Assembly: GCA_009993635.1 (NCBI GenBank) | Contig: JAACTC010000006.1 | Coordinates: 248,001-312,000 of the forward strand | DNA: 64,000 nt | Source: Erythrobacter sp. | GTDB taxonomy: Bacteria > Pseudomonadota > Alphaproteobacteria > Sphingomonadales > Sphingomonadaceae | Direction: 5' to 3' | Part shown: positions 1 to 64,000 of the stretch, in pieces | How the letters are laid out: the number at the start of each line of letters is the position of its first letter | Numbering within the stretch: position 1 is the stretch's first letter | Translations under genes and position numbers: made by a program | The notes under the pieces: model-generated | What the model saw: the letters and a program-made list of their open reading frames with translations, nothing else | Told to the model about the DNA's origin: nothing | Database searches by the model: none

Positions 1-371
1 GATCGTTCACGATCCCGACGATTGCAGGACCAATGCAAATCGCCCCGGTGGCGGGCGATCCAGCCGCAGCAAAAGTATCGCTCTAGACCTGGCGGGTGAT
101 CCGGCGGGCGCCAGCAGAGCGGACTTCCCAGGCTGCAATGCGATGACGCCGGTCCGCTCCGCATAGTTGGCCTCACCCGATCTGGCGGCAATACCCGATA
201 TTTGTCAGTCTGTTGGCGAATAATGGGACAAATTATCGATCCGATTGAGATATGGCATATCATATTGAAAACGAAGAAAAAGTTTTGTCGACCACGTAGA
301 TCGCGATAGGAGCTGCGGGCGATTTGCCGCGACGGCTTCTAACCGACCAGGATCACGACGAGAGGGGCAAC
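1..371. other. Gene-free leader before the CDF exporter gene
   Basis: No convincing coding frame is visible. The last 120 bases are AT-richer than the rest and are probably the promoter region of the cation exporter that follows. A perfect 6-1-6 palindrome (arms GATATG and CATATC, 249-261) lies about 110 bases before the exporter start and could be an operator. Nothing else stands out. Confidence 0.5.
249..261. promoter_or_regulatory. Small palindrome upstream of the CDF exporter, possible metal-regulator operator
   Basis: The sequence reads GATATG-G-CATATC, a perfect 6-base inverted repeat around one base, in an AT-rich stretch before a metal exporter gene. TAT-rich palindromes are used by Zur-type and other metalloregulators, but the match to a defined consensus is loose, so the regulator is a guess. 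Confidence 0.22.
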
Positions 372-1289
372 TTGGGTCACGATCACTCTCACGATCACAG
401 CCATGGCCACGGCCACGGGCATTCGCATGCGCCCGCCGATTTCGGGCGCGCGTTTGCCATCGGCATCGCGCTCAACACGGCGTTCGTCGTTGTCGAAGGC
501 ACCTTCGGGTATATCTCCGGCTCGATGGCGCTGGTCGCCGATGCGGGGCACAACCTGTCCGACGTGCTGGGCCTGCTGATCGCCTGGGGCGCGAGCGCGG
601 CGGCCAAGCGCCCGCCCTCGCCCCGTTTCACCTATGGCCTCAAAAGCTCCACCATCCTCGCCGCGCTGGCCAATGCCGCGCTGCTGATGATCGCCATCGG
701 CGCGATCCTGTTCGAAACGATCGACCGCCTGATCGATCCGGTAGAGCCGGAAGGCTGGACGATGATCTGGGTCGCGGGCGTCGGCATCGTGGTCAACACC
801 GCCACCGCGCTGCTGTTCGTGCGCGGCCGCAAGGACGATCTCAATATCCGGGGCGCGTTCCTGCACATGGCGGCGGATGCGCTGGTTTCGGTCGGCGTGG
901 TGGTCGCGGGCGCGGCGATCCTGCTGACCGGTGCAGTGTGGATCGACCCCGTCACCAGCCTCGTGATCCTCGCGGTGATCGGATGGGGAACCTGGGGCCT
1001 CGCGCGCGACAGCCTGAAGCTGGGCCTGCTGGGCGTGCCCGAGGGGGTCGACGAAGCCGCGGTGCGCGCCACGCTGGAAAGCGAACCCGGCGTCACCGAA
1101 ATCCACGACCTGCACATCTGGCCGCTCTCCACCACCGAAACCGCGCTGACTGCGCATCTGGTGATGCCCGAAGGCCATCCCGGCGACGCGTTTATCGCGC
1201 AGCTGGCACAAAGGCTTTCGCACGATCACCAAATCGGCCACACCACCTTGCAGATAGAGCGCACGCGCGACTGCAAGGGTGGATGCTGA
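372..1289 (+). CDS. Cation diffusion facilitator family transporter (Zn/Co/Cd exporter, CzcD/ZitB type)
   Basis: Inner-membrane metal/proton antiporter that removes divalent cations such as Zn2+ from the cytoplasm. The 305-aa product opens with a His-rich stretch (residues about 3-19, alternating His with Asp/Ser/Gly), followed by about six hydrophobic segments. The two HxxxD metal-site motifs of the family are present (H60-D64 in TM2, H165-D169 in TM5), and the soluble C-terminal domain carries the usual HDLHIWPLS-like stretch. I prefer the TTG at 372 because AGAGGGG lies five bases upstream; an in-frame start at 324 would add 16 residues. The gene runs directly into the ECF sigma gene, so the two may share a transcript. 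Exact metal specificity cannot be read from sequence. Confidence 0.9.
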   Translation: MGHDHSHDHSHGHGHGHSHAPADFGRAFAIGIALNTAFVVVEGTFGYISGSMALVADAGHNLSDVLGLLIAWGASAAAKRPPSPRFTYGLKSSTILAALANAALLMIAIGAILFETIDRLIDPVEPEGWTMIWVAGVGIVVNTATALLFVRGRKDDLNIRGAFLHMAADALVSVGVVVAGAAILLTGAVWIDPVTSLVILAVIGWGTWGLARDSLKLGLLGVPEGVDEAAVRATLESEPGVTEIHDLHIWPLSTTETALTAHLVMPEGHPGDAFIAQLAQRLSHDHQIGHTTLQIERTRDCKGGC

Positions 1290-1293
1290 TCGA

Positions 1294-1863
1294 ATGCAGG
1301 AATCGAGCCCCGAGGCCCGAGACCGCCTGAAAAGGGCGATGGATCGGCTGGCCGCCGGCGACCGCGGCGCGCTGGAAGTCGTCTATCGGCTGACCAATGT
1401 GAAGCTTTTCGGCATCTGCTGCCGTATCTTGGGTGACAGGAAAGAAGCCGAAGACGCCTTGCAGGACGTTTACATCACTCTCTGGCGCAACGCCTCCCGC
1501 TACGACGCATCGCGCGCGAGCCCGATCGCGTGGCTGGCAACCTTCGCGCGCAACCGCGCGGTCGACCGCCTGCGTACCGGCAAGGTGCGGCGCGGAGCGG
1601 TGCCGGTGGATGAAGCGGCGCAGCTGGCCGATGGCAGCGCCCCGGCGGACGCGATGATGATCGACGCGGAACGCACCGCGAGGGTGCACTCGTGCCTCGA
1701 AACGCTCGATCCCAAGCAGGGCGGGCCGATCCGCACCGCCTTCCTCGAAGGGCAGACCTATGCCGAACTGGCGGAGCGTGACGGCGTGCCGCTGGGAACG
1801 ATGAAAAGCTGGATCAGGCGCGGCCTCGCAAAGCTGCGCGACTGCATGGAGCGCGGCGAATGA
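1294..1863 (+). CDS. ECF-type RNA polymerase sigma factor
   Basis: Alternative sigma factor that redirects RNA polymerase once its membrane anti-sigma factor releases it. The product of about 189 aa has a region 2 with the AEDALQDVYITLWRNA-type helix and an acidic/aromatic core, and a C-terminal region 4 helix-turn-helix ending in KSWIRRGLAKLRDC. Length and architecture are ordinary for ECF factors. The ATG at 1294 lies four bases after the CDF stop codon; an in-frame GTG at 1279 would overlap the CDF gene. The stop codon overlaps the start of the anti-sigma gene (ATGA), indicating translational coupling. The partner and the downstream fasciclin gene match the SigK-RskA-type arrangement. Confidence 0.9.
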   Translation: MQESSPEARDRLKRAMDRLAAGDRGALEVVYRLTNVKLFGICCRILGDRKEAEDALQDVYITLWRNASRYDASRASPIAWLATFARNRAVDRLRTGKVRRGAVPVDEAAQLADGSAPADAMMIDAERTARVHSCLETLDPKQGGPIRTAFLEGQTYAELAERDGVPLGTMKSWIRRGLAKLRDCMERGE

Positions 1864-2636
1864 GCGCCGACAATCTCGACGGCCCCGGCGCCGGTGGCCC
1901 CGAACAGGGTGGACCCGAGTTGACCGGGGACGATCGCCTTGCCGCCGAATATGCGATGGGCCTGCTGGAAGGCGAGGAGATGCTCGCCACCCGCGGTCGG
2001 ATGGCGCAGGAACCCGCGTTCGCCGCGCTGGTCGGCCGTTGGGAAGCGCAGCTGATGCCCCTGCTCGACGACATCGGCGGCGCAGCGCCCTCACCCGAGG
2101 TGTGGGACCGCATATCGGCCGAACTGGCGGATGCCGCCGACCGGCCCGGTGAAGTCGTGGTGCTGCAGCGCCGGATCGCACTGTGGCAGCGGATCGCCGC
2201 GGGCAGCGCGGTGGCTGCGGTGGCCGCGCTTGCGCTGCTGTTCGTGCCTGCCGGGAATGACGGTGCCGTTGCGCCCGCCCCCGCCCCCGGCACACCCCCG
2301 CTGGTCGCCTCAATCCCGATCACCGACACTCCGCTGCGCGTGGGCCTCACCTTCCTGCCCGACCGCGACGAACTGCTCGTCGCCGCCGACGGCCTGACCG
2401 CCGATGGCGTGCACGATCACGAGCTATGGCTGCTGCCGCCGGGCGAAGGCGCGCAGGTGCGATCGCTCGGCCTGGTCGCCCCGGGTACGCAGAAGCGCGT
2501 GGCGCTGGATGACGACCTTGCGCGCGCCATGAAGCAGGGCGCGCAGATCCTGCTCAGCCAGGAACCCATCGGCGGTGCACCCGACAAGTCGGCGCCCGGC
2601 CCGGTGGTGGCGCAGGGCACGCTCAACACGGTCTGA
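1860..2636 (+). CDS. RskA-like membrane anti-sigma factor
   Basis: Membrane-anchored inhibitor of the ECF sigma factor encoded just upstream (four-base ATGA overlap). The 258-aa product has a cytoplasmic N-terminal part of about 110 residues containing the AAEYAMGLLEGEE helix, typical of anti-sigma-K proteins. One transmembrane segment follows (about 119-138, Ala/Val/Leu-rich), then a Pro/Ala-rich linker and a C-terminal extracytoplasmic anti-sigma-K (RskA) domain with the HELWLLPPGEG and LGLVAPG motifs. The Cys/His zinc motif seen in ZAS-type anti-sigma factors is absent. Release of the sigma factor probably needs proteolysis, as in other RskA systems; that is inference. Confidence 0.85.
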   Translation: MSADNLDGPGAGGPEQGGPELTGDDRLAAEYAMGLLEGEEMLATRGRMAQEPAFAALVGRWEAQLMPLLDDIGGAAPSPEVWDRISAELADAADRPGEVVVLQRRIALWQRIAAGSAVAAVAALALLFVPAGNDGAVAPAPAPGTPPLVASIPITDTPLRVGLTFLPDRDELLVAADGLTADGVHDHELWLLPPGEGAQVRSLGLVAPGTQKRVALDDDLARAMKQGAQILLSQEPIGGAPDKSAPGPVVAQGTLNTV

Positions 2637-2657
2637 TTTTCCTGAAAGAAAGATGAA

Positions 2658-2679
2658 CCCGCCCTGCATCCAGGGCGGG
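2658..2679 (+). terminator. Hairpin between anti-sigma and fasciclin genes
   Basis: A perfect 9-bp GC stem (CCCGCCCTG / CAGGGCGGG) with a CATC loop begins 21 bases after the anti-sigma stop codon and is followed by a short T-containing run. It looks like a terminator or attenuator separating the sigma/anti-sigma transcript from the fasciclin gene, which would then need its own promoter in the roughly 60 bases that follow. Confidence 0.55.
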
Positions 2680-2741
2680 GTGCGTTTCGTAACTCCTCGC
2701 AGACGGGAAGAAAACGACCTGTTTGAAAGAGGAGATCGACT

Positions 2742-3332
2742 ATGTTCGCCAAGAAAACCTACGCCGCCCTTACCCTTGCCGCCAGTGCCGCCCTGATCGG
2801 AGGTTGCGCATCCTACGGCATGGACGACGGCGCGATGGCCAGCGCCGATACCACCGTGATGGTCGGCGGTGCGCCGATGTATCCGACGCGCAACATCGTC
2901 GAAAACGCAGTCAATTCCGCAGATCATACCACGCTGGTCGCTGCCGTGAAGGCCGCTGGCCTGGTCGATACGCTGTCCGGCCCCGGCCCCTTCACCGTGT
3001 TCGCGCCGACCAATGCCGCCTTCGACAAACTGCCCGCCGGCACGGTCGACACGCTGCTGAAGCCCGCCAACAAGCCGATGCTGACCAAGATCCTGACCTA
3101 TCACGTGGTCCCCGGCCGGGTATCCGCCGAAGACCTGATGATGAAGATCAGGCAGGGCGGCGGCATGGCCAAGCTGACCACGGTGGAAGGCGGCACACTG
3201 ACCGCCAAGATGATGAACGGCAACGTAGTGCTGGTCGATGAAAAGGGCGGCATGGCCACGGTAACGCAGGCCGACGTGTTCCAGTCCAACGGCGTGATCC
3301 ACGTCACCGACACGGTTTCGATGCCCAGCTGA
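2742..3332 (+). CDS. Fasciclin (FAS1) domain lipoprotein
   Basis: Envelope protein with one FAS1 adhesion-type domain. The N-terminus is a lipoprotein signal peptide ending in a lipobox (LIGGC, Cys about 23), so the mature protein should be lipid-anchored. The FAS1 domain spans roughly residues 50-194 and shows both family signatures: GPFTVFAPTNAAFDKLP and the ILTYHVVPG block, with the closing NGVIHVTDTV motif. AAGAGGAG-type ribosome binding sequence precedes the ATG. Its position behind an ECF sigma/anti-sigma pair matches other bacteria where fasciclin genes belong to the regulon; the actual function is unknown. Confidence 0.88.
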   Translation: MFAKKTYAALTLAASAALIGGCASYGMDDGAMASADTTVMVGGAPMYPTRNIVENAVNSADHTTLVAAVKAAGLVDTLSGPGPFTVFAPTNAAFDKLPAGTVDTLLKPANKPMLTKILTYHVVPGRVSAEDLMMKIRQGGGMAKLTTVEGGTLTAKMMNGNVVLVDEKGGMATVTQADVFQSNGVIHVTDTVSMPS

Positions 3333-3398
3333 TCGAAGTTCCCCTTGCGGCGCCGGTCCTCGCCACCCCGCTACCCAGCACCGGCGTCGCACCCTCGG

Positions 3399-3436
3399 CC
3401 CCGTTCGGTGAGTAACCCTCACCGGGCGGGGTTTTT
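3399..3436. terminator. Rho-independent terminator between convergent genes
   Basis: A GC-rich stem (CCCCG...CGGTGAG paired with CTCACCG...CGGGG around a short loop) is followed by five T residues at 3432-3436. It lies between the fasciclin gene and the convergent phosphatase-like gene and fits a terminator mainly for the plus strand. Confidence 0.75.
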
Positions 3437-3441
3437 GCGTC

Positions 3442-3780
3442 TCATCGGTGCGCGGGCAGCCATTTCCACATGCGCGCCTTCAGCAGGTTCACCAATTCCT
3501 CGTCCATGAATTCGAACTCGTCGGGGATGCCGAGCACGATCACGCGCGTGTCTTTGAGCGCGGCCTTATGCTTCTTGCGCAGCTTGTTGCGATGGGTGTT
3601 TTCCATCGCGAAGATAACATCCGCCCACTCGACCAAATCGTCGGACAGCGGGGTTTCGGCGTCTCGATTGGTGCCGGCCGACAATGTGCTGAGACCCGGA
3701 TGATCGGCGAATACGTGCTCGGCCGTCGGACTGCGCAGCTTGTTCTGGCTGCACACGAACAAATAATTGCGCGTGGTCAC
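3442..3780 (-). CDS. Low-molecular-weight protein tyrosine phosphatase-like protein
   Basis: Small (112 aa) cytoplasmic protein with a phosphatase P-loop near the N-terminus, Cys10-x5-Arg16-Ser17 in the context FVCSQNKLRS, and a P-loop-like fold pattern through the rest. The DPY general-acid motif of classical LMW-PTPs is not obvious, so activity is uncertain; several proteobacterial members of this compact family have no assigned substrate. The GTG start at 3780 is chosen because it overlaps the stop of the upstream membrane-protein gene in a GTGA arrangement, suggesting coupled translation. An ATG further upstream would intrude into that gene. Confidence 0.7.
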   Translation of the reverse strand: MTTRNYLFVCSQNKLRSPTAEHVFADHPGLSTLSAGTNRDAETPLSDDLVEWADVIFAMENTHRNKLRKKHKAALKDTRVIVLGIPDEFEFMDEELVNLLKARMWKWLPAHR

Positions 3781-4115
3781 CGCTGGGTGCGCGCCCAGGG
3801 TTCGACAAGCCAAATCAGCAGCAGCTGCGCCGCCAGAATGGACGCGCCGACCGAAAGGAAGGCCACCGCCGGGTTTCCGTTCGCAGGAAGGACAGTTAGC
3901 GAGAGGCCCATCAGGATGATGAGCACGGCTCCCAGACAGGGTGTGAAATAGAAAAACAGCCTGCGCGGTCCGAAATAGGTCGGTTCGCCACCCATCCCGA
4001 ACTGCCAGGGAATGCGCCTGAAGCGCGCCAGACGTCGATCAGCCCGGCGCGCCAGAACGAAGATTGCGAGACAGCAGATGAGCGCGAAGACGACCGAAGC
4101 TATCAGTGCGCCCAT
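3777..4115 (-). CDS. Hypothetical membrane protein
   Basis: A 112-residue protein with three hydrophobic segments (about 1-22, 55-76, 84-107) and a basic loop of Arg residues after the first one, so the loop should be cytoplasmic. I do not recognise the family. It is encoded directly upstream of the phosphatase-like gene with a four-base overlap, and 15 bases separate it from the end of clpX, which reads the same way. Co-transcription with the phosphatase-like gene is likely; a functional link is not shown. Confidence 0.6.
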   Translation of the reverse strand: MGALIASVVFALICCLAIFVLARRADRRLARFRRIPWQFGMGGEPTYFGPRRLFFYFTPCLGAVLIILMGLSLTVLPANGNPAVAFLSVGASILAAQLLLIWLVEPWARTQR

Positions 4116-4130
4116 CTAAGCCTGCAATCT

Positions 4131-5405
4131 CTATGCCGCGTCGGCCCCGGCGCGCTTGCCGCCTTCGCCGTCGAACACGCGGATCGGGTCCTTGCGGCCC
4201 TCGACCACGTCCTTGTCGATCACGACTTCGTTGCAGCCTTCAAGGTCGGGCAGGTCGTACATCGTGTCGAGCAGCAGGCCCTCCACGATCGAACGAAGGC
4301 CGCGTGCGCCCGTCTTGCGCTTGATCGCACGCTCGGCAATCGCGCGCAGCGCGTCGTCGGTAAAGGTCAGCTCCACGCCTTCCAGCTCGAACAGCTTGGC
4401 GTATTGCTTGACGATGGCGTTCTTAGGTTCCTGCAGGATCGTGACCAGCGCGTCCTCGTCGAGATCGTGCAGCGACGCGATGACCGGCAGGCGGCCGACG
4501 AATTCGGGGATCAGGCCGAACTTCAGCAGATCTTCCGGCTCGCTCTTTTCCAGCAGCTCGCCGATGCGGCGCTGGTCCGGATCGGCGACATGCGCGCCGA
4601 AACCGATCGAACGCTTCTGCAGGCGGTCGCCGATGATCTTGTCCAGCCCGGCGAAGGCGCCGCCGCAGATGAACAGGATGTTCGTGGTGTCGACCTGCAG
4701 GAATTCCTGCTGCGGATGCTTGCGCCCGCCCTGCGGCGGCACGCTGGCGGTGGTGCCTTCCATCAGCTTGAGCAGCGCCTGCTGCACGCCTTCGCCGCTC
4801 ACGTCGCGGGTAATGGAGGGGTTTTCCGCCTTGCGGGTGATCTTGTCGATTTCGTCGATATAGACGATCCCGTGCTGCGCCTTCTCGACATTGTAGTCGG
4901 ACGACTGGAGCAGCTTGAGGATGATATTCTCCACATCCTCGCCCACGTAGCCCGCTTCGGTCAGCGTGGTCGCATCGGCCATGGTGAACGGCACGTCGAA
5001 GGTGCGCGCCAGCGTCTGCGCCAGCAGCGTCTTGCCCGAACCGGTCGGGCCGACGAGCAGGATGTTGGACTTCGCCAGTTCGACGTCGCCCTGCTTGCCT
5101 GCGTGCTTCAGGCGCTTGTAATGGTTGTGCACCGCGACGGAGAGCACACGCTTCGCGCGCTCCTGCCCGATCACGTAATCGTTGAGCGTGGCGCAGATTT
5201 CCGACGGGGAAGGCACTTCGCCTTCCTTGCGCCCGGTCAGCCCCGCCTTGGTTTCCTCGCGAATGATGTCGTTGCACAGCTCGACGCATTCGTCGCAGAT
5301 AAAGACGGTCGGCCCGGCAATCAGCTTGCGCACCTCGTGCTGCGATTTGCCGCAGAAGCTGCAATACAGCGTGCTCTTGCTATCCGTTCCGCTCAATTTG
5401 CTCAT
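4131..5405 (-). CDS. clpX: ATP-dependent Clp protease ATP-binding subunit ClpX
   Basis: Hexameric AAA+ unfoldase that feeds substrates to ClpP. The 424-aa product has the usual length. It shows the N-terminal zinc-binding domain (CSFCGKS...CDEC, about residues 14-37), a Walker A motif GPTGSGKT, Walker [11 protein letters not shown], the GYVGEDVE segment and the sensor-2 region [11 protein letters not shown]. The start is set at the MSKLSG methionine, where homologues begin; the frame stays open further upstream without similarity. It lies downstream of clpP on the same strand with a gap of about 200 bp, so it may have its own promoter as well as read-through. Confidence 0.97.
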
Positions 5406-5613
5406 ATCCTGGTATCCTCGAATCCCCGCAGGGGCGGGGATACTTTCGAATGTAACTTTCGCGCACGCCAATGCAACAGATGGCTATTATGCACGGTGGT
5501 TCTTGCGAAGGGCTGAAGATCGCCCCCGCGAAAAACGAATCCTATCGCTTTTCAGGCCAAGTTTTCAAACGCCTGTGGCCACCGGGCCACGCGCGCCGCC
5601 GTTGCGGGGCGAA

Positions 5614-6300
5614 TCAGGCGGGTGCCCCGCCCGATCCTTCCGCCTCGCCGGTCGAATCGCCCGATCCGTCGCTTTGGGGGCGGGATTCGAACACCTTGTC
5701 GACCAGCCCGAACTTCATCGCTTCCTTCGCATCTAGGAAGGTGTCGCGATCCATCGCTTCCTCGATCTCGGACAGCTCCTTGCCGGTGTACTTGGCATAA
5801 AGCTCGTTCATGTTCTTGCGAATGCGCAGGATCTCGCGCGCCTGGATCTCGATGTCGGACGCCATGCCCTGCGCCCCGCCCGAAGGCTGGTGGACCATGA
5901 TCCGCGCATTGGGCAGCGCGATCCGCATGCCGGGCTCGCCCGCCGCGAGCAGGAAGCTGCCCATCGAGGCGGCCTGGCCTACGCAAACCGTGGAAATGCG
6001 CGGCTGGATGTACTGCATCGTATCGTGGATCGCCATGCCGGCCGTCACCACCCCGCCGGGCGAGTTGATATACATGCTGATCGGCTTGGACGGGTTCTCG
6101 CTCTCGAGGAACAGCAGCTGCGCCACCGCGAGGCTGGCCATCCCGTCTTCCACCGGACCGGTCAGGAACACGATCCGTTCGCGCAGCAGGCGGCTGAAGA
6201 TGTCGAAGCTGCGTTCGCCGCGACTGGTCTGTTCGACCACCACGGGCACCAGGGCGCCGGTTGCGGGATCGCGGAAGTAGCCGGATTCGTCGAATTGCAT
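5614..6300 (-). CDS. clpP: ATP-dependent Clp protease proteolytic subunit ClpP
   Basis: Barrel-forming serine protease partner of ClpX. The 228-aa protein carries the full catalytic triad in family context: Ser in [11 protein letters not shown], His in MVHQPSGG and Asp in [10 protein letters not shown] Ser/Gly/Glu-rich tail of about 20 residues extends beyond the usual end. The chosen start (MQFDESGYF) fits the length of alphaproteobacterial ClpP with a short propeptide. clpX follows on the same strand, and a second ClpP-type gene is transcribed divergently from a shared intergenic region of about 150 bp. Confidence 0.96.
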
Positions 6301-6450
6301 GAAGTGTCCTTGTCTCTCGTCGGCGTCTATATCTGGTGTCGCTGCACGATCATCAAGACTTGAATGCAAAGCTTCCCCGCGCCAGTTGTGCCTCAGACAC
6401 TGTGCCGCGACGAATTCACCCCGGCGGCGCACGCAAGGAGCCTGACGATT

Positions 6451-7074
6451 ATGACGATGTCCAACAGCCCGATCCCCTTCCGCGCCGACGATGAGGAAGA
6501 AAAGGACAAGGACATCTCCAACGCCGGTGCGGCGATGATGAACAAGTTCCTCGACGCGCGCACCGTGCTGATCTTCGGCGGGGTCGACCAGAAGATGGCC
6601 GAGCGCATTTCGATGCAGCTGCTCTATCTCGACCATGTCAGCAACGAACCGATCCGCGTGATCGTCAATTCGCCCGGCGGCCATGTCGAATCGGGCGATA
6701 CGATCCACGACCTGATCAGCTTCATCGCCTCGCCCGTCGCCATGATCGGGACCGGCTGGGTCGCCAGCATCGCGACGCATATCTTCCTGAGCGTTCCGGC
6801 AGAGCGGCGCTTCTGCCTGCCCAACACGCGCTTCCTGATCCACCAGCCCTCGGGCGGTGCGCGTGGCCCGGCCAGCGACATCGCGATCCAGGCGCAGGAA
6901 ATCGTCAAGATGCGCGAACGCATCGCGAAGAAGATCGCCGATGCGACCGGCCAACCGCACGAGAAGGTGCTGAAGGATATCGACCGCGATTTCTGGATGA
7001 ACACCACGGAAGCCAAGGATTACGGCATCCTGGGCACGGTGATCGACAGCGCGAAGGACGTTACCTTCGGCTAA
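6451..7074 (+). CDS. Second ClpP-family protease subunit
   Basis: A 207-aa ClpP-fold protein distinct from the neighbouring ClpP. Catalytic residues are retained: Ser in GWVASIATH, His in [11 protein letters not shown] and Asp in DRDFWMN, although the Ser motif departs from the canonical GQAASM. The N-terminus carries an acidic stretch (DDEEEKDKD) instead of a ClpP propeptide. AAGGAG lies ten bases before the ATG at 6451. Bacteria with two ClpP paralogues may assemble mixed or separate barrels; whether this one pairs with ClpX, or with the housekeeping ClpP, cannot be told from sequence. Confidence 0.88.
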
Positions 7075-7258
7075 GTGATTGCAGGCGCGCCGTTAATCCG
7101 GCGCGCCGCATTGTCGCGTCCCCGCGCGCTGCAGGTTGCTTCCCGCAACCCAAATGTCGGTTTGTCGGGTCGGCAGGCACTTTTGTCGACTACTAGTGTA
7201 ATCGCACCGCCTTTTCCCTCACCCACCCTCTCAACGGGGGCGTTGAGGGAGAAAGATC

Positions 7259-9406
7259 ATAAGAACTCAGGGTCTGAAATTCGCATCCGCCAGTCTGGCG
7301 GTTCTGCTGGCCAGCACCACGTCCACCGTCGCCTACGCGCAGGACGAGAGCGGCGACGAGCCGCCGCCCGTGGCGACCGAAGTGGTAGAGCCCGACGGCA
7401 GCGACCGGGCGGTCTACACGCCTGCCGATTTCGAACGGTTCCGGCCCAACACCGCGCTCGACATGCTCGAACAGGTGCCCGGTTTCCAGATCAGTCAGCA
7501 GGACCAGGGCCGCGGCCTTGGCCAGGCGAGCGAGAACGTGCTGATCAACGGCAAGCGCGTTGCCAGCAAATCCGACAGTGCGGTGGGCCAGCTTTCGCGC
7601 ACCTCCGCGTCCCGCGTGGAGCGGATCGAGATCGTCGACGGTGCCAATTTCGGCATCCCGGGCCTGTCGGGCCAGGTCGCCAATGTCATCGTCGCATCGG
7701 GCTCCATGAGCGGTCGGTTCCGTTACCGCGCGCAGTACCGCCCGGATTACGCCCCGCCGGCATGGGCAAGCGGCGAAGTGTCGCTGAGCGGAACCTCGGG
7801 CAATTTTGACTGGAACGCGGCGCTGCAGCTTGGCACCGGGCGCGGCGGCGCGGGCGGCGGCGAAGGAATCAAGGTCTACGACGCCAACGACAACCTGCTG
7901 GAAACGCGCGAGGCGCTGATCAGCAACAAGGGCGAATACCCGCGCCTTCGCGCTGGTGTAAAATGGAATAGCCCCGGCGGCGTGGTGGCCAACATCGATG
8001 CCGACTACGGGCTGGCCTTCAGCAGGCAGAGTGTCGACGAATGGCGTCGTCCGGTCGGCGGGGTCCCCTATTTCCGCGATTTCCTCAATCGCGACGAAGG
8101 ATATGACTACAACATCAACGCCGATGTCGATTTCCCCGTAGGCCCGGGTCGCCTGAAGCTGATCGGCATCGAACGTTTCTCGCAAAGCGACGGGCCGGCT
8201 ACCTCGGTTTCCATCTACGAAGATGGCCGACCCGACGAAGGCAGCCTGTTCTACACCGACAGCAAGGCGGGTGAACGCATAGCCCGCGCCGAATACCGGT
8301 GGGATATGCTGGGCGGCAACTGGCAGCTGGATGCAGAAGCGGCGTTCAACCGGCTGGACCGGGTGGCCGAAGTGGGCGTGCTGGTGCCCCCGTCGGGCAA
8401 CGCGAACGACATCCCGCCTGACGAGCGCGATTTTGCCCGCGTCCCCTTCCCCGGTGGCACCGGCGGCGTCACCGAAGACCGCTACGAAGCGATCCTGACG
8501 CATAGCCGCCCGCTGGGCGAAGGGCTGACCCTGCAGCTTGGCGGCGGCTACGAATTTTCCCGCCTTTCCCAGACGGGCACGGGCGGCACGACGCGCGAAT
8601 TCTGGCGCCCCAAGGGTTCGGCCAACCTGGCCTGGTCGATCGAGCCGGGGTTCGACCTTTCGCTCAAGGTGGCACGCACCGTGGGCCAGCTGTCCTTCGG
8701 GCAGTTCCTTGCGACCGTTGATCTGGACGACAACAACAACAACGCGGGCAACATCAGGCTGGTGCCGCAGCAGGCATGGGAGGGCACGCTCGAACTCAAG
8801 AAGAACCTCGGCCCGTGGGGTTCGGCCACCTTGCGTGGCTATGCCAACCTGATCGACGACTACATCGATATCGTGCCCGTACCCGGCGGCGAATCCCCCG
8901 GGAATATCGACGGGCAGGCGCGGCTGTACGGCATTGGCCTCAACGCGACGATCAACCTCGATCCGCTGGGCTGGAAGGGTGCGAAGATCACCACCAGCAG
9001 CACTTACGAGAACACCTCGCTAGCCGACCCGCTAACGGGTGTGGACCGCGCGTTTAGTGGACACGCCCGGTTCCAGAACGACACCGAGCTGCGGTGGGAC
9101 ATTCCCGACAGCGACTGGGCGCTCGCCACGGGTGTGAACATCATCGATGTGGACCCATACGTGCGCCTGTTCGAGACGGGTCGGAACTGGGAAGGCCCGG
9201 TCTACCACTACGTCGCTGTGGAGAACAAAGACGTGTTCGGGCTGAACGTGACCCTCAGCGTCTTCAACCCGACCAATGGCGGCAACGCGTACAACGAACG
9301 CTTCGTCTACACCGGACTGCGCGACCGATCGCCGCTGCTGCTGCGCGAATATGCCAAGCTGAACGTCTCGCAGATCGTCAGCCTTTCCGTCAGCGGCAAC
9401 TTCTGA
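7259..9406 (+). CDS. TonB-dependent outer-membrane receptor, apparent ATA start
   Basis: Outer-membrane TonB-gated transporter of unknown ligand, about 715 aa. A plug domain (NTALDMLEQVPGFQI, then NVLINGKRV and RIEIVDGANFGIPGLSGQVANV) is followed by a long beta-barrel region ending in an aromatic residue (SVSGNF). A signal peptide is encoded in frame upstream of the first GTG at 7370: basic start, Ala/Leu-rich core, cleavage near AYAQD. The only plausible start for it is the ATA at 7259, preceded by GGGAGA, with an in-frame TGA four codons further up. It is therefore either a rare ATA start or a mutated or misread ATG. Annotation from 7370 would lose the signal peptide. No TonB box is obvious. 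Confidence 0.85.
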   Translation: MRTQGLKFASASLAVLLASTTSTVAYAQDESGDEPPPVATEVVEPDGSDRAVYTPADFERFRPNTALDMLEQVPGFQISQQDQGRGLGQASENVLINGKRVASKSDSAVGQLSRTSASRVERIEIVDGANFGIPGLSGQVANVIVASGSMSGRFRYRAQYRPDYAPPAWASGEVSLSGTSGNFDWNAALQLGTGRGGAGGGEGIKVYDANDNLLETREALISNKGEYPRLRAGVKWNSPGGVVANIDADYGLAFSRQSVDEWRRPVGGVPYFRDFLNRDEGYDYNINADVDFPVGPGRLKLIGIERFSQSDGPATSVSIYEDGRPDEGSLFYTDSKAGERIARAEYRWDMLGGNWQLDAEAAFNRLDRVAEVGVLVPPSGNANDIPPDERDFARVPFPGGTGGVTEDRYEAILTHSRPLGEGLTLQLGGGYEFSRLSQTGTGGTTREFWRPKGSANLAWSIEPGFDLSLKVARTVGQLSFGQFLATVDLDDNNNNAGNIRLVPQQAWEGTLELKKNLGPWGSATLRGYANLIDDYIDIVPVPGGESPGNIDGQARLYGIGLNATINLDPLGWKGAKITTSSTYENTSLADPLTGVDRAFSGHARFQNDTELRWDIPDSDWALATGVNIIDVDPYVRLFETGRNWEGPVYHYVAVENKDVFGLNVTLSVFNPTNGGNAYNERFVYTGLRDRSPLLLREYAKLNVSQIVSLSVSGNF

Positions 9407-9441
9407 AGCTCAATGGCCCTTCCCTTCAGGGGCAATTGACG

Positions 9442-9472
9442 GGGGCGCGGACCTGACGCAGGTTCGCGCCCC
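9442..9472 (+). promoter_or_regulatory. Strong hairpin abutting the amidase start codon
   Basis: A 14-bp stem with one G-U pair and a three-base loop (arms 9442-9455 and 9459-9472) ends exactly where the amidase ATG begins. It lies 35 bases after the receptor stop codon, has no T tract, and replaces the expected ribosome binding site. It may terminate or attenuate receptor transcripts, or restrain amidase translation. Confidence 0.45.
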
Positions 9473-11065
9473 ATGAAACCAGTCACCTCTCTCGCCACGC
9501 TGGCGCTCGCCCTCACCTTTGTTCCCGCTCCGGCATTTTCGCAGGACAGTGCTGCAGGTGAACGTGAGATCACGACCGAGATCATCGAATTTCCCGACGG
9601 TCTGGAAACTCCCCGCTCGGAAGCGGAAGAGGTCGCTGTCGATCAGACGATGCGAATCCTGCGGCTGGATGACAGGCCCGGCGGCCTCAACGCGGTCATC
9701 GCGCTGGCTCCCGATATCACCGCACAGGTCCGCGCCACGCAGACCCTGCCGCTGGGCGGGCGCACGGTGCTGGTGAAGGACAATATCGAGACGCGCGAAC
9801 TGCCGACCACCGCGGGCAGCCTCGCTCTCGCAGGCAACATGACCCGCCGCGACGCGCCGATGATCGCCAACCTGCGTGCCGCCGGCGGCGTGGTGCTGGG
9901 CAAGACCAACCTTTCCGAATGGGCCAATATCCGCGATTTCAACTCTACCAGCGGGTGGAGCGCGGTGGGCGGCCTGACGCGCAATCCCCACGCCATCGAC
10001 CGCAACACCTGCGGATCCTCCTCGGGCAGCGGCGCGGCCGTCGCGGCGGGCTTCGCCTGGGCAGCGATCGGCACTGAAACCAATGGATCGATCACCTGCC
10101 CCGCCAGCATCAACGGCGTCGTCGGCTTCAAGCCCACCGTGGGGCTGGTCAGCCGCACGCATGTGGTGCCGATTTCGAGCACGCAGGATACTGCAGGCCC
10201 GATGGCCCGCAGCGTGGCCGATGCGGCCATGCTGCTGGGCGCGATGGCCGGGAGCGACCCGGCAGACCCCGCCACTGCGGATGCGGACCGCTACAAGCGC
10301 GATTTCACGCAGGGCCTCGCCGATGCCTCGCTGGAAGGCGTGCGGATCGGCGTTATGCGCAAACAGGTGGGCGACCGGGCCGATGTGAGCGCGGTGTTCG
10401 ATGCCGCGCTGGCCGATCTGGCGGCGGCAGGCGCGGTGCTGGTCGATATCGACTACGAACCGAACGAGGAAATGTCGCGCGACAGCTTCACCGTGCTGCT
10501 TTTCGAACTGCGCGACGAGATGGGCAAATATCTGCGCTCCATCCCGCCAGTGGCGCAGGGCGAGGAAGCCACACCGCGCAGCCTGGCGGACCTGATCGCC
10601 TTCAACGAGGCGCATGCCGACACCGAAATGCGCTGGTTCGGGCAGGATATCTTCGAAATGGCCGAGGGCACCACGGATCGCCCGGCCTACGAAGCAGCGC
10701 GCGCGAACGCGATACACCTCGCAGGCGAGCGCGGGATCGATATGCTGCTGGCGGAAAACGACGTCGCATTCCTGATCGCGCCGACGCGCGGGCCTGCGTG
10801 GACCACAGACCTTGTTAATGGCGACAACTACAATGGCAGCATCGGATTCGGCAGCCCGGCGGCCATTGCGGGCTATCCGCACCTGACCGTGCCGATGGGT
10901 GCAATAGAGGATCTGCCGGTCGGCATCTCGATCATCGGCGGGAAATGGCAGGACTGGGAGGTGCTGAAGGCGGGCGCCGCCTACGAACGCGCGCGCAGCG
11001 CCGAAATCCCGACCCCCGATTTCAAACGCTGGATGCCCGACGCGGGCAACCCCAGCGACCGATAA
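9473..11065 (+). CDS. Secreted amidase-signature family hydrolase
   Basis: Probably a periplasmic or exported amide hydrolase. The 530-aa product has a signal peptide (residues 1-23, cleavage near AFSQ) and an amidase-signature domain with the Ser-cisSer-Lys triad: Lys102 in VLVKDN, cis-Ser near 184 in the GSSSGSG motif and the nucleophile Ser206 in NGSITCP. Substrate is unknown; exported members act on peptides, acyl amides or other small amides. The ATG directly follows a strong hairpin with no visible Shine-Dalgarno sequence. It lies 66 bp downstream of the TonB receptor on the same strand, so the pair could act on one nutrient, which is inference. Confidence 0.88.
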   Translation: MKPVTSLATLALALTFVPAPAFSQDSAAGEREITTEIIEFPDGLETPRSEAEEVAVDQTMRILRLDDRPGGLNAVIALAPDITAQVRATQTLPLGGRTVLVKDNIETRELPTTAGSLALAGNMTRRDAPMIANLRAAGGVVLGKTNLSEWANIRDFNSTSGWSAVGGLTRNPHAIDRNTCGSSSGSGAAVAAGFAWAAIGTETNGSITCPASINGVVGFKPTVGLVSRTHVVPISSTQDTAGPMARSVADAAMLLGAMAGSDPADPATADADRYKRDFTQGLADASLEGVRIGVMRKQVGDRADVSAVFDAALADLAAAGAVLVDIDYEPNEEMSRDSFTVLLFELRDEMGKYLRSIPPVAQGEEATPRSLADLIAFNEAHADTEMRWFGQDIFEMAEGTTDRPAYEAARANAIHLAGERGIDMLLAENDVAFLIAPTRGPAWTTDLVNGDNYNGSIGFGSPAAIAGYPHLTVPMGAIEDLPVGISIIGGKWQDWEVLKAGAAYERARSAEIPTPDFKRWMPDAGNPSDR

Positions 11066-11068
11066 GCA

Positions 11069-11102
11069 AACGGGGCGACCGGCAATAGCCGACCGCCCCG
11101 TT
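11069..11102. terminator. Bidirectional terminator between amidase and trigger factor genes
   Basis: A long GC-rich inverted repeat (AACGGGGCG...CGCCCCGTT, inner arms CCGGC / GCCGA around AATA) sits four bases after the amidase stop and before the convergent tig gene. The T run is short, so efficiency is uncertain. Confidence 0.65.
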
Positions 11103-11136
11103 GCGTGTCTTCGTGTGGCCCTGAGAGCCTGGCTGC

Positions 11137-12747
11137 CTAGTCCTTCTTGGCAGCAGGCTTCTTGGCAGCGGCCTTCTTCGCGGGCGCTTTCTTGGCCGGG
11201 GCCTTCTTGGCCGCAGGCTTGCTGTCTGCGTCATCCGCCTTCTTGGCGGCGGCCTTCTTCGCCGGAGCCTTCTTGGCCGGAGCCTTCTTGGCTGCGGGCT
11301 TGTCGTCCGCCTTGGCGTCGTCCTTGCTCTCGCTCGCCTTCTTGGCGGCGGGCTTCTTCTTGGCCGGAGCCTTCTTCGCAGCCGGCTTCTTGGCCTTCGC
11401 GGCTTCGGCTTCGGTGCTTTCGTCGGCTTCGATCGCCGCTTCCAGCTCTTCGCGGGTCACTTCGCGTTCTTCGATTTCGGCCTTGTCGAACAGGAAGTCG
11501 ACCACCTTGTCTTCATACAGCGGAGCACGCAGCTGCGCGGCGGCCATCGGATCGTTCTGGATGAACTGCATGAAGCGTTCGCGGTCTTCGGCGCGGTATT
11601 GCTGCGCCGCCTGCTGGACCAGCATGGACATTTCCTGGTTGCTGATCTGCACGTTGTTCGCCTGCCCGATCTCGGACAGCAGCAGGCCCAGACGCACGCG
11701 GCGTTCGGCGATGCGGCGGTAATCGTCGCGTTCCGCCTCGATTTCCTTCAGCGCATCTTCCGGGTTCTCATCGCGCGCGGCTTCCTGGCGCAGCTGGTCC
11801 CAGATCTGTTCGAATTCGGCGTCGACCATCTGTTCGGGCACGGCGAAATCGTGGCCCGATGCCAGCGTATCGAGCAGCTGGCGCTTCATCTGGGTGCGGG
11901 TAAGACCGGCAGTTTCCTGCTCCATCTGCGCCTTGACCAGCTCGCGCAGCTTGTCCGCGCTTTCGAGGCCCAGCGACTTGGCGAAATCGTCGTCGATCTT
12001 GCTGTCTTCCGGCGTCTTCACCGCCTTCACGGTCACCGCGAACTCGGCGTCCTGGCCCTTGAGGTCTTCGGCCTGGTAATCGTCGGGGAAGGTGACCTTC
12101 ACGGTCTTCTCGTCGCCCGCCTTCACGCCCTTCAGCTGGTCTTCGAAGCCGGGGATGAAGGTGCCCGAACCGATCACCAGCGGGGCGTCTTCCGCCTTGC
12201 CGCCCGCAAATTCGGTGCCGTCGATCGAACCCACGAAGTCGATGATGACCTGATCGCCGTCGGCGGCCTTGTGGCTCTTGGCCGCATCCTTGAACGTCTT
12301 GTTCTGGTCGGCAATGCGCTGGAGCGTTTCCTCGATCGCGCTGTCTTCAACCGGAACCACCATGCGTTCCAGCTTGATGCCGTCGGTGTCGGGCGCGTCG
12401 ATTTCCGGCAGGATTTCGAGCGTCACATCGACTTCGGCATCCTTGCCTTCTTCGTAATCGTCGTTCAGCTGGATCGCGGGCTGCATCGCGGGACGAAGGC
12501 CCTTTTCCTTCATCAGATCGTCGACCGAAGACTGGATCGTGTCGTTGACCACCTGCGCGTGCAGCTGTTCGCCATGCATCTTGCGCACGAGATTGGCGGG
12601 CACCTTGCCCGGGCGGAAGCCCGGCATCTGCACCTGCGGCGCGATACGCTTGACCTCGGCCTTGATCCGGTCGTCGATCTCGCTCGCCGGGATGGTGATG
12701 CGATAGGCGCGCTTGAGGCCCTCGTTGGTGGTCTCGGTGATCTTCAT
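11137..12747 (-). CDS. tig: Trigger factor with Lys/Ala-rich C-terminal tail
   Basis: Ribosome-associated chaperone and peptidyl-prolyl isomerase. The 536-aa product begins MKITETTNEGLKR, and the ribosome-binding signature GFRPGKVP is near residue 45. An FKBP-type PPIase domain (ADGDQVIIDFVGSIDG) follows around 160-245, then the helical C-domain. Beyond the normal end near residue 435, about 95 residues consist of AAKK / PAKK repeats, giving a strongly basic, histone-H1-like tail. A tRNA-Leu gene lies 60 bp upstream on the same strand. tig near clpP and clpX is common, but here an amidase, a TonB receptor and a second clpP-type gene lie between. Confidence 0.95.
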   Translation of the reverse strand: MKITETTNEGLKRAYRITIPASEIDDRIKAEVKRIAPQVQMPGFRPGKVPANLVRKMHGEQLHAQVVNDTIQSSVDDLMKEKGLRPAMQPAIQLNDDYEEGKDAEVDVTLEILPEIDAPDTDGIKLERMVVPVEDSAIEETLQRIADQNKTFKDAAKSHKAADGDQVIIDFVGSIDGTEFAGGKAEDAPLVIGSGTFIPGFEDQLKGVKAGDEKTVKVTFPDDYQAEDLKGQDAEFAVTVKAVKTPEDSKIDDDFAKSLGLESADKLRELVKAQMEQETAGLTRTQMKRQLLDTLASGHDFAVPEQMVDAEFEQIWDQLRQEAARDENPEDALKEIEAERDDYRRIAERRVRLGLLLSEIGQANNVQISNQEMSMLVQQAAQQYRAEDRERFMQFIQNDPMAAAQLRAPLYEDKVVDFLFDKAEIEEREVTREELEAAIEADESTEAEAAKAKKPAAKKAPAKKKPAAKKASESKDDAKADDKPAAKKAPAKKAPAKKAAAKKADDADSKPAAKKAPAKKAPAKKAAAKKPAAKKD

Positions 12748-12806
12748 GCTGGTGATCTTTACGTGCTTTCCGATAGTGGTGGCGATTGCGAAATGCAGCG
12801 GAAGTA

Positions 12807-12891
12807 TGGTGCGGGCGAAGGGACTCGAACCCCCACATCTTGCGATACTTGGACCTAAACCAAGCGCGTCTACCAGTTCCGCCACGCCCGC
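12807..12891 (-). tRNA. tRNA-Leu (anticodon TAG)
   Basis: The minus strand folds into an 85-nt class II tRNA. It has a 7-bp acceptor stem (GCGGGCG / CGCCCGC), encoded CCA, an anticodon stem CTTGG / CCAAG with loop TTTAGGT giving anticodon UAG, a variable arm, and a T loop with GTTCGAGTC. It lies upstream of tig on the same strand. Confidence 0.96.
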
Positions 12892-13090
12892 AATCCGTAC
12901 GGGGTCGCGCGAATGACGGGTGCCATCCACGACAGACGGGCGCGTCTAGAGCCTCTCGACACAAAGGGCAAGCACCGCGCACGCAAAGCGGCGATGATGG
13001 GGCGATTTCGGGCGCCAGACCGCACAGACGGCGATCAAATCGCGCGATCGAATATTGTCAGCGCCGCGCACCCTGTCTATCGGCCAGAAC

Positions 13091-13423
13091 ATGACCGACG
13101 AGACCCCCGAAAACACCCCCGACGAAACGCCCGAAACCGCCGCCGCTACCGGTGCGGATGTCCCGCCGATGCAGCTTTCGGTCAATCCGGGCAGCAAGCA
13201 TTTCGATCAGGCCGCGCTGCAGCGCGGTGTGGGCATTCGGTTCAAGGGGCGCCAGCGCACCGATATCGAGGAATATTCGATTCCCGAAGGCTGGGTGCGG
13301 GTCCAGGCGGGCCGCACGATGAACCGTAAGGGCCAGCCGCTTACGCTGAAGCTGAACGGTCCGGTCGAAGCCTGGTTCGAAGATCTGGGCGAGGACGCAC
13401 CGGTCGCCCGCTCCGACGGGTAA
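13091..13423 (+). CDS. DUF3297 family protein
   Basis: A 110-residue soluble protein. The first 30 residues are Thr/Glu/Pro-rich and probably disordered. The rest matches the small DUF3297 family of proteobacteria: an LSVNPGSKHFDQ segment, GVGIRFKG, then EEYSIPEGWVRVQAG and a RKGQPLTLKLNGPVEAWF C-terminus. No function is established for the family. The ATG at 13091 is where the conserved length begins. It is transcribed away from the tRNA-Leu gene across a gap of about 200 bp. Confidence 0.85.
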   Translation: MTDETPENTPDETPETAAATGADVPPMQLSVNPGSKHFDQAALQRGVGIRFKGRQRTDIEEYSIPEGWVRVQAGRTMNRKGQPLTLKLNGPVEAWFEDLGEDAPVARSDG

Positions 13424-13469
13424 GCGCCGACCGCCCTGCCCTGCCGCGTCATGGCCGGTTCGCCGGCCG

Positions 13470-14261
13470 CTATTCGTACAAAGCGACCGCGCGCGCCGCG
13501 ACGTCGTTGTTTCGCCTGGAAGCGTCCACACGCGCCGGGGGGAGCGGCCGTGCGGAAGCATAGGCAACCTGCTGCGGCGCGAGGCGCTGCTGAGGCCGGG
13601 GGGACGTCGCACGCGGCGCGCGCGGTTCGGGGGCCGCAGAGAAGGCGGCGAGGAATGCCCTCGACGGTTCTTCGCGGGTGGGTTGCGGGCGCGTGGGCCT
13701 GGCCAGCGCCCATTGTCGGCGCGGCTGCGCGGACCGCGTGCCATCGGGATAGATGAAGCCGCGCACCGGCCATGCGGTGGTGCCAAGGTCGCCCAGCGGA
13801 TCGTACCACACGCGCACTTCGCTCCAGTCATTGTTCGGCGACACGTCGACCGCCTTCACATTGCGCTCGATCTGCCCGCGCCGCCCGTTGATCGGTGACC
13901 AGTTCGCATGGTCGAGCAGCACGGTGCGCGAATCGATCACCCGCGCCACCGCGGCCACATGGCCAAGGCGCATCTTGCCATTGGGAACGAACGCCATCAC
14001 CGCGCCGACGCGGGGCGTGTTGCCACGCTCGAACCGCCCTTCGGCCTGATCCCACCAGGTGTGCGCGTCGCCGTAGATTTCGATGCCGGAAACCTCGCGG
14101 GCATACGGCACACATTGCAGGTAAGGCGGCAATTCCTGGCCGTTCGCGCTCGCGTTCGCCAGCGGCACAGCTGCCGTTTGCGCGCAAAGAGCCGTTGGAA
14201 TTGAAAGGCTTGCCGCAGCAAGCGCCATCGCGGTGAGGGGGATGGGGGGGGAGAGGGTCAT
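13470..14261 (-). CDS. Secreted CHAP-domain protein, putative peptidoglycan amidase/endopeptidase
   Basis: A 263-aa exported protein. A signal peptide (about 1-27, ending in LCAQ) precedes a CHAP domain at roughly 45-165 with the catalytic Cys in LQCVPYAREVSG, the WWDQAEG segment, His in LGHVAAVARV and a DHANW motif. The C-terminal 80 residues are Pro/Arg/Ala-rich and low in complexity, and may tether the enzyme to the envelope. CHAP proteins cleave peptidoglycan cross-links or amide bonds; the bond cut here is unknown. It reads divergently from der. Confidence 0.85.
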   Translation of the reverse strand: MTLSPPIPLTAMALAAASLSIPTALCAQTAAVPLANASANGQELPPYLQCVPYAREVSGIEIYGDAHTWWDQAEGRFERGNTPRVGAVMAFVPNGKMRLGHVAAVARVIDSRTVLLDHANWSPINGRRGQIERNVKAVDVSPNNDWSEVRVWYDPLGDLGTTAWPVRGFIYPDGTRSAQPRRQWALARPTRPQPTREEPSRAFLAAFSAAPEPRAPRATSPRPQQRLAPQQVAYASARPLPPARVDASRRNNDVAARAVALYE

Positions 14262-14410
14262 GCGGCAAGTTTTTGCCGCCCGCCCCTTTCAATGGCCCTC
14301 TTAAGTCTGGTTAATGCGGGCCTTACTACGCTTTTCCCGCAGTTTCGCGTTGCGGCGATTGTGCACCTGCGCTTGCCAAGCACCGTGCGAAGCGCCACTT
14401 GCGAACCGCT

Positions 14411-15805
14411 ATGCTACCCCGCGTCATCATCATCGGCCGCCCCAATGTGGGCAAGTCCACGCTGTTCAACCGGCTGGTGGGCAAGCGCCTGGCGCTGGTG
14501 GACGACCAGCCCGGCGTCACCCGCGACCGCCGCTTTGGCGATGTAACGCTGGCCGGAATGCGCTTTACCGTGGTCGACACGGCCGGTTGGGAAGACGAAG
14601 ACCCGAGCACCCTGCCCGGCCGGATGCGCGCACAGACCGAGGTCAGCATTGCCGATGCGGACGCAGTGCTGTTCGTGATCGATGCCCGCGCAGGCCTGAC
14701 CCCGCTCGACAACGAAATCGGCAACTGGCTGCGCAGCGCCGAGGTGCCGGTGATCGTGGTCGCCAACAAGGCAGAGGGCCGCAGCGGCGATTCGGGTATC
14801 TTCGAATCCTACTCGCTGGGCCTTGGCGACCCGGTGGCGATATCCGCCGAACATGGCGAAGGCACCGCCGACCTGTTCGAAGCCCTGTGGCCGATCATCG
14901 GCGAGAAATCCGAAGCAGGCGACGCGCTGGCAGCGATGGACGAAGAGGAAGAAGACGAGGACGGCGTGCCCACCGGGCCGCTCAAGCTCGCTATCGTCGG
15001 GCGGCCTAACGCAGGCAAATCGACGCTCATCAACCGCCTGCTGGGTGAAGACCGCCTGCTGACTGGGCCGGAAGCCGGTATCACCCGCGATTCGATTGCA
15101 ATCGACTGGGAATGGACCGATCCCGCAAGCGACGAGCCGCGCGAGATCCGGCTGATCGACACCGCCGGGATGCGCAAGAAGCGCAATGTGGTCGAAAAGC
15201 TGGAAAAGCTATCGGTTGCGGATGCACGCCGCGCGGTCGACTTCGCCGAAGTCGTGGTGCTGCTGCTCGATGCAACGAAGGGCCTCGAGCATCAGGACCT
15301 GAAGATCGCCAGCCTTGCGATCGAGGAAGGCCGCGCGCTGATGATCGCGATCAACAAGTGGGACGTCGCGCAGGACGCGAGCAAGCTGTTCAACGGCATC
15401 CGCTTCGCGCTCGACGAAGGGCTGGCGCAGGTGCGCGGCCTGCCCCTGATCGCGGTCAGCGCAAAGACCGGCAAGGGCCTGGACCAGATGATCGCCGCCG
15501 CGTTCGAGCTGCGCGAAACCTGGAGCAAGCGCGTTTCCACCTCCGCGCTCAACCGCTGGTTCGACCATGCGCTGGAAGCCAACCCGCCGCCCGCGCCCGG
15601 CGGCAAGCGGATCAAGCTGCGCTACATCACGCAGGCTGGCACCCGCCCGCCCCGTTTCGTGGTGTTCGGCACCCGGCTGGACATGCTGCCGACCTCTTAC
15701 GAGCGGTATCTGGTGAATGGCATCCGGCGCGAACTCGGGTTCGACGCGGTGCCGGTGCGCGTGGTGCTCAAGACTTCCAAGAATCCCTACGCGAGCGAGC
15801 AATGA
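14411..15805 (+). CDS. der: Ribosome biogenesis GTPase Der (EngA)
   Basis: Tandem-GTPase needed for 50S subunit assembly. The 464-aa product has two complete G domains: GRPNVGKST, DTAGWED and NKAE in the first; GRPNAGKST, DTAGMRKK and NKWD in the second. A KH-like C-terminal domain (GKRIKLRYITQAGTRPP) follows. An acidic linker (DEEEEDED) joins the G domains. I use the ATG at 14411, directly before the first beta-strand; a TTG four codons earlier is possible. The stop codon overlaps the next start (ATGA). Confidence 0.96.
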   Translation: MLPRVIIIGRPNVGKSTLFNRLVGKRLALVDDQPGVTRDRRFGDVTLAGMRFTVVDTAGWEDEDPSTLPGRMRAQTEVSIADADAVLFVIDARAGLTPLDNEIGNWLRSAEVPVIVVANKAEGRSGDSGIFESYSLGLGDPVAISAEHGEGTADLFEALWPIIGEKSEAGDALAAMDEEEEDEDGVPTGPLKLAIVGRPNAGKSTLINRLLGEDRLLTGPEAGITRDSIAIDWEWTDPASDEPREIRLIDTAGMRKKRNVVEKLEKLSVADARRAVDFAEVVVLLLDATKGLEHQDLKIASLAIEEGRALMIAINKWDVAQDASKLFNGIRFALDEGLAQVRGLPLIAVSAKTGKGLDQMIAAAFELRETWSKRVSTSALNRWFDHALEANPPPAPGGKRIKLRYITQAGTRPPRFVVFGTRLDMLPTSYERYLVNGIRRELGFDAVPVRVVLKTSKNPYASEQ

Positions 15806-16293
15806 TCGATCTGCTGTCCGTCGCACCCCAGGTTGCGGTCGATTTCCTCGAAAGGACCGCGAGCACGCCGCGCGTGTTGCAGATGCTGCAGTTCAGCCTC
15901 GCCCCTGCCTTCCTGCTGGTCGGCATCGGTTCGACCATGAACGTGATGATGGCCCGGCTGACCTGGGTCGCGAACCGCATCGAGCGGTTGGAGCAGCGGT
16001 TCGAGGACCGCCCGGAAGAACCCTGCGCGGACGAGATCGCCTGGCTCACCCGCCGCCGCGGGATCGCGCAGCGCGCGGTGATGTTCTCCACCGCCGCTGC
16101 GGGCCTGATCAGCGTGCTGATAGCCGCGCTGTTCGTCTCCGCCTATATCCACTTCAGGATCGGCACCTTCGTCGCGGTGCTGTGGGTGGCCACGATGGCG
16201 CTGCTGATCACCGGGCTGGCGTTCTTCTTTCGCGAAACGTGGATCGCGGCGAAAGGCCCGGCGACCCGGGTATCCGACGCGCGCAAGCAATAG
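15802..16293 (+). CDS. DUF2721 family membrane protein
   Basis: A 163-aa protein with three hydrophobic segments (about 28-48, 90-114, 120-143) and the family pattern of an N-terminal FSLAPAFLLVGIGS helix followed by a VANRIERLEQR amphipathic stretch. No function is known for DUF2721. The start codon overlaps the der stop, so the two genes are probably translationally coupled. An inverted repeat follows at once. Confidence 0.82.
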   Translation: MIDLLSVAPQVAVDFLERTASTPRVLQMLQFSLAPAFLLVGIGSTMNVMMARLTWVANRIERLEQRFEDRPEEPCADEIAWLTRRRGIAQRAVMFSTAAAGLISVLIAALFVSAYIHFRIGTFVAVLWVATMALLITGLAFFFRETWIAAKGPATRVSDARKQ

Positions 16294-16309
16294 GCGCCGG
16301 GGGGCGCCT
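16292..16309. terminator. Short hairpin between convergent DUF2721 and bfr genes
   Basis: A 7-bp perfect stem (AGGCGCC / GGCGCCT) with a GGGG loop fills the whole gap between the two convergent stop codons. There is little T tract, so this is a probable but weak bidirectional terminator. Confidence 0.45.
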
Positions 16310-16812
16310 TACGGCGCGCCCGCGCCGGTCTCTCCTTCGCCCGCCGGGTGGCTTTGCAGCTGCACGTAGTTTTGCAGGCCCATCCGCTCGATCATGTCGA
16401 ACTGGGTTTCGAGGAAGTCGACGTGGTCCTCTTCGCTGGCGAGGATATTCTCGAACAGCTGGCCGGAGGTGAAGTCGCGCACCGTCTGACAATATTCGGC
16501 GGCCTCCTGCAGCAGGGGAATCGCCTCGTGCTCGATCGCGAGATCGGCCTTGAGGATTTCCTCAACCGTTTCACCGACCTTGAGCTTGTGGATCGCCTGG
16601 AAATTGGGAAGGCCGCCAAGGAACAGGATGCGTTCGGCCAGCAAGTCGGCGTGCTTCATCTCGTCGATCGATTCGTGCCGCTCGTACTCGGCCAGCTTGG
16701 TCACGCCCCAGTCGGCGAGCACGCGGTAATGAAGCCAGTACTGGTTGATCGCGGTCAGCTCGTTGGTGAGAGCCTTGTTGAGATAGTCGATGACCTTGTC
16801 GTCGCCCTTCAT
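16309..16812 (-). CDS. bfr: Bacterioferritin
   Basis: Haem-containing 24-mer iron store with ferroxidase activity. The 167-aa product has the family's haem ligand Met52 and ferroxidase residues in place (Glu18, Glu51, His54, and later Glu/His in the EHEAIPLL and SEEDHVDFLE helices). The C-terminal tail is Gly/Glu/Ala-rich. A bacterioferritin-associated ferredoxin gene lies about 140 bp upstream on the same strand, the usual partner for iron release. Confidence 0.96.
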   Translation of the reverse strand: MKGDDKVIDYLNKALTNELTAINQYWLHYRVLADWGVTKLAEYERHESIDEMKHADLLAERILFLGGLPNFQAIHKLKVGETVEEILKADLAIEHEAIPLLQEAAEYCQTVRDFTSGQLFENILASEEDHVDFLETQFDMIERMGLQNYVQLQSHPAGEGETGAGAP

Positions 16813-16953
16813 GGCCGCATTCTCCTGTGAAAGTGAATTGCCCCACGCTTAGGCGTCGGAACTGCGCCCGCGCAAGCGCGAAGGCAGAAAAATCGCAGAT
16901 TTCCGGGCTTTTGAGAGCGCCTCGCATTGGCGCACGAGTTGTTGCGAATGCGC

Positions 16954-17142
16954 CTAGGCAGCGACCTGCCGACAACCCAGCTCGCGTTCCTCGAACACGA
17001 TCGCATCCGCATCGCACAGGCACGAACCGCATTGCGGACGCTTGCCGAGCATCGCGTAGCAGGCCTCCGCATCGCCCGCGCAGTGCCGCGCAGCGCGGCG
17101 CAGGTCGGTCTCGCGGATGGCATTGCAGATGCACACGTACAT
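16954..17142 (-). CDS. bfd: Bacterioferritin-associated ferredoxin
   Basis: A 62-residue [2Fe-2S] protein that binds bacterioferritin and reduces its iron for release. The four cluster cysteines are Cys4, Cys6, Cys38 and Cys41 (CIC...QCGSC), the normal Bfd pattern, and the length is typical. It precedes bfr on the same strand, and a Fur-box-like sequence lies about 45-65 bases before its start, so the pair is likely iron-responsive. Confidence 0.93.
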   Translation of the reverse strand: MYVCICNAIRETDLRRAARHCAGDAEACYAMLGKRPQCGSCLCDADAIVFEERELGCRQVAA

Positions 17143-17186
17143 GAAGAAACGATCCTCCTGCTAACGGCTCGCAAGAAGATTGTTAA

Positions 17187-17207
17187 TGCGACTTGTTCTC
17201 ACAAGCA
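17187..17207 (-). promoter_or_regulatory. Possible Fur-type operator upstream of bfd
   Basis: The 21 bases resemble the TGC-AAT-ATTCTCAT--GCA form of Fur boxes, with the TGC and GCA ends and the central TTCTCA kept. The palindrome is imperfect, so this is a candidate only, supported mainly by its position in front of iron-release genes. Confidence 0.35.
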
Positions 17208-17250
17208 AGAGCCAACCGCATCTTTTATGAGGACGGTAGCGGCTGCCCCT

Positions 17251-17628
17251 TCAATCCTTGGCGAAAACGTGGCTCGCGCCGTCGCTGTCGACAAGGGTGA
17301 TCTCGACCGTACCGGGGCGAACCCGCCTCACATCCGCTTCGTAATTCCCGCAGTCGCGCTCGGCAGTGATGCACAGCAGCGTGAACCGGACCTTCGAGGT
17401 CGAGCCCAGACGCACCACGTCATAGCGCCCGCGATCTTCCGGCGGCGTGCATTCGGGGTCGTCCACCCGGCAGAAGCGGTAAAGCGCGTCTTCACCCATT
17501 TCGAGGCGATACGCGCCGCCATCGCCCAGCGTGCCGGTATAGACCCCTGCGACATCGCGCGGCGCGACCGGCTCCGAACAGGCGGCAAGCAGCGCCACCG
17601 AGCCGATCGCGAGCGCGGCCCTGATCAT
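17251..17628 (-). CDS. Small lipoprotein of unknown function
   Basis: A 125-aa exported protein with a lipoprotein signal peptide (lipobox LLAAC, Cys about 17). The mature part looks like a small beta-rich domain, with GVYTGTLGDGGAYRLEMGED and a later DRGRYDVVRLGSTS segment, which recalls copper-resistance NlpE/META-like lipoproteins in general character but is not assignable. Four conserved-looking cysteines could form two disulfides. Its ATG overlaps the stop of the DUF418 gene (ATGA), so the two are coupled. Confidence 0.75.
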   Translation of the reverse strand: MIRAALAIGSVALLAACSEPVAPRDVAGVYTGTLGDGGAYRLEMGEDALYRFCRVDDPECTPPEDRGRYDVVRLGSTSKVRFTLLCITAERDCGNYEADVRRVRPGTVEITLVDSDGASHVFAKD

Positions 17629-18956
17629 CCGGCGTCGGGCTGGCGACGGATCGGCAGCAGCTTGCCATAGGTGAGGCAGCGCCACAGCCATTCGAGCGGG
17701 CCGAAACGGAAGACCGAAAGCCACGGCTTCGACCACAGCAGCATCAGCACCCACATCGCCGCGACCACGCCCATCAGCTCCAGCCGGTCGAACTGGCCGA
17801 ACAGCCCCAGGGCCCAGCCGTGGAACACCAGCATCATCACGATCGACGTACCCAGGTAATTGCTGAACGCCATGCGCCCTGCGGCGACGAACCGCTGGCC
17901 AAGCCATCCTTTCGCCAGACCCGGCCCCCAATGGGCGAGCAGCAGCAGCAGGCCGATGGCGGTGACGACATGCGGCAGCTGGCCCAGCCCGTTGAAGACG
18001 AACAGCGTAGTGAAGAACGGGAAGCCGGCGGAATATGCGATCTGGCCCGCCAGATAGGACGTCACCATGCCCACGATCACACCCAGCCAGCCCCAGATCA
18101 GCAGCGTGCGCCGCGAAATCCCGCCGGTGAACAGCCCCATCCGATACAGGCCCATGCCGATCAGGATCAGGCCGATCGTCTCCACTGGCCCCACGATCAA
18201 CAGCTCGCTCACCAGCTGGCCCCATTCGCCGGTCACGGTTTCGGTCACGATTTCGGGGTAGGAGCCGTCCTGATACAGCGCGATTTCATCCTTGGAGTCC
18301 GCCAGCATGTCGGGTTCGACATTGTCGATCTGCTCGCGCGCCTCGGCCGGCATGCTGTCGCGCACCTCGGGAATCTCGGCGGCGGCGAACTGGAACGCCA
18401 TCAATGCAGCCATCAGCATCCCGCCCAGCGTCGTGAAGATCAGGCCGACGGTCAGCTGGGTTTTCGCCTTCCAGCGGATCATCAGCAGCGCGACCAGCCC
18501 CCACACCGCGTACAGCGTCAGGATGTCGCCGCGCCAGATCAGGAAATAGTGCGCCAGGCCGAACAGCATCAGAAAGAGCAGTCGGCGCGCCTGCAGCCCC
18601 CGGCCTGCGCCGCGCGCCCACGCGCGTTCCATGAACAGGTAGAGCCCGGCACCGAACAGCAGCGTGAACAGGCCACGGAACTTGCCGTCGACGGCAACGA
18701 ACTGGAACAGCCAGACCGCCTGGTCGCCTTCGGTCATCCCGCCTGCCATCGCGGGCGGCCACAGATAGGCGATATAGGGCTGGCCGAACGCCGTAATATT
18801 GGCGAACAGGATGCCCAGCACGGCGATGCCGCGAATGAAATCGAGGCTTACCAGACGCGGCGCATCGGTGGCGGAGATCGGCTTGGCGGCTTCGCCGGGC
18901 ACTTCGCCTGCGACGCGCTGGTCGGGCGTTACGGCGGCACTGGATTCGCTGGTCAT
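17625..18956 (-). CDS. DUF418 family multi-pass membrane protein
   Basis: A 443-aa inner-membrane protein with about ten hydrophobic segments. The N-terminal 35 residues are Ala/Glu-rich and cytoplasmic. The family marks are RLVSLDFIRGIAVLGIL at the first helix, the LFTLLFGAGLYLFMERA segment and the C-terminal DUF418 region with AGRMAFSNYLGTS and FGPLEWLWRCLTYGK. DUF418 proteins (YeiB-like) have no settled function; they resemble acyltransferase-3 membrane proteins. The start at MTSESS is chosen by the family's usual N-terminal spacing. The lipoprotein gene downstream overlaps by four bases. Confidence 0.88.
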   Translation of the reverse strand: MTSESSAAVTPDQRVAGEVPGEAAKPISATDAPRLVSLDFIRGIAVLGILFANITAFGQPYIAYLWPPAMAGGMTEGDQAVWLFQFVAVDGKFRGLFTLLFGAGLYLFMERAWARGAGRGLQARRLLFLMLFGLAHYFLIWRGDILTLYAVWGLVALLMIRWKAKTQLTVGLIFTTLGGMLMAALMAFQFAAAEIPEVRDSMPAEAREQIDNVEPDMLADSKDEIALYQDGSYPEIVTETVTGEWGQLVSELLIVGPVETIGLILIGMGLYRMGLFTGGISRRTLLIWGWLGVIVGMVTSYLAGQIAYSAGFPFFTTLFVFNGLGQLPHVVTAIGLLLLLAHWGPGLAKGWLGQRFVAAGRMAFSNYLGTSIVMMLVFHGWALGLFGQFDRLELMGVVAAMWVLMLLWSKPWLSVFRFGPLEWLWRCLTYGKLLPIRRQPDAG

Positions 18957-19076
18957 CTGGTTCTTTCCCCCCCTGGGCAAGAACCTATCACCCTCCCGCA
19001 GGCAGGGGAATTGCCATCGACAGGCAACCCATCGCCTTCGACAAAGCGCGAGCGCCGATCGGCGGCTGATGCCGGA

Positions 19077-20294
19077 TCAGCGGGTGACGAGGCAATCCTG
19101 CCCGCTGCGCTTCAGCGCATTGCAGGCATTCTGCGCATCGGCCCGGCTGGAGAACCCGCCCGCCAGCAGCTTGGTGACGCGGCCAGTTGGTTCAAGGACG
19201 CGGGTCGCCCCGACAAGCTCCGCCCTGCCGGACAGGCGCGCCCACAGGCGCTCTGCGTTGCCATCGACTGCGAAGGCGCCAAGCTGGACCTTCCACGGTC
19301 CGCCGGTGGCGCGCGGCGTGCTTGCAGCGGCCGGGCGCGGCTCTGGCCGGGGGGATGGCTGGGTCTGCGGACGCGGTGCGGGTTCGGCGCGCGCCACGGT
19401 GGCCGTTGTCGGCTGCGCCTCCACGCGGCCCGGCCCGGCGGCAGGGGTCGAGCGACTGGCAAAGGTTACTCCGGCGTCGGCGGGGCTTTCCGTGCCCGTC
19501 ACCCGGCTGGCCTCGGCAATCGCCGATTGCGCCGCCGCGACCGAGGGTGCGACGCGGGTTTCGGCCACTTCGCGCGGGATGCGCGCGGAACGGCTGCTCG
19601 CCATCGCCCCGGCGGGCGCAGGCATCGTGCCTGCATCGCTCATCGGCTGAGGCCGCGCGGCAGGGGTCGTGCCCAGATCGACAGCGGCGAGCCGCGTCGC
19701 GCGCCGGGCATCGGCATCGCGCTTGAGCTGCGGAACCAGCGCCTGCGCCTGCTGGCGCTGGTCGAGCGGAATGTGCTGGTCCATCTGCTGCACCGCGCTG
19801 GCCGCCTGCGGCAACCCGGCGGAATTGGCCAGCGTCAGCAAGGCATAGGCGCGCACCCAGTCGCGCGCGACGAGGTCGCCGTTGAAATGCGCGATGCCCA
19901 GAAGATACTGCGCGCGCGGATCGCCCCGGCTTGCGGCATCGAGCACGTACGGCATGGCGTCTTCGCGCCGGCCGTTCTGGAACAGCAGCAGGCCGAGATT
20001 GTCCGCCGCCTTGAGGTGACCCTGCGCGGCGGCCTTGGCATAGTAGACTTCCGCCTGACGGGTATTCTGTTCGACCCCGCGGCCCAGGCGATAGGCCTGC
20101 CCAAGATTGAACTGCGCATCCGCATCGCCCTGCCCGGCCGGCTCGCGCCATTCGGCCACCGCCGCGGCGTAATCGCCGTTCTGCCAGGCGGCTACGCCCG
20201 CATTCACATCGGCAAGGGCCACGCCCGGCATTGCCATCAGCGCACCGGCAACAGCGAGTTTCACGCCCAGATGGCGCCCGTTTCGCTTGGTCAT
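19077..20294 (-). CDS. Sel1-repeat and SPOR-domain secreted protein
   Basis: A 405-aa exported protein. A signal peptide (about 1-28, cleavage after VALA) is followed by Sel1/TPR-type helical repeats (AQFNLGQAYRLGRGVEQ, YYAKAAAQGHLKAADNLG, ARSRGDP-like, about 35-170). A long Ala/Pro/Arg-rich linker leads to a C-terminal SPOR domain (WKVQLGAFAVDGNAERLW..., last 75 residues) that should bind denuded septal peptidoglycan. It is transcribed divergently from the parA-like gene and shares its layout (repeats, linker, SPOR) with the lipoprotein at 21936. ATG at 20294 is preferred; one four codons upstream is possible. Confidence 0.85.
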   Translation of the reverse strand: MTKRNGRHLGVKLAVAGALMAMPGVALADVNAGVAAWQNGDYAAAVAEWREPAGQGDADAQFNLGQAYRLGRGVEQNTRQAEVYYAKAAAQGHLKAADNLGLLLFQNGRREDAMPYVLDAASRGDPRAQYLLGIAHFNGDLVARDWVRAYALLTLANSAGLPQAASAVQQMDQHIPLDQRQQAQALVPQLKRDADARRATRLAAVDLGTTPAARPQPMSDAGTMPAPAGAMASSRSARIPREVAETRVAPSVAAAQSAIAEASRVTGTESPADAGVTFASRSTPAAGPGRVEAQPTTATVARAEPAPRPQTQPSPRPEPRPAAASTPRATGGPWKVQLGAFAVDGNAERLWARLSGRAELVGATRVLEPTGRVTKLLAGGFSSRADAQNACNALKRSGQDCLVTR

Positions 20295-20572
20295 GCTGTT
20301 TCCCATCCTTGGCTCACCCGCAATCATACATGATCGCGCTAACGCGACTTGGTTAACGCGCAATTACCACCAGGGTGCCCGGAACGCCAAGCATTGCGCG
20401 CCGACCGCCCCGTTTCGCGACGCCCCAAGGCCACCCGCACGCCCAGCGCACGGCCATTTCGGCCCACCCGCTTAACTCAAAATAAAGGGTATCCTGCGAA
20501 GCCTTGCGCTGCATCCGACCCATTCCGGGCCGAATGCGCGACGGCGACACGCAATCTGGGGGACTTCGGCCC

Positions 20573-21286
20573 GTGAGGGTACTGGCACTGGCATCTCAAA
20601 AAGGCGGATCGGGCAAGACCACGCTTTCGGGCCACCTCTCGGTGCAGGCCCAGAACGCGGGCGCCGGCCCCGTCGTGCTGATCGACATCGACCCGCAGGG
20701 CTCGCTGGCCGACTGGTGGAACGAGCGCGAGGCGGATTATCCGGCCTTTGCGCAGACCACGGTCGCGCGGCTCGCGCATGATCTCAACACGCTTCGCAGC
20801 CAGGGCTTCAAGCTCGCGGTGATCGATACCCCGCCCGCCATCACCATGGCGATCCAGTCGGTGATCTCGGTCGCCGAACTGATCGTGGTGCCGACCCGTC
20901 CATCTCCGCACGACCTGCGCGCCGTCGGGGCCACGGTCGACCTGTGCGAACGCGCGGGCAAGCCGCTGGTGTTCGTCGTCAACGGCGCAACGCCCAAGGC
21001 GCGCATCACGTCGGAAGCAGCCGTCGCGCTGAGTCAGCACGGCACCGTCGCCCCGGTCACGCTGCACCACCGCACCGATTTCGCCGCGTCGATGATCGAC
21101 GGACGCACCGTGATGGAGGTCGATCCCGATTGCCGTTCCTCTGCCGAGGTTGCCGCGCTGTGGAATTACATCGCGGACCGGCTGGAAAAGAATTTTCGCC
21201 GCACCGTCTTCGCCGCACCGGGCGCTTCGGTTCATCCGCAGTACGCCCCGCGCCAGGGCGGCTTCGGCCGCCGGATCGCACAATAG
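20573..21286 (+). CDS. ParA/MinD-family ATPase
   Basis: A 237-aa partitioning-type ATPase that probably positions DNA or a protein cargo. It shows the deviant Walker A KGGSGKTTL near the N-terminus, with the signature Lys, a Walker A' VLIDIDPQGSLADWW and Walker B LAVIDTPPAI. The GTG at 20573 is chosen because GGGGGA lies about nine bases upstream. No parB or parS is seen, so this is an orphan ParA; the small basic protein that follows by 12 bp may be its partner. Flanking SPOR genes suggest a role in envelope or division placement, which is inference. Confidence 0.88.
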   Translation: MRVLALASQKGGSGKTTLSGHLSVQAQNAGAGPVVLIDIDPQGSLADWWNEREADYPAFAQTTVARLAHDLNTLRSQGFKLAVIDTPPAITMAIQSVISVAELIVVPTRPSPHDLRAVGATVDLCERAGKPLVFVVNGATPKARITSEAAVALSQHGTVAPVTLHHRTDFAASMIDGRTVMEVDPDCRSSAEVAALWNYIADRLEKNFRRTVFAAPGASVHPQYAPRQGGFGRRIAQ

Positions 21287-21298
21287 GGTGCCGCCGAG

Positions 21299-21931
21299 AT
21301 GAACGAGACCTCCTTCGCCTCGCTCTCGCCGACGCTGCTCGCCCGCAAGGGCGGCGCGAAACCCGCGATGCGTCGCCAGTCGATCGCGGTGACCGGGGCG
21401 CAGGCTCACCAGCCCGCCTACCCGGCCGACGCGATGGAAGATCTTGGCTGGAACGATCTTGGCGAAGACGCCGAATCGTCGCCTGCCACGCACACAGCCG
21501 CATCCGCGCCTGCCACGCGCAACCACGATAACGACGGCGCCAGCGCCGATGGCGAGGAGCGCGAAAGCGAAGACTCCGCCGACGAAGGCGAATTCGCCCC
21601 GCTGGCAAATCATGCAGGCAAAGGTGCAGACCCGCGCGAAGAGACCGCAACGGTCACGCCGATCCGCACGGGCGCACCGCGCCTCCCCCGGCCCAGGCTG
21701 GCGGTTTCCAACCCGACCAATGGCGACAAGCGTGCCAGCAGCGGCAAACGGACCGCCTTCACCCTGCGCCTCGATGCGCAGCGCCATCTCAAGCTGCGCA
21801 TGGCCTCCACCCTCGCAGGACGCAGCGCCCAATCGCTGGTGACCGAAGCGGTGGACGCGATGTTCGCCGATATTCCCGAACTCGATGCGCTGGTCGCGCG
21901 CGTGCAATCGCGACCCCAAAAGGAAGGATGA
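21299..21931 (+). CDS. Hypothetical protein, possible ribbon-helix-helix partner of the ParA-like ATPase
   Basis: A 210-aa protein with a largely disordered first 140 residues, rich in Asp/Glu/Ala, and a basic C-terminal block (about 148-205). There, RTAFTLRLDAQRHLKLRMAS followed by two helices resembles a ribbon-helix-helix or ParG/CopG-like DNA-binding fold. It is placed 12 bp after the ParA-like gene, as small DNA-binding adaptors of ParA often are. The family is not one I recognise, so the role is a proposal from position and the basic C-terminus. Confidence 0.6.
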   Translation: MNETSFASLSPTLLARKGGAKPAMRRQSIAVTGAQAHQPAYPADAMEDLGWNDLGEDAESSPATHTAASAPATRNHDNDGASADGEERESEDSADEGEFAPLANHAGKGADPREETATVTPIRTGAPRLPRPRLAVSNPTNGDKRASSGKRTAFTLRLDAQRHLKLRMASTLAGRSAQSLVTEAVDAMFADIPELDALVARVQSRPQKEG

Positions 21932-21935
21932 TCCG

Positions 21936-23318
21936 ATGATCCGCCAGAACAATTCCAAAGGCTTCGCCAGGTCGCTGATGGTCGCCACCGCGCTGGCCTC
22001 GCTCACGCTTGCCGGTTGCGCCGGATCGGGGGACGGATCGCGCACCGCGTCGGCCTCCGAGGCCACCGAGGCGCGCGCCGCGGGCAACAGCATCAAGGCC
22101 GTGACGCTTGCAGAACAGGCCGTGCGCGCCGCGCCGCAGGATATCTCCGCGCGGGCAGAGCTGGGTGCGTCCTACCTCGCCGCCGGTCGCTTCCGGTCTG
22201 CACAGCAGGCGTTCGAGGATGCGCTGGTGCTGGGCGATCCCAGCCCCGATACCGCGCTCGGTTTCGTGCTTGCCTCGATCGCAGTGGGCGACAACCGCGC
22301 TGCGCTGGGCACGCTGGACGAATGGCGCGATGCGATCTCGGCATCCGATCTTGGCCTCGCCTATGCGCTTGCGGGCAATCCCGAACTGGGCGCACAGGTG
22401 CTCTCCAACGCCTTGCGCGCGGGCGAGAATACCCCGGTCATGCGCCAGAACCTCGCCTATGCGCACGCGCTGGGCGGCGAATGGGCAACCGCGCGGATCA
22501 TCGCCGCCGAAGACGTGGCCCCGGGCGAACTCGATCAGCGCATCTCGCAATGGGCCAGCGTCGCGCGGCCGGAAGATTACGCCGCGCGCGTCGCCGCGCT
22601 GCTCGGCGTTTCGCCGCAGGTTGATGAAGGGATGCCCGCGCAGCTGGCGCTGGGTGCCACCGCCGAAATGCCGGAAGCCTTTGGCGCAGCCGATACGCAG
22701 GTTGCAGCCGCACCGCGTTCGGGCGAGCTGCCGCCGGTCGACCTGCTTGCCGCGAGCGCGACGACCCGCGAACTCAAGCCGCTGGACGAACCGATCGGCG
22801 CGCGTCCCGCTGCGCCCGCTCCGGCCAGCAGCTTTGCCTCCGCCTTCACCGGCGGCGAGCGCACCGTCGCCTCGCGCGTGGTCAAGGATCCGGTCGCCCA
22901 GGCCACTCCGGCTGCGAGAACTCCGGCGGTTGCGACCCCGTCGCCCGCCGCGCCCGCGGCTGTCGCCAGTGCCAGCCGCACCCCGGCTTCGCGCCCCGGC
23001 ACGTCCGCCAGCAGCGATCTCGCCAGCGGTAGCCACCTGGTCCAGCTGGGCAGCTACGCCAGCGAGGCCGATGCCAAGCGCGGGTGGAGTATTTTCGCCA
23101 AGCGGTACCCGCAGATCTCGGGACGCGATCAGGTCATTACCCGCGCCAAGGTCAACGGACGGATCTATTATCGCCTGTCGGCAGGCAACCTGGCGGCATC
23201 CAGCGCAAAATCGCTGTGCCAGACGGTGAAGGCAGCGGGCAGCGGGTGTATTGCGTGGGAAGAGAGCAAGCCATTGCCCGGCACGCTCGATTCCGGTCGC
23301 CGCGTGGCTACCCGCTAA
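21936..23318 (+). CDS. TPR and SPOR-domain lipoprotein
   Basis: A 460-aa exported lipoprotein (lipobox LAGC, Cys about 28). Residues about 45-230 form TPR-like helices (AGNSIKAVTLAEQAVRAAP, ASYLAAGRFRSAQQAFEDAL). A long Ala/Pro/Ser-rich linker follows, then a C-terminal SPOR domain (HLVQLGSYASEADAKRGW...) expected to bind septal peptidoglycan. It lies 4 bp after the putative RHH gene, with AGGAAGG upstream, so parA-like, RHH and this gene form one operon. It mirrors the divergent Sel1-SPOR protein. Confidence 0.85.
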   Translation: MIRQNNSKGFARSLMVATALASLTLAGCAGSGDGSRTASASEATEARAAGNSIKAVTLAEQAVRAAPQDISARAELGASYLAAGRFRSAQQAFEDALVLGDPSPDTALGFVLASIAVGDNRAALGTLDEWRDAISASDLGLAYALAGNPELGAQVLSNALRAGENTPVMRQNLAYAHALGGEWATARIIAAEDVAPGELDQRISQWASVARPEDYAARVAALLGVSPQVDEGMPAQLALGATAEMPEAFGAADTQVAAAPRSGELPPVDLLAASATTRELKPLDEPIGARPAAPAPASSFASAFTGGERTVASRVVKDPVAQATPAARTPAVATPSPAAPAAVASASRTPASRPGTSASSDLASGSHLVQLGSYASEADAKRGWSIFAKRYPQISGRDQVITRAKVNGRIYYRLSAGNLAASSAKSLCQTVKAAGSGCIAWEESKPLPGTLDSGRRVATR

Positions 23319-23330
23319 ACGGATCGCGCG

Positions 23331-24575
23331 TCAGTCGACGCGCACCCCGCCCTTCCACAGGCCCAGAACCCGGCCCTGCATCGGCTGCCCGTCGAACGGC
23401 GTGTTGTCGGCGGTCGCGGCCATCTTCGTGCGGTCGACCACCCACGGCTTTTCCGGGTCGACCAGTGCAACATCGCCCTCGTAACCCTGCCGGATCGCAC
23501 CCGCTTCCACGCCCAGCAGCCGGGCAGGCGCGCCGGACAGCAGGTCGAACGCGCGCGGCAGGTCGATCACCCCGTCGCGCACCAGCGTGAGCGTGGTGGA
23601 CAGCAGCGTTTCCGCGCCCGCCATGCCCGGTTCGGCGTCGGAAAATGGCAGCCGCTTGTCTTCCGGCCCGCGCGGATCGTGCCCGCTGGAGACGACATCG
23701 ATCGTCCCGTCGCCGATTGCCGCCACGACCGCGTGGCGATCATCCTCGCTGCGCAGTGGCGGCGAAAGCTTGCCGAAGGTGCGGAAATCCCCGATCGCGA
23801 GGTCGGACAGCATGAAGTGCGCAGGGGTTACCCCCGCCGTCACCGCCACGCCGCGTGCCTTCGCAGCGCGCACCAGATCGAGCGCGGCGGCGGTGGTCAC
23901 CTGCCTGAAATGGATGCGTGCGCCCGCCATCTCGGCCAGCGCAAGATCGCGCGCCACCGCCAACGCCTCTGCCTGCGCTGGTGCGCTGGCCAGGCCCAGC
24001 CGGGTCGCCATCTCGCCCGCCGTGGCGACCGCATCGCCCGCCAGCCCGTGGTCTTCGGCATGGGCGACGACCACCAGATCGAGCATTGCGGCATAGCGCA
24101 GCACGCGCAGCATCACGCCACTGTCGGAAATCCATCCGCGCCCGGTGGCGATACCGCGTGCGCCTGCCTCCCGCATCAGGGCAGCCTCGGCCAGCTCATC
24201 CCCCGCCAGCCCGCGCGTCGCGGCGGCCAGCGGGTGGACCCAGAAATCGGGCTTGCCGCTCTTGGCGATGTAATTGACCCGGCTCGGCAGATCGAGCGGC
24301 GGGTTCTGGTCGGGCATCAAAGCGGCACGTGTGATGCCGCCGAAATGGAATGCAGGCTTGTCGACCGCGAAGACCCCCAGATCGACCAGGCCGGGTACCA
24401 CCAGCGCACCCTCGCCATCGCGCGAGCTGGCGTCGATCACCGCGTCGTCGGGCTGCGGACCTTCGGTGCCCACGGCAGCGATCATGCCGTCGACGATCCG
24501 CAGCGTCCCCTTGCGCACACCGTCGGGCGTGACGAGCCGCCCGTTGACGATCGAAAGAGCGCGGGCCTGCTTCAT
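23331..24575 (-). CDS. pyrC: Dihydroorotase-like protein lacking the metal motif (PyrC', pyrimidine biosynthesis)
   Basis: A 414-aa amidohydrolase-fold protein encoded directly after pyrB with a four-base overlap. True dihydroorotases carry PGLIDxHxH at the end of strand 1; here the sequence is [17 protein letters not shown], so the two metal-binding histidines are missing. Other family segments remain, such as the HAEDHGL region, HFRQVTTA and the [14 protein letters not shown] loop. Catalytically dead PyrC' subunits of this kind are known to stabilise aspartate transcarbamoylase dodecamers, the likely role here. A functional dihydroorotase should be encoded elsewhere. Confidence 0.85.
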
Positions 24576-25636
24576 CGCCACTGCCCCTCGCCCAGCGGCC
24601 CTTCCCAGCCGGGCAGCTTGCGGGCACGGCGGGTGAGCACGTCGAGGCACGCCATGCGCACCGCCACGCCCATTTCCACCTGCCGGGTGATGATCGACCG
24701 GTCGAGCATGTCGGCGACGTCGCTGTCGATCTCCACGCCCCGGTTCATCGGGCCTGGATGCATCACCAGCGCATCGGGCGCGGCGCGATCGAGCCGTTCC
24801 TTCGTCAGCCCGTAAAGGTGGTGGTATTCGCGGGTCGAGGGGATGAACTGCCCGCTCATCCGCTCCGCCTGAAGCCGCAGCATCATCACGACATCCGCCC
24901 CTTCGAGCGCGGCGTCGAAATCGACGAAGGGGCGTGCGCCCATCATCTCGATCCCTTCAGGCATCAGCGCGGGCGGCGCGCACACCCGCACGCTGGCGCC
25001 CAGCGCCTGCAGGCACAGAATGTTGGACCGCGCGACCCGGCTATGCGCGATATCGCCGCAGATGGTGACGGTGAGGCCGGTAAAATCGTCCGCTCCTTCG
25101 CCCCGCTCGTCCAGCGCATGGCGCAGCGCCAGCGCATCGAGCAGCGCCTGCGTGGGATGCTCGTGGCTGCCATCGCCTGCGTTCAGGACGGGGCAGTCGA
25201 CCTTGCCGTCGATCAGGTCGACCGCGCCGCTCGACCCGTGGCGGATTACGATCGCATCGGCGCGCATGGCATTGAGCGTGATCGCGGTGTCGAGCAGCGT
25301 CTCGCCCTTCTTCACGCTCGACTGGGCGGCGTGCATGTTCACCACATCCGCGCCCAGCCGCTTGCCCGCGATCTCGAAGCTCAGCAGCGTGCGGGTGGAA
25401 TTTTCGAAGAAGGCGTTGATGATCGTCATCCCCGCCAGCAGATCGCAGTGCTTTTCGGGCTGGCGGTTGAACTCGACCCACTGCTCCGCCTCTGCCAGCA
25501 GATACAGGATTTCGTGCCGTTCGAGCTGTGCGATGCCCGTCAGGCTGGGATGCGGAAAGGCATGCCCGCCCGCTGGAAAGCGACCGGAGCCCGTGCCCGG
25601 GCCGGGGGGTGTACCTGCTGAAGCCATTGAAGCCAT
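24572..25636 (-). CDS. pyrB: Aspartate carbamoyltransferase catalytic subunit
   Basis: Condenses carbamoyl phosphate and aspartate, the second step of pyrimidine synthesis. The 354-aa product has an N-terminal Gly/Pro-rich extension of about 30 residues, the carbamoyl-phosphate motif [30 protein letters not shown] and the [12 protein letters not shown] signature. It is the first gene of the pyrB-pyrC' pair and overlaps it by four bases. Two in-frame ATG codons nine bases apart (25636 and 25627) are possible starts. Confidence 0.95.
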
Positions 25637-25736
25637 GTCCCTAGTCGAGCCATGTTGACCGCTCAAGCACATTCGGGTGGCGGGCGCGCGAAACCGCAAC
25701 TAGGTATGGCAGGCTAAAAGCTCTGGGGATCGGCCG

Positions 25737-27626
25737 ATGGAATTTGCGAAAAACGTCTGGAAACTGCTTGTCGCCATCAAGGATGGCCTTTCCCTGCTGT
25801 TCCTGCTGCTGTTTTTCGCCCTGCTGTTCGCGATCCTGACCGCGCGGCCCAGCCCGGCCAGCGTCAGGGACGGCGCGCTGCTGCTCGAACTCGATGGCGT
25901 GATCGTCGAGGAACGCTCGCAGATCGACCCGTTCCAGGCGCTGCTGGCGGGTGAAGCGCCGGTCGGCGAATACGATGTGCAGGAACTGGTCCACGCGATC
26001 GAGGCCGCGGCAGACGACGACCGGATCAATTCAGTAGTGCTCGACCTGCGTACCTTCCTGGGTGGCGGCAGCGTCCACCTGCGTGAAGTTGGTGAGGCGC
26101 TGGACAAGGTGCGCGCGGCGAAAAAGCCGGTGTTCGCCTATGGCATGGCCTATACGGACGACAGCCTGCGCCTCGCCGCCCATGCGAGCGAGGTCTGGGT
26201 TGATCCGTTTGGCGGCGCGCTGATCCAGGGGGCCGGCGGCAAGCGGCTCTATTATGGCGAACTGCTCGAAAAACTCGGCGTCGAAGCCAACGTGTTCAAG
26301 GTGGGCACGTACAAGTCCGCCGTCGAACCCTATATCCGCAATTCGATGTCCGAACCGGCGCGCGAAAACGCGACCGCGCTGTATGGCTCGCTGTGGGAAC
26401 AGTGGCAGGACGACGTCAAGAAAGCGCGGCCCAAGGCCGATATCGCACAGGCCACCACCAAACCGGCCGACTGGGTAGAGGCATCGGGCGGCGACTTCGC
26501 CGATGCGGCCAAGGCAGCCGGACTGGTCGACCGGATCGGCAGCTGGGCGCAGTTCGGCGAGCGGGTGAAAGAGGTCGCGGGCGAAGACAGCGGTGACAAG
26601 ACACCCGGTGCGTTCGCCCATACCGACCTTGCGCCGTGGGTTGCGGACAACCCCATGCCGACTGCGGGCAAGGCAATCGCCGTGGTGACCATTGCGGGTG
26701 AAATCGTGGAAGGCGATGCAGGCCCCGGCACCGCCGGTGGAGACCGGATTGCCGAAGCACTCGATGCTGCGCTGGACGACGATATCGCAGGGCTGGTCGT
26801 ACGGGTCGATTCGCCCGGTGGCGTGGTGACCGCGGGCGAGAAGATCCGTGCCGCGATCCTGCGCCAGAAGGCGCGCGACATCCCCGTGGCGGTCAGCATG
26901 GCCAATGTCGCGGCGAGCGGCGGTTACTGGGTGTCCACCCCCGCCGACCGCATCTTCGCCGAACCCGAAACGATCACCGGATCGATCGGCGTGTTCGGTG
27001 TGGTGCCCAGCTTCCAGAAACTCGCCTCCGACTGGGGGGTGAGCGCCGACGGCGTGAGCACCACTCCGCTGACCGGGCAGCCCGATTTCGTGGACGGCTT
27101 CAGCCCGCAGATCGAACGCATCCTGCAATCTTCCGTCAGCAACACATACGGCGAGTTCGTGGCGCTGGTGGCCAAGTCCCGCAAGCTTGCCCCGGCGCGG
27201 GTCGACGAGATCGGCCAGGGCCGGGTGTGGGACGGCGGCACCGCACGCCAGATCGGCCTGGTCGACCAGTTCGGCGATCTCGACGATGCGCTCGCCTGGG
27301 TCGCCAAGCGCGCGGGGATCGAAGACGATGACTATCACGCTCGGTTCCTCGGCAGCGAGACGGGCGAGTACCAGACGCTGCTGCGCCAGCTGTTCGTCGG
27401 CAATGATCGCCAGGCGCGCATCGCCAACGATCTGTTCGCGGTGACCGCGCAGCACCAGGCCGCGCTGCCCGCGCAGATCGCGGCGGATATGCAGGGGCTG
27501 ATGGGCCGGCAGGGCGCGCAGGCCTATTGCCTAAGCTGCCCCGCGGGTCGCCCCTCCAGCGGCATGGCACTGCCCGGCAGCCAGATGGACGCGTTGACGC
27601 AGGTGCTCCGCGCGCTTTCCCGATAG
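25737..27626 (+). CDS. sppA: Signal peptide peptidase SppA, 67K type
   Basis: Membrane serine protease degrading cleaved signal peptides. The 629-aa protein has an N-terminal transmembrane anchor (about 12-36) and two tandem ClpP-like domains. The catalytic Lys lies in the N-terminal domain (VFKVGTYKSAVEP) and the nucleophile Ser in the C-terminal domain (ANVAASGGYWVS), as in the E. coli enzyme. The [11 protein letters not shown] loop also matches. A short unusual tail contains two cysteines. tRNA-Val follows about 110 bp downstream. Confidence 0.95.
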   Translation: MEFAKNVWKLLVAIKDGLSLLFLLLFFALLFAILTARPSPASVRDGALLLELDGVIVEERSQIDPFQALLAGEAPVGEYDVQELVHAIEAAADDDRINSVVLDLRTFLGGGSVHLREVGEALDKVRAAKKPVFAYGMAYTDDSLRLAAHASEVWVDPFGGALIQGAGGKRLYYGELLEKLGVEANVFKVGTYKSAVEPYIRNSMSEPARENATALYGSLWEQWQDDVKKARPKADIAQATTKPADWVEASGGDFADAAKAAGLVDRIGSWAQFGERVKEVAGEDSGDKTPGAFAHTDLAPWVADNPMPTAGKAIAVVTIAGEIVEGDAGPGTAGGDRIAEALDAALDDDIAGLVVRVDSPGGVVTAGEKIRAAILRQKARDIPVAVSMANVAASGGYWVSTPADRIFAEPETITGSIGVFGVVPSFQKLASDWGVSADGVSTTPLTGQPDFVDGFSPQIERILQSSVSNTYGEFVALVAKSRKLAPARVDEIGQGRVWDGGTARQIGLVDQFGDLDDALAWVAKRAGIEDDDYHARFLGSETGEYQTLLRQLFVGNDRQARIANDLFAVTAQHQAALPAQIAADMQGLMGRQGAQAYCLSCPAGRPSSGMALPGSQMDALTQVLRALSR

Positions 27627-27737
27627 GCGCGTGCGTGCATCGGCGAAGCGCGCATCGCCCGGTCCGGCAATAACCCCCTTGCGCTCCGGCCCGGGGATTG
27701 GCAAAGGCGCCCCTCGGCCCATTTCGAATGGCACGCC

Positions 27738-27812
27738 GGGCGCGTAGCTCAGTGGTAGAGCACACCCTTCACACGGGTGGGGTCGCAAGTTCAATCCTTG
27801 CCGCGCCCACCA
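27738..27812 (+). tRNA. tRNA-Val (anticodon CAC), integration target of the element
   Basis: A 75-nt cloverleaf: acceptor GGGCGCG / CGCGCCC, encoded CCA, anticodon stem CCC / GGG region with loop TTCACAC giving CAC, and T arm with GTTCAATCC. The 3' part from the anticodon arm onward (27765-27812) is repeated at 37354, so this gene is the attachment site of the integrative element that follows. The tRNA copy here is complete. Confidence 0.96.
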
Positions 27813-27828
27813 TCTTTTCAATGACTTA
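27765..27828 (+). repeat. attL direct repeat (tRNA-Val 3' half plus 16 bp)
   Basis: Sixty-four bases running from the anticodon stem of tRNA-Val to 16 bases beyond its CCA end. They match 37354-37417 with a single C/T difference at 27814. This defines the left boundary of the element. Confidence 0.93.
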
Positions 27829-28180
27829 GAAGAGATGGCGGCCCTTTCCATGAAATAGGCATGGAAATGGTGAGTCGGTTCATCTCGGATATCGTCGATT
27901 TGTCAGCGCCCGAGTTTGATCCTTGCAGGGGCGCTCGCATGATCCGCGCATCAAGACCCCATGCAAAAATGCAAAAAAGGGACCCGCATAACATTCCCGA
28001 TAGGACGGGGGGATACCTTCGAACGTATTTCGCCAAGCCAGTCCGGAGCGCCGGGCGCGATTGCTCACAATTTCTGTGACAGCTACCGCTACGGCAGGTT
28101 CATAACACCCGCAGAAGACCAACAGCCTGAAAAGGCGTGAACCCGTTGCGCAAGTTCGCGAAGCCGTTATTGAATTGGAT
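27829..28180. other. Gene-free left end of the element
   Basis: About 350 bases between attL and the first cargo gene. Apart from the inverted repeat at 27845-27867 it holds no supported gene; the second half presumably contains the promoter of the cargo operon. No clear -35/-10 pair was identified. Confidence 0.45.
27845..27867. repeat. Inverted TTTCCATG / CATGGAAA pair inside attL
   Basis: An 8-bp inverted repeat around a seven-base spacer, 16 bases inside the left end. The left arm continues as TCCATGAAAT, which is also found three times near the right end (37240-37269). Sequences shared by both ends of an element and absent between them are candidates for integrase arm sites. Confidence 0.5.
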
Positions 28181-29224
28181 ATGAGTTCTACAGCTTCTTG
28201 GGCTTACGGCCCCATCGAGAATATCGCACGTGAGAAAGTTCTCGCATTGCCAAGCGGTCAAACTATCTGGTCGCAGTACGAAATGACTCGCCAAGACGTC
28301 GGATCGAGTATTCTCCCTTATATCGCGACGCAAGAACCTGGCCTCAGTGACCACGGGATTGCTCACATTGCCAATGTAATGGATAATGTCGGGCGAGTGT
28401 TAGGGATGAACCCAAGCGGTGCGGTGGACCCTGGGAGCCGCCTGGAGAAGATCGGTGCATCCGAGCTACTACTGCTGCTTCTCGGCGCTCTGCTACATGA
28501 CATTGGTAATATATTAGGCCGGGAACGTCACAACCAAGTAACCGAGCAGACTTGGCGCAAATCTGGGAAAAGTTCCTATAACCTTTGGCAGAATCCGGAT
28601 CGCAAGACTATAATGGCCCTCTGCCAAGCCCATACTGGCAAGGCTTCTGACGGCAGCAAGGATACGCTGAAACCCCTTAGTGCCTCGGCATACTACTTTT
28701 TAGGTAGCCAAGTCCCCATTGGACGTTTGGCAGCTATACTTCGCTTCTCGGATGAACTTGCAGAAGGTGAGCAACGTACCTCTCGTTTTCTTCTCTTCCA
28801 GCGGATGTATGATCGTGAAAATAACGAGGTCTTCCATCGGTACGCGCACTGCACAAATTTAACGATTGACGCCGCCGGTGATCGAGTGGCGCTTGATTTT
28901 CGCATCGAACTCGATGACTTCCAAGGTAGTGAAGACTCATTGTCAGAATTTCGAGAGCTTCTAAGCCTCATCTTCAAGCGAATAGCTAAATTGGACGATG
29001 AGCGTGTCCTAACCCGCGCCTATGCGGGGGACTGGTTACCCTTTAAAGAGGTATCGGTCGTGCTAGAAATTGTGAGTGATGGCGACACGATCATCGAGCT
29101 ACCGCAGATTGTGCTCAACGATTTCAACACACGCGCGAAGGGTGGCTTTGAACTCCGCAGCATCAACAAGAATTACGACTTAGAAGAGGTCATCTCAAAG
29201 GTCGAGGCTCATCTAGGGAGTTGA
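28181..29224 (+). CDS. HD-domain protein, first gene of putative conflict operon
   Basis: A 347-aa protein whose N-terminal 200 residues hold an HD-type metal phosphohydrolase site: His58 and His62 (DHGIAHIANVM), the His106-Asp107 pair in LLHDIGNILGRERH, His151 (CQAHTG) and Asp191 (LRFSDELAEGEQ). This is close in style to the HD-CE group predicted in biological-conflict operons (from memory). The C-terminal 150 residues are mixed alpha/beta and unassigned. HD enzymes cleave cyclic nucleotides, dNTPs or nucleic acids; the substrate here is unknown. The ATPase gene starts one base after its stop, so the two act together. The ATG at 28181 is used; a TTG two codons earlier is possible. Codon use is AT-richer than the chromosome. 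Confidence 0.75.
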   Translation: MSSTASWAYGPIENIAREKVLALPSGQTIWSQYEMTRQDVGSSILPYIATQEPGLSDHGIAHIANVMDNVGRVLGMNPSGAVDPGSRLEKIGASELLLLLLGALLHDIGNILGRERHNQVTEQTWRKSGKSSYNLWQNPDRKTIMALCQAHTGKASDGSKDTLKPLSASAYYFLGSQVPIGRLAAILRFSDELAEGEQRTSRFLLFQRMYDRENNEVFHRYAHCTNLTIDAAGDRVALDFRIELDDFQGSEDSLSEFRELLSLIFKRIAKLDDERVLTRAYAGDWLPFKEVSVVLEIVSDGDTIIELPQIVLNDFNTRAKGGFELRSINKNYDLEEVISKVEAHLGS

Positions 29225-29225
29225 A

Positions 29226-30965
29226 ATGACGACAAACCCCTTTGAATACGACGCCGCACCAAACCTCCCCCCCGAGCGTTTGGTTGAATGGTATATCGAA
29301 GACGACAATTACGCTCGTTTCATGAAAGCTCATCGCAACGTCGTCATCAATGGGGAGCGTGGCTCAGGCAAGAGCATGACGCTGATCTATCATTCGATGT
29401 CCTACGACACGGTGAAGGAGCGATCGGGCGCTGCCGCAGCGGACCAGACACGACAAACGTTAGGGATCTATGTCCCGTGTAACACACCGCTCAATAGCAA
29501 AGACGAGCATCTCCTTCTCGACGAAATCGCCCAAAGACGGATTTCTGAGGCCGACCTCACCCTCATGATACTAGCCAACTTGGCCCGCGAATTCGAGGCA
29601 TCAAACATCCAATTCGATGCCGAAGATCTCACATTTTTGCGTGAAGAGTTCGAGATTACACTCGATTGCGATCCATTTCCAGACGACGTTGGACCGTTTG
29701 TTCATCTACGTCGTGAAGTTCGGCGGAAGTTGAAATTAAATCAACAACAAATGCTTGATTCCACTTGGAATCCCTCAGCGTCAGCCGACACGTTTTCAAT
29801 CATGGTAATCCCTGTTCTTGAGGCGATTGCCGCGACGAAGTCTCTTTCTGGAGTTCATTTTTCGCTATTAATAGACGATGCTCAGAATCTTAATTCACAT
29901 CAGCGTAAACTATTAAATTCATGGCTTGGCTATAGAGATAACTCTCTCTTTTCGTTCAAAATTGCTATCGCCGGTGTACGCGGATATGACTTCGCCACGT
30001 CTTCCGGTGGCATTATCCTCGATGGGCATGACTACACAACAGTCGATCTCCAGCGTCCCATTCAGAATAAAGACTCAGAGTTTGGACGGTTTGCGCGCAA
30101 CGTGGTGGAAAAGCGCCTGCGCAATGCTGGGATCAGCTTAAGCCCTGATGAATTTTTCCCAGTAGACCCTTCAACAGTCAAGAGATTAGAGCAAGCCCGG
30201 CGTGTAACAGAAAATAACGCCATAGAGCGGGGACTAGAACGCGGGTCAAAGGCCTTCAATGATTACGTTTACAAGCATAGACGAGCAGTATATTTTCGAA
30301 GTCGAACAGGTAAGGCGAATAAACCGATCTATTCTGGCTTCAATACAATGGCTCATCTTTCAACTGGCGTGATTCGAAACCTGTTAGAGCCTTGCTACGT
30401 CATGTTTGAACGTCAGGCCAGCTCACTTAAAGGCAAGACACCGGCAAATATAAAACCGGATGTGCAGGACACCGTTATTAAAGAGCTTAGCGATCGCCGC
30501 TGGGATATGATGAGTGGAAGTCTTCACCGGATTCTTCCAAATTGCAGTGCCGAAGATGGACAAGCAATACATAATCTCTTCACGCGAGTAGCTGAGTATT
30601 TTCGACGACGTCTTCTTGAGCACGCGTCGGAGCCACGCGTGGTGACGTTCATAATTTCGGAGCGCGGGCACCCAGCATTTAAAGAGCTTAAGCGCCTGCT
30701 CGACCTCTCTGAACGAGCACAGCTTCTCTATGTAAGAGCTGGAACTTCAAAAAAGGGTGGCGGTCGCGAGGATTATTACGTGCCGAATCGTATGCTATGG
30801 CCCCGCTACGGTTTGGACGCCCATGGTCAACACGGGCGGGCTTCGTTGAGGGCAGAGGACCTTCTGGCGGCAGCTCAAAAGGACATAGCAATCCCATTTC
30901 CATCTGGGGAGAATGATCCTGAGCCAAGCGAAAACCAAGGGACGTTATTCGATGGCGAACGGTAA
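29226..30965 (+). CDS. ORC/CDC6-like P-loop ATPase, second gene of putative conflict operon
   Basis: A 579-aa protein with a Walker A motif GERGSGKS at 43-50 and a Walker B LLIDDAQ at about 214-220, in an arrangement like ORC1/CDC6 or STAND-type AAA ATPases. A sensor region follows (FSFKIAIAGVRGYDF), then a helical middle and, at about 470-550, a block with FIISERGHPAFKELKRLLDL and a basic GGGREDYYVPNRML stretch that may be a winged helix. No nuclease motif is visible. It lies one base after the HD gene and overlaps the third gene by 14 bases. Likely the NTP-driven switch of the system; this is inference from domain type and operon structure. Confidence 0.72.
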   Translation: MTTNPFEYDAAPNLPPERLVEWYIEDDNYARFMKAHRNVVINGERGSGKSMTLIYHSMSYDTVKERSGAAAADQTRQTLGIYVPCNTPLNSKDEHLLLDEIAQRRISEADLTLMILANLAREFEASNIQFDAEDLTFLREEFEITLDCDPFPDDVGPFVHLRREVRRKLKLNQQQMLDSTWNPSASADTFSIMVIPVLEAIAATKSLSGVHFSLLIDDAQNLNSHQRKLLNSWLGYRDNSLFSFKIAIAGVRGYDFATSSGGIILDGHDYTTVDLQRPIQNKDSEFGRFARNVVEKRLRNAGISLSPDEFFPVDPSTVKRLEQARRVTENNAIERGLERGSKAFNDYVYKHRRAVYFRSRTGKANKPIYSGFNTMAHLSTGVIRNLLEPCYVMFERQASSLKGKTPANIKPDVQDTVIKELSDRRWDMMSGSLHRILPNCSAEDGQAIHNLFTRVAEYFRRRLLEHASEPRVVTFIISERGHPAFKELKRLLDLSERAQLLYVRAGTSKKGGGREDYYVPNRMLWPRYGLDAHGQHGRASLRAEDLLAAAQKDIAIPFPSGENDPEPSENQGTLFDGER

Positions 30966-31845
30966 AACTTTGCTGGTGACGGCGAGTTGGGAGGATCGAT
31001 ACTCTTTGGGGGTCCGGGCATCGGTTGAGTCTGAGAAAGTCGATAAGGTCGTCGTTCTTTACAGTCTACGCTATGCGAATGAGACCGGCCCCATAACGAG
31101 GGAACTGGAGGTATTTTGTCGTTCGCGCGGCACGCAATTTGTCACCAAGGGCTTCGATTTTGAAAACCAGGTAGCGACGATGCGAGCCGTCTCGGAGACC
31201 GTCTCGCTATCCTCAATCGGGGATGCCCCTAACCTTATATTCGATATATCCACAACGCCTAGACCGGTCCTGTGGTCAGCCCTTGACGCTTTAGAGTCGA
31301 TGCGCACCTCGGTTGGCATACGATATTATGCTGGTGGCAATTATGGCTCATGGCAAACTGACGAAGAGGGAGAGCCGCGACTGGTCCTTCGTCGATCCGG
31401 CATCATGTATCCGGATCAGCCCACGGCTCTCATACTTCTTTGCGGACCAGAAATTTCTCGCGCACATAAGATGTGTCTTCAGTTTGAGCCAAAGTCCGTC
31501 CACATCCTGAGAGACCCTCGGGCTGCAAACTATGGAGAGATTAGGCATCTACCTCACGAGTATTACTCTATTGCCCGCGAGAAAGAGTTCGACAACAAGG
31601 ATCTTAGTGACGCGAACTATCACACTATTGATAAGATGACCTTAGATTTGCTTGACGCAGGTAACAATGTCGTTGCCGCTGCGTTGGGCCCGAAATTGGG
31701 GGCGCTTTTGCTATTTCGTCTCTCACGTGAACAACCAGAAGTGGGCCTCAGCTACGTCGTATCTGGTCGCCACAATCGGTCGGCAACCACCGGCTTAGGT
31801 GATCGGGCCGACATGGACTTGAGCTTAAAAAACTTGCGAGCCTAG
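30952..31845 (+). CDS. Rossmann-like protein of unknown function, third gene of putative conflict operon
   Basis: A 297-aa soluble protein I cannot assign. The first 125 residues alternate strands and helices: KTLLVTASWEDRY, VDKVVVLYSLRY, then NLIFDISTTPRPVLWSALDAL at about 94-114. The Asp-Ile-Ser-Thr-Thr-Pro turn followed by a helix is like the ligand-binding loop of CARF-type sensors (D-x-T-G-G-T), but the match is only structural in feel. A second alpha/beta part follows (TALILLCGPEISRAH; NNVVAAALGPKLGALLLF). The ATG at 30952 overlaps the ATPase gene by 14 bases, so expression is coupled. Its stop codon directly abuts that of the methyltransferase on the other strand. Confidence 0.65.
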   Translation: MANGKTLLVTASWEDRYSLGVRASVESEKVDKVVVLYSLRYANETGPITRELEVFCRSRGTQFVTKGFDFENQVATMRAVSETVSLSSIGDAPNLIFDISTTPRPVLWSALDALESMRTSVGIRYYAGGNYGSWQTDEEGEPRLVLRRSGIMYPDQPTALILLCGPEISRAHKMCLQFEPKSVHILRDPRAANYGEIRHLPHEYYSIAREKEFDNKDLSDANYHTIDKMTLDLLDAGNNVVAAALGPKLGALLLFRLSREQPEVGLSYVVSGRHNRSATTGLGDRADMDLSLKNLRA

Positions 31846-32937
31846 TTATCCAACCTTTCCCTCCGCATTCATGATTGTCGCGAAAACTGCTTTGGCAAGG
31901 AGCGGTGGAACTGCGTTGCCGACCTGCTGCTGCTGAAGACCGATCGACCCACTAAATTGGTACCAATCTGGAAAAGATTGAATGCGGGCCGCTTCTCGGA
32001 CTGAAAGGCCACGATTTTTTGTCGGATGTATAAGCATATTCTTTCGAAAATTCCCCAGCACGACTGATGGTTGATCACCACGTAGTCGTCTGTAAATCCC
32101 CGTATGGCAGCGAGACCGGTCAGCGTAATTTGACATAAGCTCCAAAGGAATGTCCTGCCAATTTCCGCCTTGAGGTACTGATGCGTACCGCTCTGCAATC
32201 ATTTGCGAACTATTAGTGACAAGATTGCCGGAAACTTCTTGGAGGTCACCACGTAACATTTTTTGATATGCATTGCTCGGCGGGAGTCGATACGGAAGGG
32301 TATCGATCGAGGCACCCATCTCGAGATCGGGCAGGTCTCCGATTGCATCTTCAACGGTAATGGTCCTTCCCTCGCCCCCACCCGGCAGCTCTGGTGGATC
32401 ACCTTCGTACCGGGCGATAATGAAGTAGCGGTTCCGACGCTGGGGGACTCCATAATTCGATGCATTTAATATCCCTGCGGTCACCCCATAGCCAGCATCG
32501 CGCAAATCGCCTTGGACACGTTCAGCGAAACGTCCGCCATCTGTTTCAAGAATCCCCTTAACGTTTTCGAAGACGATCCAGCGTGGTCGAAGGCTGCATG
32601 CTAGCCCAATGAATGCTCGATAAAGCCAATTCTTATCGTTATCGGCCCCCCGGTTCCTTTGGTTTGACGTCGAGAACCCTTGGCAAGGGGGTCCGCCAAA
32701 CAGCACAAGTTCTTCAGCAGGATAGGGAACCGACAGCTCTAAAACCCGCGTAATGTCAGCCCTTAACGTAATGGTATCAGGATGATTCCGTGCGTAAGAG
32801 CTATAGGCATGCTGATCATAGTCGATGGCAAGTGGCACACTGATCCCGGCCCAGCTGGCGCCGAGCGACATACCTCCCGCCCCCGAGAATAGGTCAATTC
32901 CGTACAAAATTTGTCCTGCTGCAGTGTAGGAGGTCAA
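31846..32937 (-). CDS. C5-cytosine DNA methyltransferase
   Basis: Transfers a methyl group from S-adenosylmethionine to C5 of cytosine in a specific DNA site. The 363-aa product shows the ordered family motifs: I DLFSGAGGMSLG (15-26), IV GGPPCQGFS with catalytic Cys85, VI ENVKG (124-128), VIII QRRNRYFIIAR (166-176), a target-recognition region at about 190-300, IX REAARIQSFP and X QQVGNAVPP. The start is TTG with AGGA-like sequence upstream; no ATG fits. No restriction endonuclease gene is recognisable nearby. It faces the three-gene operon tail to tail with no intervening base. Confidence 0.93.
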   Translation of the reverse strand: MTSYTAAGQILYGIDLFSGAGGMSLGASWAGISVPLAIDYDQHAYSSYARNHPDTITLRADITRVLELSVPYPAEELVLFGGPPCQGFSTSNQRNRGADNDKNWLYRAFIGLACSLRPRWIVFENVKGILETDGGRFAERVQGDLRDAGYGVTAGILNASNYGVPQRRNRYFIIARYEGDPPELPGGGEGRTITVEDAIGDLPDLEMGASIDTLPYRLPPSNAYQKMLRGDLQEVSGNLVTNSSQMIAERYASVPQGGNWQDIPLELMSNYADRSRCHTGIYRRLRGDQPSVVLGNFRKNMLIHPTKNRGLSVREAARIQSFPDWYQFSGSIGLQQQQVGNAVPPLLAKAVFATIMNAEGKVG

Positions 32938-33107
32938 TACGGCCTATCGCTCGCAGCGCCCCCTACAGATGTCAAGAGATTTGGGGTCCTTGGCCAATCT
33001 CGGAAGGAGGCGCGGCATATCTAACTCAAGGTCGGCGCTCGCACTTCTCAACTCAAAAGCTATGAGTATGCTCGAAGCTAAGACATCGAAGCCTCACCGA
33101 GCGAAGC

Positions 33108-33671
33108 CTACAGGTCAAACAGAGGGCGCGGTCGATGATAAACCGTCACGTTGTGCCGCCCATTCGCAACCGTATGCCACCAGCCTGCGAAATCCTCGCT
33201 CCTGCGCACGTTCAAGAGCACGCGCGGCAGGCGCTTTTCCTCAAAGTGGCGGATCTTCACAGGCACACCTTTGAGGAGTCTCACACCTAGGTAATGGTGC
33301 CCCACGTCGCGACCGGTCGGAATGGTGGCTTTGCACCATTCGACTAGCACTTGCACGCTGCGCTCATCGCCAGCAGCCACGCATACCATCTCCGCCGTAA
33401 TCTCGGGCGGCGCTGGTTTTACGTCGCCAAGTTCAGCGAGCTGCGCCCTCGCGCGCTCGGCTTTGTCGCCCAGCGTATTGATCACTGCGGGACGCTCGAG
33501 CAAGGCCACGCGCTGACTTACCGTAAGCGGATCGCCGTTACGAAACGTCTCTAGGATCGCGTCGGTTAGTGGATCGCCAGCATCAAATTTGATCCAACCC
33601 TGGCGCTCCATGCGTCGCAGTTTTTTGAAGCCGATTCCCCATCGGTTATGCCATTCGTGAAGAGTAGCCAT
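33108..33671 (-). CDS. Hypothetical protein of the element
   Basis: A 187-residue soluble protein. The first 27 residues (HEWHNRWGIGFKKLRRMERQ) could form a small helix-turn-helix, followed by a helical region and a C-terminal alpha/beta part with LGVRLLKGVPVKIRHFEEKRLPRVLLNV and a WHTVANGRHNV motif. I do not recognise the family. Its 5' side faces a repeat-rich gene-free region, as replication or regulatory genes of islands often do, but no replication motif is seen. Confidence 0.6.
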   Translation of the reverse strand: MATLHEWHNRWGIGFKKLRRMERQGWIKFDAGDPLTDAILETFRNGDPLTVSQRVALLERPAVINTLGDKAERARAQLAELGDVKPAPPEITAEMVCVAAGDERSVQVLVEWCKATIPTGRDVGHHYLGVRLLKGVPVKIRHFEEKRLPRVLLNVRRSEDFAGWWHTVANGRHNVTVYHRPRPLFDL

Positions 33672-34082
33672 ATCAAATCACCCTTTTACTGAAATCCGAC
33701 CTGAAACCGGCACATTCCACGTCGGGTTTCAGTGTCGATATACAATCGCGATTTGTCGGGAATGGCGGCTCGCGATTGCAAAAACCGCGCTATTCCGGGG
33801 TCTGCTGTGAAACCTGCGAATTTAGGCCGTCTTCAGAGTGAAACCGGCGGGTCTTACGCGCGGGCGCGAATAGTGAGCAAGCCTCGGCTCGCTTGCTACG
33901 CGCTGACGCGCTCCGCCGCGCTCACCTGTTCATTTCGGGCGCTTTGGATCGAAAAGAATTTGGAAGCTTACACAGCCAAATATAATCTGACCCTAGGTCA
34001 AATCCCCTTGGCGCTTGGCTTCTGAGACTCCACCCGCGACACGGATAGTGGACAGACCTGCGTTCAGAGTTAGGCCCCAGGG
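33672..34082. other. Repeat-rich gene-free region within the element
   Basis: About 410 bases without a supported gene. It holds a 13-bp inverted repeat (33688-33700 / 33721-33733, one mismatch) and four direct copies of a TGAAA-YCCG / TGAAACC-KG motif at 33690, 33702, 33808 and 33839. It also has a GCAAGC / GCTTGC hairpin near 33880-33900. This could be an operator cluster, an origin or an intergenic control region. Confidence 0.5.
33688..33733. repeat. 13-bp inverted repeat with 20-base spacer
   Basis: Left arm ACTGAAATCCGAC and right arm GTCGGGTTTCAGT pair at 12 of 13 positions. The spacer itself contains a further TGAAACCGG. Located 17 bases upstream of the hypothetical gene at 33671, so it may be the operator of that gene. 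Confidence 0.6.
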
Positions 34083-34265
34083 TCAATCCTGAGCCTCAAT
34101 GAGCGCGTAGAGACTTTGCGCGGGGATGAGTGTCCGCTTGCCTATCTTTCGCGTCTCAATGCGCCCCTCAGCAATCAGCTCATAGAGCTTTGAGCGTCCG
34201 ATGCCGATGGATCGGCAGGCTTCAGCGACCGTGAAGGCCAGCTTCGGTGTGTTGTCCGTATGCAT
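34083..34265 (-). CDS. AlpA-like excisionase / helix-turn-helix protein
   Basis: A 60-residue DNA-binding protein of the MerR-like excisionase group. The segment FTVAEACRSIGIGRSKLYELIAEG (positions 11-34) is a classical helix-turn-helix, followed by the wing RIETRKIGKRTLIP. Proteins of this size and type act as recombination directionality factors or as AlpA-type activators of integrase in tRNA-borne islands. Given the tyrosine integrase in the same element, excisionase is the most likely role. Confidence 0.8.
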   Translation of the reverse strand: MHTDNTPKLAFTVAEACRSIGIGRSKLYELIAEGRIETRKIGKRTLIPAQSLYALIEAQD

Positions 34266-34391
34266 TGTCTTGTTCCTACAAGGCCCCGGACGTGATTGCC
34301 CGGACGTTGCAGGACAGGAAACTATGCAGAAATTTGGAGGGCGGAAGATGACTAAAATAGGAGATCATTCTGTCACTGCCTGAGAAGGTGC

Positions 34392-35033
34392 CTATTTCGA
34401 TTCTAAATCCGCCAAGAGTTGCAGAACGTTCTTGATTTTTGTCGCCGGTTCCACGGGCAATGGTTTCGCCGCCTCGGATTCGATTTCCCGCATCGTCAAT
34501 GCGGCGTCGGGCGGACCATACTTGGCAGTGTAGTCCGCAATTGACGCTTGCGCGAGATGATGAAGGCTTTGCCAAGAGTCGGTTAATCGCCCGCTCGCCA
34601 CCAGCTCGGCTAAGACATTGAGATAATCGCCATATGGGTACCGGTCCTTGCTCAGCATCTCGGCGTGAACGAAAGTGTAGTAGCGCCGCCGATCTTTGAG
34701 CTTCCGCATGATGCGACGGTGCAGGGATTCAAATTCTTGCTGCGCGCCTGGCTCATAAAATGTCTTGGCGATCGAATGGTTCGAGCGCTCAGCGAACGGA
34801 TCTCCACCATCCAGCCACCGCAATGCATCCTGCCTCAGAATTTCATCAATTTTGCGCCAATCCCCGTCCTTCGATGGGGCGCCCCGCTTAGGTTTGGTCT
34901 GCTCCCTCACAGCGCGCTGGAGGGCCTCCACGCCATACCTCCGTGCGAGACGCCTAACATCGTCCTCGATCGTTGGGCCCGCCAATTCGAGGTGGGGGAA
35001 GCCGCCTTTCGAATTTTGTGAACTCTGAGCCAC
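34392..35033 (-). CDS. Hypothetical protein of the element
   Basis: A 213-aa soluble protein with no recognised domain. It is charged and mostly helical, with a DDVRRLARRYGVEALQRAV helix near the N-terminus, a basic KPKRGAPSKDGDWRK patch and a LHRRIMRKLKDRRRYY stretch that could bind nucleic acid. I place the start at the GTG at 35033 because GAGGGT lies seven bases upstream; earlier in-frame starts would overlap the XRE gene by over 40 bases. It is directly downstream of that regulator and probably co-transcribed. Confidence 0.55.
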   Translation of the reverse strand: MAQSSQNSKGGFPHLELAGPTIEDDVRRLARRYGVEALQRAVREQTKPKRGAPSKDGDWRKIDEILRQDALRWLDGGDPFAERSNHSIAKTFYEPGAQQEFESLHRRIMRKLKDRRRYYTFVHAEMLSKDRYPYGDYLNVLAELVASGRLTDSWQSLHHLAQASIADYTAKYGPPDAALTMREIESEAAKPLPVEPATKIKNVLQLLADLESK

Positions 35034-35068
35034 ATCCTCACCCTCTAAAGTGGCATGCACTTGGGTGT

Positions 35069-35398
35069 TTATCTTCGCGAAAGGGCGACTTCCAGCAAGT
35101 CCTGAAGCCATTGAAGGTCGTCATCGCTCAGTCCCGCGATCTTGCTAGTGATCTCGGTAAAGGCGGGCCTTTGCAGCTGCCCGCTTGGCAAATCAGGTGT
35201 GAAGAGCTCAGCCGGATCAACGCCAAGCGCCTCTGCCAGCCGAGTAATAACTCCAAACCGAGCGCCGCTGTTTCCGCCTTCAATCTTCGAAACCATGTCG
35301 GTGCTGATATTGGCGCGCTCGGCCAAGGCCTCTTGAGTCAGGCTCAAACGCACGCGATGCGCCTTGACCAACATTCCAAATCTCGCGCGCAAATCCAC
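35069..35398 (-). CDS. XRE-family transcriptional regulator
   Basis: A 109-aa regulator. Residues about 10-65 form a Cro/C1-type helix-turn-helix (RLSLTQEALAERANISTDMVSKIEGG), followed by the LAEALGVDPAELFTPD segment usual in this family and a short C-terminal helix. The GTG at 35398 is favoured by GGGAGG seven bases upstream; a TTG five codons earlier is possible. It reads divergently from a membrane protein gene and may control itself and the element's genes. Confidence 0.82.
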   Translation of the reverse strand: MDLRARFGMLVKAHRVRLSLTQEALAERANISTDMVSKIEGGNSGARFGVITRLAEALGVDPAELFTPDLPSGQLQRPAFTEITSKIAGLSDDDLQWLQDLLEVALSRR

Positions 35399-35514
35399 GA
35401 TGACGCCTCCCAAGCGACGCGTAGCCGGGAGTGAAAAGCGCCATGAGGGACGTGGATTCGATTTTCACCTACATCAGTAATTAACGGGCAACTTTTTCTA
35501 ATTAGCTTAGGGGT

Positions 35515-36024
35515 GTGGCGGATCACGGCTCATATTTACGTATTGGCGGTTGGCTAGGGATCATCCCCGCGCTCATAACGTTTGTGGGCGGCTGGTGGTA
35601 TTGCGCCACAACCTACGGCTTTCTTTTGGGCTTCGGCCTCGGCTGGCTTCCCTCGCTCATCCTAGCCGTCCTCGTAGAACTGGCCTTCACACTTTTATGG
35701 GGTCCGGCTCTGGCAGCCGTTGCGCTCTTCGTTATAATCCCGACCCTCAAACAGGAGCGGCAATCAGAGGAATCCGCATATTCTAACGAAGTTGGCGCGG
35801 ATCCACTCGCAATCGTCGCTGCGCAGACTGATCAGCCTTGGTTGGATAACCCCGTGGCGGACTTTCCACCCGACTATTCAGCGTTGTCCGACGAAGCGTT
35901 GCTGCGAGAATATGCAAGGCAGTGCGGAGTTGCCACCTACCAGCAAATGTCGAAGAGGGAGTTGGAGGCCGGCTTAGCCGATTGCAGCTCAGGCGATTCG
36001 GAAGGCCCCTGGAACGATTATTGA
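35515..36024 (+). CDS. Hypothetical membrane protein of the element
   Basis: A 169-aa protein with two strongly hydrophobic segments (about 9-33 and 41-77, the second perhaps two helices). A charged cytoplasmic-type tail follows, containing YSALSDEALLREYARQCGV, which looks like a small helical domain. GTG start. The family is not recognised. It is the only plus-strand gene between the cargo and the integrase and is divergent from the XRE regulator. An immunity, toxin or envelope role cannot be separated by sequence alone. Confidence 0.55.
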   Translation: MADHGSYLRIGGWLGIIPALITFVGGWWYCATTYGFLLGFGLGWLPSLILAVLVELAFTLLWGPALAAVALFVIIPTLKQERQSEESAYSNEVGADPLAIVAAQTDQPWLDNPVADFPPDYSALSDEALLREYARQCGVATYQQMSKRELEAGLADCSSGDSEGPWNDY

Positions 36025-36060
36025 GTGCCTTGGCGCCACCACCAACTTAGTGGAGCCGTC

Positions 36061-37230
36061 TCACAGCGTTAGCCTTGCCAATGCCTGCTCCGCATCATCA
36101 CGGACCAGATGCCCATAATGCCGCTCGATCATCACAACACTGGTGCCTGATAGCTGCGCAACCGTGAGCGCGGGCAAACTGTCGCGAATAAGGTCCGTAA
36201 TCACGCTATGCCTTAACGTGTAAGCTGACACCCCGCTCGCGAGCTTGGCGGCACTCACTGCATCTTTGATCGGATGTTTCCATGCATCCTTATTCCAAGC
36301 CCTCCCATCTCGGCGCGAAAACAAAGGGGCGGCTGGTAGCTTGTCCTTTGCCTGACTGCCCAAGAATTCCGCGGCGGTTTCCGGCACGGTAATCTGGCGC
36401 GGCCTGCCATGCTTGTCTTTTCCGATGGTGAGGGTGCGGGTCCGCTTGTCAAAATCCGCTACGAGAAGATTTGCCACTGCGCCTGGTCGAAGCGGCAATA
36501 GGCACAGAGCGCGGACGAATGGCGCCGCTTCGGCGTCTGTGGCCTCCACAAGGCGCTTGCGCTCCGCATGGTCAAGATAGAGGTCGCGACGCTTGTGAGC
36601 GCCCTTATAGGGCTTCAACGCCTCCTGCCACGCCGCATCGGTGTTTGGCGAGCCGGGAACGAGTACTTGCGCCAACGCCGCCCGCAGAGGAACCATGTCG
36701 CGGTTGATCGTCGATTTTGACCGCTCCTTGGTGCGCATCTCTCCGCCCTTATTGCGGCTGAGCAGCGCAGGAGATTCCTCCAAGCGCTTGCGCCATTCCC
36801 GCAGATGGTGACGCCGAAGCTTATCGAGCTTCACCTTGGCTATCGGGTCGGAATACACGTGGCGCCGAAACACTCCCTCGGCGATCGATCCGGGCTTGTG
36901 CTCAAGATAAGCTTCGCAAGCATCGGCGACCGTATCCAGCTTCACCGGCAATACGCCGCCACTCTCTACGGTGTCGGCCCAATTCTCCGCATCGCTTTTT
37001 GCCTGCCTAAAAACATCGTGACCAGCCAAAGCGCCGTAATCGCCGAGCGCCTTGCGGGGATACTTGCCCGTGTCTGCATCATAGGCGCGAGCGAACCACG
37101 TCCCCTTCCCGCCCCGTTTGGACGGTCGATAGCCGAGATAACAGCCGAAGCGTAGCCGCTGCCAATGGGGTTCGTCGCCTTTACGAGTCTTCAGCTTGTC
37201 CCGCTCTGTGATCTTGCTCAAGTCCGTCAT
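36061..37230 (-). CDS. Tyrosine recombinase / integrase of the element
   Basis: Site-specific recombinase of 389 aa. An N-terminal DUF4102-free arm-binding region is followed by a SAM-like core-binding domain and the catalytic domain with Arg in LPLRPGAVANL, the YTLRHSVITDL box and the nucleophile Tyr in ERHYGHLV. The ATG at 37230 (MTDLSK) has GGAAGG nine bases upstream; the frame stays open across the attachment repeat but that part is not real gene. It lies about 125 bp from attR, and TCCATGAAAT repeats sit directly upstream of its start. Confidence 0.93.
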   Translation of the reverse strand: MTDLSKITERDKLKTRKGDEPHWQRLRFGCYLGYRPSKRGGKGTWFARAYDADTGKYPRKALGDYGALAGHDVFRQAKSDAENWADTVESGGVLPVKLDTVADACEAYLEHKPGSIAEGVFRRHVYSDPIAKVKLDKLRRHHLREWRKRLEESPALLSRNKGGEMRTKERSKSTINRDMVPLRAALAQVLVPGSPNTDAAWQEALKPYKGAHKRRDLYLDHAERKRLVEATDAEAAPFVRALCLLPLRPGAVANLLVADFDKRTRTLTIGKDKHGRPRQITVPETAAEFLGSQAKDKLPAAPLFSRRDGRAWNKDAWKHPIKDAVSAAKLASGVSAYTLRHSVITDLIRDSLPALTVAQLSGTSVVMIERHYGHLVRDDAEQALARLTL

Positions 37231-37239
37231 TGCCGCCCT

Positions 37240-37269
37240 TCCATGAAATCCATGAAACATCCATGAAAT
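37240..37269. repeat. Three tandem TCCATGAAA(T/C) repeats next to attR
   Basis: Copies start at 37240, 37249 and 37260, nine and eleven bases apart, immediately upstream of the integrase start codon. The same decamer occurs at 27847 inside attL. Spacing close to one helical turn and location suggest integrase or excisionase arm-type binding sites. Confidence 0.6.
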
Positions 37270-37353
37270 ACGACAGTGGACGCAAAAGGACAAGAACGGC
37301 TTAATTCCGCTATTTAATTCGTCCATCAATGGTCGCAATAGTCCGGTTTCCCG

Positions 37354-37417
37354 CCCTTCACACGGGTGGGGTCGCAAGTTCAATCCTTGCCGCGCCCACC
37401 ATTTTTTCAATGACTTA
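37354..37417 (+). repeat. attR direct repeat (tRNA-Val 3' fragment)
   Basis: Sixty-four bases identical to 27765-27828 except for one C/T difference at 37403. It contains the 3' part of tRNA-Val from the anticodon stem through CCA but no 5' half, so it is not a functional tRNA gene. Confidence 0.93.
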
Positions 37418-37543
37418 CGCCGACCGCAGGGCCTGTCGCTTAAACGGCGTGGCATCCGCCGGTGACGGGTACCGGCCGAAGGGCCGCGGTTCACTTCTAT
37501 TTTTCTGGCAACTTGGCGCGGAATTTCGCTGCTTCGTGCGCGC

Positions 37544-39502
37544 CTATCGCGCGAGGGCCTGTTCCAGCGGTTCCAGCCATTCCTCGTACGGCTTCCACGC
37601 GCCCTGCCCTGCCCGCGTGATCGGCTGGCGCACCTGTTCGCTGCTGGCCGTTCGCACCGCGCGGCGGGTCTTGTGGAAGGCAAGGCACTCTTCTTCGAAG
37701 GGCAGGCCGATATGGTCGAGCATGCGGCGCGTCTGGCCTTCCAGATCGTCCAGCACATCCTCGTGCCGAACCCGCAGAACGCGCCCCGGCAGCACCGCGT
37801 CCCAGTGCTCCATCAGCGTGACGTAATCGGCGTAGTAGCGCCCGATTTCTTCCAGGCCGTAGGTGAACTCCTGCCCTTCGGCGAACAGCTGCTTGAAGCC
37901 GGAGAAGCAGCAGTCCAGCGGATCGCGGCGCGCGTCGATGATGGTCGCATTGGGCAGGATCAGATGGATCAGCCCGATGTGCCGGAAATTGTTCGGCATC
38001 TTGTCGATGAAGAACGGCGCGCCCTGCCGGTGGATGCGCGTGTCCTCGATAAACTGCTCTCCAAACCCGGCCAGCTGCTCGGCCGACAGGTCGTGCAGGA
38101 TTTCGGGATAGCGCGATGCGCTCGCCCTGCGGCCGCGCAGGCGATGCGCCAGCGAGAGGATATTGGGCAGTTCCAGCGTGCCGTCGATCTGGCTGTGGCT
38201 GGCGAGAATCTGTTCGAGCAGGGTCGAGCCTGCACGCGGCAGGCCGAGGATGAAGATCGGATCGCGCGCAGGGTGCCCCTCCCCCTCGTGCTTCCTGAAA
38301 AGGTCTGCGGTGCAGACCTCGCGCTGGCGGGCCAGCTCGGCGCTCATGGCATCGGCGTCGTAGCGCGTCTGCGTGCGCTTCAGATCGTTGCCCTCGCGGT
38401 AGCGCGCGAAGCTTTCGGCGTACTCGCCGCGATCCTCGTGCGCCTTGCCCAGCGCGAAGGCGATATGCACGCGGTCCATGAAGGCAAGGTCCGGGCGCGC
38501 CGCCTGCTCGCGCATCGCGGTCATCTCGGCGTCGGTGAAGCTGTAGGTCTTGAGGTTGGCGAGCGCATAGTAGGCATCGCCCTGATCGGGCCTGGCGGCA
38601 AAGGCGGCGCGGTAGCTTTCGACCGCATCGGCCTGCTGGCCCATCGTCTTGAGCGCATGGCCGCGGCTGGTCAGCGTTGCCGGATCGCGCGGCAGTTTTT
38701 CCAGCACCTTGTCGAACAGTTCGAAGGCGCGGTCGTAATCGCCGGTCTGCATGCTCTCGATCGCGAGGTGCGACTGGAACACGGGGTTTTCGGGATCGCG
38801 GGCGAGCAGTGCTTCGGCTTCCTCGCGCGAAGCCTCGAACTTCTGGCGGCGGTGCAGCGCGTCGATATAGTCAAGCCGCAGCTGGATATCGTCGGGCGCG
38901 AAGGCGATCGCGCTTTCCAGCAGGAATTCGGCATCGTCCAGCACGCCCAGCCGCATCCCGATCTGCGCCAGCAGGCGCATCCCCTCGGTATCCCTGGGGT
39001 GAGCGCGCAGGTAGTGGCGGCAGATCTCTTCGGCGCGCAGCAACCGCCCTTCGTGCAGGTGGTTCGTCACCGCCAGCAGTTCGCGGGGCAGTGCGCCAAT
39101 GCGCTGCGCCTGCGCGCGCGCGGCGCGCGCCTCGGCATCGCGGCCCGCTGCGGCCTGCAACCGCGCCAGTTCGCGCCAGCTGGCCTCCAGCGCGGGGTTG
39201 AACCGCACCGCCTGCGTAAAGGCGAGCACCGCATCTTCGGGGCGATTGCGCGCCTGCGCTAGGTGCCCGGCTTCCTGCCACGCGCGGCCATATTCGGGAG
39301 AGACTGCCCGCAGATGCTGAAGGTAGCTTTCCGCGTCGGTAAACCGCTTGAGATAGCGCGCAGCGACCGCCGCGATGTACAGCGCCTGCTCGTCCGCAGC
39401 CTCGCCTTCCAGAAAGGGCTCGACCAGCGCCAGCCCACCGGCGAAATCGCCCGCCTGCAGCGCCTTCTGTGCCGCAAGAATGATACCGTCCCGATCGCTC
39501 AT
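37544..39502 (-). CDS. TPR-repeat sulfotransferase
   Basis: A 652-aa protein with TPR-type helical repeats over about residues 1-375 and a sulfotransferase domain in the last 270. The PAPS 5'-phosphosulfate loop is visible as LGLPRAGSTLLEQILASHSQ, with a 3'-phosphate region near DARRDPLDCCFSGFKQLF and the RVRHEDVLDD strand. It should transfer sulfate to an unknown acceptor, perhaps a peptide or glycan bound through the TPR part. In sphingomonads such genes often sit beside TonB receptor genes, as here (84 bp after the receptor, same strand), but the shared substrate is unknown. Confidence 0.88.
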   Translation of the reverse strand: MSDRDGIILAAQKALQAGDFAGGLALVEPFLEGEAADEQALYIAAVAARYLKRFTDAESYLQHLRAVSPEYGRAWQEAGHLAQARNRPEDAVLAFTQAVRFNPALEASWRELARLQAAAGRDAEARAARAQAQRIGALPRELLAVTNHLHEGRLLRAEEICRHYLRAHPRDTEGMRLLAQIGMRLGVLDDAEFLLESAIAFAPDDIQLRLDYIDALHRRQKFEASREEAEALLARDPENPVFQSHLAIESMQTGDYDRAFELFDKVLEKLPRDPATLTSRGHALKTMGQQADAVESYRAAFAARPDQGDAYYALANLKTYSFTDAEMTAMREQAARPDLAFMDRVHIAFALGKAHEDRGEYAESFARYREGNDLKRTQTRYDADAMSAELARQREVCTADLFRKHEGEGHPARDPIFILGLPRAGSTLLEQILASHSQIDGTLELPNILSLAHRLRGRRASASRYPEILHDLSAEQLAGFGEQFIEDTRIHRQGAPFFIDKMPNNFRHIGLIHLILPNATIIDARRDPLDCCFSGFKQLFAEGQEFTYGLEEIGRYYADYVTLMEHWDAVLPGRVLRVRHEDVLDDLEGQTRRMLDHIGLPFEEECLAFHKTRRAVRTASSEQVRQPITRAGQGAWKPYEEWLEPLEQALAR

Positions 39503-39586
39503 CGCATCGTCCCTAGATAGCGGAACGGCGGAAATGAACCCCACAAGGGCCCATTCCCGCCGTCCGGTCCGATCGGATGATCCGGA

Positions 39587-42292
39587 TCAGTAGGTGTAGG
39601 TCGCGCGCACGCCCACCGTCAGCGGACGGTTCACCGTGATCCGCGCCCGGTCGAAGTTGAAGCTGCCGGCAATCTGCGCGCGCTCGTCGAACAGGTTTTC
39701 ACCGTACAGTTCCAGCCGGTACTTGTCCGTCGAGATACCCATCGCAAGGTCGACCAGCGTGTAGCTATCCAGCTCCAAGCGGTTGATCTGGATGATGTCC
39801 GTGAACTTCGATGCCGAATGGCTGATCTGCGGCTGGATGAAGGCGCCCAGCGTGTCGGACAGATCCCATTCGTAGCGCACGCGGACATTGCCCTGGAAGG
39901 ACGGCGCGTAGGCCAGTTCGGACCCCACCACGATATCGTCGGTCGGGGTCAGCTTTTCCGTGATCTCGGTATCGAGGAATGACACCGCGCCCGCGACCGT
40001 CAGGCCCGGTACGGTGTACGGCGCAAAGGTGAACTCCGCTTCGAGCCCCTTGATCTCCGCATTCGCCGCATTGTCCGAGAAGAACAGGTTGGTGATGCTG
40101 GGATCGAAGATCGTGGTCTGCAGATCGCTGATGTCGACGAAGAACGCGCTGCCGTTCAGCCGCAGCTGGCGATCGAGGATTTCGGTCTTCCAGCCGATTT
40201 CGTAGTTCTTCACGTCATCGGTATCGAGCTCGAACGGGACCGTGAAGCCGCCGGGGCCGGCCGCGCCGCCGGGGCGGTTGAGCAGGCCGGGGCGGAAGCC
40301 TTCGGAATAGGTCGCGTAGAACAGCAGGTCGCGCGTCGGCGTCCAGGTCAGCGTGCCCTTGAAGATCACGCCTTCGGCCTTGGCCTTGTCCGGATTGCCG
40401 AACGTATTGTCCTCGCCGTAGATCAGCGAAAGGTTGGTGCCGCCGCAGCCTGGAATATTGGTCTGGTCGGCCGGGGCCACGCCCGCATTGGCGCCGAAGA
40501 TCGGGGAGTTGAGCTTGCAGAAGGCGGAGGTTGCCGCACCTTCCAGATCCACTTCCACATCGTAATAGCGGGCACCGCCGGTGATGGTCAGCGTGTCGGG
40601 CACGATCTCGAATGCCGCCTCGCCGAAGATGCCGATCTGGCGGTCGGTACGCTTCACGTCGTTGCGGAATGCCGCATTGGTGGGAAGCGGGCCGGGATCG
40701 CTGAAATAGCCCGGGAATGCGTTGCCGGTGGTGCCCGTCACTTCGGTGTTGGTGAAGGGATAGATCGGCGCAAAACCGCGCGTGACGCCATCCGAACCGC
40801 GCACCTGCTCACGACCGTAGAAATAGTCGTTGCGCTCTTTCAGGATGAGGTTGGAATAGAAGCCGCCCACGGTGGCGCGCACGCGGTTTTCGCTCGGCGT
40901 GCTGAGGCGCAGTTCCTGTGTGAACACGGTCGTATCGGTGTTCGATCCGACCGAGAAATCGGGCGCATAACAGGTCGGATCGGCAGGTGCCGAAGCGACG
41001 CTGCCGGGATAGGTGACCGCGGTGTCGCAGGAATAATACGGAATGTACTGACCGACGAACAGATAGTCGGAATAGCCGATGGTCTGCTGCGTCTCGCGGT
41101 CCGTATAGGCACCATTGTAGATCACATCGAGCATGCCGAGGCGGCCTTCGACCGACCAGCTGGTGTTCGAAAAATCGTCCTGCAGCCTGTCTTCCGAGAA
41201 ACGCTGGATTTCCAGGTCGTCGAGGTCGAGATCCGGGTCGGCGAAGAACACGCCTTCGGAATCGAGGCCCTGGCGCGTGTGCGCGACGGTAACCTTCCAG
41301 TCGGGCGTCAGTTCATACAGCGCGCTGACGCGGAAGCCGGAATACTGCGTGTCGTTGAAATTGTCTTCCACCAGCGTCGAATTGTCGGCGTCGATGAAGG
41401 TGACGTTGTTGTCGATATAGGCCAGCGAGGCGGCATCGGACTGGAAGCCGGCGCGACTGCTGGAGACCGGCACACCATTGTCGCGCACCGTGCCTTCCGG
41501 CCGGAAGCGGGCGCTGTCGCGCAGCGAGCGCGTGCCCTGCACGTTGTCGATATAGCCGCCCTGATCGTCGAGATAGACGACGCCGCGCACCGCGAGATTG
41601 TTCGTCACCGGCACGTTGAGCATGGCCTCGGCCTTGTAGCTCTGCTCGCCATCCTTGGTGAACGAGGTGCCGGCCGTGAAGCTGGCATCGAACCCGGCGA
41701 GGCTGGGCTTGTTCGTGATGAGGCGGACGACGCCTGCCTGCGAGCTTGCGCCGAACAGCGTACCCTGCGGGCCCTTCAGCACTTCGATCCGTTCAAGATC
41801 GGCGGCGTAGACATCGAGGTTGCGGCCCGGCTGCGCCAGCGGCTGCTCATCGAGATAGAGCGACACGTTGGGGGCAAGGCCCGCGACGCCCGCGGTGGTC
41901 AGGTTGGGCGTGGTCGACGCGAGACCGCGAATGTAGATCGTGCTCTGGCCCGGGCCCTGCCCGCCGGCGGTCACCGAAGGCAGCTGCTCCAGATAATCGT
42001 CGAAAGTATTGATGTTGAGCTCTTCGAGCTCGTCGGCACCGATCGCGTTAACCGCGATGGGAACGTCCTGCAGATCTTCGCTGCGGCGCTGCGCGGTCAC
42101 CACGATCGTGTTCACCCCGCCACGCGGAGTCTGGCGGCCGGTCGCAGGCTCTCCCTGCTGCGTATTCTGGTTCTGCGCCGTCTGCGCGGCGGCTGCGCCC
42201 TCGGCAGCAGGCGCGACATCGCTTGCAAAGGCGCCGGTGGTGAGCGCGATGGAAAGCGCGCCCGACGAAATGCCGGTAAGAAGTCGGTTCAT
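39587..42292 (-). CDS. TonB-dependent outer-membrane receptor
   Basis: A 901-aa TonB-gated transporter. It has a signal peptide (about 1-23, GAFAS), a Gln/Ala-rich spacer, a plug domain with NTIVVTAQRRSEDLQDVPIAV and IYIRGLASTT, the KGPQGTLFGASSQAGVVRLITNKP motif and a long barrel ending in TYTY with a terminal aromatic residue. This class (iron-complex or glycan type by similarity of plug) cannot be narrowed to a ligand. The sulfotransferase gene follows on the same strand. The upstream region of about 520 bp is shared with puhA, which reads the other way. Confidence 0.93.
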   Translation of the reverse strand: MNRLLTGISSGALSIALTTGAFASDVAPAAEGAAAAQTAQNQNTQQGEPATGRQTPRGGVNTIVVTAQRRSEDLQDVPIAVNAIGADELEELNINTFDDYLEQLPSVTAGGQGPGQSTIYIRGLASTTPNLTTAGVAGLAPNVSLYLDEQPLAQPGRNLDVYAADLERIEVLKGPQGTLFGASSQAGVVRLITNKPSLAGFDASFTAGTSFTKDGEQSYKAEAMLNVPVTNNLAVRGVVYLDDQGGYIDNVQGTRSLRDSARFRPEGTVRDNGVPVSSSRAGFQSDAASLAYIDNNVTFIDADNSTLVEDNFNDTQYSGFRVSALYELTPDWKVTVAHTRQGLDSEGVFFADPDLDLDDLEIQRFSEDRLQDDFSNTSWSVEGRLGMLDVIYNGAYTDRETQQTIGYSDYLFVGQYIPYYSCDTAVTYPGSVASAPADPTCYAPDFSVGSNTDTTVFTQELRLSTPSENRVRATVGGFYSNLILKERNDYFYGREQVRGSDGVTRGFAPIYPFTNTEVTGTTGNAFPGYFSDPGPLPTNAAFRNDVKRTDRQIGIFGEAAFEIVPDTLTITGGARYYDVEVDLEGAATSAFCKLNSPIFGANAGVAPADQTNIPGCGGTNLSLIYGEDNTFGNPDKAKAEGVIFKGTLTWTPTRDLLFYATYSEGFRPGLLNRPGGAAGPGGFTVPFELDTDDVKNYEIGWKTEILDRQLRLNGSAFFVDISDLQTTIFDPSITNLFFSDNAANAEIKGLEAEFTFAPYTVPGLTVAGAVSFLDTEITEKLTPTDDIVVGSELAYAPSFQGNVRVRYEWDLSDTLGAFIQPQISHSASKFTDIIQINRLELDSYTLVDLAMGISTDKYRLELYGENLFDERAQIAGSFNFDRARITVNRPLTVGVRATYTY

Positions 42293-42812
42293 GTGTTAGC
42301 CCCGTTAAAAAAATTTAACCCCGCAAGGCGCTCAAGACGGCCCGCGTATCCGGGCGGCTGGCTTGTGCGCGAGCGAAAAAGGATTCGCAGCGGTAGAGGC
42401 GCTCGCTAACGCACCAGTCTGCGCTGAACCACCTCAGAGACGGGAATCCGGACTCACAAGACATTTGTGTTGCAGTGCGGCAACAGCAGCCTGCCGCAAA
42501 TGAGCATCGCACGTGCGCCGCGCAGCCAGCGGCCACGGGATAACTCAAATACAAGACCTCGCATGCATAATTGCGTCTCTTCTTGTTCTATTTACAACAG
42601 AGATCACACTAAAATTCGCAACCGGCCAATCGAATAGGATACTCAATTCGGAAAGTGTATTACGCCGTCCCGGTTGGCGTCGGCCAGTGAAGGCAGCGGA
42701 ACCGGGCTCGTGCTCACACACATGCGGACCGGCGAAAGCCGACAGTCCGAATGGACAGCTTTGGGCGTCATTTGCATTGGACAGTTCGAAGGTTTGCGCG
42801 TAGCTTCGCCGG
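42293..42812. other. Gene-free divergent region between TonB receptor and puhA
   Basis: About 520 bases with no supported gene; it must hold the promoters of the receptor (minus) and of puhA (plus). A TGT-N12-ACA site lies at 42468-42485. AT-rich stretches near 42300 and 42550-42650 are likely promoter cores. No ribosome-binding-site-plus-ORF combination was found for antenna peptides. Confidence 0.55.
42468..42485. promoter_or_regulatory. PpsR/CrtJ-type palindrome upstream of puhA
   Basis: TGTTGC-AGTGCG-GCAACA fits TGT-N12-ACA and is a perfect 6-bp inverted repeat. It lies 330 bases before puhA and 175 before the receptor gene. Only one copy is seen, whereas PpsR usually needs two, and the distance is long, so this is less certain than the pair at pufL. 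Confidence 0.4.
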
Positions 42813-43592
42813 ATGACTCAGAATGTCGTTGGAAACCTCGATGTCGCGATCCTGTGCGTGATCGCGTTTGTCTCCTTCTTCCTTGGGCTGGTCGTCTACC
42901 TCCGGCGCGAAGACAAGCGAGAGGGGTACCCGGTCGAGGTGGCCGGAATGTTCGGCAGGGTTCAGCGAGCGGAGGGTTTCCCCGCCATGCCCCGCCCCAA
43001 GCTGTTCTATCGCCCGCATGATCGCGGTGTGATCCAGGCGCCGCGGCTCGAAGAGCCCGAGCCCGTCCGCCCCGGCCAGCGCCTGCCTCCAATGGCCATC
43101 CCGCTCGATCCCGGCCCCGATCCGCTCGAAGAAGGCATTGGTGCAGCGGCCTACACCCGTAACCGGGAGGAGCTGCCCGATCTGGATGTGGAGGGTGAAC
43201 CCAAGCTCATCTCCCTCAACGACAATCCCGAATATTACATTCCCGATGGCGATCCCGACCCGCGCGGCTGGGTGTTGCTGTCCGCCGACGAGAAACAGGT
43301 CGGCCAGGTTCACGACCTGTGGTTCAACCGGGCCGAGTTTTTCCTGCGCTACTATGAAGTCTCGATCAATGGGGCCGAAGGCCGGCGGCTGGTACCCGCC
43401 TTCTTTGCCGAGGCGCTGCCGTGCGATCGGGTGGTGCGGGCGACCACGCTGGTTGCCGACGATATGCGGCGCACCCCGGTGCGTGCCGACGGCACCTGCA
43501 TCACCATGCGCGAAGAGGATCGCCTGAACGGCTTCTACGCCGGCGGACTGCGCTTTTCCGGCCACTCCGGCCAGATCCACGATCCGGCATGA
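42813..43592 (+). CDS. puhA: Photosynthetic reaction centre subunit H (PuhA)
   Basis: Cytoplasm-facing subunit that caps the L/M core and helps proton delivery to the secondary quinone. The 259-aa protein has one N-terminal transmembrane helix (about 8-30, LDVAILCVIAFVSFFLGLVV), the conserved YLRREDKREGYPVE junction and a beta-rich cytoplasmic domain with KTF-like PKLFYRP, LSADEKQVGQVHDLW and the RYYEV strand. Length matches the family (about 255-260). Its stop overlaps the puhB start (ATGA). It heads the puhABC operon that converges on pufLMC. Confidence 0.96.
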   Translation: MTQNVVGNLDVAILCVIAFVSFFLGLVVYLRREDKREGYPVEVAGMFGRVQRAEGFPAMPRPKLFYRPHDRGVIQAPRLEEPEPVRPGQRLPPMAIPLDPGPDPLEEGIGAAAYTRNREELPDLDVEGEPKLISLNDNPEYYIPDGDPDPRGWVLLSADEKQVGQVHDLWFNRAEFFLRYYEVSINGAEGRRLVPAFFAEALPCDRVVRATTLVADDMRRTPVRADGTCITMREEDRLNGFYAGGLRFSGHSGQIHDPA

Positions 43593-44251
43593 TCCGCGAC
43601 GAACCCATCGACATCGTTCTGGGCCTGCCCGGCCCGCTGCCCGCAGGTGAACGTGTGCTGTGGCACGGCAAGCCCGAACGCGCCGCATTGCTGCGCTACC
43701 TGTTCCGCTGGCGGCTGCTGGCGGCCTATTTCGCGGTCTTCGCATTGCTGCCGATGCTTGCCACCGCACAGGCTGGCGCAAGCGCGGCGCAGGTGATCTT
43801 CAGCCCGCTGCTGTTGCTGCCCATTGCCCTGCCGATCGCGGGCCTGGTGGCCGTCAGCGCGTGGGCATTGGCGCGCACGACGGTTTACGTCGTCACCGAC
43901 CGGCGGGTCATCCTGCAGGTGGGCGTCGCATTCACCCGCACCGTCAACATTCCACTCGATCTGATTGCGGATGTTTCGGCGCGCGAACGGGCGCGCGGGA
44001 TGGACCTTGCGCTCACCCTGCGCGGAACCGACAAGATTGCCTGGCTGGCGCTGTGGCCCCACGCGCGCACTTTGCGTTTTGCGCAGCCCGTACCGATGCT
44101 GCGCGGTTTGCCGGTCGACAGCCCCGCTGGGGCGATCCTGGTCGATGCCATCATGCACGCGGCCCCCGGTTTGCGGCATTCGCCCGCTCGCGCCGGAAAA
44201 GCGCCTGTCGCCATCGATGGGGCACGGGCCCCGGCAGCGCAGCATGTCTGA
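43589..44251 (+). CDS. puhB: Photosynthetic complex assembly protein PuhB
   Basis: Reaction-centre/LH1 assembly factor that supports H-subunit insertion and core complex build-up. The 220-aa membrane protein has a soluble start (LPAGERVLWHGKP), three hydrophobic segments (about 42-60, 69-95 and a weaker one), and a bPH2-like domain (TVYVVTDRRVILQVGVAFTRTVNIPLD) typical of PuhB. ATGA overlap with puhA and an eight-base overlap with puhC point to one polycistronic transcript. Confidence 0.9.
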   Translation: MIRDEPIDIVLGLPGPLPAGERVLWHGKPERAALLRYLFRWRLLAAYFAVFALLPMLATAQAGASAAQVIFSPLLLLPIALPIAGLVAVSAWALARTTVYVVTDRRVILQVGVAFTRTVNIPLDLIADVSARERARGMDLALTLRGTDKIAWLALWPHARTLRFAQPVPMLRGLPVDSPAGAILVDAIMHAAPGLRHSPARAGKAPVAIDGARAPAAQHV

Positions 44252-44696
44252 GATTACCGTTCCGCGCGGCGTGCTGATCGGTGCGGCGATCATGATCGGC
44301 TTTACCATGACGGCGATCACCACCGCGCGGCACTACGATGTCGGCCGCCTGACGGTACAGACTGCGACATCGCAGGACCGCCGGACATTGATCTTCAAAC
44401 CGCTCCCGGGTGGCGAGATGATGGTGCTGAGCGATCGGCGCGCGCCCCTCGCCCACCTCGTGATCGAAGGCGACACCTTTATGATGACGGCGGTGCGCGC
44501 ACTCGCAATGCAGCGCGACGATCGCAACGAGGCGACCGAGTTTCGCCTGCTGCTCCAGCGCGATGGCGACGGCCATCTGGAGCTGGCCGATCCGGCAACC
44601 GGCCGGACGATCAAGCTGGAAGGGTTCGGACAGGCAAGCGCCAGTGCCTTCGCCCGTTATCTCGACGGCTTTGACAAGCAATACGCCCCCAACTGA
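44244..44696 (+). CDS. puhC: Photosynthetic complex assembly protein PuhC
   Basis: A 150-aa membrane-anchored protein with one N-terminal helix (about 8-26) and a periplasmic domain containing TLIFKPLPGGEMMVLSDR and GFGQASASAFARYLDGF, as in PuhC homologues, which aid core complex assembly. It starts eight bases inside the end of puhB. Its stop is about 240 bp from the end of the convergent pufC gene. Confidence 0.88.
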   Translation: MSEITVPRGVLIGAAIMIGFTMTAITTARHYDVGRLTVQTATSQDRRTLIFKPLPGGEMMVLSDRRAPLAHLVIEGDTFMMTAVRALAMQRDDRNEATEFRLLLQRDGDGHLELADPATGRTIKLEGFGQASASAFARYLDGFDKQYAPN

Positions 44697-44898
44697 TCCT
44701 TAACGGCGGTAGCCTTTGCACTGCGCGTCTGCAGACCGTTTCCCGCAATAGTCTGCGCGATCTTTCGCGCAGCGGCGATCCTCTTACGCTGGTGCAGCGT
44801 TGGCAGATGGAGGGGACGGCGGGATCTTCCGGATGGCGAAGCAGCAAGGCAAGGCGGCGCCTCAGGGAGCGCACCGCGAGAGCTCGCTGGTTCAGCAA

Positions 44899-44928
44899 GT
44901 CCCGCAGCCACCGATGCGGCTGCGGGAC
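44899..44928 (-). terminator. Terminator after pufC
   Basis: A perfect 11-bp stem (GTCCCGCAGCC / GGCTGCGGGAC) with an eight-base loop lies ten bases beyond the pufC stop codon on the minus strand and is followed by a short TT run. It should end the pufLMC transcript and may also limit read-through from puhC. Confidence 0.7.
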
Positions 44929-44938
44929 GAACCCCGCG

Positions 44939-46087
44939 TCACTCCTTGTCCAGGGTCACGGCCCTTTCATCGACACCGGGCTGCGTGAGGACCGCCTGAT
45001 GCGCCTTGCGGGTCTCGAACGCGGTCGCGCGGGTGGGGGCCACGGCACTTCCGGGACCGAACAGGCCCCTGTATCGCTCGGCCATCCGCTCACCGCCGAG
45101 CGGGCGTGACATCCCGTTATGGCAGGTCGCGCAATCGACCTTGGCGACATCGCCCAGCGGGCCCAGCCGGTTGGGCGGGAAAAGGCCCTGCATCTCGGTC
45201 AGGTAATCGCGATTGATCCGGCGGGACATGCGGATGCCATACCAGGCGTTCACTCGATTGGGCGTGCTCTGCGACCAGTCGGCGAATGCACGCGTGTTGT
45301 GGCAGAAGGTGCAGTTGACGCCCATCCCGTCCGACATCTGCATCATCAGGATGTAGATGTTTTCTAGATCCGCGATCTCCGCGACCTCGCCCGACACCGA
45401 CCGCGCCTGCGCTCCGGAAATCGTCTGGTCGTCCAGCAGGTAGTTTTCGAAAGGCGCGCGCGGGAAGAAATCGCGCATCGTCGTCGCGGTACGGTTCCAT
45501 GGCGGCGGCTTGCCCACGATCCCGCCCATGGGCGGTTCGGGCGGGGCACCCTTGTACCAGTGCTTTGGCGGCACGTTGTTGCCGCGGTGGCAGGTAAAGC
45601 AGGTGATGCCGACATTGCCCACGTGGCGCGCGTTCGTATTCACGTCGCGCACCATCTCGAGCATCCGCCGCGCAACCTGCTTGGTATACAGATCGTCGGA
45701 CGCAAAGCTTTCGCCGCTCTTGTGGCAATAGCTGCAGCCCTCCTCCGGCGCGACCCATTCGGTCATCGCCTGCATCAGGTAGTCGAACTGGGCGGAATCG
45801 AGATCGCTCAGCACCTCGATATTCTCATACACCTCGCCTGCGGCAATCCCGCTGTCGGGAAATGGCGCCGTTGCGGCGGGCACGAGATTGATCGGATCGT
45901 TGCGCGTGCGCGCAGAGGTGAACGTGTTCATCGCGATGCCGCGCCAGCCCCAGTCGCGCGATTCGATCGGATCCCAGGGGTGGTCCCATTTGGGCACCAG
46001 CAGGACGAACAGCAGCGTGGCGAACGCCGCGGCAAGAAGGAAAATGCCCAGCAGGCTGGACCGGGGCCTTTGCGACACGGGCTTCAT
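44939..46087 (-). CDS. pufC: Reaction centre tetrahaem cytochrome c subunit (PufC)
   Basis: Periplasmic electron donor to the special pair. The 382-aa product has four CxxCH haem sites (CSYCH, CFTCH, CTFCH, CATCH) spread as in other PufC proteins. It is anchored by an uncleaved N-terminal helix (about 10-31, [20 protein letters not shown]); no lipobox Cys follows, so this is a TM anchor, not lipidation. Its ATG overlaps the pufM stop by four bases. Last gene of the pufLMC operon; a terminator hairpin follows. Confidence 0.95.
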
Positions 46088-47145
46088 TGTGCTGCCTCCG
46101 GCGCAGGGGGCACCATTTCGGGCGGCGGGTTACCCACCGCCGAGTGGCTCGACGCGTCGGCGATCGAGCGGACCTGCTCGGCGATTTCGGGCGGCAGCGT
46201 CATATCCGGATAGGTCGCGGGGTATTCGGGAGCGAGCCCCCATTTCACGCCCCACAGATACCAGTTGTCGACCACGGTACCCGTCAGCAGGATGCCGATT
46301 GCGCCAGCGAAGGTCGTCAGGATGGCAAACCAGTACGCCCAGCGATGGACCGATTCGAACGTGGCGTTGAAACCGATGGTCCAGCGCCAGAACAGTGCGC
46401 CACGCTCGGCCGCGGTGCCGCGATCGACGATCTCTTCCGTCTCGCGCTCACCACCGAAGCGCGACACCGCGAGGATCGTGCCCCCGTGCATCGCGAAAAG
46501 GAGAACCGAGCCGTAGAGGAATACGATCGAGAAACAGTGGAACGGGTTGTAATAGAAATTGCCGTACAGGACGGAGAGGGAAGCGGTCCAGTTGAGGTGC
46601 GGGATGATGCCGAAAGGCGGCGCCTCGTGCCAGGAACCGAGCAGCATCGGGCGAATGAACCCGATGCTGAGATAGAGGAAGATCGCGCTGGCAAAGGCCC
46701 AGGCGACATGCGTGCTCATGCCCAGTGCCTTGGCGCGCAGATACATCCTGCACCACCACAGCAGGATCGATGCGGTCAGGAAAAATCCCGCCCAGATCCA
46801 CCAGCCGCCCTCGGCCAGCGGGACGAAGGGGGAAAAGCCCCACTTCGCCTCGGGCGGATCGAGCCGGTGCCAGGCCATCCCTTCGATGAAGGCGACCGGG
46901 TTCCAGTGGACCGATGCCCAGAAATTGAGGCCGATGATCTCGATCGCGATGAAGCCGCAGATCAGCGATGCGATGCCGCAAAAGCCAAGATAGGTCGGCC
47001 CGATCTGCGGATCGCCGATCTTGCCGAGCCAGCGGTTGAGGACGGGCGTGATCAGCCGGGGGGACTCATGCCCCTTGACCGGAAGGCCTTCGTCGTGAGG
47101 CCCGTGGATCTGGATCTGCGAATAGAGGCTGTGAAAGGATGCCAT
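46084..47145 (-). CDS. pufM: Reaction centre subunit M (PufM)
   Basis: One of the two core subunits holding the bacteriochlorophylls and quinones. The 353-aa protein has five transmembrane helices. Ligands are in place: special-pair His in [10 protein letters not shown], accessory His in PHLNWTAS, iron ligands His in FAMHGGT and [10 protein letters not shown], and Glu in GGERETEEI. The C-terminal tail of about 40 residues is longer than in Rhodobacter and Pro/Ala-rich. Starts one base overlapping the pufL stop (TGATG) and ends in an ATGA overlap with pufC. Confidence 0.97.
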
Positions 47146-47993
47146 CAGCCCAGCCCTCCCAGACCCATGTTGTTCCAGAACGGCAGTTGCAGGTACCAGT
47201 CGTAGAAATAGGGCCACCCGCTGACCCAGAACGGCCCGCTGATGAGAATGCAGATCGCGCTCCAGAAGCCGGCATTGATCGCCGCGAACCAGCCGAGGCG
47301 ATGGATGCCTAGCGGTCCGATCGAATAGGCGATGGTATCGCGGAAATACTGGTTTTCATGCTGCCCGTGCTTGACCACCTCGCCCTTGGGCGGGTTGACC
47401 GCGGACAGGATCACGCCGCCGTGCATCGCCAGCATCAGCGTGGTGCCGAAAAAGCACGTCACCGCCAGCATGTGCGCCGGGTTATAGTGGAAGTGCAGCC
47501 CCTGGTAGCCGACATTGGATACCCAATCGAGATGGGTGAAGATGCCATAGGGGAAGGCATGGCCCCACGCGCCGAGCATGATCGGGCGGAACACCTCAAG
47601 GCTGAGATAGGCGAAGATCGCGAAAGCGAACGCGATCGGGATGTGAAAGCCCATGCCCAGCTTGCGCGCAATCTCGACCTGCCTCAACGCCCAGGAAACG
47701 AACGCCCCGATCGCGCAGATGGTGATGATCTGCCACAGCCCGCCCTCGCGCAGCGGCGCAACGCCAAGGCCGTATTCGATGGACGGCGGCGCGATGTCGA
47801 TCTGCCAGATGTTCCACGTCGGCCCGATCGCCGCGCCGTAGATGATCAGGGCCGTTCCCAGCGTGGCGAATACCGCGGTCGTGACCCCGAAGAACCCGAC
47901 ATAGAACGGCCCGACCCAGAAATCGAAGAGTTCGCCGCCGATCAACCCGCCACCGGCTACCCGGTATTTCCTCTCGAAACTGAGCATCGACAT
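47145..47993 (-). CDS. pufL: Reaction centre subunit L (PufL)
   Basis: Core reaction-centre subunit of 282 aa with five transmembrane helices. It begins [15 protein letters not shown], as other L subunits do. Key histidines are present: special pair (NPAHMLAV), accessory bacteriochlorophyll (FTHLDWVSN), and iron ligands in LAMHGGV and LGIHRLGWF. It is first in the operon: no pufB or pufA gene precedes it, and instead the promoter and two PpsR-like boxes lie within 65 bases. AGGT lies eight bases before the ATG at 47993. Confidence 0.97.
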
Positions 47994-48011
47994 AGTGCGT
48001 ACCTGCAAATC

Positions 48012-48029
48012 TGTATATTACCCTGGACA
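48012..48029 (-). promoter_or_regulatory. PpsR/CrtJ-type box 1 upstream of pufL
   Basis: TGT-N12-ACA palindrome (reading TGTCC...TACA on the minus strand) 19 bases before the pufL start codon. It overlaps a TAATAT hexamer that fits a -10 element. Repressor binding here would block the promoter in aerobic light or high oxygen, the standard PpsR mode. Confidence 0.72.
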
Positions 48030-48054
48030 CATGTTTGTGTTCCACTTTTTGGAC
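48015..48054 (-). promoter_or_regulatory. Candidate pufLMC promoter
   Basis: On the minus strand a TAATAT hexamer follows a GGAACA hexamer at 17-base spacing, about 30 bases before the AGGT ribosome binding site of pufL. Both hexamers are embedded in the two PpsR-like boxes. The -35 match to TTGACA is partial, so this is a candidate only. Confidence 0.45.
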
Positions 48055-48401
48055 ATGACACCAAGCCAGCCGGGCTGCAAGCCCTCTGTGCGACAAAGAG
48101 GTACAAGCCCCGCCACGGCGGGCAGGAATACCCCGCGATGCCGATTGCAGGCCCTTCGCCATGCGTTCCGCCGCCGTCGATTGTTCGGCCAAGCAATGTC
48201 GCCATGCCGAAACCGCGGGGATCTTTTAAGCGGCTCGAGGTTACCCGGCGCGCGGCTTGGCCGAACTCGAGCGCGAATTCTCGATTACCGGGCCACCTGG
48301 TCCGGCAAGGATTGCCCGATGCGATCCCTTGCCCCGATTTGAAAACAAGGTATGCTCCAAATCACGAACGCACAGAAGTGCGTCGCATGGGAGAGATGCA
48401 G
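48030..48401. other. Gene-free divergent region between pufL and acyl-CoA dehydrogenase
   Basis: About 370 bases with the regulatory boxes at its left end. The rest shows a few GC-rich short inverted repeats and no coding frame of antenna type (no small hydrophobic peptide with a His about 20 residues from a Trp), so pufBA is absent here. It must also contain the promoter of the plus-strand catabolic genes. Confidence 0.5.
48038..48055 (-). promoter_or_regulatory. PpsR/CrtJ-type box 2 upstream of pufL
   Basis: Second TGT-N12-ACA palindrome (TGTCC...AACA on the minus strand), separated from box 1 by eight bases. Two boxes about eight bases apart is the arrangement required for cooperative tetramer binding in Rhodobacter CrtJ/PpsR. 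It covers the likely -35 region of the pufL promoter. Confidence 0.72.
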
Positions 48402-49697
48402 ATGGCATGGGATTTCGAGACCGAGCCCGGCTTTCAGGAGAAGCTGGATTGGATGGAAGGCTTCGTGCGCGACCGGGTCGAGCCGCTCGGCCTACTCGGC
48501 ATTCATCCCTATGACGTAAAAAATTCCCGGAGAAACGCGCTTGTCCGTCCGCTACAGGACGAAGTGAAGCGGCAGGGCCTGTGGGCCTGCCACCTCGGGC
48601 CGGAATTGGGCGGACAGGGTTATGGCCAGGTCAAGCTGGGCCTGATGAACGAGATTTTGGGTGGCGCGAGCTTCGCGCCAATCGTGTTTGGTTGCCAGGC
48701 ACCCGATACAGGCAATGCGGAGATCATCGCCCATTACGGCACGCCCGAACAGAAAACGCGGTATCTGGAGCCGCTGCTCGAAAACAAGATCGTTTCGGCC
48801 TTTTCTATGACCGAGCCACAGGGCGGATCGGACCCGACCAGTTTCGTCACCACCGCCAAGCCGGATGGCGATGAGTGGGTGATCAATGGCGAGAAATGGT
48901 TCTCGACCAACGGCAAGTGGGCCGATTTCCTGATTGTGATGGCGGTCACCGATCCCGATGCGCAGCGTCACCAGCGGATGAGCATGTTTATCGTGCCGGT
49001 CGATACGCCCGGCGTCGAAATCGTGCGCAATGTCGGCGTCTACGGGCAGGAGAGCGGTTCGGAGAGCTATATCCGCTACACCGACGTGCGCGTCCCGGGC
49101 GATCACCTGCTGGGTGAGCGCGGGGGGGCCTTCGCGATCTCGCAGACCCGGCTGGGCGGCGGGCGCGTCCACCACGCGATGCGCACGGTCGGCAGCTGCA
49201 AGCGCCTGCTCGACGCGATGAGCCGCCGCGCGGTCAGCCGCAAGACGCGCACGGGTACCATCGCCGATTACCAGAGCGTGCAGATGCAGATCGCGGACAG
49301 CTATATCGAGCTGGAGCAGTTCAAGCTGTTCGTCCTGAAGACCGCGTGGATGATCGACAAGCACCAGGACTACCGCAAGGTGCGCAAGGACATCGCGGCG
49401 ATCAAGGCGCTGATGCCGAAGGTCTACCACGACATCGCGCAACGCTGTATCCATATCCACGGATCGCTCGGCGTGTCGAACGAGATGCCCTTCGTGGGCA
49501 ACCTGATCGGTTCGATGGTGATGGGCATCGCCGACGGGCCTACGGAGGTCCACAAGGTCACTGTCGCGAAGCAGCACCTCCGCAATTACCGCGATGTCGA
49601 AGACCCGATCTTCCCCGACTATTCGCTGATCGCCCGCCGCGCGCGGGCGCAGGAGATGTACGATCCAGTGGAAGAGATCGTGGAGGCAGCGGAGTAA
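48402..49697 (+). CDS. Acyl-CoA dehydrogenase, ACAD10/11-like
   Basis: FAD-dependent enzyme introducing the alpha-beta double bond into an acyl-CoA. The 431-aa protein has the usual fold: N-terminal helices, a middle beta domain with FSMTEPQGGSDPT and GEKWFSTNGKWADF, and a helical C-domain with IHGSLGVSNEMPF and GIADGPTEVHKVTVAK. The ADGPxEVH motif places Asp where medium-chain enzymes have the Glu base, as in ACAD10/11 relatives. ATG at 48402 is preferred because GGGAGAG lies six bases upstream; other in-frame ATGs are at 48387 and 48396. A GPH symporter gene follows by four bases. Confidence 0.9.
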   Translation: MAWDFETEPGFQEKLDWMEGFVRDRVEPLGLLGIHPYDVKNSRRNALVRPLQDEVKRQGLWACHLGPELGGQGYGQVKLGLMNEILGGASFAPIVFGCQAPDTGNAEIIAHYGTPEQKTRYLEPLLENKIVSAFSMTEPQGGSDPTSFVTTAKPDGDEWVINGEKWFSTNGKWADFLIVMAVTDPDAQRHQRMSMFIVPVDTPGVEIVRNVGVYGQESGSESYIRYTDVRVPGDHLLGERGGAFAISQTRLGGGRVHHAMRTVGSCKRLLDAMSRRAVSRKTRTGTIADYQSVQMQIADSYIELEQFKLFVLKTAWMIDKHQDYRKVRKDIAAIKALMPKVYHDIAQRCIHIHGSLGVSNEMPFVGNLIGSMVMGIADGPTEVHKVTVAKQHLRNYRDVEDPIFPDYSLIARRARAQEMYDPVEEIVEAAE

Positions 49698-49701
49698 GCC
49701 C

Positions 49702-51219
49702 ATGGCCACTATCGCCCCCACCCCCGCTGCGCCCTCCGACCCCGCGTCCATGCCCCCGATGACGCGGCTCAATCGCCTCGCCTATGGTTCCGGAGCGATC
49801 GCGAACGGGATCAAGAACGCCGCCTTTTCCACCTACCTGCTGCTGTTCTACAATCAGGTGCTTGGCGTGCCTGCGGCCATCGTTTCGGGCGCCATCGCGC
49901 TGACGCTGCTGGTCGATGCCTTCGCCGATCCGTTTATCGGGCGCTGGTCCGATATGACCCGTTCGCGAATCGGGCGGCGCCACCCGTTCATTTTCGGCTC
50001 GGCCCTGCCCACCGCTGCATTCTTCGTCCTAGCGTGGTTTCCGCCTGCCGGGCTTACCGACATGCAGATGGGGATATGGATCTTTGCGCTCGCCGCGCTC
50101 ACCCGCATGTCGATCAGCGCGTTCGAAATCACCACGAGTGCGATGAACCCGGAAATGACCGACGATTATGCGGAGCGGACCAAGCTGTTCGGCTTGCGCT
50201 ATTTCTTCGGCTATCTCGGCACGTTCGGTTTCACCGCCTTCTCGCTCGCGGTGTTCTTCGTCGCCACGCCCGAGATTTCGCGCGGCCAGCTCAATCCCGA
50301 AGGCTACGTGAAGTTCGCCTGGCTCGGCGGCGCCCTGATCTTCGCCGCGATCATCGTCTGCGGCGTAGGTACGCTGAATCGCGTGCCTTACCTGCGCCAG
50401 CGCGACGAACCCGGAGAGGGCGCGACGCCCGCATCGCATCTCAAGGAGATGTTTACGGCCTTCCGCAATCGCGGCTTTCTGGCGATCTTCGGCTTCGGCG
50501 TGTTCAAATATACCGCGATAGGGCTGTACGCCGCGACCACCGTCTATTTCAGCACCTATGTCTTCAAACTGGGCGCGGGCGAGCTGGCGCTGCTCACGTT
50601 CGACAGCCTGATCGCCGCCACCCTCGCCGCGCCGCTCGCGCCCAGGTTCTCGCGCTGGCTGGGCAAGCGCAACACGTCGATGTTCATGGCGATCATCGGC
50701 ATCACCTTAGGCATTTCGCCGCTGTTCCTCACCCTGATCGACGCATTCTTCCAGCCCGGCGACCCGATGCTGTTGCCGACGCTGTTCGTCATCGGCGCGG
50801 TCTACGGCGCGATGATCGCGATCTCGCTGATCAACACGTCCTCCATGCTGGCAGATGTGGTGGAAGACCACGCGGTGCGCACCGGTCAGCACACCGCAGG
50901 CGTGTTCTTCGCGGCTTCCAGCTTCATGCAGCAATGTTCGACCGGGCTTGGCATCCTGATCGCGGGCATCGTGCTGGAATTGTCCGACTTCCCGACCAGG
51001 GCCGAAGTTTCGCAGATCACCCCCGCGATGGAGGACAGCCTGATCATCCACTACATCCCGTTCTCGCTCGGCCTGTGGATCATCGGCGCGCTGTTCCTGC
51101 TGTTCTACCCCATCACCGAAGAATCACACCGCGAGAACGTGGAACGGCTGAAGGCGCGCGAGGCTCAGGCGCGCGAACAGACGATCCGCGACGGTGCCTT
51201 CGGCTCCCCGGCAAGATAG
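49702..51219 (+). CDS. GPH-family (glycoside-pentoside-hexuronide) cation symporter, MFS
   Basis: A 505-aa inner-membrane secondary transporter with about twelve helices. Family signs are RLAYGSGAIANGIKNAAF at the start, the DPFIGRWSDMTRSRIGRRHPF loop after helix 2 and the DVVEDHAVRTGQHTAGVFFAA segment in the second half. GPH members take up sugars or other organic acids with H+ or Na+, and several sphingomonad copies sit in catabolic clusters. It starts four bases after an acyl-CoA dehydrogenase gene and is followed by a related transporter 13 bp downstream. Confidence 0.9.
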   Translation: MATIAPTPAAPSDPASMPPMTRLNRLAYGSGAIANGIKNAAFSTYLLLFYNQVLGVPAAIVSGAIALTLLVDAFADPFIGRWSDMTRSRIGRRHPFIFGSALPTAAFFVLAWFPPAGLTDMQMGIWIFALAALTRMSISAFEITTSAMNPEMTDDYAERTKLFGLRYFFGYLGTFGFTAFSLAVFFVATPEISRGQLNPEGYVKFAWLGGALIFAAIIVCGVGTLNRVPYLRQRDEPGEGATPASHLKEMFTAFRNRGFLAIFGFGVFKYTAIGLYAATTVYFSTYVFKLGAGELALLTFDSLIAATLAAPLAPRFSRWLGKRNTSMFMAIIGITLGISPLFLTLIDAFFQPGDPMLLPTLFVIGAVYGAMIAISLINTSSMLADVVEDHAVRTGQHTAGVFFAASSFMQQCSTGLGILIAGIVLELSDFPTRAEVSQITPAMEDSLIIHYIPFSLGLWIIGALFLLFYPITEESHRENVERLKAREAQAREQTIRDGAFGSPAR

Positions 51220-51232
51220 GCAGGATTACGCT

Positions 51233-52708
51233 ATGGTCACCGACCCAGATGCACCGAAGCTCGGCTTCGCCACCAAGCTCCTCTACGGCGCCGGCTCGAT
51301 CGGCTACGGCATCAAGGACGTCGCCTTCCGGTCCTTCCTGCTGCTCTATTACAACCAGGTCGTCGGCGTTCGCGCGGAGCTCGTCTCCTTTGCGATCCTG
51401 GTGGCGCTGGTGGTGGATGCGATCTCCGATCCGGTGGTCGGCCAGTGGTCGGATACGATCCGGACCCGCTGGGGCAGGCGACATCCGCTGATGATCGCCT
51501 CCGCCCTGCCCGCCTCTGCCAGCCTGCTGCTGCTGTTCTTCCCGCCTTCGGGGATGAGCGACACGCAGACCTTCTTCTACATTCTGGTGATTGGCTGCTG
51601 CGTGCGCACCTTCATCACCTTCTATGAGATCCCGAGTTCGGCCCTCGCGCCCGAACTCACCAGCGATTACGACCAGCGGACCTCGATCGCCAGCTACCGC
51701 TATTTCTTCGGCTATCTTGGCGGTGTGGGCATGGCCTTCCTGACGCTGCTGGTATTCCTCGCCCCGACGGCGGAATATCCCGTCGGCCAGCTCAATCCTG
51801 CGGGCTACCGGATGTTCGCCATAGTCGGCGCACTGCTGATGCTGGGTGCGATCCTGCTGTCGAGCTTCGGCACGCTACACCGGGTCAAATATTTCAAGAT
51901 GCCGCCGGCGCGCGAGAAGATCGGCCCGGTCAAGACGCTCGGTCAGATGGGCAAGACCTTCTCCAACAAGGGCTTCCTCGCGATCCTCGCCTTCGGGGTG
52001 CTCAAATATACCTCGGTCGGGATGACCTCGGCGTTGAACATCTATTTCGGCACCTATTTCTGGGGCTTCAGTTCGGCGCAGCTGGCGATCCTGACGGTGG
52101 ATTCGCTGGCGGGTGCATTCCTCGCGCTGTTCCTTGCGCCGATCGTTTCGAAGCGGCTGGGCAAGCGCAACGCCGCCTTTTATCTCGCGATCTTCGCGGT
52201 CATGTTCGCCAGCGCGCCCTACCTGCTGCGCTTTGCGGGACTGATGCCCGAAAACGGCGATCCGGGCCTCGTCGCGGCCGTCTTCGCATTCTCGATGCTG
52301 TTCCAGCTATGCGGCGTCTCCTCGGCGGTGCTCACCCACGCGATGATCGGCGACATCGTGGAAGAGAGCCAGCTGCGCACGGGCCGCCGGTCCGAAGGCC
52401 TGTTTTACGCGGCCAACACGCTGATGCAGAAATCGACCTCGGGCCTCGGGGTGTTTGCCGCGGGCATGCTGGTAGCCTTCGTCGGGATCGTCCCGGGTTC
52501 GGACCCGCGCACCCTCGACCCCGAGATCCCGCGCTTGCTTGCGCTGGTCTACGTGCCGACGCTGATCGTGCTCTACATCGGCGGGGCGGGCTTCCTGTTC
52601 GCCTACCGCATCGACCGCGCGAGCCACGAGGCCAATGTCGAAGAGCTCGCCCGGCGCGATCGCGCCAGCGCCGTCAACGCCGACGAGATTCCCGAACCGG
52701 CGCCCTAG
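51233..52708 (+). CDS. Second GPH-family cation symporter, MFS
   Basis: A 491-aa paralogue of the preceding transporter, with the same signatures: KLLYGAGSIGYGIKDVAF, DPVVGQWSDTIRTRWGRRHPL and IGDIVEESQLRTGRRSEGLFYAA. The two are too diverged for a recent duplication by eye. Tandem GPH transporters suggest import of two forms of one substrate or a two-step system. An acyl-CoA dehydrogenase pair follows 49 bp downstream, so transport and acyl-CoA oxidation are probably one transcript. Confidence 0.9.
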   Translation: MVTDPDAPKLGFATKLLYGAGSIGYGIKDVAFRSFLLLYYNQVVGVRAELVSFAILVALVVDAISDPVVGQWSDTIRTRWGRRHPLMIASALPASASLLLLFFPPSGMSDTQTFFYILVIGCCVRTFITFYEIPSSALAPELTSDYDQRTSIASYRYFFGYLGGVGMAFLTLLVFLAPTAEYPVGQLNPAGYRMFAIVGALLMLGAILLSSFGTLHRVKYFKMPPAREKIGPVKTLGQMGKTFSNKGFLAILAFGVLKYTSVGMTSALNIYFGTYFWGFSSAQLAILTVDSLAGAFLALFLAPIVSKRLGKRNAAFYLAIFAVMFASAPYLLRFAGLMPENGDPGLVAAVFAFSMLFQLCGVSSAVLTHAMIGDIVEESQLRTGRRSEGLFYAANTLMQKSTSGLGVFAAGMLVAFVGIVPGSDPRTLDPEIPRLLALVYVPTLIVLYIGGAGFLFAYRIDRASHEANVEELARRDRASAVNADEIPEPAP

Positions 52709-52757
52709 CGCGCCCTCCCCGCCTTTCAGACAAGAACGACCGATCAAGGAGCAGCAT

Positions 52758-53966
52758 ATGGCTACCCAGCTTGAACCCGAAGCGCGCGAGAGCGCCGATG
52801 TCTTCCGCGAGGAAGCGCGACAATTCATCGCCGACAAATTCCCCCAAGAGCTCAAGGGCAAAGGCCTCTCCATGGCCGGGGCCGAAGGCCGGGAAAAGGA
52901 AACCCCGGCGCAAAAATCCTGGCGCGAAGCGATGGGCGAGCGCGGCTGGGGCACGCCCACCTGGCCGAAGGAATACGGCGGCGGCGGACTCTCGCGTAAG
53001 CAAGCGGCGATCCTCGACGAAGAGCTGGCGCGCGCGGGTGCCTACAACCCGATTGGCGGAATGGGTGTGATGATGTTCGGCCCCACGCTGCTCGAATATG
53101 GCAGCGAAGCGCAGAAGCAGGAGCATATCCCGCCGATCTGCCGCGGCGAAATCCGCTGGTGTCAGGGCTATTCCGAGCCGAACGCGGGCTCGGACCTCGC
53201 GAACCTCCAGACGATGGCAGAGGACAAGGGCGACCACTACCTCGTCAACGGGCAGAAGACCTGGACCAGCGGCGGCCAGTGGGCGGACAAGTGCTTCGCC
53301 ATCGTCCGCACCGACCGCAGCGACAAGCACAAGGGCATTTCCTTCCTGCTGATCGACATGGATTCGCCCGGCGTCGAAGTGCGCCCGATCACCATGATCA
53401 GCGGCACCAGCCCGTTTTGCGAAACCTTCTTCACCGATGTGAAGGTGCCCAAGGAAAACCTCGTCGGCGAGGAAGGCCAGGGCTGGACCATCGGCAAGCG
53501 TCTGCTTCAGCACGAGCGCACCAACCTCTCCGGCGCGGCACCGGGCGGGCGCGGCGGCGGCAGCCTTGCGGACATCGCCAAGAAGTACGGCAAGGTGAAC
53601 GCGGACGGCACTCTGGCCGACCCCGTGCTGCGCGACCGGATTGCCGATTTCGAGATCCGCTGGACCAGCTTCCTCCACACCGCGCGTCGCGCGGTCGAGG
53701 AAAGCAAGGCGCAGGGCGGCGTCTCCGAAATCAGCTCCGCGCTCAAGAAGCTCGGCACAAAACTCGGCCAGGAACGCGCCGAGATGACCATCGAGATCAT
53801 GGGCCTCCAAGGCCTCGGCTGGGAGGGTGACAATTTCAGCCCGGTCGAACTCCAGGGCGTGCGCGGCTGGCTCTACGGCAAGGCCACCACGATCTACGGC
53901 GGATCGACCGAAATCCAGAACAACGTCATCGCCAAGCGTGTGCTCGGCATGCTCGACCACCAGTAA
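52758..53966 (+). CDS. Acyl-CoA dehydrogenase, large subunit type
   Basis: A 402-aa FAD enzyme subunit. Middle-domain motifs are GYSEPNAGSDLANL and NGQKTWTSGGQWADKCF; the C-domain ends GGSTEIQNNVIAKRVLGML. At the site where medium-chain enzymes have the YEG catalytic Glu, this one has YGG, so the base must come from elsewhere. That pattern, with a shorter partner encoded 19 bp downstream, resembles heteromeric acyl-CoA dehydrogenases used in steroid or branched-chain side-chain oxidation. AAGGAG precedes the ATG. Confidence 0.9.
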   Translation: MATQLEPEARESADVFREEARQFIADKFPQELKGKGLSMAGAEGREKETPAQKSWREAMGERGWGTPTWPKEYGGGGLSRKQAAILDEELARAGAYNPIGGMGVMMFGPTLLEYGSEAQKQEHIPPICRGEIRWCQGYSEPNAGSDLANLQTMAEDKGDHYLVNGQKTWTSGGQWADKCFAIVRTDRSDKHKGISFLLIDMDSPGVEVRPITMISGTSPFCETFFTDVKVPKENLVGEEGQGWTIGKRLLQHERTNLSGAAPGGRGGGSLADIAKKYGKVNADGTLADPVLRDRIADFEIRWTSFLHTARRAVEESKAQGGVSEISSALKKLGTKLGQERAEMTIEIMGLQGLGWEGDNFSPVELQGVRGWLYGKATTIYGGSTEIQNNVIAKRVLGMLDHQ

Positions 53967-53984
53967 GATTCAGGAATTATCGAC

Positions 53985-55055
53985 ATGGCAGTTCTCAACG
54001 AAGAGCAGGAAATGCTGCGCGACATGGCGCGCGAATGGGCGACCAACGAAAGCCCGGTGACCGAATTTCGCAAGGTCCGCGCGAGCGGCGCGCCCGAAGC
54101 GTTCGACCGCGATGCCTATGGCACGATGGCGGAAATGGGCTGGGCCGGGATCATCATCCCCGAAGAGCACGGCGGATCAGATTTCGGGTTCCTCTCCGCC
54201 GGTCTGGTGGTCGAGGAACTGGGCAAGACGCTCACCGCCAGCCCGCTAATCGCGACCACCCTCGCCGCCAGCGCGATCATGCTGGGCGGCAGCGACGAAC
54301 AGAAGGCCAAGTGGCTGCCCAAGCTCGCCAGCGGTGAGGCGATCGCCACGCTCGCGGTGGACGAAGGCCCGCATCACGATCCGGCCGAGATCGCAACCAG
54401 CGTCTCTGGCGGCAAGCTGACCGGCACCAAGGGCTTCGTCGCCGAAGCACACGGCGCAGATCTGTTCGTGGTCGCCGCGAAGGACGGGCTCTATCTGGTC
54501 GAGAAGGGCGACGGCGTTACCCTGACCACCCGCCGCCTGACCGACCAGCGCAGCCATGCCGATATCGCTTTCGACGGCGCAGCGGCCGAGAAGCTTGAGA
54601 ACGGCGGCGACACACTGCTGGACGATGTGCTCGACAGGGCGCGCGTGCTGACCGCAGCCGAAATGCTCGGCATGGCGCAGATCGTGTTCGACACCACGCT
54701 CGATTACCTGAAGCAGCGCGTGCAGTTCAATCAGGTGCTGAGCTCGTTCCAGGCATTGCAGCACCGCATGGCGGACCTTTTTGCCGATCTCGCGCAGATG
54801 CGCTCCGCAGTCGAAGCGGGCTTGCAGGCCGTGGACAGCGGTGTCGGCGCATCGCGCGCGGCGATCGTCGCCAAGGCGGAAGCCAACCGGGTGCTGCACA
54901 CCATGAGCAACGAAGGCATCCAGCTGCACGGCGGCATCGGGATGACCGACGAATACGACATCGGCCTCTATCTGAAGCGCGCACGCGTTCTGGAGCCGGC
55001 GTGGGGTGCCACCGGCTACCTCAAGAACCGCTTCGCAACTCTGGGCGGCTATTGA
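53985..55055 (+). CDS. Acyl-CoA dehydrogenase, small partner subunit
   Basis: A 356-aa acyl-CoA dehydrogenase-like protein, 19 bp after the larger subunit gene. The N-terminal helices (MLRDMAREWATNES) and WAGIIIPEEHGGSDFGF are typical; the middle beta domain is shortened and lacks the usual FAD-binding TEP...SD stretch (it reads AVDEGPHHDP). The C-domain retains IQLHGGIGMTDEYDIGLYLKR. Such shortened partners usually form a heterotetramer with the full-length subunit, which is the likely role here. Confidence 0.88.
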   Translation: MAVLNEEQEMLRDMAREWATNESPVTEFRKVRASGAPEAFDRDAYGTMAEMGWAGIIIPEEHGGSDFGFLSAGLVVEELGKTLTASPLIATTLAASAIMLGGSDEQKAKWLPKLASGEAIATLAVDEGPHHDPAEIATSVSGGKLTGTKGFVAEAHGADLFVVAAKDGLYLVEKGDGVTLTTRRLTDQRSHADIAFDGAAAEKLENGGDTLLDDVLDRARVLTAAEMLGMAQIVFDTTLDYLKQRVQFNQVLSSFQALQHRMADLFADLAQMRSAVEAGLQAVDSGVGASRAAIVAKAEANRVLHTMSNEGIQLHGGIGMTDEYDIGLYLKRARVLEPAWGATGYLKNRFATLGGY

Positions 55056-55059
55056 GACC

Positions 55060-56373
55060 TTGGATCCGCTGGAGGATCCCGAAGGACTGGACGACAAGGC
55101 CGGCGCGCAGCGACGCGCGCTGGCCGACCACGCGCGCTTTGTCGACGCGAACCTGAAGCGTAACTACACCGCAAACTTCATCCATGGCGTGCTGGGGATG
55201 ACCGGCTTCCGGCTGATCTACGCGCCCACGATCATCCCCGCCTATCTGCTGCTGCTGACCGGCAGCACCGCCGCCGTCGGGCTCGGCGCCGCACTGCTGC
55301 AGCTGGGCGCAACGATCAGCCCGATAGCCAGCGGATCGCGGATCGAACATCGCAGCCATATTTTGCCCTACGCGATCCGCGTCGGCTCGATGATGCGGCT
55401 GATGATCCTCGGTCTTGCGCTAACCGGCTATTTCCTGACCGGCAACCTGCTGCTGTTCGGGACCTTCGCGTGTTTCGTGCTGCTGGGCTTCTTTACCGGC
55501 GCGCAGCGGGTCGCGTTCCAGATGCTGATGAGCAAGCTAATCCCGATCCGCAAGCGCGGGCGGTTGCAGGGCTATCGCAATTTCGCCGGCGGCCTGATCG
55601 CGGCCATTCTCGCCTGGGCGGCGGGCAATTACCTGATCGCGGACGAGTGGCTGGGCAACGGCTACGCCACCACCTTCCTGTTCGCCTTCTTGCTCACCAG
55701 CGCGGGGCTGGTCGTGCTCAAGACGATGATCCGCGAGCCCGCCGCACCCGTCAGCCGCCCGCAAATGCCGATGATGCAGCGCATCCGTCAGTTTCCCGAG
55801 CTGCTTGAGGACCGCGACTTTGCCTGGTTTCTCGCTGTGCAGTGCTTCTCCACCATGGCCCGCGTGGGCGCGCCGTTCTGGACGATCTATGCAGGTACGC
55901 AGCTGGGCCTCGACGGCGCGCTGATCGGCGGGCTCAGCTTCGTTTTCCTGGGATCGGACACGCTGTCGAACGTGCTGTGGGGCCCACTGGGCGATCGCTT
56001 CGGCTTCAAGATCATCTACGTGCTGGCACTGTGCAGTTCCGTGTGCGGTGTGGCGCTGCTGATATTCGGTAGCACGGCGGTGCCGATCTATGCCGCCTTC
56101 GTGCTGCTCGGCGTTGGCGGCTCTGGCTGGATGCTCGCCTCGACCACCATGGTGCTCGAATTCGGTGAGACCCAGGATACGCCGATGCGGCTCGCCTTCG
56201 TCACCACGCTGGAAGGTGCCATCGCGGCGAGCGGCCCGGTGGCGGCCGGGTTGCTGGTGGCGGCGAGCGGTTTTCAGCCTCTGTTCTTCATCGTGCTCGC
56301 CGCGCAGGTCGCGGCGCTGCTGCTCCTGATCATCAAGGTGCGCGAGCCGCGTCACCGTGCGCCGCTGTTTTAA
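55060..56373 (+). CDS. MFS transporter
   Basis: A roughly 437-aa membrane protein with about twelve helices and a short acidic N-terminus (LDPLEDPEGLDDKAG). The loop after helix 6 is basic and carries RKRGRLQGYRNFAGG, the MFS signature type; GPLGDRFGFKIIY is a further half-repeat. The substrate is unknown. I use a TTG at 55060, four bases after the preceding stop; a GTG at 55006 would overlap the dehydrogenase gene by 50 bases. Last gene of the plus-strand catabolic block, converging on the TetR gene. Confidence 0.82.
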   Translation: MDPLEDPEGLDDKAGAQRRALADHARFVDANLKRNYTANFIHGVLGMTGFRLIYAPTIIPAYLLLLTGSTAAVGLGAALLQLGATISPIASGSRIEHRSHILPYAIRVGSMMRLMILGLALTGYFLTGNLLLFGTFACFVLLGFFTGAQRVAFQMLMSKLIPIRKRGRLQGYRNFAGGLIAAILAWAAGNYLIADEWLGNGYATTFLFAFLLTSAGLVVLKTMIREPAAPVSRPQMPMMQRIRQFPELLEDRDFAWFLAVQCFSTMARVGAPFWTIYAGTQLGLDGALIGGLSFVFLGSDTLSNVLWGPLGDRFGFKIIYVLALCSSVCGVALLIFGSTAVPIYAAFVLLGVGGSGWMLASTTMVLEFGETQDTPMRLAFVTTLEGAIAASGPVAAGLLVAASGFQPLFFIVLAAQVAALLLLIIKVREPRHRAPLF

Positions 56374-56376
56374 CGA

Positions 56377-57609
56377 TCAGGCGCGCTCTGCCAGCATCCC
56401 TTCGATGAGCACGGACAGATAGGTTTCGACCGCCCGTTCGCGATCATCGAACCGGGCTGCCCAGCGCCGGGCCTCGTAGGCTCCATTTAATGTCGACATG
56501 ATGATCTGGCTGGCGACCAGCGGGTCGATCGCGCGTACCGATCCATCGCCGAACCCGTCGATCAGGAATCCCGCGAAACGCCGGGCGAGGCGGTTGGAGC
56601 GCATCACGACGTCGATCTTGGTTTCGCTGTCGAGCGCCTGCAACGCGGTTGTGCGCAGCAGCGGCATGGAATCGAAGAACTGCAATTGCAGCAATTCGTT
56701 GAGGATGCTCGACAGGCGCGTCCAGTACGATCCTTCGACGTCGTATCCCGCCATCTGCACCTTCGAAAGGCGGTCGTAGCTGCGCTGGAAGCAATCCAGC
56801 ACCAGATCGTCCTTTGCGTCGTGGTGGTGGTAGAAGCTGCCCTTGGTCACGTTCAGCGCCTCGGCGATCCGGTTGACCGACGCCCCGCGATAGCCGCGTT
56901 CGTTGATCATCACCGTCGCTGCGCGCATGAATTCGTCATTCTGCTGCGGGGGGCGGTCGTCGTAGGTGCGCCAGCCGCCGTCTTCGAGCATCGCCGGCTG
57001 CCATTCCCCGGCTTGTGCCGGAATGCCGAAGCACAGGATCTCGACGATCTTGGTCTCGACCCGCGGGAAATCGAGCACCGAATAGCGGCGCGACCAGACC
57101 GGCCACCACAGCATCGCCTCGATCAGGATATGCGCTCGCGCCGAATAAAGCGCCCGCTGCCGCTCGTCGGCCGGATCGCCGAAAAAGGCGCGCACATCGT
57201 TCACCATTTCGCGATAGGCGAACAGGAGTTCGTCCTGCTGTTCCTGATCCAGCGAGCGGATTTCGGACAGCGCCGTCATCAGTCCCTGCTCCCCGCGCCG
57301 GATGCGGTCCCGCAGGGCGACATGCAGGTGAACGTACCTGGCGATCCGTTTTTCGGGCGTATCTTCCGCCAGTGCTTCCCGGGCCATTTCCTTCAGCAGC
57401 GCGATGGTTTCGGCGTAAACCGACACGATCAGCTGGTCCTTGCGCGGGAAATAGTAGGTGACGCTGGTCGCGTTCAGGCCAATCGCACGCGCCACCTTGG
57501 TAAGCGTGGTCGCCTGAACGCCGGTCTCGTTGATCAGCACCGATGCTGCGTGCACGATGGCGGTGCGCTTTTCGCCGAACTTCCGCGTGACGTCAGGCTT
57601 CTTCGCCAT
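56377..57609 (-). CDS. Tandem double-TetR transcriptional regulator
   Basis: A 410-aa protein that contains two complete TetR units in one chain. The first HTH is at about 18-60 (TGVQATTLTKVARAIGLNATSVTYYFPRKDQL); the second is at about 227-270 (GYRGASVNRIAEALNVTKGSFYHHHDAKDD), each followed by a helical ligand-binding region. Most TetR proteins are about 200 aa and dimerise; this is a covalent pseudo-dimer or a two-domain fusion. It lies between the transporter and the acyl-CoA ligase genes and most likely represses the surrounding fatty-acid-type catabolism. Confidence 0.88.
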   Translation of the reverse strand: MAKKPDVTRKFGEKRTAIVHAASVLINETGVQATTLTKVARAIGLNATSVTYYFPRKDQLIVSVYAETIALLKEMAREALAEDTPEKRIARYVHLHVALRDRIRRGEQGLMTALSEIRSLDQEQQDELLFAYREMVNDVRAFFGDPADERQRALYSARAHILIEAMLWWPVWSRRYSVLDFPRVETKIVEILCFGIPAQAGEWQPAMLEDGGWRTYDDRPPQQNDEFMRAATVMINERGYRGASVNRIAEALNVTKGSFYHHHDAKDDLVLDCFQRSYDRLSKVQMAGYDVEGSYWTRLSSILNELLQLQFFDSMPLLRTTALQALDSETKIDVVMRSNRLARRFAGFLIDGFGDGSVRAIDPLVASQIIMSTLNGAYEARRWAARFDDRERAVETYLSVLIEGMLAERA

Positions 57610-57676
57610 CCGCTCCCCCCAAGCATCAATCTACGCCCCGTGTGCGCCCGCATCCGGGGCGAGCGGTAGCAGGCTT

Positions 57677-59428
57677 TCAGAAAAAGCTCGAAAGCTCCTT
57701 CTTCAGGATCTTGCCATTGGCATTGCGCGGCAAGGTCTCGTTTGAAAAGGCAATCTTCACCGGCACCTTGAACTTGGCAAGCCTGCCCGCGACCCAATCC
57801 TGCAATTCACTCTCGCTCGCGCTCATTCCCGGTGCAAGGTGGACGACCGCTGCGGGTTCTTCACCCAGCTGCTGGTGCGGGATGCCGACAAGTGCCGCAT
57901 CAGTCACCGCTGGATGATCGTAAAGGACATTCTCGACCTCGGAGGAATAGATGTTCTCGCCGCCACGAATGATCATGTCCTTCGCGCGGTCGGCGATGTA
58001 GCACCAGCCCTCTTCGTCCACCCGCGCAAGGTCGCCGGTGCGCACCCAGCCGTCGATGAAGGTCTCGGCGGTGGCTTCGGGATTGTTCCAGTAGCCCTTC
58101 ACCACCATCGGGCCGCGTGCCCACAGCTCACCGATCTCACCGGTGGGCAGCTCGCGCGTGCCGTCCTCGCTCATGATCTTGATGTCGGCAACCGCCACCG
58201 GCGGGCCGCAACTGTCTGGGCGGTTGAGGTAGTCTTCTGATGAATGGCTGGTGACGGTCGCCATCGTCTCGGTCATGCCCCAGCCATTGCCCGGCAGCGC
58301 GCCGAATTCCTCGCGGATGCGGCGGACCAGTTCGGGCGCGGCGGGTGCGCCGCCGTAGGCAATCGCCTCGATGCTGGAGAGGTCGTAGTTCTTGCGCTCG
58401 GGATGCTCGAGCAGCTGCCAGGCAATCGTCGGCACGCCGCCGGTGGAATTCACCTTTTCTCGCTCGATGATCTGAAAGGCTTCGACCGGGTCCCACCGGT
58501 ACATGAAGATCATCGTGTTGCCCGCCGCGATCGCCCCCATCAGCCCGGCGGAACAGGCAGTGACGTGGAACAGCGGGATCACGGTCAGCGAGGTGCGTGG
58601 TTGCGGCGCGGGGATTTCCTCACCCCGGCGCAGCACCGCACAGGCGGCGCCGAAGCCGCTCGACATGATGTTTGTGCAAAGATTGCGATGCGTGCCCAGC
58701 GCGCCCTTCGGCTTGCCGGTCGTGCCGCTCGTGTAAAAGATCGTCGCGTCGTCTTCGGGCAGGATCTCGACCTCGGGCAGCGCGCGGGCTGGCAGGTCCT
58801 TGTAGTCGTTCGGCGTGCCGAGGATGTCCTCCAGCCGCGATGCACCGTTCAGCTCGCCCTCGTGGCGGGTTACCAGAACAGTTTCGAGTTCCGGGCACTG
58901 GTCGCGAAGCTCCGCGATCCGTTCCCACCGCTCCTCGTCGCAGACGAGCAGCCTGGTGCCCGAATCCGCCAGCCCGTAGGCCAGCTCCCCGCCGGTCCAC
59001 CACGCATTGAGCGGCACACAGATCGCGCCGATGGTGACGGCGGCGAAGAACACTACCGGCCATTCGGGCAGGTTGCGCATCGCCAGCGCGACCCGGTCGC
59101 CCTTGCCGATGCCCATCGCCTGGAATTCGTGCGCCAGCGCAGCGACCGCGCGGCCCCAAGCATCGTAGGTCACCCGCTCGTCCTGATAGATCACGAAAGT
59201 GCGATCCCCATGCGACGCACCGAGCATGGCGATGGCGCGCAGGTTCGGCGGGGCGTTCTTCCACACGCGGGTCTGAACGCCGCGAATGTCGACTTCGTCC
59301 ATCTCGAACCGCATTCCGGGCGCGGTCAGGATCGCCTTGCATTCGGCGCGGCTGCGCGCAGGCCAGTTTTCCGGCGGTGTCCAGCCGATGGCCGAGGCGA
59401 GGTCTTTGGGTTTCGCGGTGCTCGCCAT
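57677..59428 (-). CDS. AMP-dependent acyl-CoA ligase (fatty-acid-CoA ligase type)
   Basis: Activates a carboxylic acid to its CoA thioester through an acyl-adenylate. The 583-aa protein shows the AMP-binding loop IFYTSGTTGKPKGA, GWGMTETMATVTSH, the YxxTGD-type RTGDLARVDEEG, the hinge DRAKDMIIRGGENIY and the C-terminal catalytic Lys in NANGKILKKEL. Start at the ATG 59428, which overlaps the thiolase stop by one base (TGATG), so the two genes are coupled. Substrate chain type cannot be read from sequence. Confidence 0.92.
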   Translation of the reverse strand: MASTAKPKDLASAIGWTPPENWPARSRAECKAILTAPGMRFEMDEVDIRGVQTRVWKNAPPNLRAIAMLGASHGDRTFVIYQDERVTYDAWGRAVAALAHEFQAMGIGKGDRVALAMRNLPEWPVVFFAAVTIGAICVPLNAWWTGGELAYGLADSGTRLLVCDEERWERIAELRDQCPELETVLVTRHEGELNGASRLEDILGTPNDYKDLPARALPEVEILPEDDATIFYTSGTTGKPKGALGTHRNLCTNIMSSGFGAACAVLRRGEEIPAPQPRTSLTVIPLFHVTACSAGLMGAIAAGNTMIFMYRWDPVEAFQIIEREKVNSTGGVPTIAWQLLEHPERKNYDLSSIEAIAYGGAPAAPELVRRIREEFGALPGNGWGMTETMATVTSHSSEDYLNRPDSCGPPVAVADIKIMSEDGTRELPTGEIGELWARGPMVVKGYWNNPEATAETFIDGWVRTGDLARVDEEGWCYIADRAKDMIIRGGENIYSSEVENVLYDHPAVTDAALVGIPHQQLGEEPAAVVHLAPGMSASESELQDWVAGRLAKFKVPVKIAFSNETLPRNANGKILKKELSSFF

Positions 59429-60612
59429 CACAGGACCTCGAACAGGCCGGCTGCGCCCATGCCGCCGCCCACGCACATGGTGACGACCACATATTTGACG
59501 CCGCGCCGCTTGCCCTCGATCAGCGCGTGGCCGACGCAGCGCGCGCCGGTCATGCCGAAGGGGTGGCCGATGGAGATGGAACCGCCGTTGACGTTGAGCT
59601 TGTCGTCCGGAATGCCCAGCTTGTCGCGGCAGTAAAGCACCTGCACCGCGAAGGCCTCGTTCAGCTCCCACAACCCGATATCGTCGATCGACAGGTCGAA
59701 ACGTTCGAGCAGCTTGGGGATCGCAAACACAGGCCCGATGCCCATCTCGTCCGGCTTGGTGCCCGCGACCGCCATGCCGACATAGCGGCCCATCGGCGTG
59801 AGCCCGCGCGCCCTGGCGACCTCAGCTTCCATCAGCACGCTCGCCGCAGAGCCATCGGCCAGCTGGCTGGCGTTGCCTGCGGTGATCGTGTGGCCCTCGC
59901 CCATCACCGGATCGAGCTTGGCGAGCCCTTCCAGCGTGGTGTTCGGCCGGTTGCAGTCGTCCATGGAGATGGTGACGTCTTTCTTTGAGACCTCGCCGCT
60001 CTCGCGGTCCTTCACATCCATCACGGTGGAGACTTCGATGATCTCGTCCGCCAGCTTGCCGCTTTCCTGCGCTGCGGCGGTGCGCTGCTGCGACTGAAGC
60101 GAGTAGGCGTCCTGATCCTCACGACTGATGCCGTAGCGTTTGGCGACGACCTCCGCCGTGCCGATCATCGGCATGAAGATATCGGGATGCATCTTGAGCA
60201 GCTCTTCGTCGCGCTGCGGCTTGCCTGCATTGTTGCGAATGGCGGTGATCGATTCGACCCCGCCTGCGACGCAGATGTCCATCCGGTCGACGATGATCTG
60301 CTTGGCGGCGGTCGCGATCGCCATCAGCCCGCTGGAACACTGGCGGTCGATGGTCATGCCTGCGACATCGACCGGCAGCCCGGCTCGCAGCGCGATCTGG
60401 CGACCGATGTTGAACCCCTGCGCCCCGCCCTGGCTGGCGGCACCGAAGACGACATCCTCGATCTCTTTACCGTCGAGCCCGGCGCGTTCGACCGCAGCCT
60501 CGACCGACCATGCGCCAAGTTGCACCGGGTGGGTTGCGTTGAACGCCCCGCGAATGGATTTCGCAAGCGGGGTACGGGCGGTGGACACGATGACTGCGTC
60601 GCGCATTTTCAC
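59428..60612 (-). CDS. Acetyl-CoA acyltransferase (thiolase)
   Basis: Catalyses thiolytic cleavage of 3-ketoacyl-CoA in beta-oxidation. The 394-aa protein has the active-site Cys in [10 protein letters not shown], the catalytic His in [12 protein letters not shown] and the second Cys in [10 protein letters not shown]. The start is taken as GTG at 60612 (AAGGA about seven bases upstream); an ATG two codons on is possible. It is followed by the coupled acyl-CoA ligase gene and faces away from the beta-lactamase-like gene. Confidence 0.93.
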
Positions 60613-60807
60613 AGATATTCCTTTCCCTCGTGCCGACTCGTTGCGGCTTGGCAGCGATCTTGCCCGCGCGAAGCCGATCAGGCAAGCACTGCGGGAAATT
60701 TTCTGAAAGAAGGGTATGAGCCTTCACATCGCCAGAAAATCCGTTACCCCTGCGCGGATAAAGATGAGGTACGGCATTCGGACGCCGCCCAAACGAGGAG
60801 AGAGCCA

Positions 60808-62055
60808 GTGGAGCTTGGCAACCCGGAAGATCGGGGTTTCAACGGAGAGAGGCTGCGGCGGATCGACCGCTTTCTGAACGAGACCTACCTCGAGTCCGGA
60901 CGACTTAACACCATGCAGCTGCTTGTTTCACGCGACGGGCAGCCGGTGCACTATTACCAAGGCGGTACGCTGCGCGACGATGGCACGCCAATGCGCGAGG
61001 ATGCCCTGTTCCGCATCGCCAGCATGACCAAGCCGGTGACCTCGATCGCGTTCATGCAGCTGGTCGAGCAGTGCAAGGTGGCGCTGGAAGACCCGGTCGC
61101 GCGCGTCCTGCCCGAATTCAAGGGTCTCGGCGCCTATGCGGGCGGCGGAGGCGACCTTCCCTTCGCGCCGACGAAACAGGGCAAGCCGATGCGCTTCGTC
61201 GATCTGATGACGCACATGTCCGGCCTCACCTACGGCTTCCAGAACCGCACCAGCGTGGATGCAGCCTATCGCACCGCCAAGATCGACCTGTCGCGCGGCG
61301 CGATCACCTCGGACGAATATATCGCGACGCTGGCGCGCATCCCGCTCGAATTCGAGCCGGGTAGCCAGTGGAACTACTCGGTCTCCACCGATGTGCTGGG
61401 CGTTTGCGTGGAGCGGCTCAGCGGCATGAGGCTGGGCGATTACTTCCGCGAACACATCTTCGCTCCGCTGGGGATGGACGACACCGGCTTCGATATCGAT
61501 CCAGCGCAGCAGGATCGGCTCGCCGATGCCTATGCCTACCGCCCCGGGCAGGCCCCGCGTCTGATCGACAAGGGTGCGGAATCGCGCCTGATGGAAAAGG
61601 CGACGTTCCATTCGGGCGGCGGTGGGCTGATCTCGACCCTCGCGGATTACGACAAATTCTGCACCATGCTGGTCAGCCGCGGTGCCTATGAGGGCGGGCA
61701 GATCGTCTCTCCCAAAACGCTCGATTTGATGACCGCGAACCACCTGCCGGGCGGCGCGGACCTGACCCAGATGAGCCAGAGCATGTTCAGCGAGGCGAAC
61801 AATGCGGGCACCGGCTTCGGGCTGGGCTTCGCGGTGGTGACCGAGCCTGCGCGCACGCTGATCCCGGCAAGCAAGGGCGAATTCTACTGGGGCGGCGCCT
61901 ATTCGACCGCCTTCTTCGTCGATCCGGTTGAGCGGATAACATGTGTCTTCATGACCCAGCTCTATCCTTCCTCCGCCTATCCCATCCGCCGCCAGCTCAA
62001 GACGCTGATCTATTCGGCCCTCACCCACAGCAATGCAGGAGTATCAGACCGATGA
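60808..62055 (+). CDS. Serine hydrolase of the beta-lactamase / class C family
   Basis: A 415-aa protein with the SxxK motif (IASMTKPV), a YxS-type second motif in [11 protein letters not shown] and a C-terminal WGGAYST block, as in EstB-type esterases and D-aminopeptidases; the class C YxN is not exact. No signal peptide is evident, so it is probably cytoplasmic. Its place between thiolase and FadJ-like genes suggests an esterase in the pathway rather than antibiotic resistance. GTG start with GAGGAGAGA eight bases upstream; ATGA overlap with the next gene. Confidence 0.87.
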
Positions 62056-64000
62056 CCTCACCCATCCGCACCGAAAAGCACGACAATGTGCTCGTGATCA
62101 TTTCCGATAATCCGCCCGTCAATGCGCTGGGCCAGGCGGTGCGCGCCGGGCTGACCGATGGCATCGCCGAGGCCCTGTCCGACGATAGCGTCGAAGCCGT
62201 GGTCATCCGCTGCGACGGGCGCACCTTCTTCGCAGGGGCCGACATCACCGAGTTCGGCAAGGCCCCGCAGGGCCCGAGCCTGCCCGAGGCGCTCGACAAG
62301 CTGGAGGCGAGCGAGAAGCCGGTCGTCGCCGCGATCCACGGCACCGCGCTGGGCGGCGGCTGCGAAGTCGCGCTGGCGTGCCATTACCGCGTGGCGGTGC
62401 CGAGCGCGAAGTTGGGCCTGCCCGAAGTGAAGCTGGGCCTGATCCCCGGTGCCGCCGGAACGCAGCGTCTGCCGCGTCTGGTGGGCGCGGAAGCTGCCCT
62501 CCCCCTCGTCGCGATCGGCAACCCGATTTCGGCCAAGAAAGCCAAGGAGATCGGCCTGCTGGACGAGATCGTGGGCGAAGACAGCCTTGCCACCGATGCC
62601 ATCGCCTTCGCGAAGTCGAAGATCGGCCAGCCCGTCCCCCGCACCAGCGAGGGTACGGCCAATCAGGACGGCGTGAAGAACCCCGATATCTTCGACGAAT
62701 TCCGCGCCAAGAACGGTCGCAAGATGCGCGGCTTCGATGCGCCCAACGCCGCAATCTCAGCGGTGAAGGCGGCGGGCGAGCTGTCTTATGCCGACGGCGT
62801 GAAGAAGGAACGCGAGCTGTTCGGCAAGCTGATGACCGGCACGCAGTCCAAGGCGATGCGGCACTATTTCTTCGCCGAACGCGCGGCCAACAAGGTCGAC
62901 GATATTCCCGCCGACACCCCGCTGATCGACATCAAGAAGGTCGGCATCATCGGTGCGGGCACGATGGGCGGCGGGATCGCGATGAACTTCCTGTCCGCCG
63001 GTATTCCGGTCACCATCCTCGAGATGAAGCAGGAAGCGCTCGACCGGGGCACGGGCGTCATGCGCAAGAACTACGAGAACACGGCAAAGCGCGGACGCAT
63101 GACTGCCGAGCAGGTCGAACAGGCAATGGGGCTGCTCACGCCCACGCTCGACTATAGCGACCTCGCCGATTGCGATCTCGTGATCGAGGCGGTGTACGAG
63201 AGCATGGATGTGAAGAAGGACGTCTTCGGCAAGCTGGACGAGGTGGTGAAGGAAGGCGGCATCCTCGCCTCCAACACCAGCTATCTCGACATCAACGAGA
63301 TCGCCTCCATTACGAAGCGTCCCGGCTATGTCCTCGGCCTGCACTTCTTCAGCCCGGCTAACGTGATGAAGCTGCTCGAAGTCGTGCGCGGCGAGAAGAC
63401 GCGCGACGATGTGCTCGCCACCGCGATGAAGCTGTCGAAGAAGATCGGCAAGGTCGCGGCAGTCTCCGGCGTGTGCCCCGGCTTCATCGGCAACCGCATC
63501 CTCTCGCAGCGGCAGGCGCAGGCGAACAAGCTCATCATGGAAGGCGCGAACTACTGGGACGTCGACGACGTCCTGCTCGAGTTCGGCTTCCCCATGGGTC
63601 CGTTCCAGATGGGCGATCTGGCAGGCATCGACATCGGCTGGCACCGCGACCCGAGCAAGGTCACGACCGTGCGCGAGGCGCTGTGCGCGGTGGGCCGCTT
63701 CGGCCAGAAGGCAGGCAAGGGCTTCTACGACTACGACGAAGCGCGCCAGCGCACTCCGTCCGACGAAGTGAAGCAGATCATCGCCGACTTTGCCGCCAAG
63801 GAAGGCAACGAACAGCGCGACATCTCGAAGGACGAGATCCGCGAACGGCTGCTCTACCCGATGGTCAACGAAGGTGCGAAGATCCTCGACGAAGGCATGG
63901 CGCAGCGCGCCAGCGACATCGATGTGGTGTGGATTAATGGCTACGGCTGGCCGCTCTACACCGGCGGTCCGATGTTCTGGGCAGACACGATCGGGCTCGA
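62052..64000 (+). CDS. 3-hydroxyacyl-CoA dehydrogenase / enoyl-CoA hydratase (FadJ/FadB-like), cut by window end
   Basis: Bifunctional beta-oxidation enzyme, 649 codons visible with no stop before the end of the window. The N-terminal crotonase domain has [11 protein letters not shown], and [12 protein letters not shown] and [20 protein letters not shown] supply the two catalytic Glu residues. The dehydrogenase domain follows with the NAD loop [15 protein letters not shown] and the catalytic His in [14 protein letters not shown]-terminal helical domain incomplete. ATG overlaps the preceding stop (ATGA). Final family length is about 680-710 residues, so little is missing. Confidence 0.95.

Follow-up and report, generated by a model that had tools for sequence, protein, structure and literature searches.

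The window analysed here, a 64,000-nucleotide stretch of Erythrobacter sp. DNA, contains a 9.6-kb island inserted at a tRNA-Val gene, and this island carries three closely packed genes. The original prediction read them as a candidate undescribed conflict system in which an effector, a switch and a sensor would make up a complete defence unit. We asked whether the three genes form such a unit, and what it might do.

Island setting and predicted folds

The integration site, tRNA-Val (CAC), was located by ARAGORN at 27738..27812 (+ strand). A 64-nt direct repeat that includes the 3' end of this tRNA gene forms attL (27765..27828), and a second copy, 98% identical over the 64 nt, forms attR (37354..37417). 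The island also encodes a tyrosine integrase (36061..37230, − strand; PF00589, E=3.4e-10). The repeat pair and the integrase bear out the proposal that the trio is cargo of a tRNA-borne island. In an empty-site check of congeners, tRNA-Val adjoins sppA, and the 1.5-kb flanks examined contained no cassette genes. The described spacing was also verified: the trio lies entirely on the + strand, with one base between genes 1 and 2 and a 14-base overlap between genes 2 and 3. Its base composition deviates from the chromosome as claimed, with a GC content of 49-52% versus 64-68% in the flanks and a GC3 of 0.49-0.56 versus 0.82-0.83 in two flanking genes.

Gene 1 (28181..29224, + strand; 347 aa) encodes an HD-CE metal-dependent phosphohydrolase, the predicted effector (PF24391, E=1.9e-20; 74.1 bits against a curated cut-off of 27). 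The metal-site residues proposed earlier (H58, H62, H106-D107, H151 and D191) are at the positions given and are invariant in all members of a set of 40 non-redundant loci that includes the window. R114, H117 and R199, which had not been listed, are likewise invariant in 40/40, and H117 is also among the HD-CE site residues. A domain scan found no match to HD_assoc in gene 1, which places HD-CE outside the dGTPase subfamily. The AlphaFold model (pLDDT 87) was compared by Foldseek; its nearest matches are the HD domains of PPX/GppA and class I phosphodiesterases (PDEs), at a marginal E of about 1e-3 and a TM of about 0.35, and in this weak match the model is closer to PPX/GppA and cyclic-nucleotide PDEs than to Cas3-type nucleases. 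The fold comparison is suggestive of an enzyme that hydrolyses free nucleotides, although a match of this quality does not fix the substrate.

Gene 2 (29226..30965, + strand; 579 aa) encodes an ORC-CDC6-like P-loop ATPase, the predicted switch and DNA-scanning motor, which matches PF24389 with 291.7 bits (E=1.6e-86; curated cut-off 27). Walker A (43-50) and Walker B (LLIDD, about 214-218) were located where the prediction had placed them. Both motifs and three arginines are invariant in 40/40 loci, and Walker A positions outside the motif sometimes vary. A housekeeping role in origin recognition was rejected on the basis of distribution: the family is patchy and mobile, and occurs in about 1-2% of sampled genomes.

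Gene 3 (30952..31845, + strand; 297 aa) had been credited with a CARF-like turn, which proved to belong to a real tandem CARF protein with no effector domain. It was identified by PADLOC (CARF6, E=5e-19) and by Foldseek comparison of its AlphaFold model (pLDDT 84), in which Csa3, Cam1 and Can2 were the top matches and Cdn1 and Can1 were also found. Sequence searches of the HD, ORC and CARF proteins against solved structures, using single proteins and small profiles, returned nothing useful.

Recurrence of the cassette and its additional genes

The system extends past position 31845. A C5-cytosine DNA methyltransferase gene (31846..32937, − strand; PF00145, E=2.9e-57), convergent with the trio, has a stop codon that abuts that of gene 3, and it belongs to the cassette as the putative cognate modification enzyme. 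Its product is 46-58% identical to the methyltransferases of other cassettes, and the family start coincides with an in-frame TTG at 32907. Beyond the present island, the methyltransferase, HD, ORC and CARF genes were found side by side at 39 other non-redundant loci, which span several phyla and include plasmids and viral contigs. In 35 of the 39 loci the order is MTase-HD-ORC-CARF, with the methyltransferase first and a median gap of -4 nt; in the window the methyltransferase is inverted relative to the trio. Among individual loci, L025 has the trio with no methyltransferase in view, and L017/L052 carries a different C5 methyltransferase about 5 kb away. The distances of the components co-vary (r 0.54-0.89), the observed value being reached by 0/2000 permutations. 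The window's ORC and CARF genes lie on a long branch of the tree shared with L069. Thus, the predicted recurrence of the trio passed the neighbourhood survey strongly, but the trio is not a complete unit: a methyltransferase gene almost always makes up a fourth member, and an extra gene for thymidylate synthase is often the fifth. The expectation of other defence genes nearby held in part; AbiE, restriction-modification and SIR2 neighbours occur, but they are only moderately common and do not dominate. A CARF-profile scan of viral contigs and a search of phage records gave no match; P0003 used alone, which diverges too fast, recovered nothing from plasmids.

The target-recognition region of the methyltransferase (mean identity 55%) is as conserved as its N-terminal catalytic part (48%), and the enzyme therefore probably makes one fixed methylation mark. 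Wider ORC+CARF pairs show that both partners of this core are exchanged. HD is replaced by PRTase-CE (PF24390), by a calcineurin-like effector together with its associated wHTH (PF24408) or by a protein kinase, and the C5 methyltransferase is replaced by N6_Mtase, N6_N4_Mtase or D12. About half of twelve such loci have no adjoining methyltransferase (L019, L020, L021, L079, L082 and L083), and there are PRTase-CE/PfkB variants with none adjacent.

The extra thymidylate synthase gene abuts the cassette in 14 loci, with a gap of 0-33 nt (L070 and L071 are one near-identical pair); none was found elsewhere in the fetched cassette flanks, and the window cassette has none. This linkage looks new. 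One explanation that concerns this linkage only, and that is compatible with the other readings, is an insertion-site effect, whereby cassettes land beside housekeeping thyA/folA or thyX and carry it along. In L051, folA lies on one side and the host's only thyA on the other, as this explanation would have it, but in the other six of the seven hosts tested a second thymidylate synthase is present elsewhere in the genome. Moreover, the linked enzyme is either ThyA or ThyX, which are non-homologous, its presence changes seven times on the tree, thyX is located on plasmids, and the thymidylate synthase gene overlaps a same-strand operon gene in L027, L031, L072 and L074. We regard an insertion-site effect as quite unlikely. 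A recurrent thymidylate synthase that is repeatedly gained or lost yields a concrete prediction: thymidine nucleotides would be what the effector, or else the sensor, acts on.

A candidate mechanism and its rivals

With somewhat better than even confidence, we read the cassette as a methylation-licensed anti-invader system that follows restriction-modification logic, in which a nucleotide-destroying effector takes the place of the restriction nuclease. The C5 methyltransferase would mark host DNA at a fixed site, and the ORC/CDC6-type ATPase and the tandem CARF protein would inspect DNA or infection-linked nucleotides. An unmarked or perturbed state might then release the HD-CE phosphohydrolase, through ATP-driven assembly, a CARF-bound nucleotide ligand or both; the released enzyme would attack the (deoxy)nucleotide pool, stopping invader replication and possibly arresting the host. 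If dTMP/dTTP is the pool being consumed or sensed, the extra thymidylate synthase could adjust or restore it. This reading is favoured because of the four-gene linkage with its co-varying distances and conserved target-recognition region, the swapping of effectors and methylases on an ORC+CARF core, the abutting thymidylate synthase, the resemblance of the HD model to PPX/GppA and PDEs, the precedents of Clover and BREX, and the mobile setting. Against it stand the weakness of that fold match, the wider loci with no adjoining methyltransferase, the only moderate frequency of defence neighbours and the lack of a CARF ligand synthase in the cassette, as well as three features of the window itself: no thymidylate synthase, an inverted methyltransferase and the long ORC/CARF branch.

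A broader and more tentative proposal, which we would not yet back, is a distinct immune class of methylation-licensed nucleotide depletion, in which a core of ORC ATPase and tandem CARF protein would set interchangeable nucleotide- or signalling-type effectors to work according to the DNA modification or thymidine-nucleotide state that it reads, with the extra thymidylate synthase as antidote or signal control. If borne out, the system would join self-marking by DNA methylation to starvation of the invader through nucleotide destruction, which are usually treated apart, and would place a tandem CARF sensor outside CRISPR.

The tandem CARF fold of gene 3 lends itself to another account, since type III CRISPR uses CARF proteins as sensors of cyclic oligonucleotides: a nucleotide made or released upon infection would bind CARF, ORC would relay the signal and HD would act abortively, while the methyltransferase would be a bystander or addiction partner whose mark is not read. 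PRTase-CE/PfkB variants with no adjacent methyltransferase fit this account, but very few HD cassettes lack the methyltransferase, its target-recognition region is conserved, and unrelated methyltransferase classes substitute for it in other variants; we judge the account unlikely. Carriage on islands and plasmids, with the methyltransferase first in the operon, would also suit a selfish modification or addiction module that stabilises mobile elements, loss of the methyltransferase leading to post-segregational arrest by the trio. This is improbable in our estimate, as an ATPase and a sensor would seem to exceed the needs of an addiction pair, and such a role is not exclusive of defence.

A closer analogue of restriction-modification would have HD as a metal-dependent DNA nuclease, like the HD domains of Cas3 and Cas10, with ORC as loader and CARF as an allosteric part. 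Besides the methyltransferase partner, a weak PADLOC match of gene 1 to the Cas10 HD (5e-5) points this way. However, PPX/GppA and PDEs come out best in the fold comparison, effectors that are not nucleases (PRTase-CE and protein kinase) are among those that take the place of HD on this core, and the thymidylate synthase link also speaks against a nuclease. We judge this version improbable as well.

Comparison with known systems

The favoured reading, a methylation-licensed system, shares with type II restriction-modification a sequence-specific C5 methyltransferase encoded beside presumed attacking genes, but here an ATPase and a sensor accompany methyltransferase and effector. A plain type II system was rejected, as no nuclease domain or restriction endonuclease was found among the island proteins scanned. 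Gene 3 shares the CARF fold with the type III CRISPR proteins Csa3, Can1, Can2, Card1 and Cam1, and its tandem arrangement with Can1, but unlike them it has no fused effector domain; assignment as a type III accessory was considered but not adopted, and no CRISPR/Cas10 component was found among the island proteins scanned. The same scan found no CBASS CD-NTase.

The claim that the system is undescribed survives in part. Pfam already holds HD-CE and ORC-CDC6-like as curated families, whose accession numbers are neighbours and which almost certainly stem from a published computational survey; both are catalogued as conflict domains, probably by a single study of 2023. In our literature search, no description of or experiment on HD-CE with ORC-CDC6 or CARF6 was found. 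Nicastro et al. reportedly described in 2023 nucleotide-targeting conflict systems with HD-CE, PRTase-CE or Calcineurin-CE effectors, and the cassette core may have been predicted there. Genes 1 and 2, and the sister variants with PRTase-CE or a calcineurin-like effector, resemble such systems.

BREX type 1 combines an ORC/Cdc6-clade ATPase scaffold (BrxC), a DNA methyltransferase and a phosphatase-type enzyme (PMC12839542). The cassette likewise has an ORC/Cdc6-type ATPase beside a DNA methyltransferase, but consists of four genes, with a C5 instead of an N6-adenine enzyme, an HD effector and a CARF sensor. Membership in BREX was rejected, as a domain scan of the island proteins revealed no PglZ phosphatase, BrxX, BrxB or BrxA, and the methyltransferase is a C5-cytosine enzyme (PF00145) rather than N6-adenine BrxX/PglX. 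In Clover, CloA, an HD dGTPase gated by dTTP, is paired with the NTase CloB (PMC12265719); no CloB-type NTase was found among the island proteins scanned. The cassette resembles Clover, in whose control thymidine nucleotides are central, in its HD phosphohydrolase effector, and differs in that gene 1 lies outside the dGTPase subfamily and is joined by ORC, CARF and methyltransferase genes.

A methyltransferase gene beside the HD, ORC and CARF genes

Profile searches of the kind proposed in the original prediction assigned a family to each gene of the trio: HD-CE for gene 1 (28181-29224, + strand; Pfam, E=1.9e-20), ORC-CDC6-like for gene 2 (29226-30965, +; Pfam, E=1.6e-86), and CARF for gene 3 (30952-31845, +), which had no match in a Pfam search and was recognized by the PADLOC profile CARF6 (E=5e-19). 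The predicted gene positions, 1-nt spacing and 14-nt overlap agreed with these coordinates. The linkage of the three genes was also upheld, but they are not the whole system, because a C5-cytosine methyltransferase (MTase) gene at 31846-32937 on the − strand, whose stop codon adjoins that of gene 3, had been overlooked.

The top matches to the model of the HD protein (pLDDT 87) were HD domains of PPX/GppA and class I phosphodiesterases; they are of borderline significance (E ~1e-3, TM ~0.35) and would make it a phosphohydrolase or phosphodiesterase. The gene-3 model (pLDDT 84) matched Csa3, Cam1, Can2, Cdn1, Can1 and Csm6, as well as ring nucleases; the lowest E was 1.8e-5, and Can1 reached a TM of 0.50 over the query. 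By its modeled fold, gene 3 is a tandem CARF protein without an effector domain, in keeping with both the CARF6 match and the CARF-like turn noted earlier. The tRNA-borne island was confirmed by 64-nt att repeats starting at 27765 and 37354, of which the left one includes the 3′ end of tRNA-Val, by an integrase gene (36061-37230) and by GC content (island 54%, outside 64-68%); the trio, at 49-52%, departs from the chromosome as had been stated. Other island genes, at 33108-35413, encode a 187-aa unknown protein, an HTH_17 excisionase-like protein, a 239-aa unknown protein and an XRE regulator, and likely serve island upkeep.

Distribution and constraint of the four-gene cassette

Scanning GTDB genome contigs with an ORC alignment yielded 39 loci, and viral contigs gave eight more. 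In profile searches of the GTDB contigs, MTase, HD and CARF genes surrounded nearly all ORC loci not cut by a contig end, and the trio stayed together across phyla, plasmids and viral contigs, the recurrence on which the proposal had been made to depend. Among 39 non-redundant quartets, the order was MTase-HD-ORC-CARF in 35 and HD-ORC-CARF-MTase in four, and the median gap was −4 nt at every junction. The former order, on a single strand, is also that of plasmid relatives in Agrobacterium, Rhizobium and Yoonia. The window quartet is a third arrangement, with the MTase convergent with the trio. The quartet is represented in Pseudomonadota, Bacteroidota, Acidobacteriota, Planctomycetota, Gemmatimonadota and Verrucomicrobiota; in Bacillota we saw no more than the trio or, where a contig ended, an ORC-CARF pair. 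Among individual relative loci, L025 has the trio and no MTase within 6 kb upstream, L017/L052 has a larger C5 MTase ~5 kb off, and L027 has MTase-ORC-CARF without HD. A Bryobacter cassette carries a transposase-like insert in its HD gene (L042:7015-9362), a candidate natural knock-out. Integrases and transposases lie in the cassette flanks, as do some defence genes (AbiE, R-M, SIR2), with no single dominant neighbour. PF24389 (ORC-CDC6-like) was found in 9/398 Pseudomonadota, 6/345 Bacteroidota and 3/385 Alphaproteobacteria genomes sampled, with the window's own or the centre genome counted in each. Only a minority of these are of the HD type.

In 39 non-redundant relatives plus the window, mean pairwise identity of HD, ORC and CARF was only 29-36%. 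Every residue of the predicted HD metal site (H58, H62, H106, D107, H151, D191) was nevertheless invariant (40/40), together with R114, H117, E192 and R199. In ORC, the proposed P-loop ATPase, G43, R45, G46, G48, K49, S50, D217, D218, R237, R297 and R384 were likewise invariant (40/40). Pairwise distances co-varied (ORC-CARF r=0.89, HD-ORC 0.85, MTase vs others 0.54-0.65), the observed value being reached in 0/2000 permutations, a test that ignores shared host phylogeny, though the tree mixes phyla. The MTase evolves most slowly (mean identity 53%), and its target-recognition region is conserved to the same degree as the N-terminal catalytic part, which suggests one fixed recognition site. We infer that the mark matters to the remaining cassette genes. 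The best match of the MTase profile among solved structures was DNMT1, including the stretch preceding the target-recognition domain.

Thymidylate synthase genes adjoining the cassette

A thymidylate synthase (TS) gene lies 0-33 nt from the cassette in 14 loci, counting the near-identical L070 and L071 separately; none was found elsewhere in the flanks fetched around cassettes. ThyX and ThyA are not homologous, and both occur: ThyX at L012, L013, L026, L028, L030, L039, L070-L072 and L074 (Agrobacterium, Rhizobium, Mesorhizobium, Bradyrhizobium and viral contigs), and ThyA at L027, L031, L047 and L051 (two Flavobacteriia, two Betaproteobacteria). On visual inspection, the motifs expected for catalysis (ThyX RHR...S, ThyA PFN) are retained in the cassette-linked enzymes. 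The trait changes seven times on the ORC+CARF tree, with TS loci scattered over several branches. By our rough estimate rather than a computed control, assuming 1-2 TS genes per ~4 Mb genome, chance would place ~0.05 of 40 random positions this close.

Six of seven hosts tested have a second TS elsewhere in the genome, so the linked TS is an extra copy there. In the seventh (L051), the cassette may have inserted beside a housekeeping gene, since folA lies on one flank and the sole thyA on the other. The window cassette has no TS, and its host has one ThyA elsewhere. The link would implicate thymidine nucleotides, whether as a target, a signal or an antidote.

Exchangeable partners and relation to known systems

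Twelve wider, more distantly related ORC+CARF loci carry effectors other than HD: PRTase-CE (L018, L020, L021, L077, L083), a calcineurin-like phosphoesterase (L019, L078, L079), or a protein kinase domain with an ORC-CDC6-like domain fused behind (L080, L081, L082, L084); neither a CARF gene nor a CARF domain was detected in L084. Methylases also vary, being N6_Mtase in L018, N6_N4_Mtase in L077, L080 and L081, D12 adenine MTase in L078 and C5 in L084; an N6/N4 or C5 MTase adjoins three of the four kinase-ORC fusions. Such unrelated effectors and methylases around one core are expected of a modular, modification-linked conflict system. An adjoining MTase was not seen in 6/12 wider loci, so the MTase association is partial in these other ORC+CARF types but strong in the HD type. 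At L018:5345-7177, the PRTase-CE/ORC/CARF cassette is directly preceded by genes for a dGTPase-like HD protein and a dUTPase, and is followed by the N6 MTase. A separate theme in L020, L021 and L083 joins a HAD-hydrolase protein, whose N terminus looks SIS-like by eye, to PRTase-CE, ORC and CARF, adjoined by a PfkB-type kinase in L021 and L083, and is possibly a nucleoside/sugar signalling branch.

The names HD-CE and PRTase-CE reportedly come from a study by Nicastro, Burroughs, Iyer and Aravind (NAR 2023), which may already predict the core. No paper found in our literature search describes the quartet, which has no named system in PADLOC 2023 or NCBIfam 2026. To that extent "undescribed" holds, but HD-CE and ORC-CDC6-like are already Pfam families; ORC-CDC6-like, PRTase-CE and HD-CE have consecutive accessions (PF24389-24391). 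We therefore rate the quartet as belonging to a known, predicted kind of conflict system; its likeliest novelties are that the C5-MTase partner is fixed and that the TS link recurs.

In the most likely reading, which we favour by a little over even chances, the C5 MTase would mark self DNA, ORC and CARF would detect an unmarked or infected state, and HD-CE would then destroy a nucleotide pool. BREX combines an ORC/Cdc6 ATPase, an MTase and a phosphatase (PMC12839542). Membership in BREX was rejected, as PglZ and BrxX are absent from the island proteins scanned; the parallel is one of working principle. A validated defence system with a thymidylate synthase domain has been reported by DefensePredictor (PMC13092281). 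For the TS-linked cassettes, Clover, whose HD dGTPase is activated by dTTP and restrained by p3diT, offers a precedent for thymidine-nucleotide control of an HD enzyme (PMC12265719).
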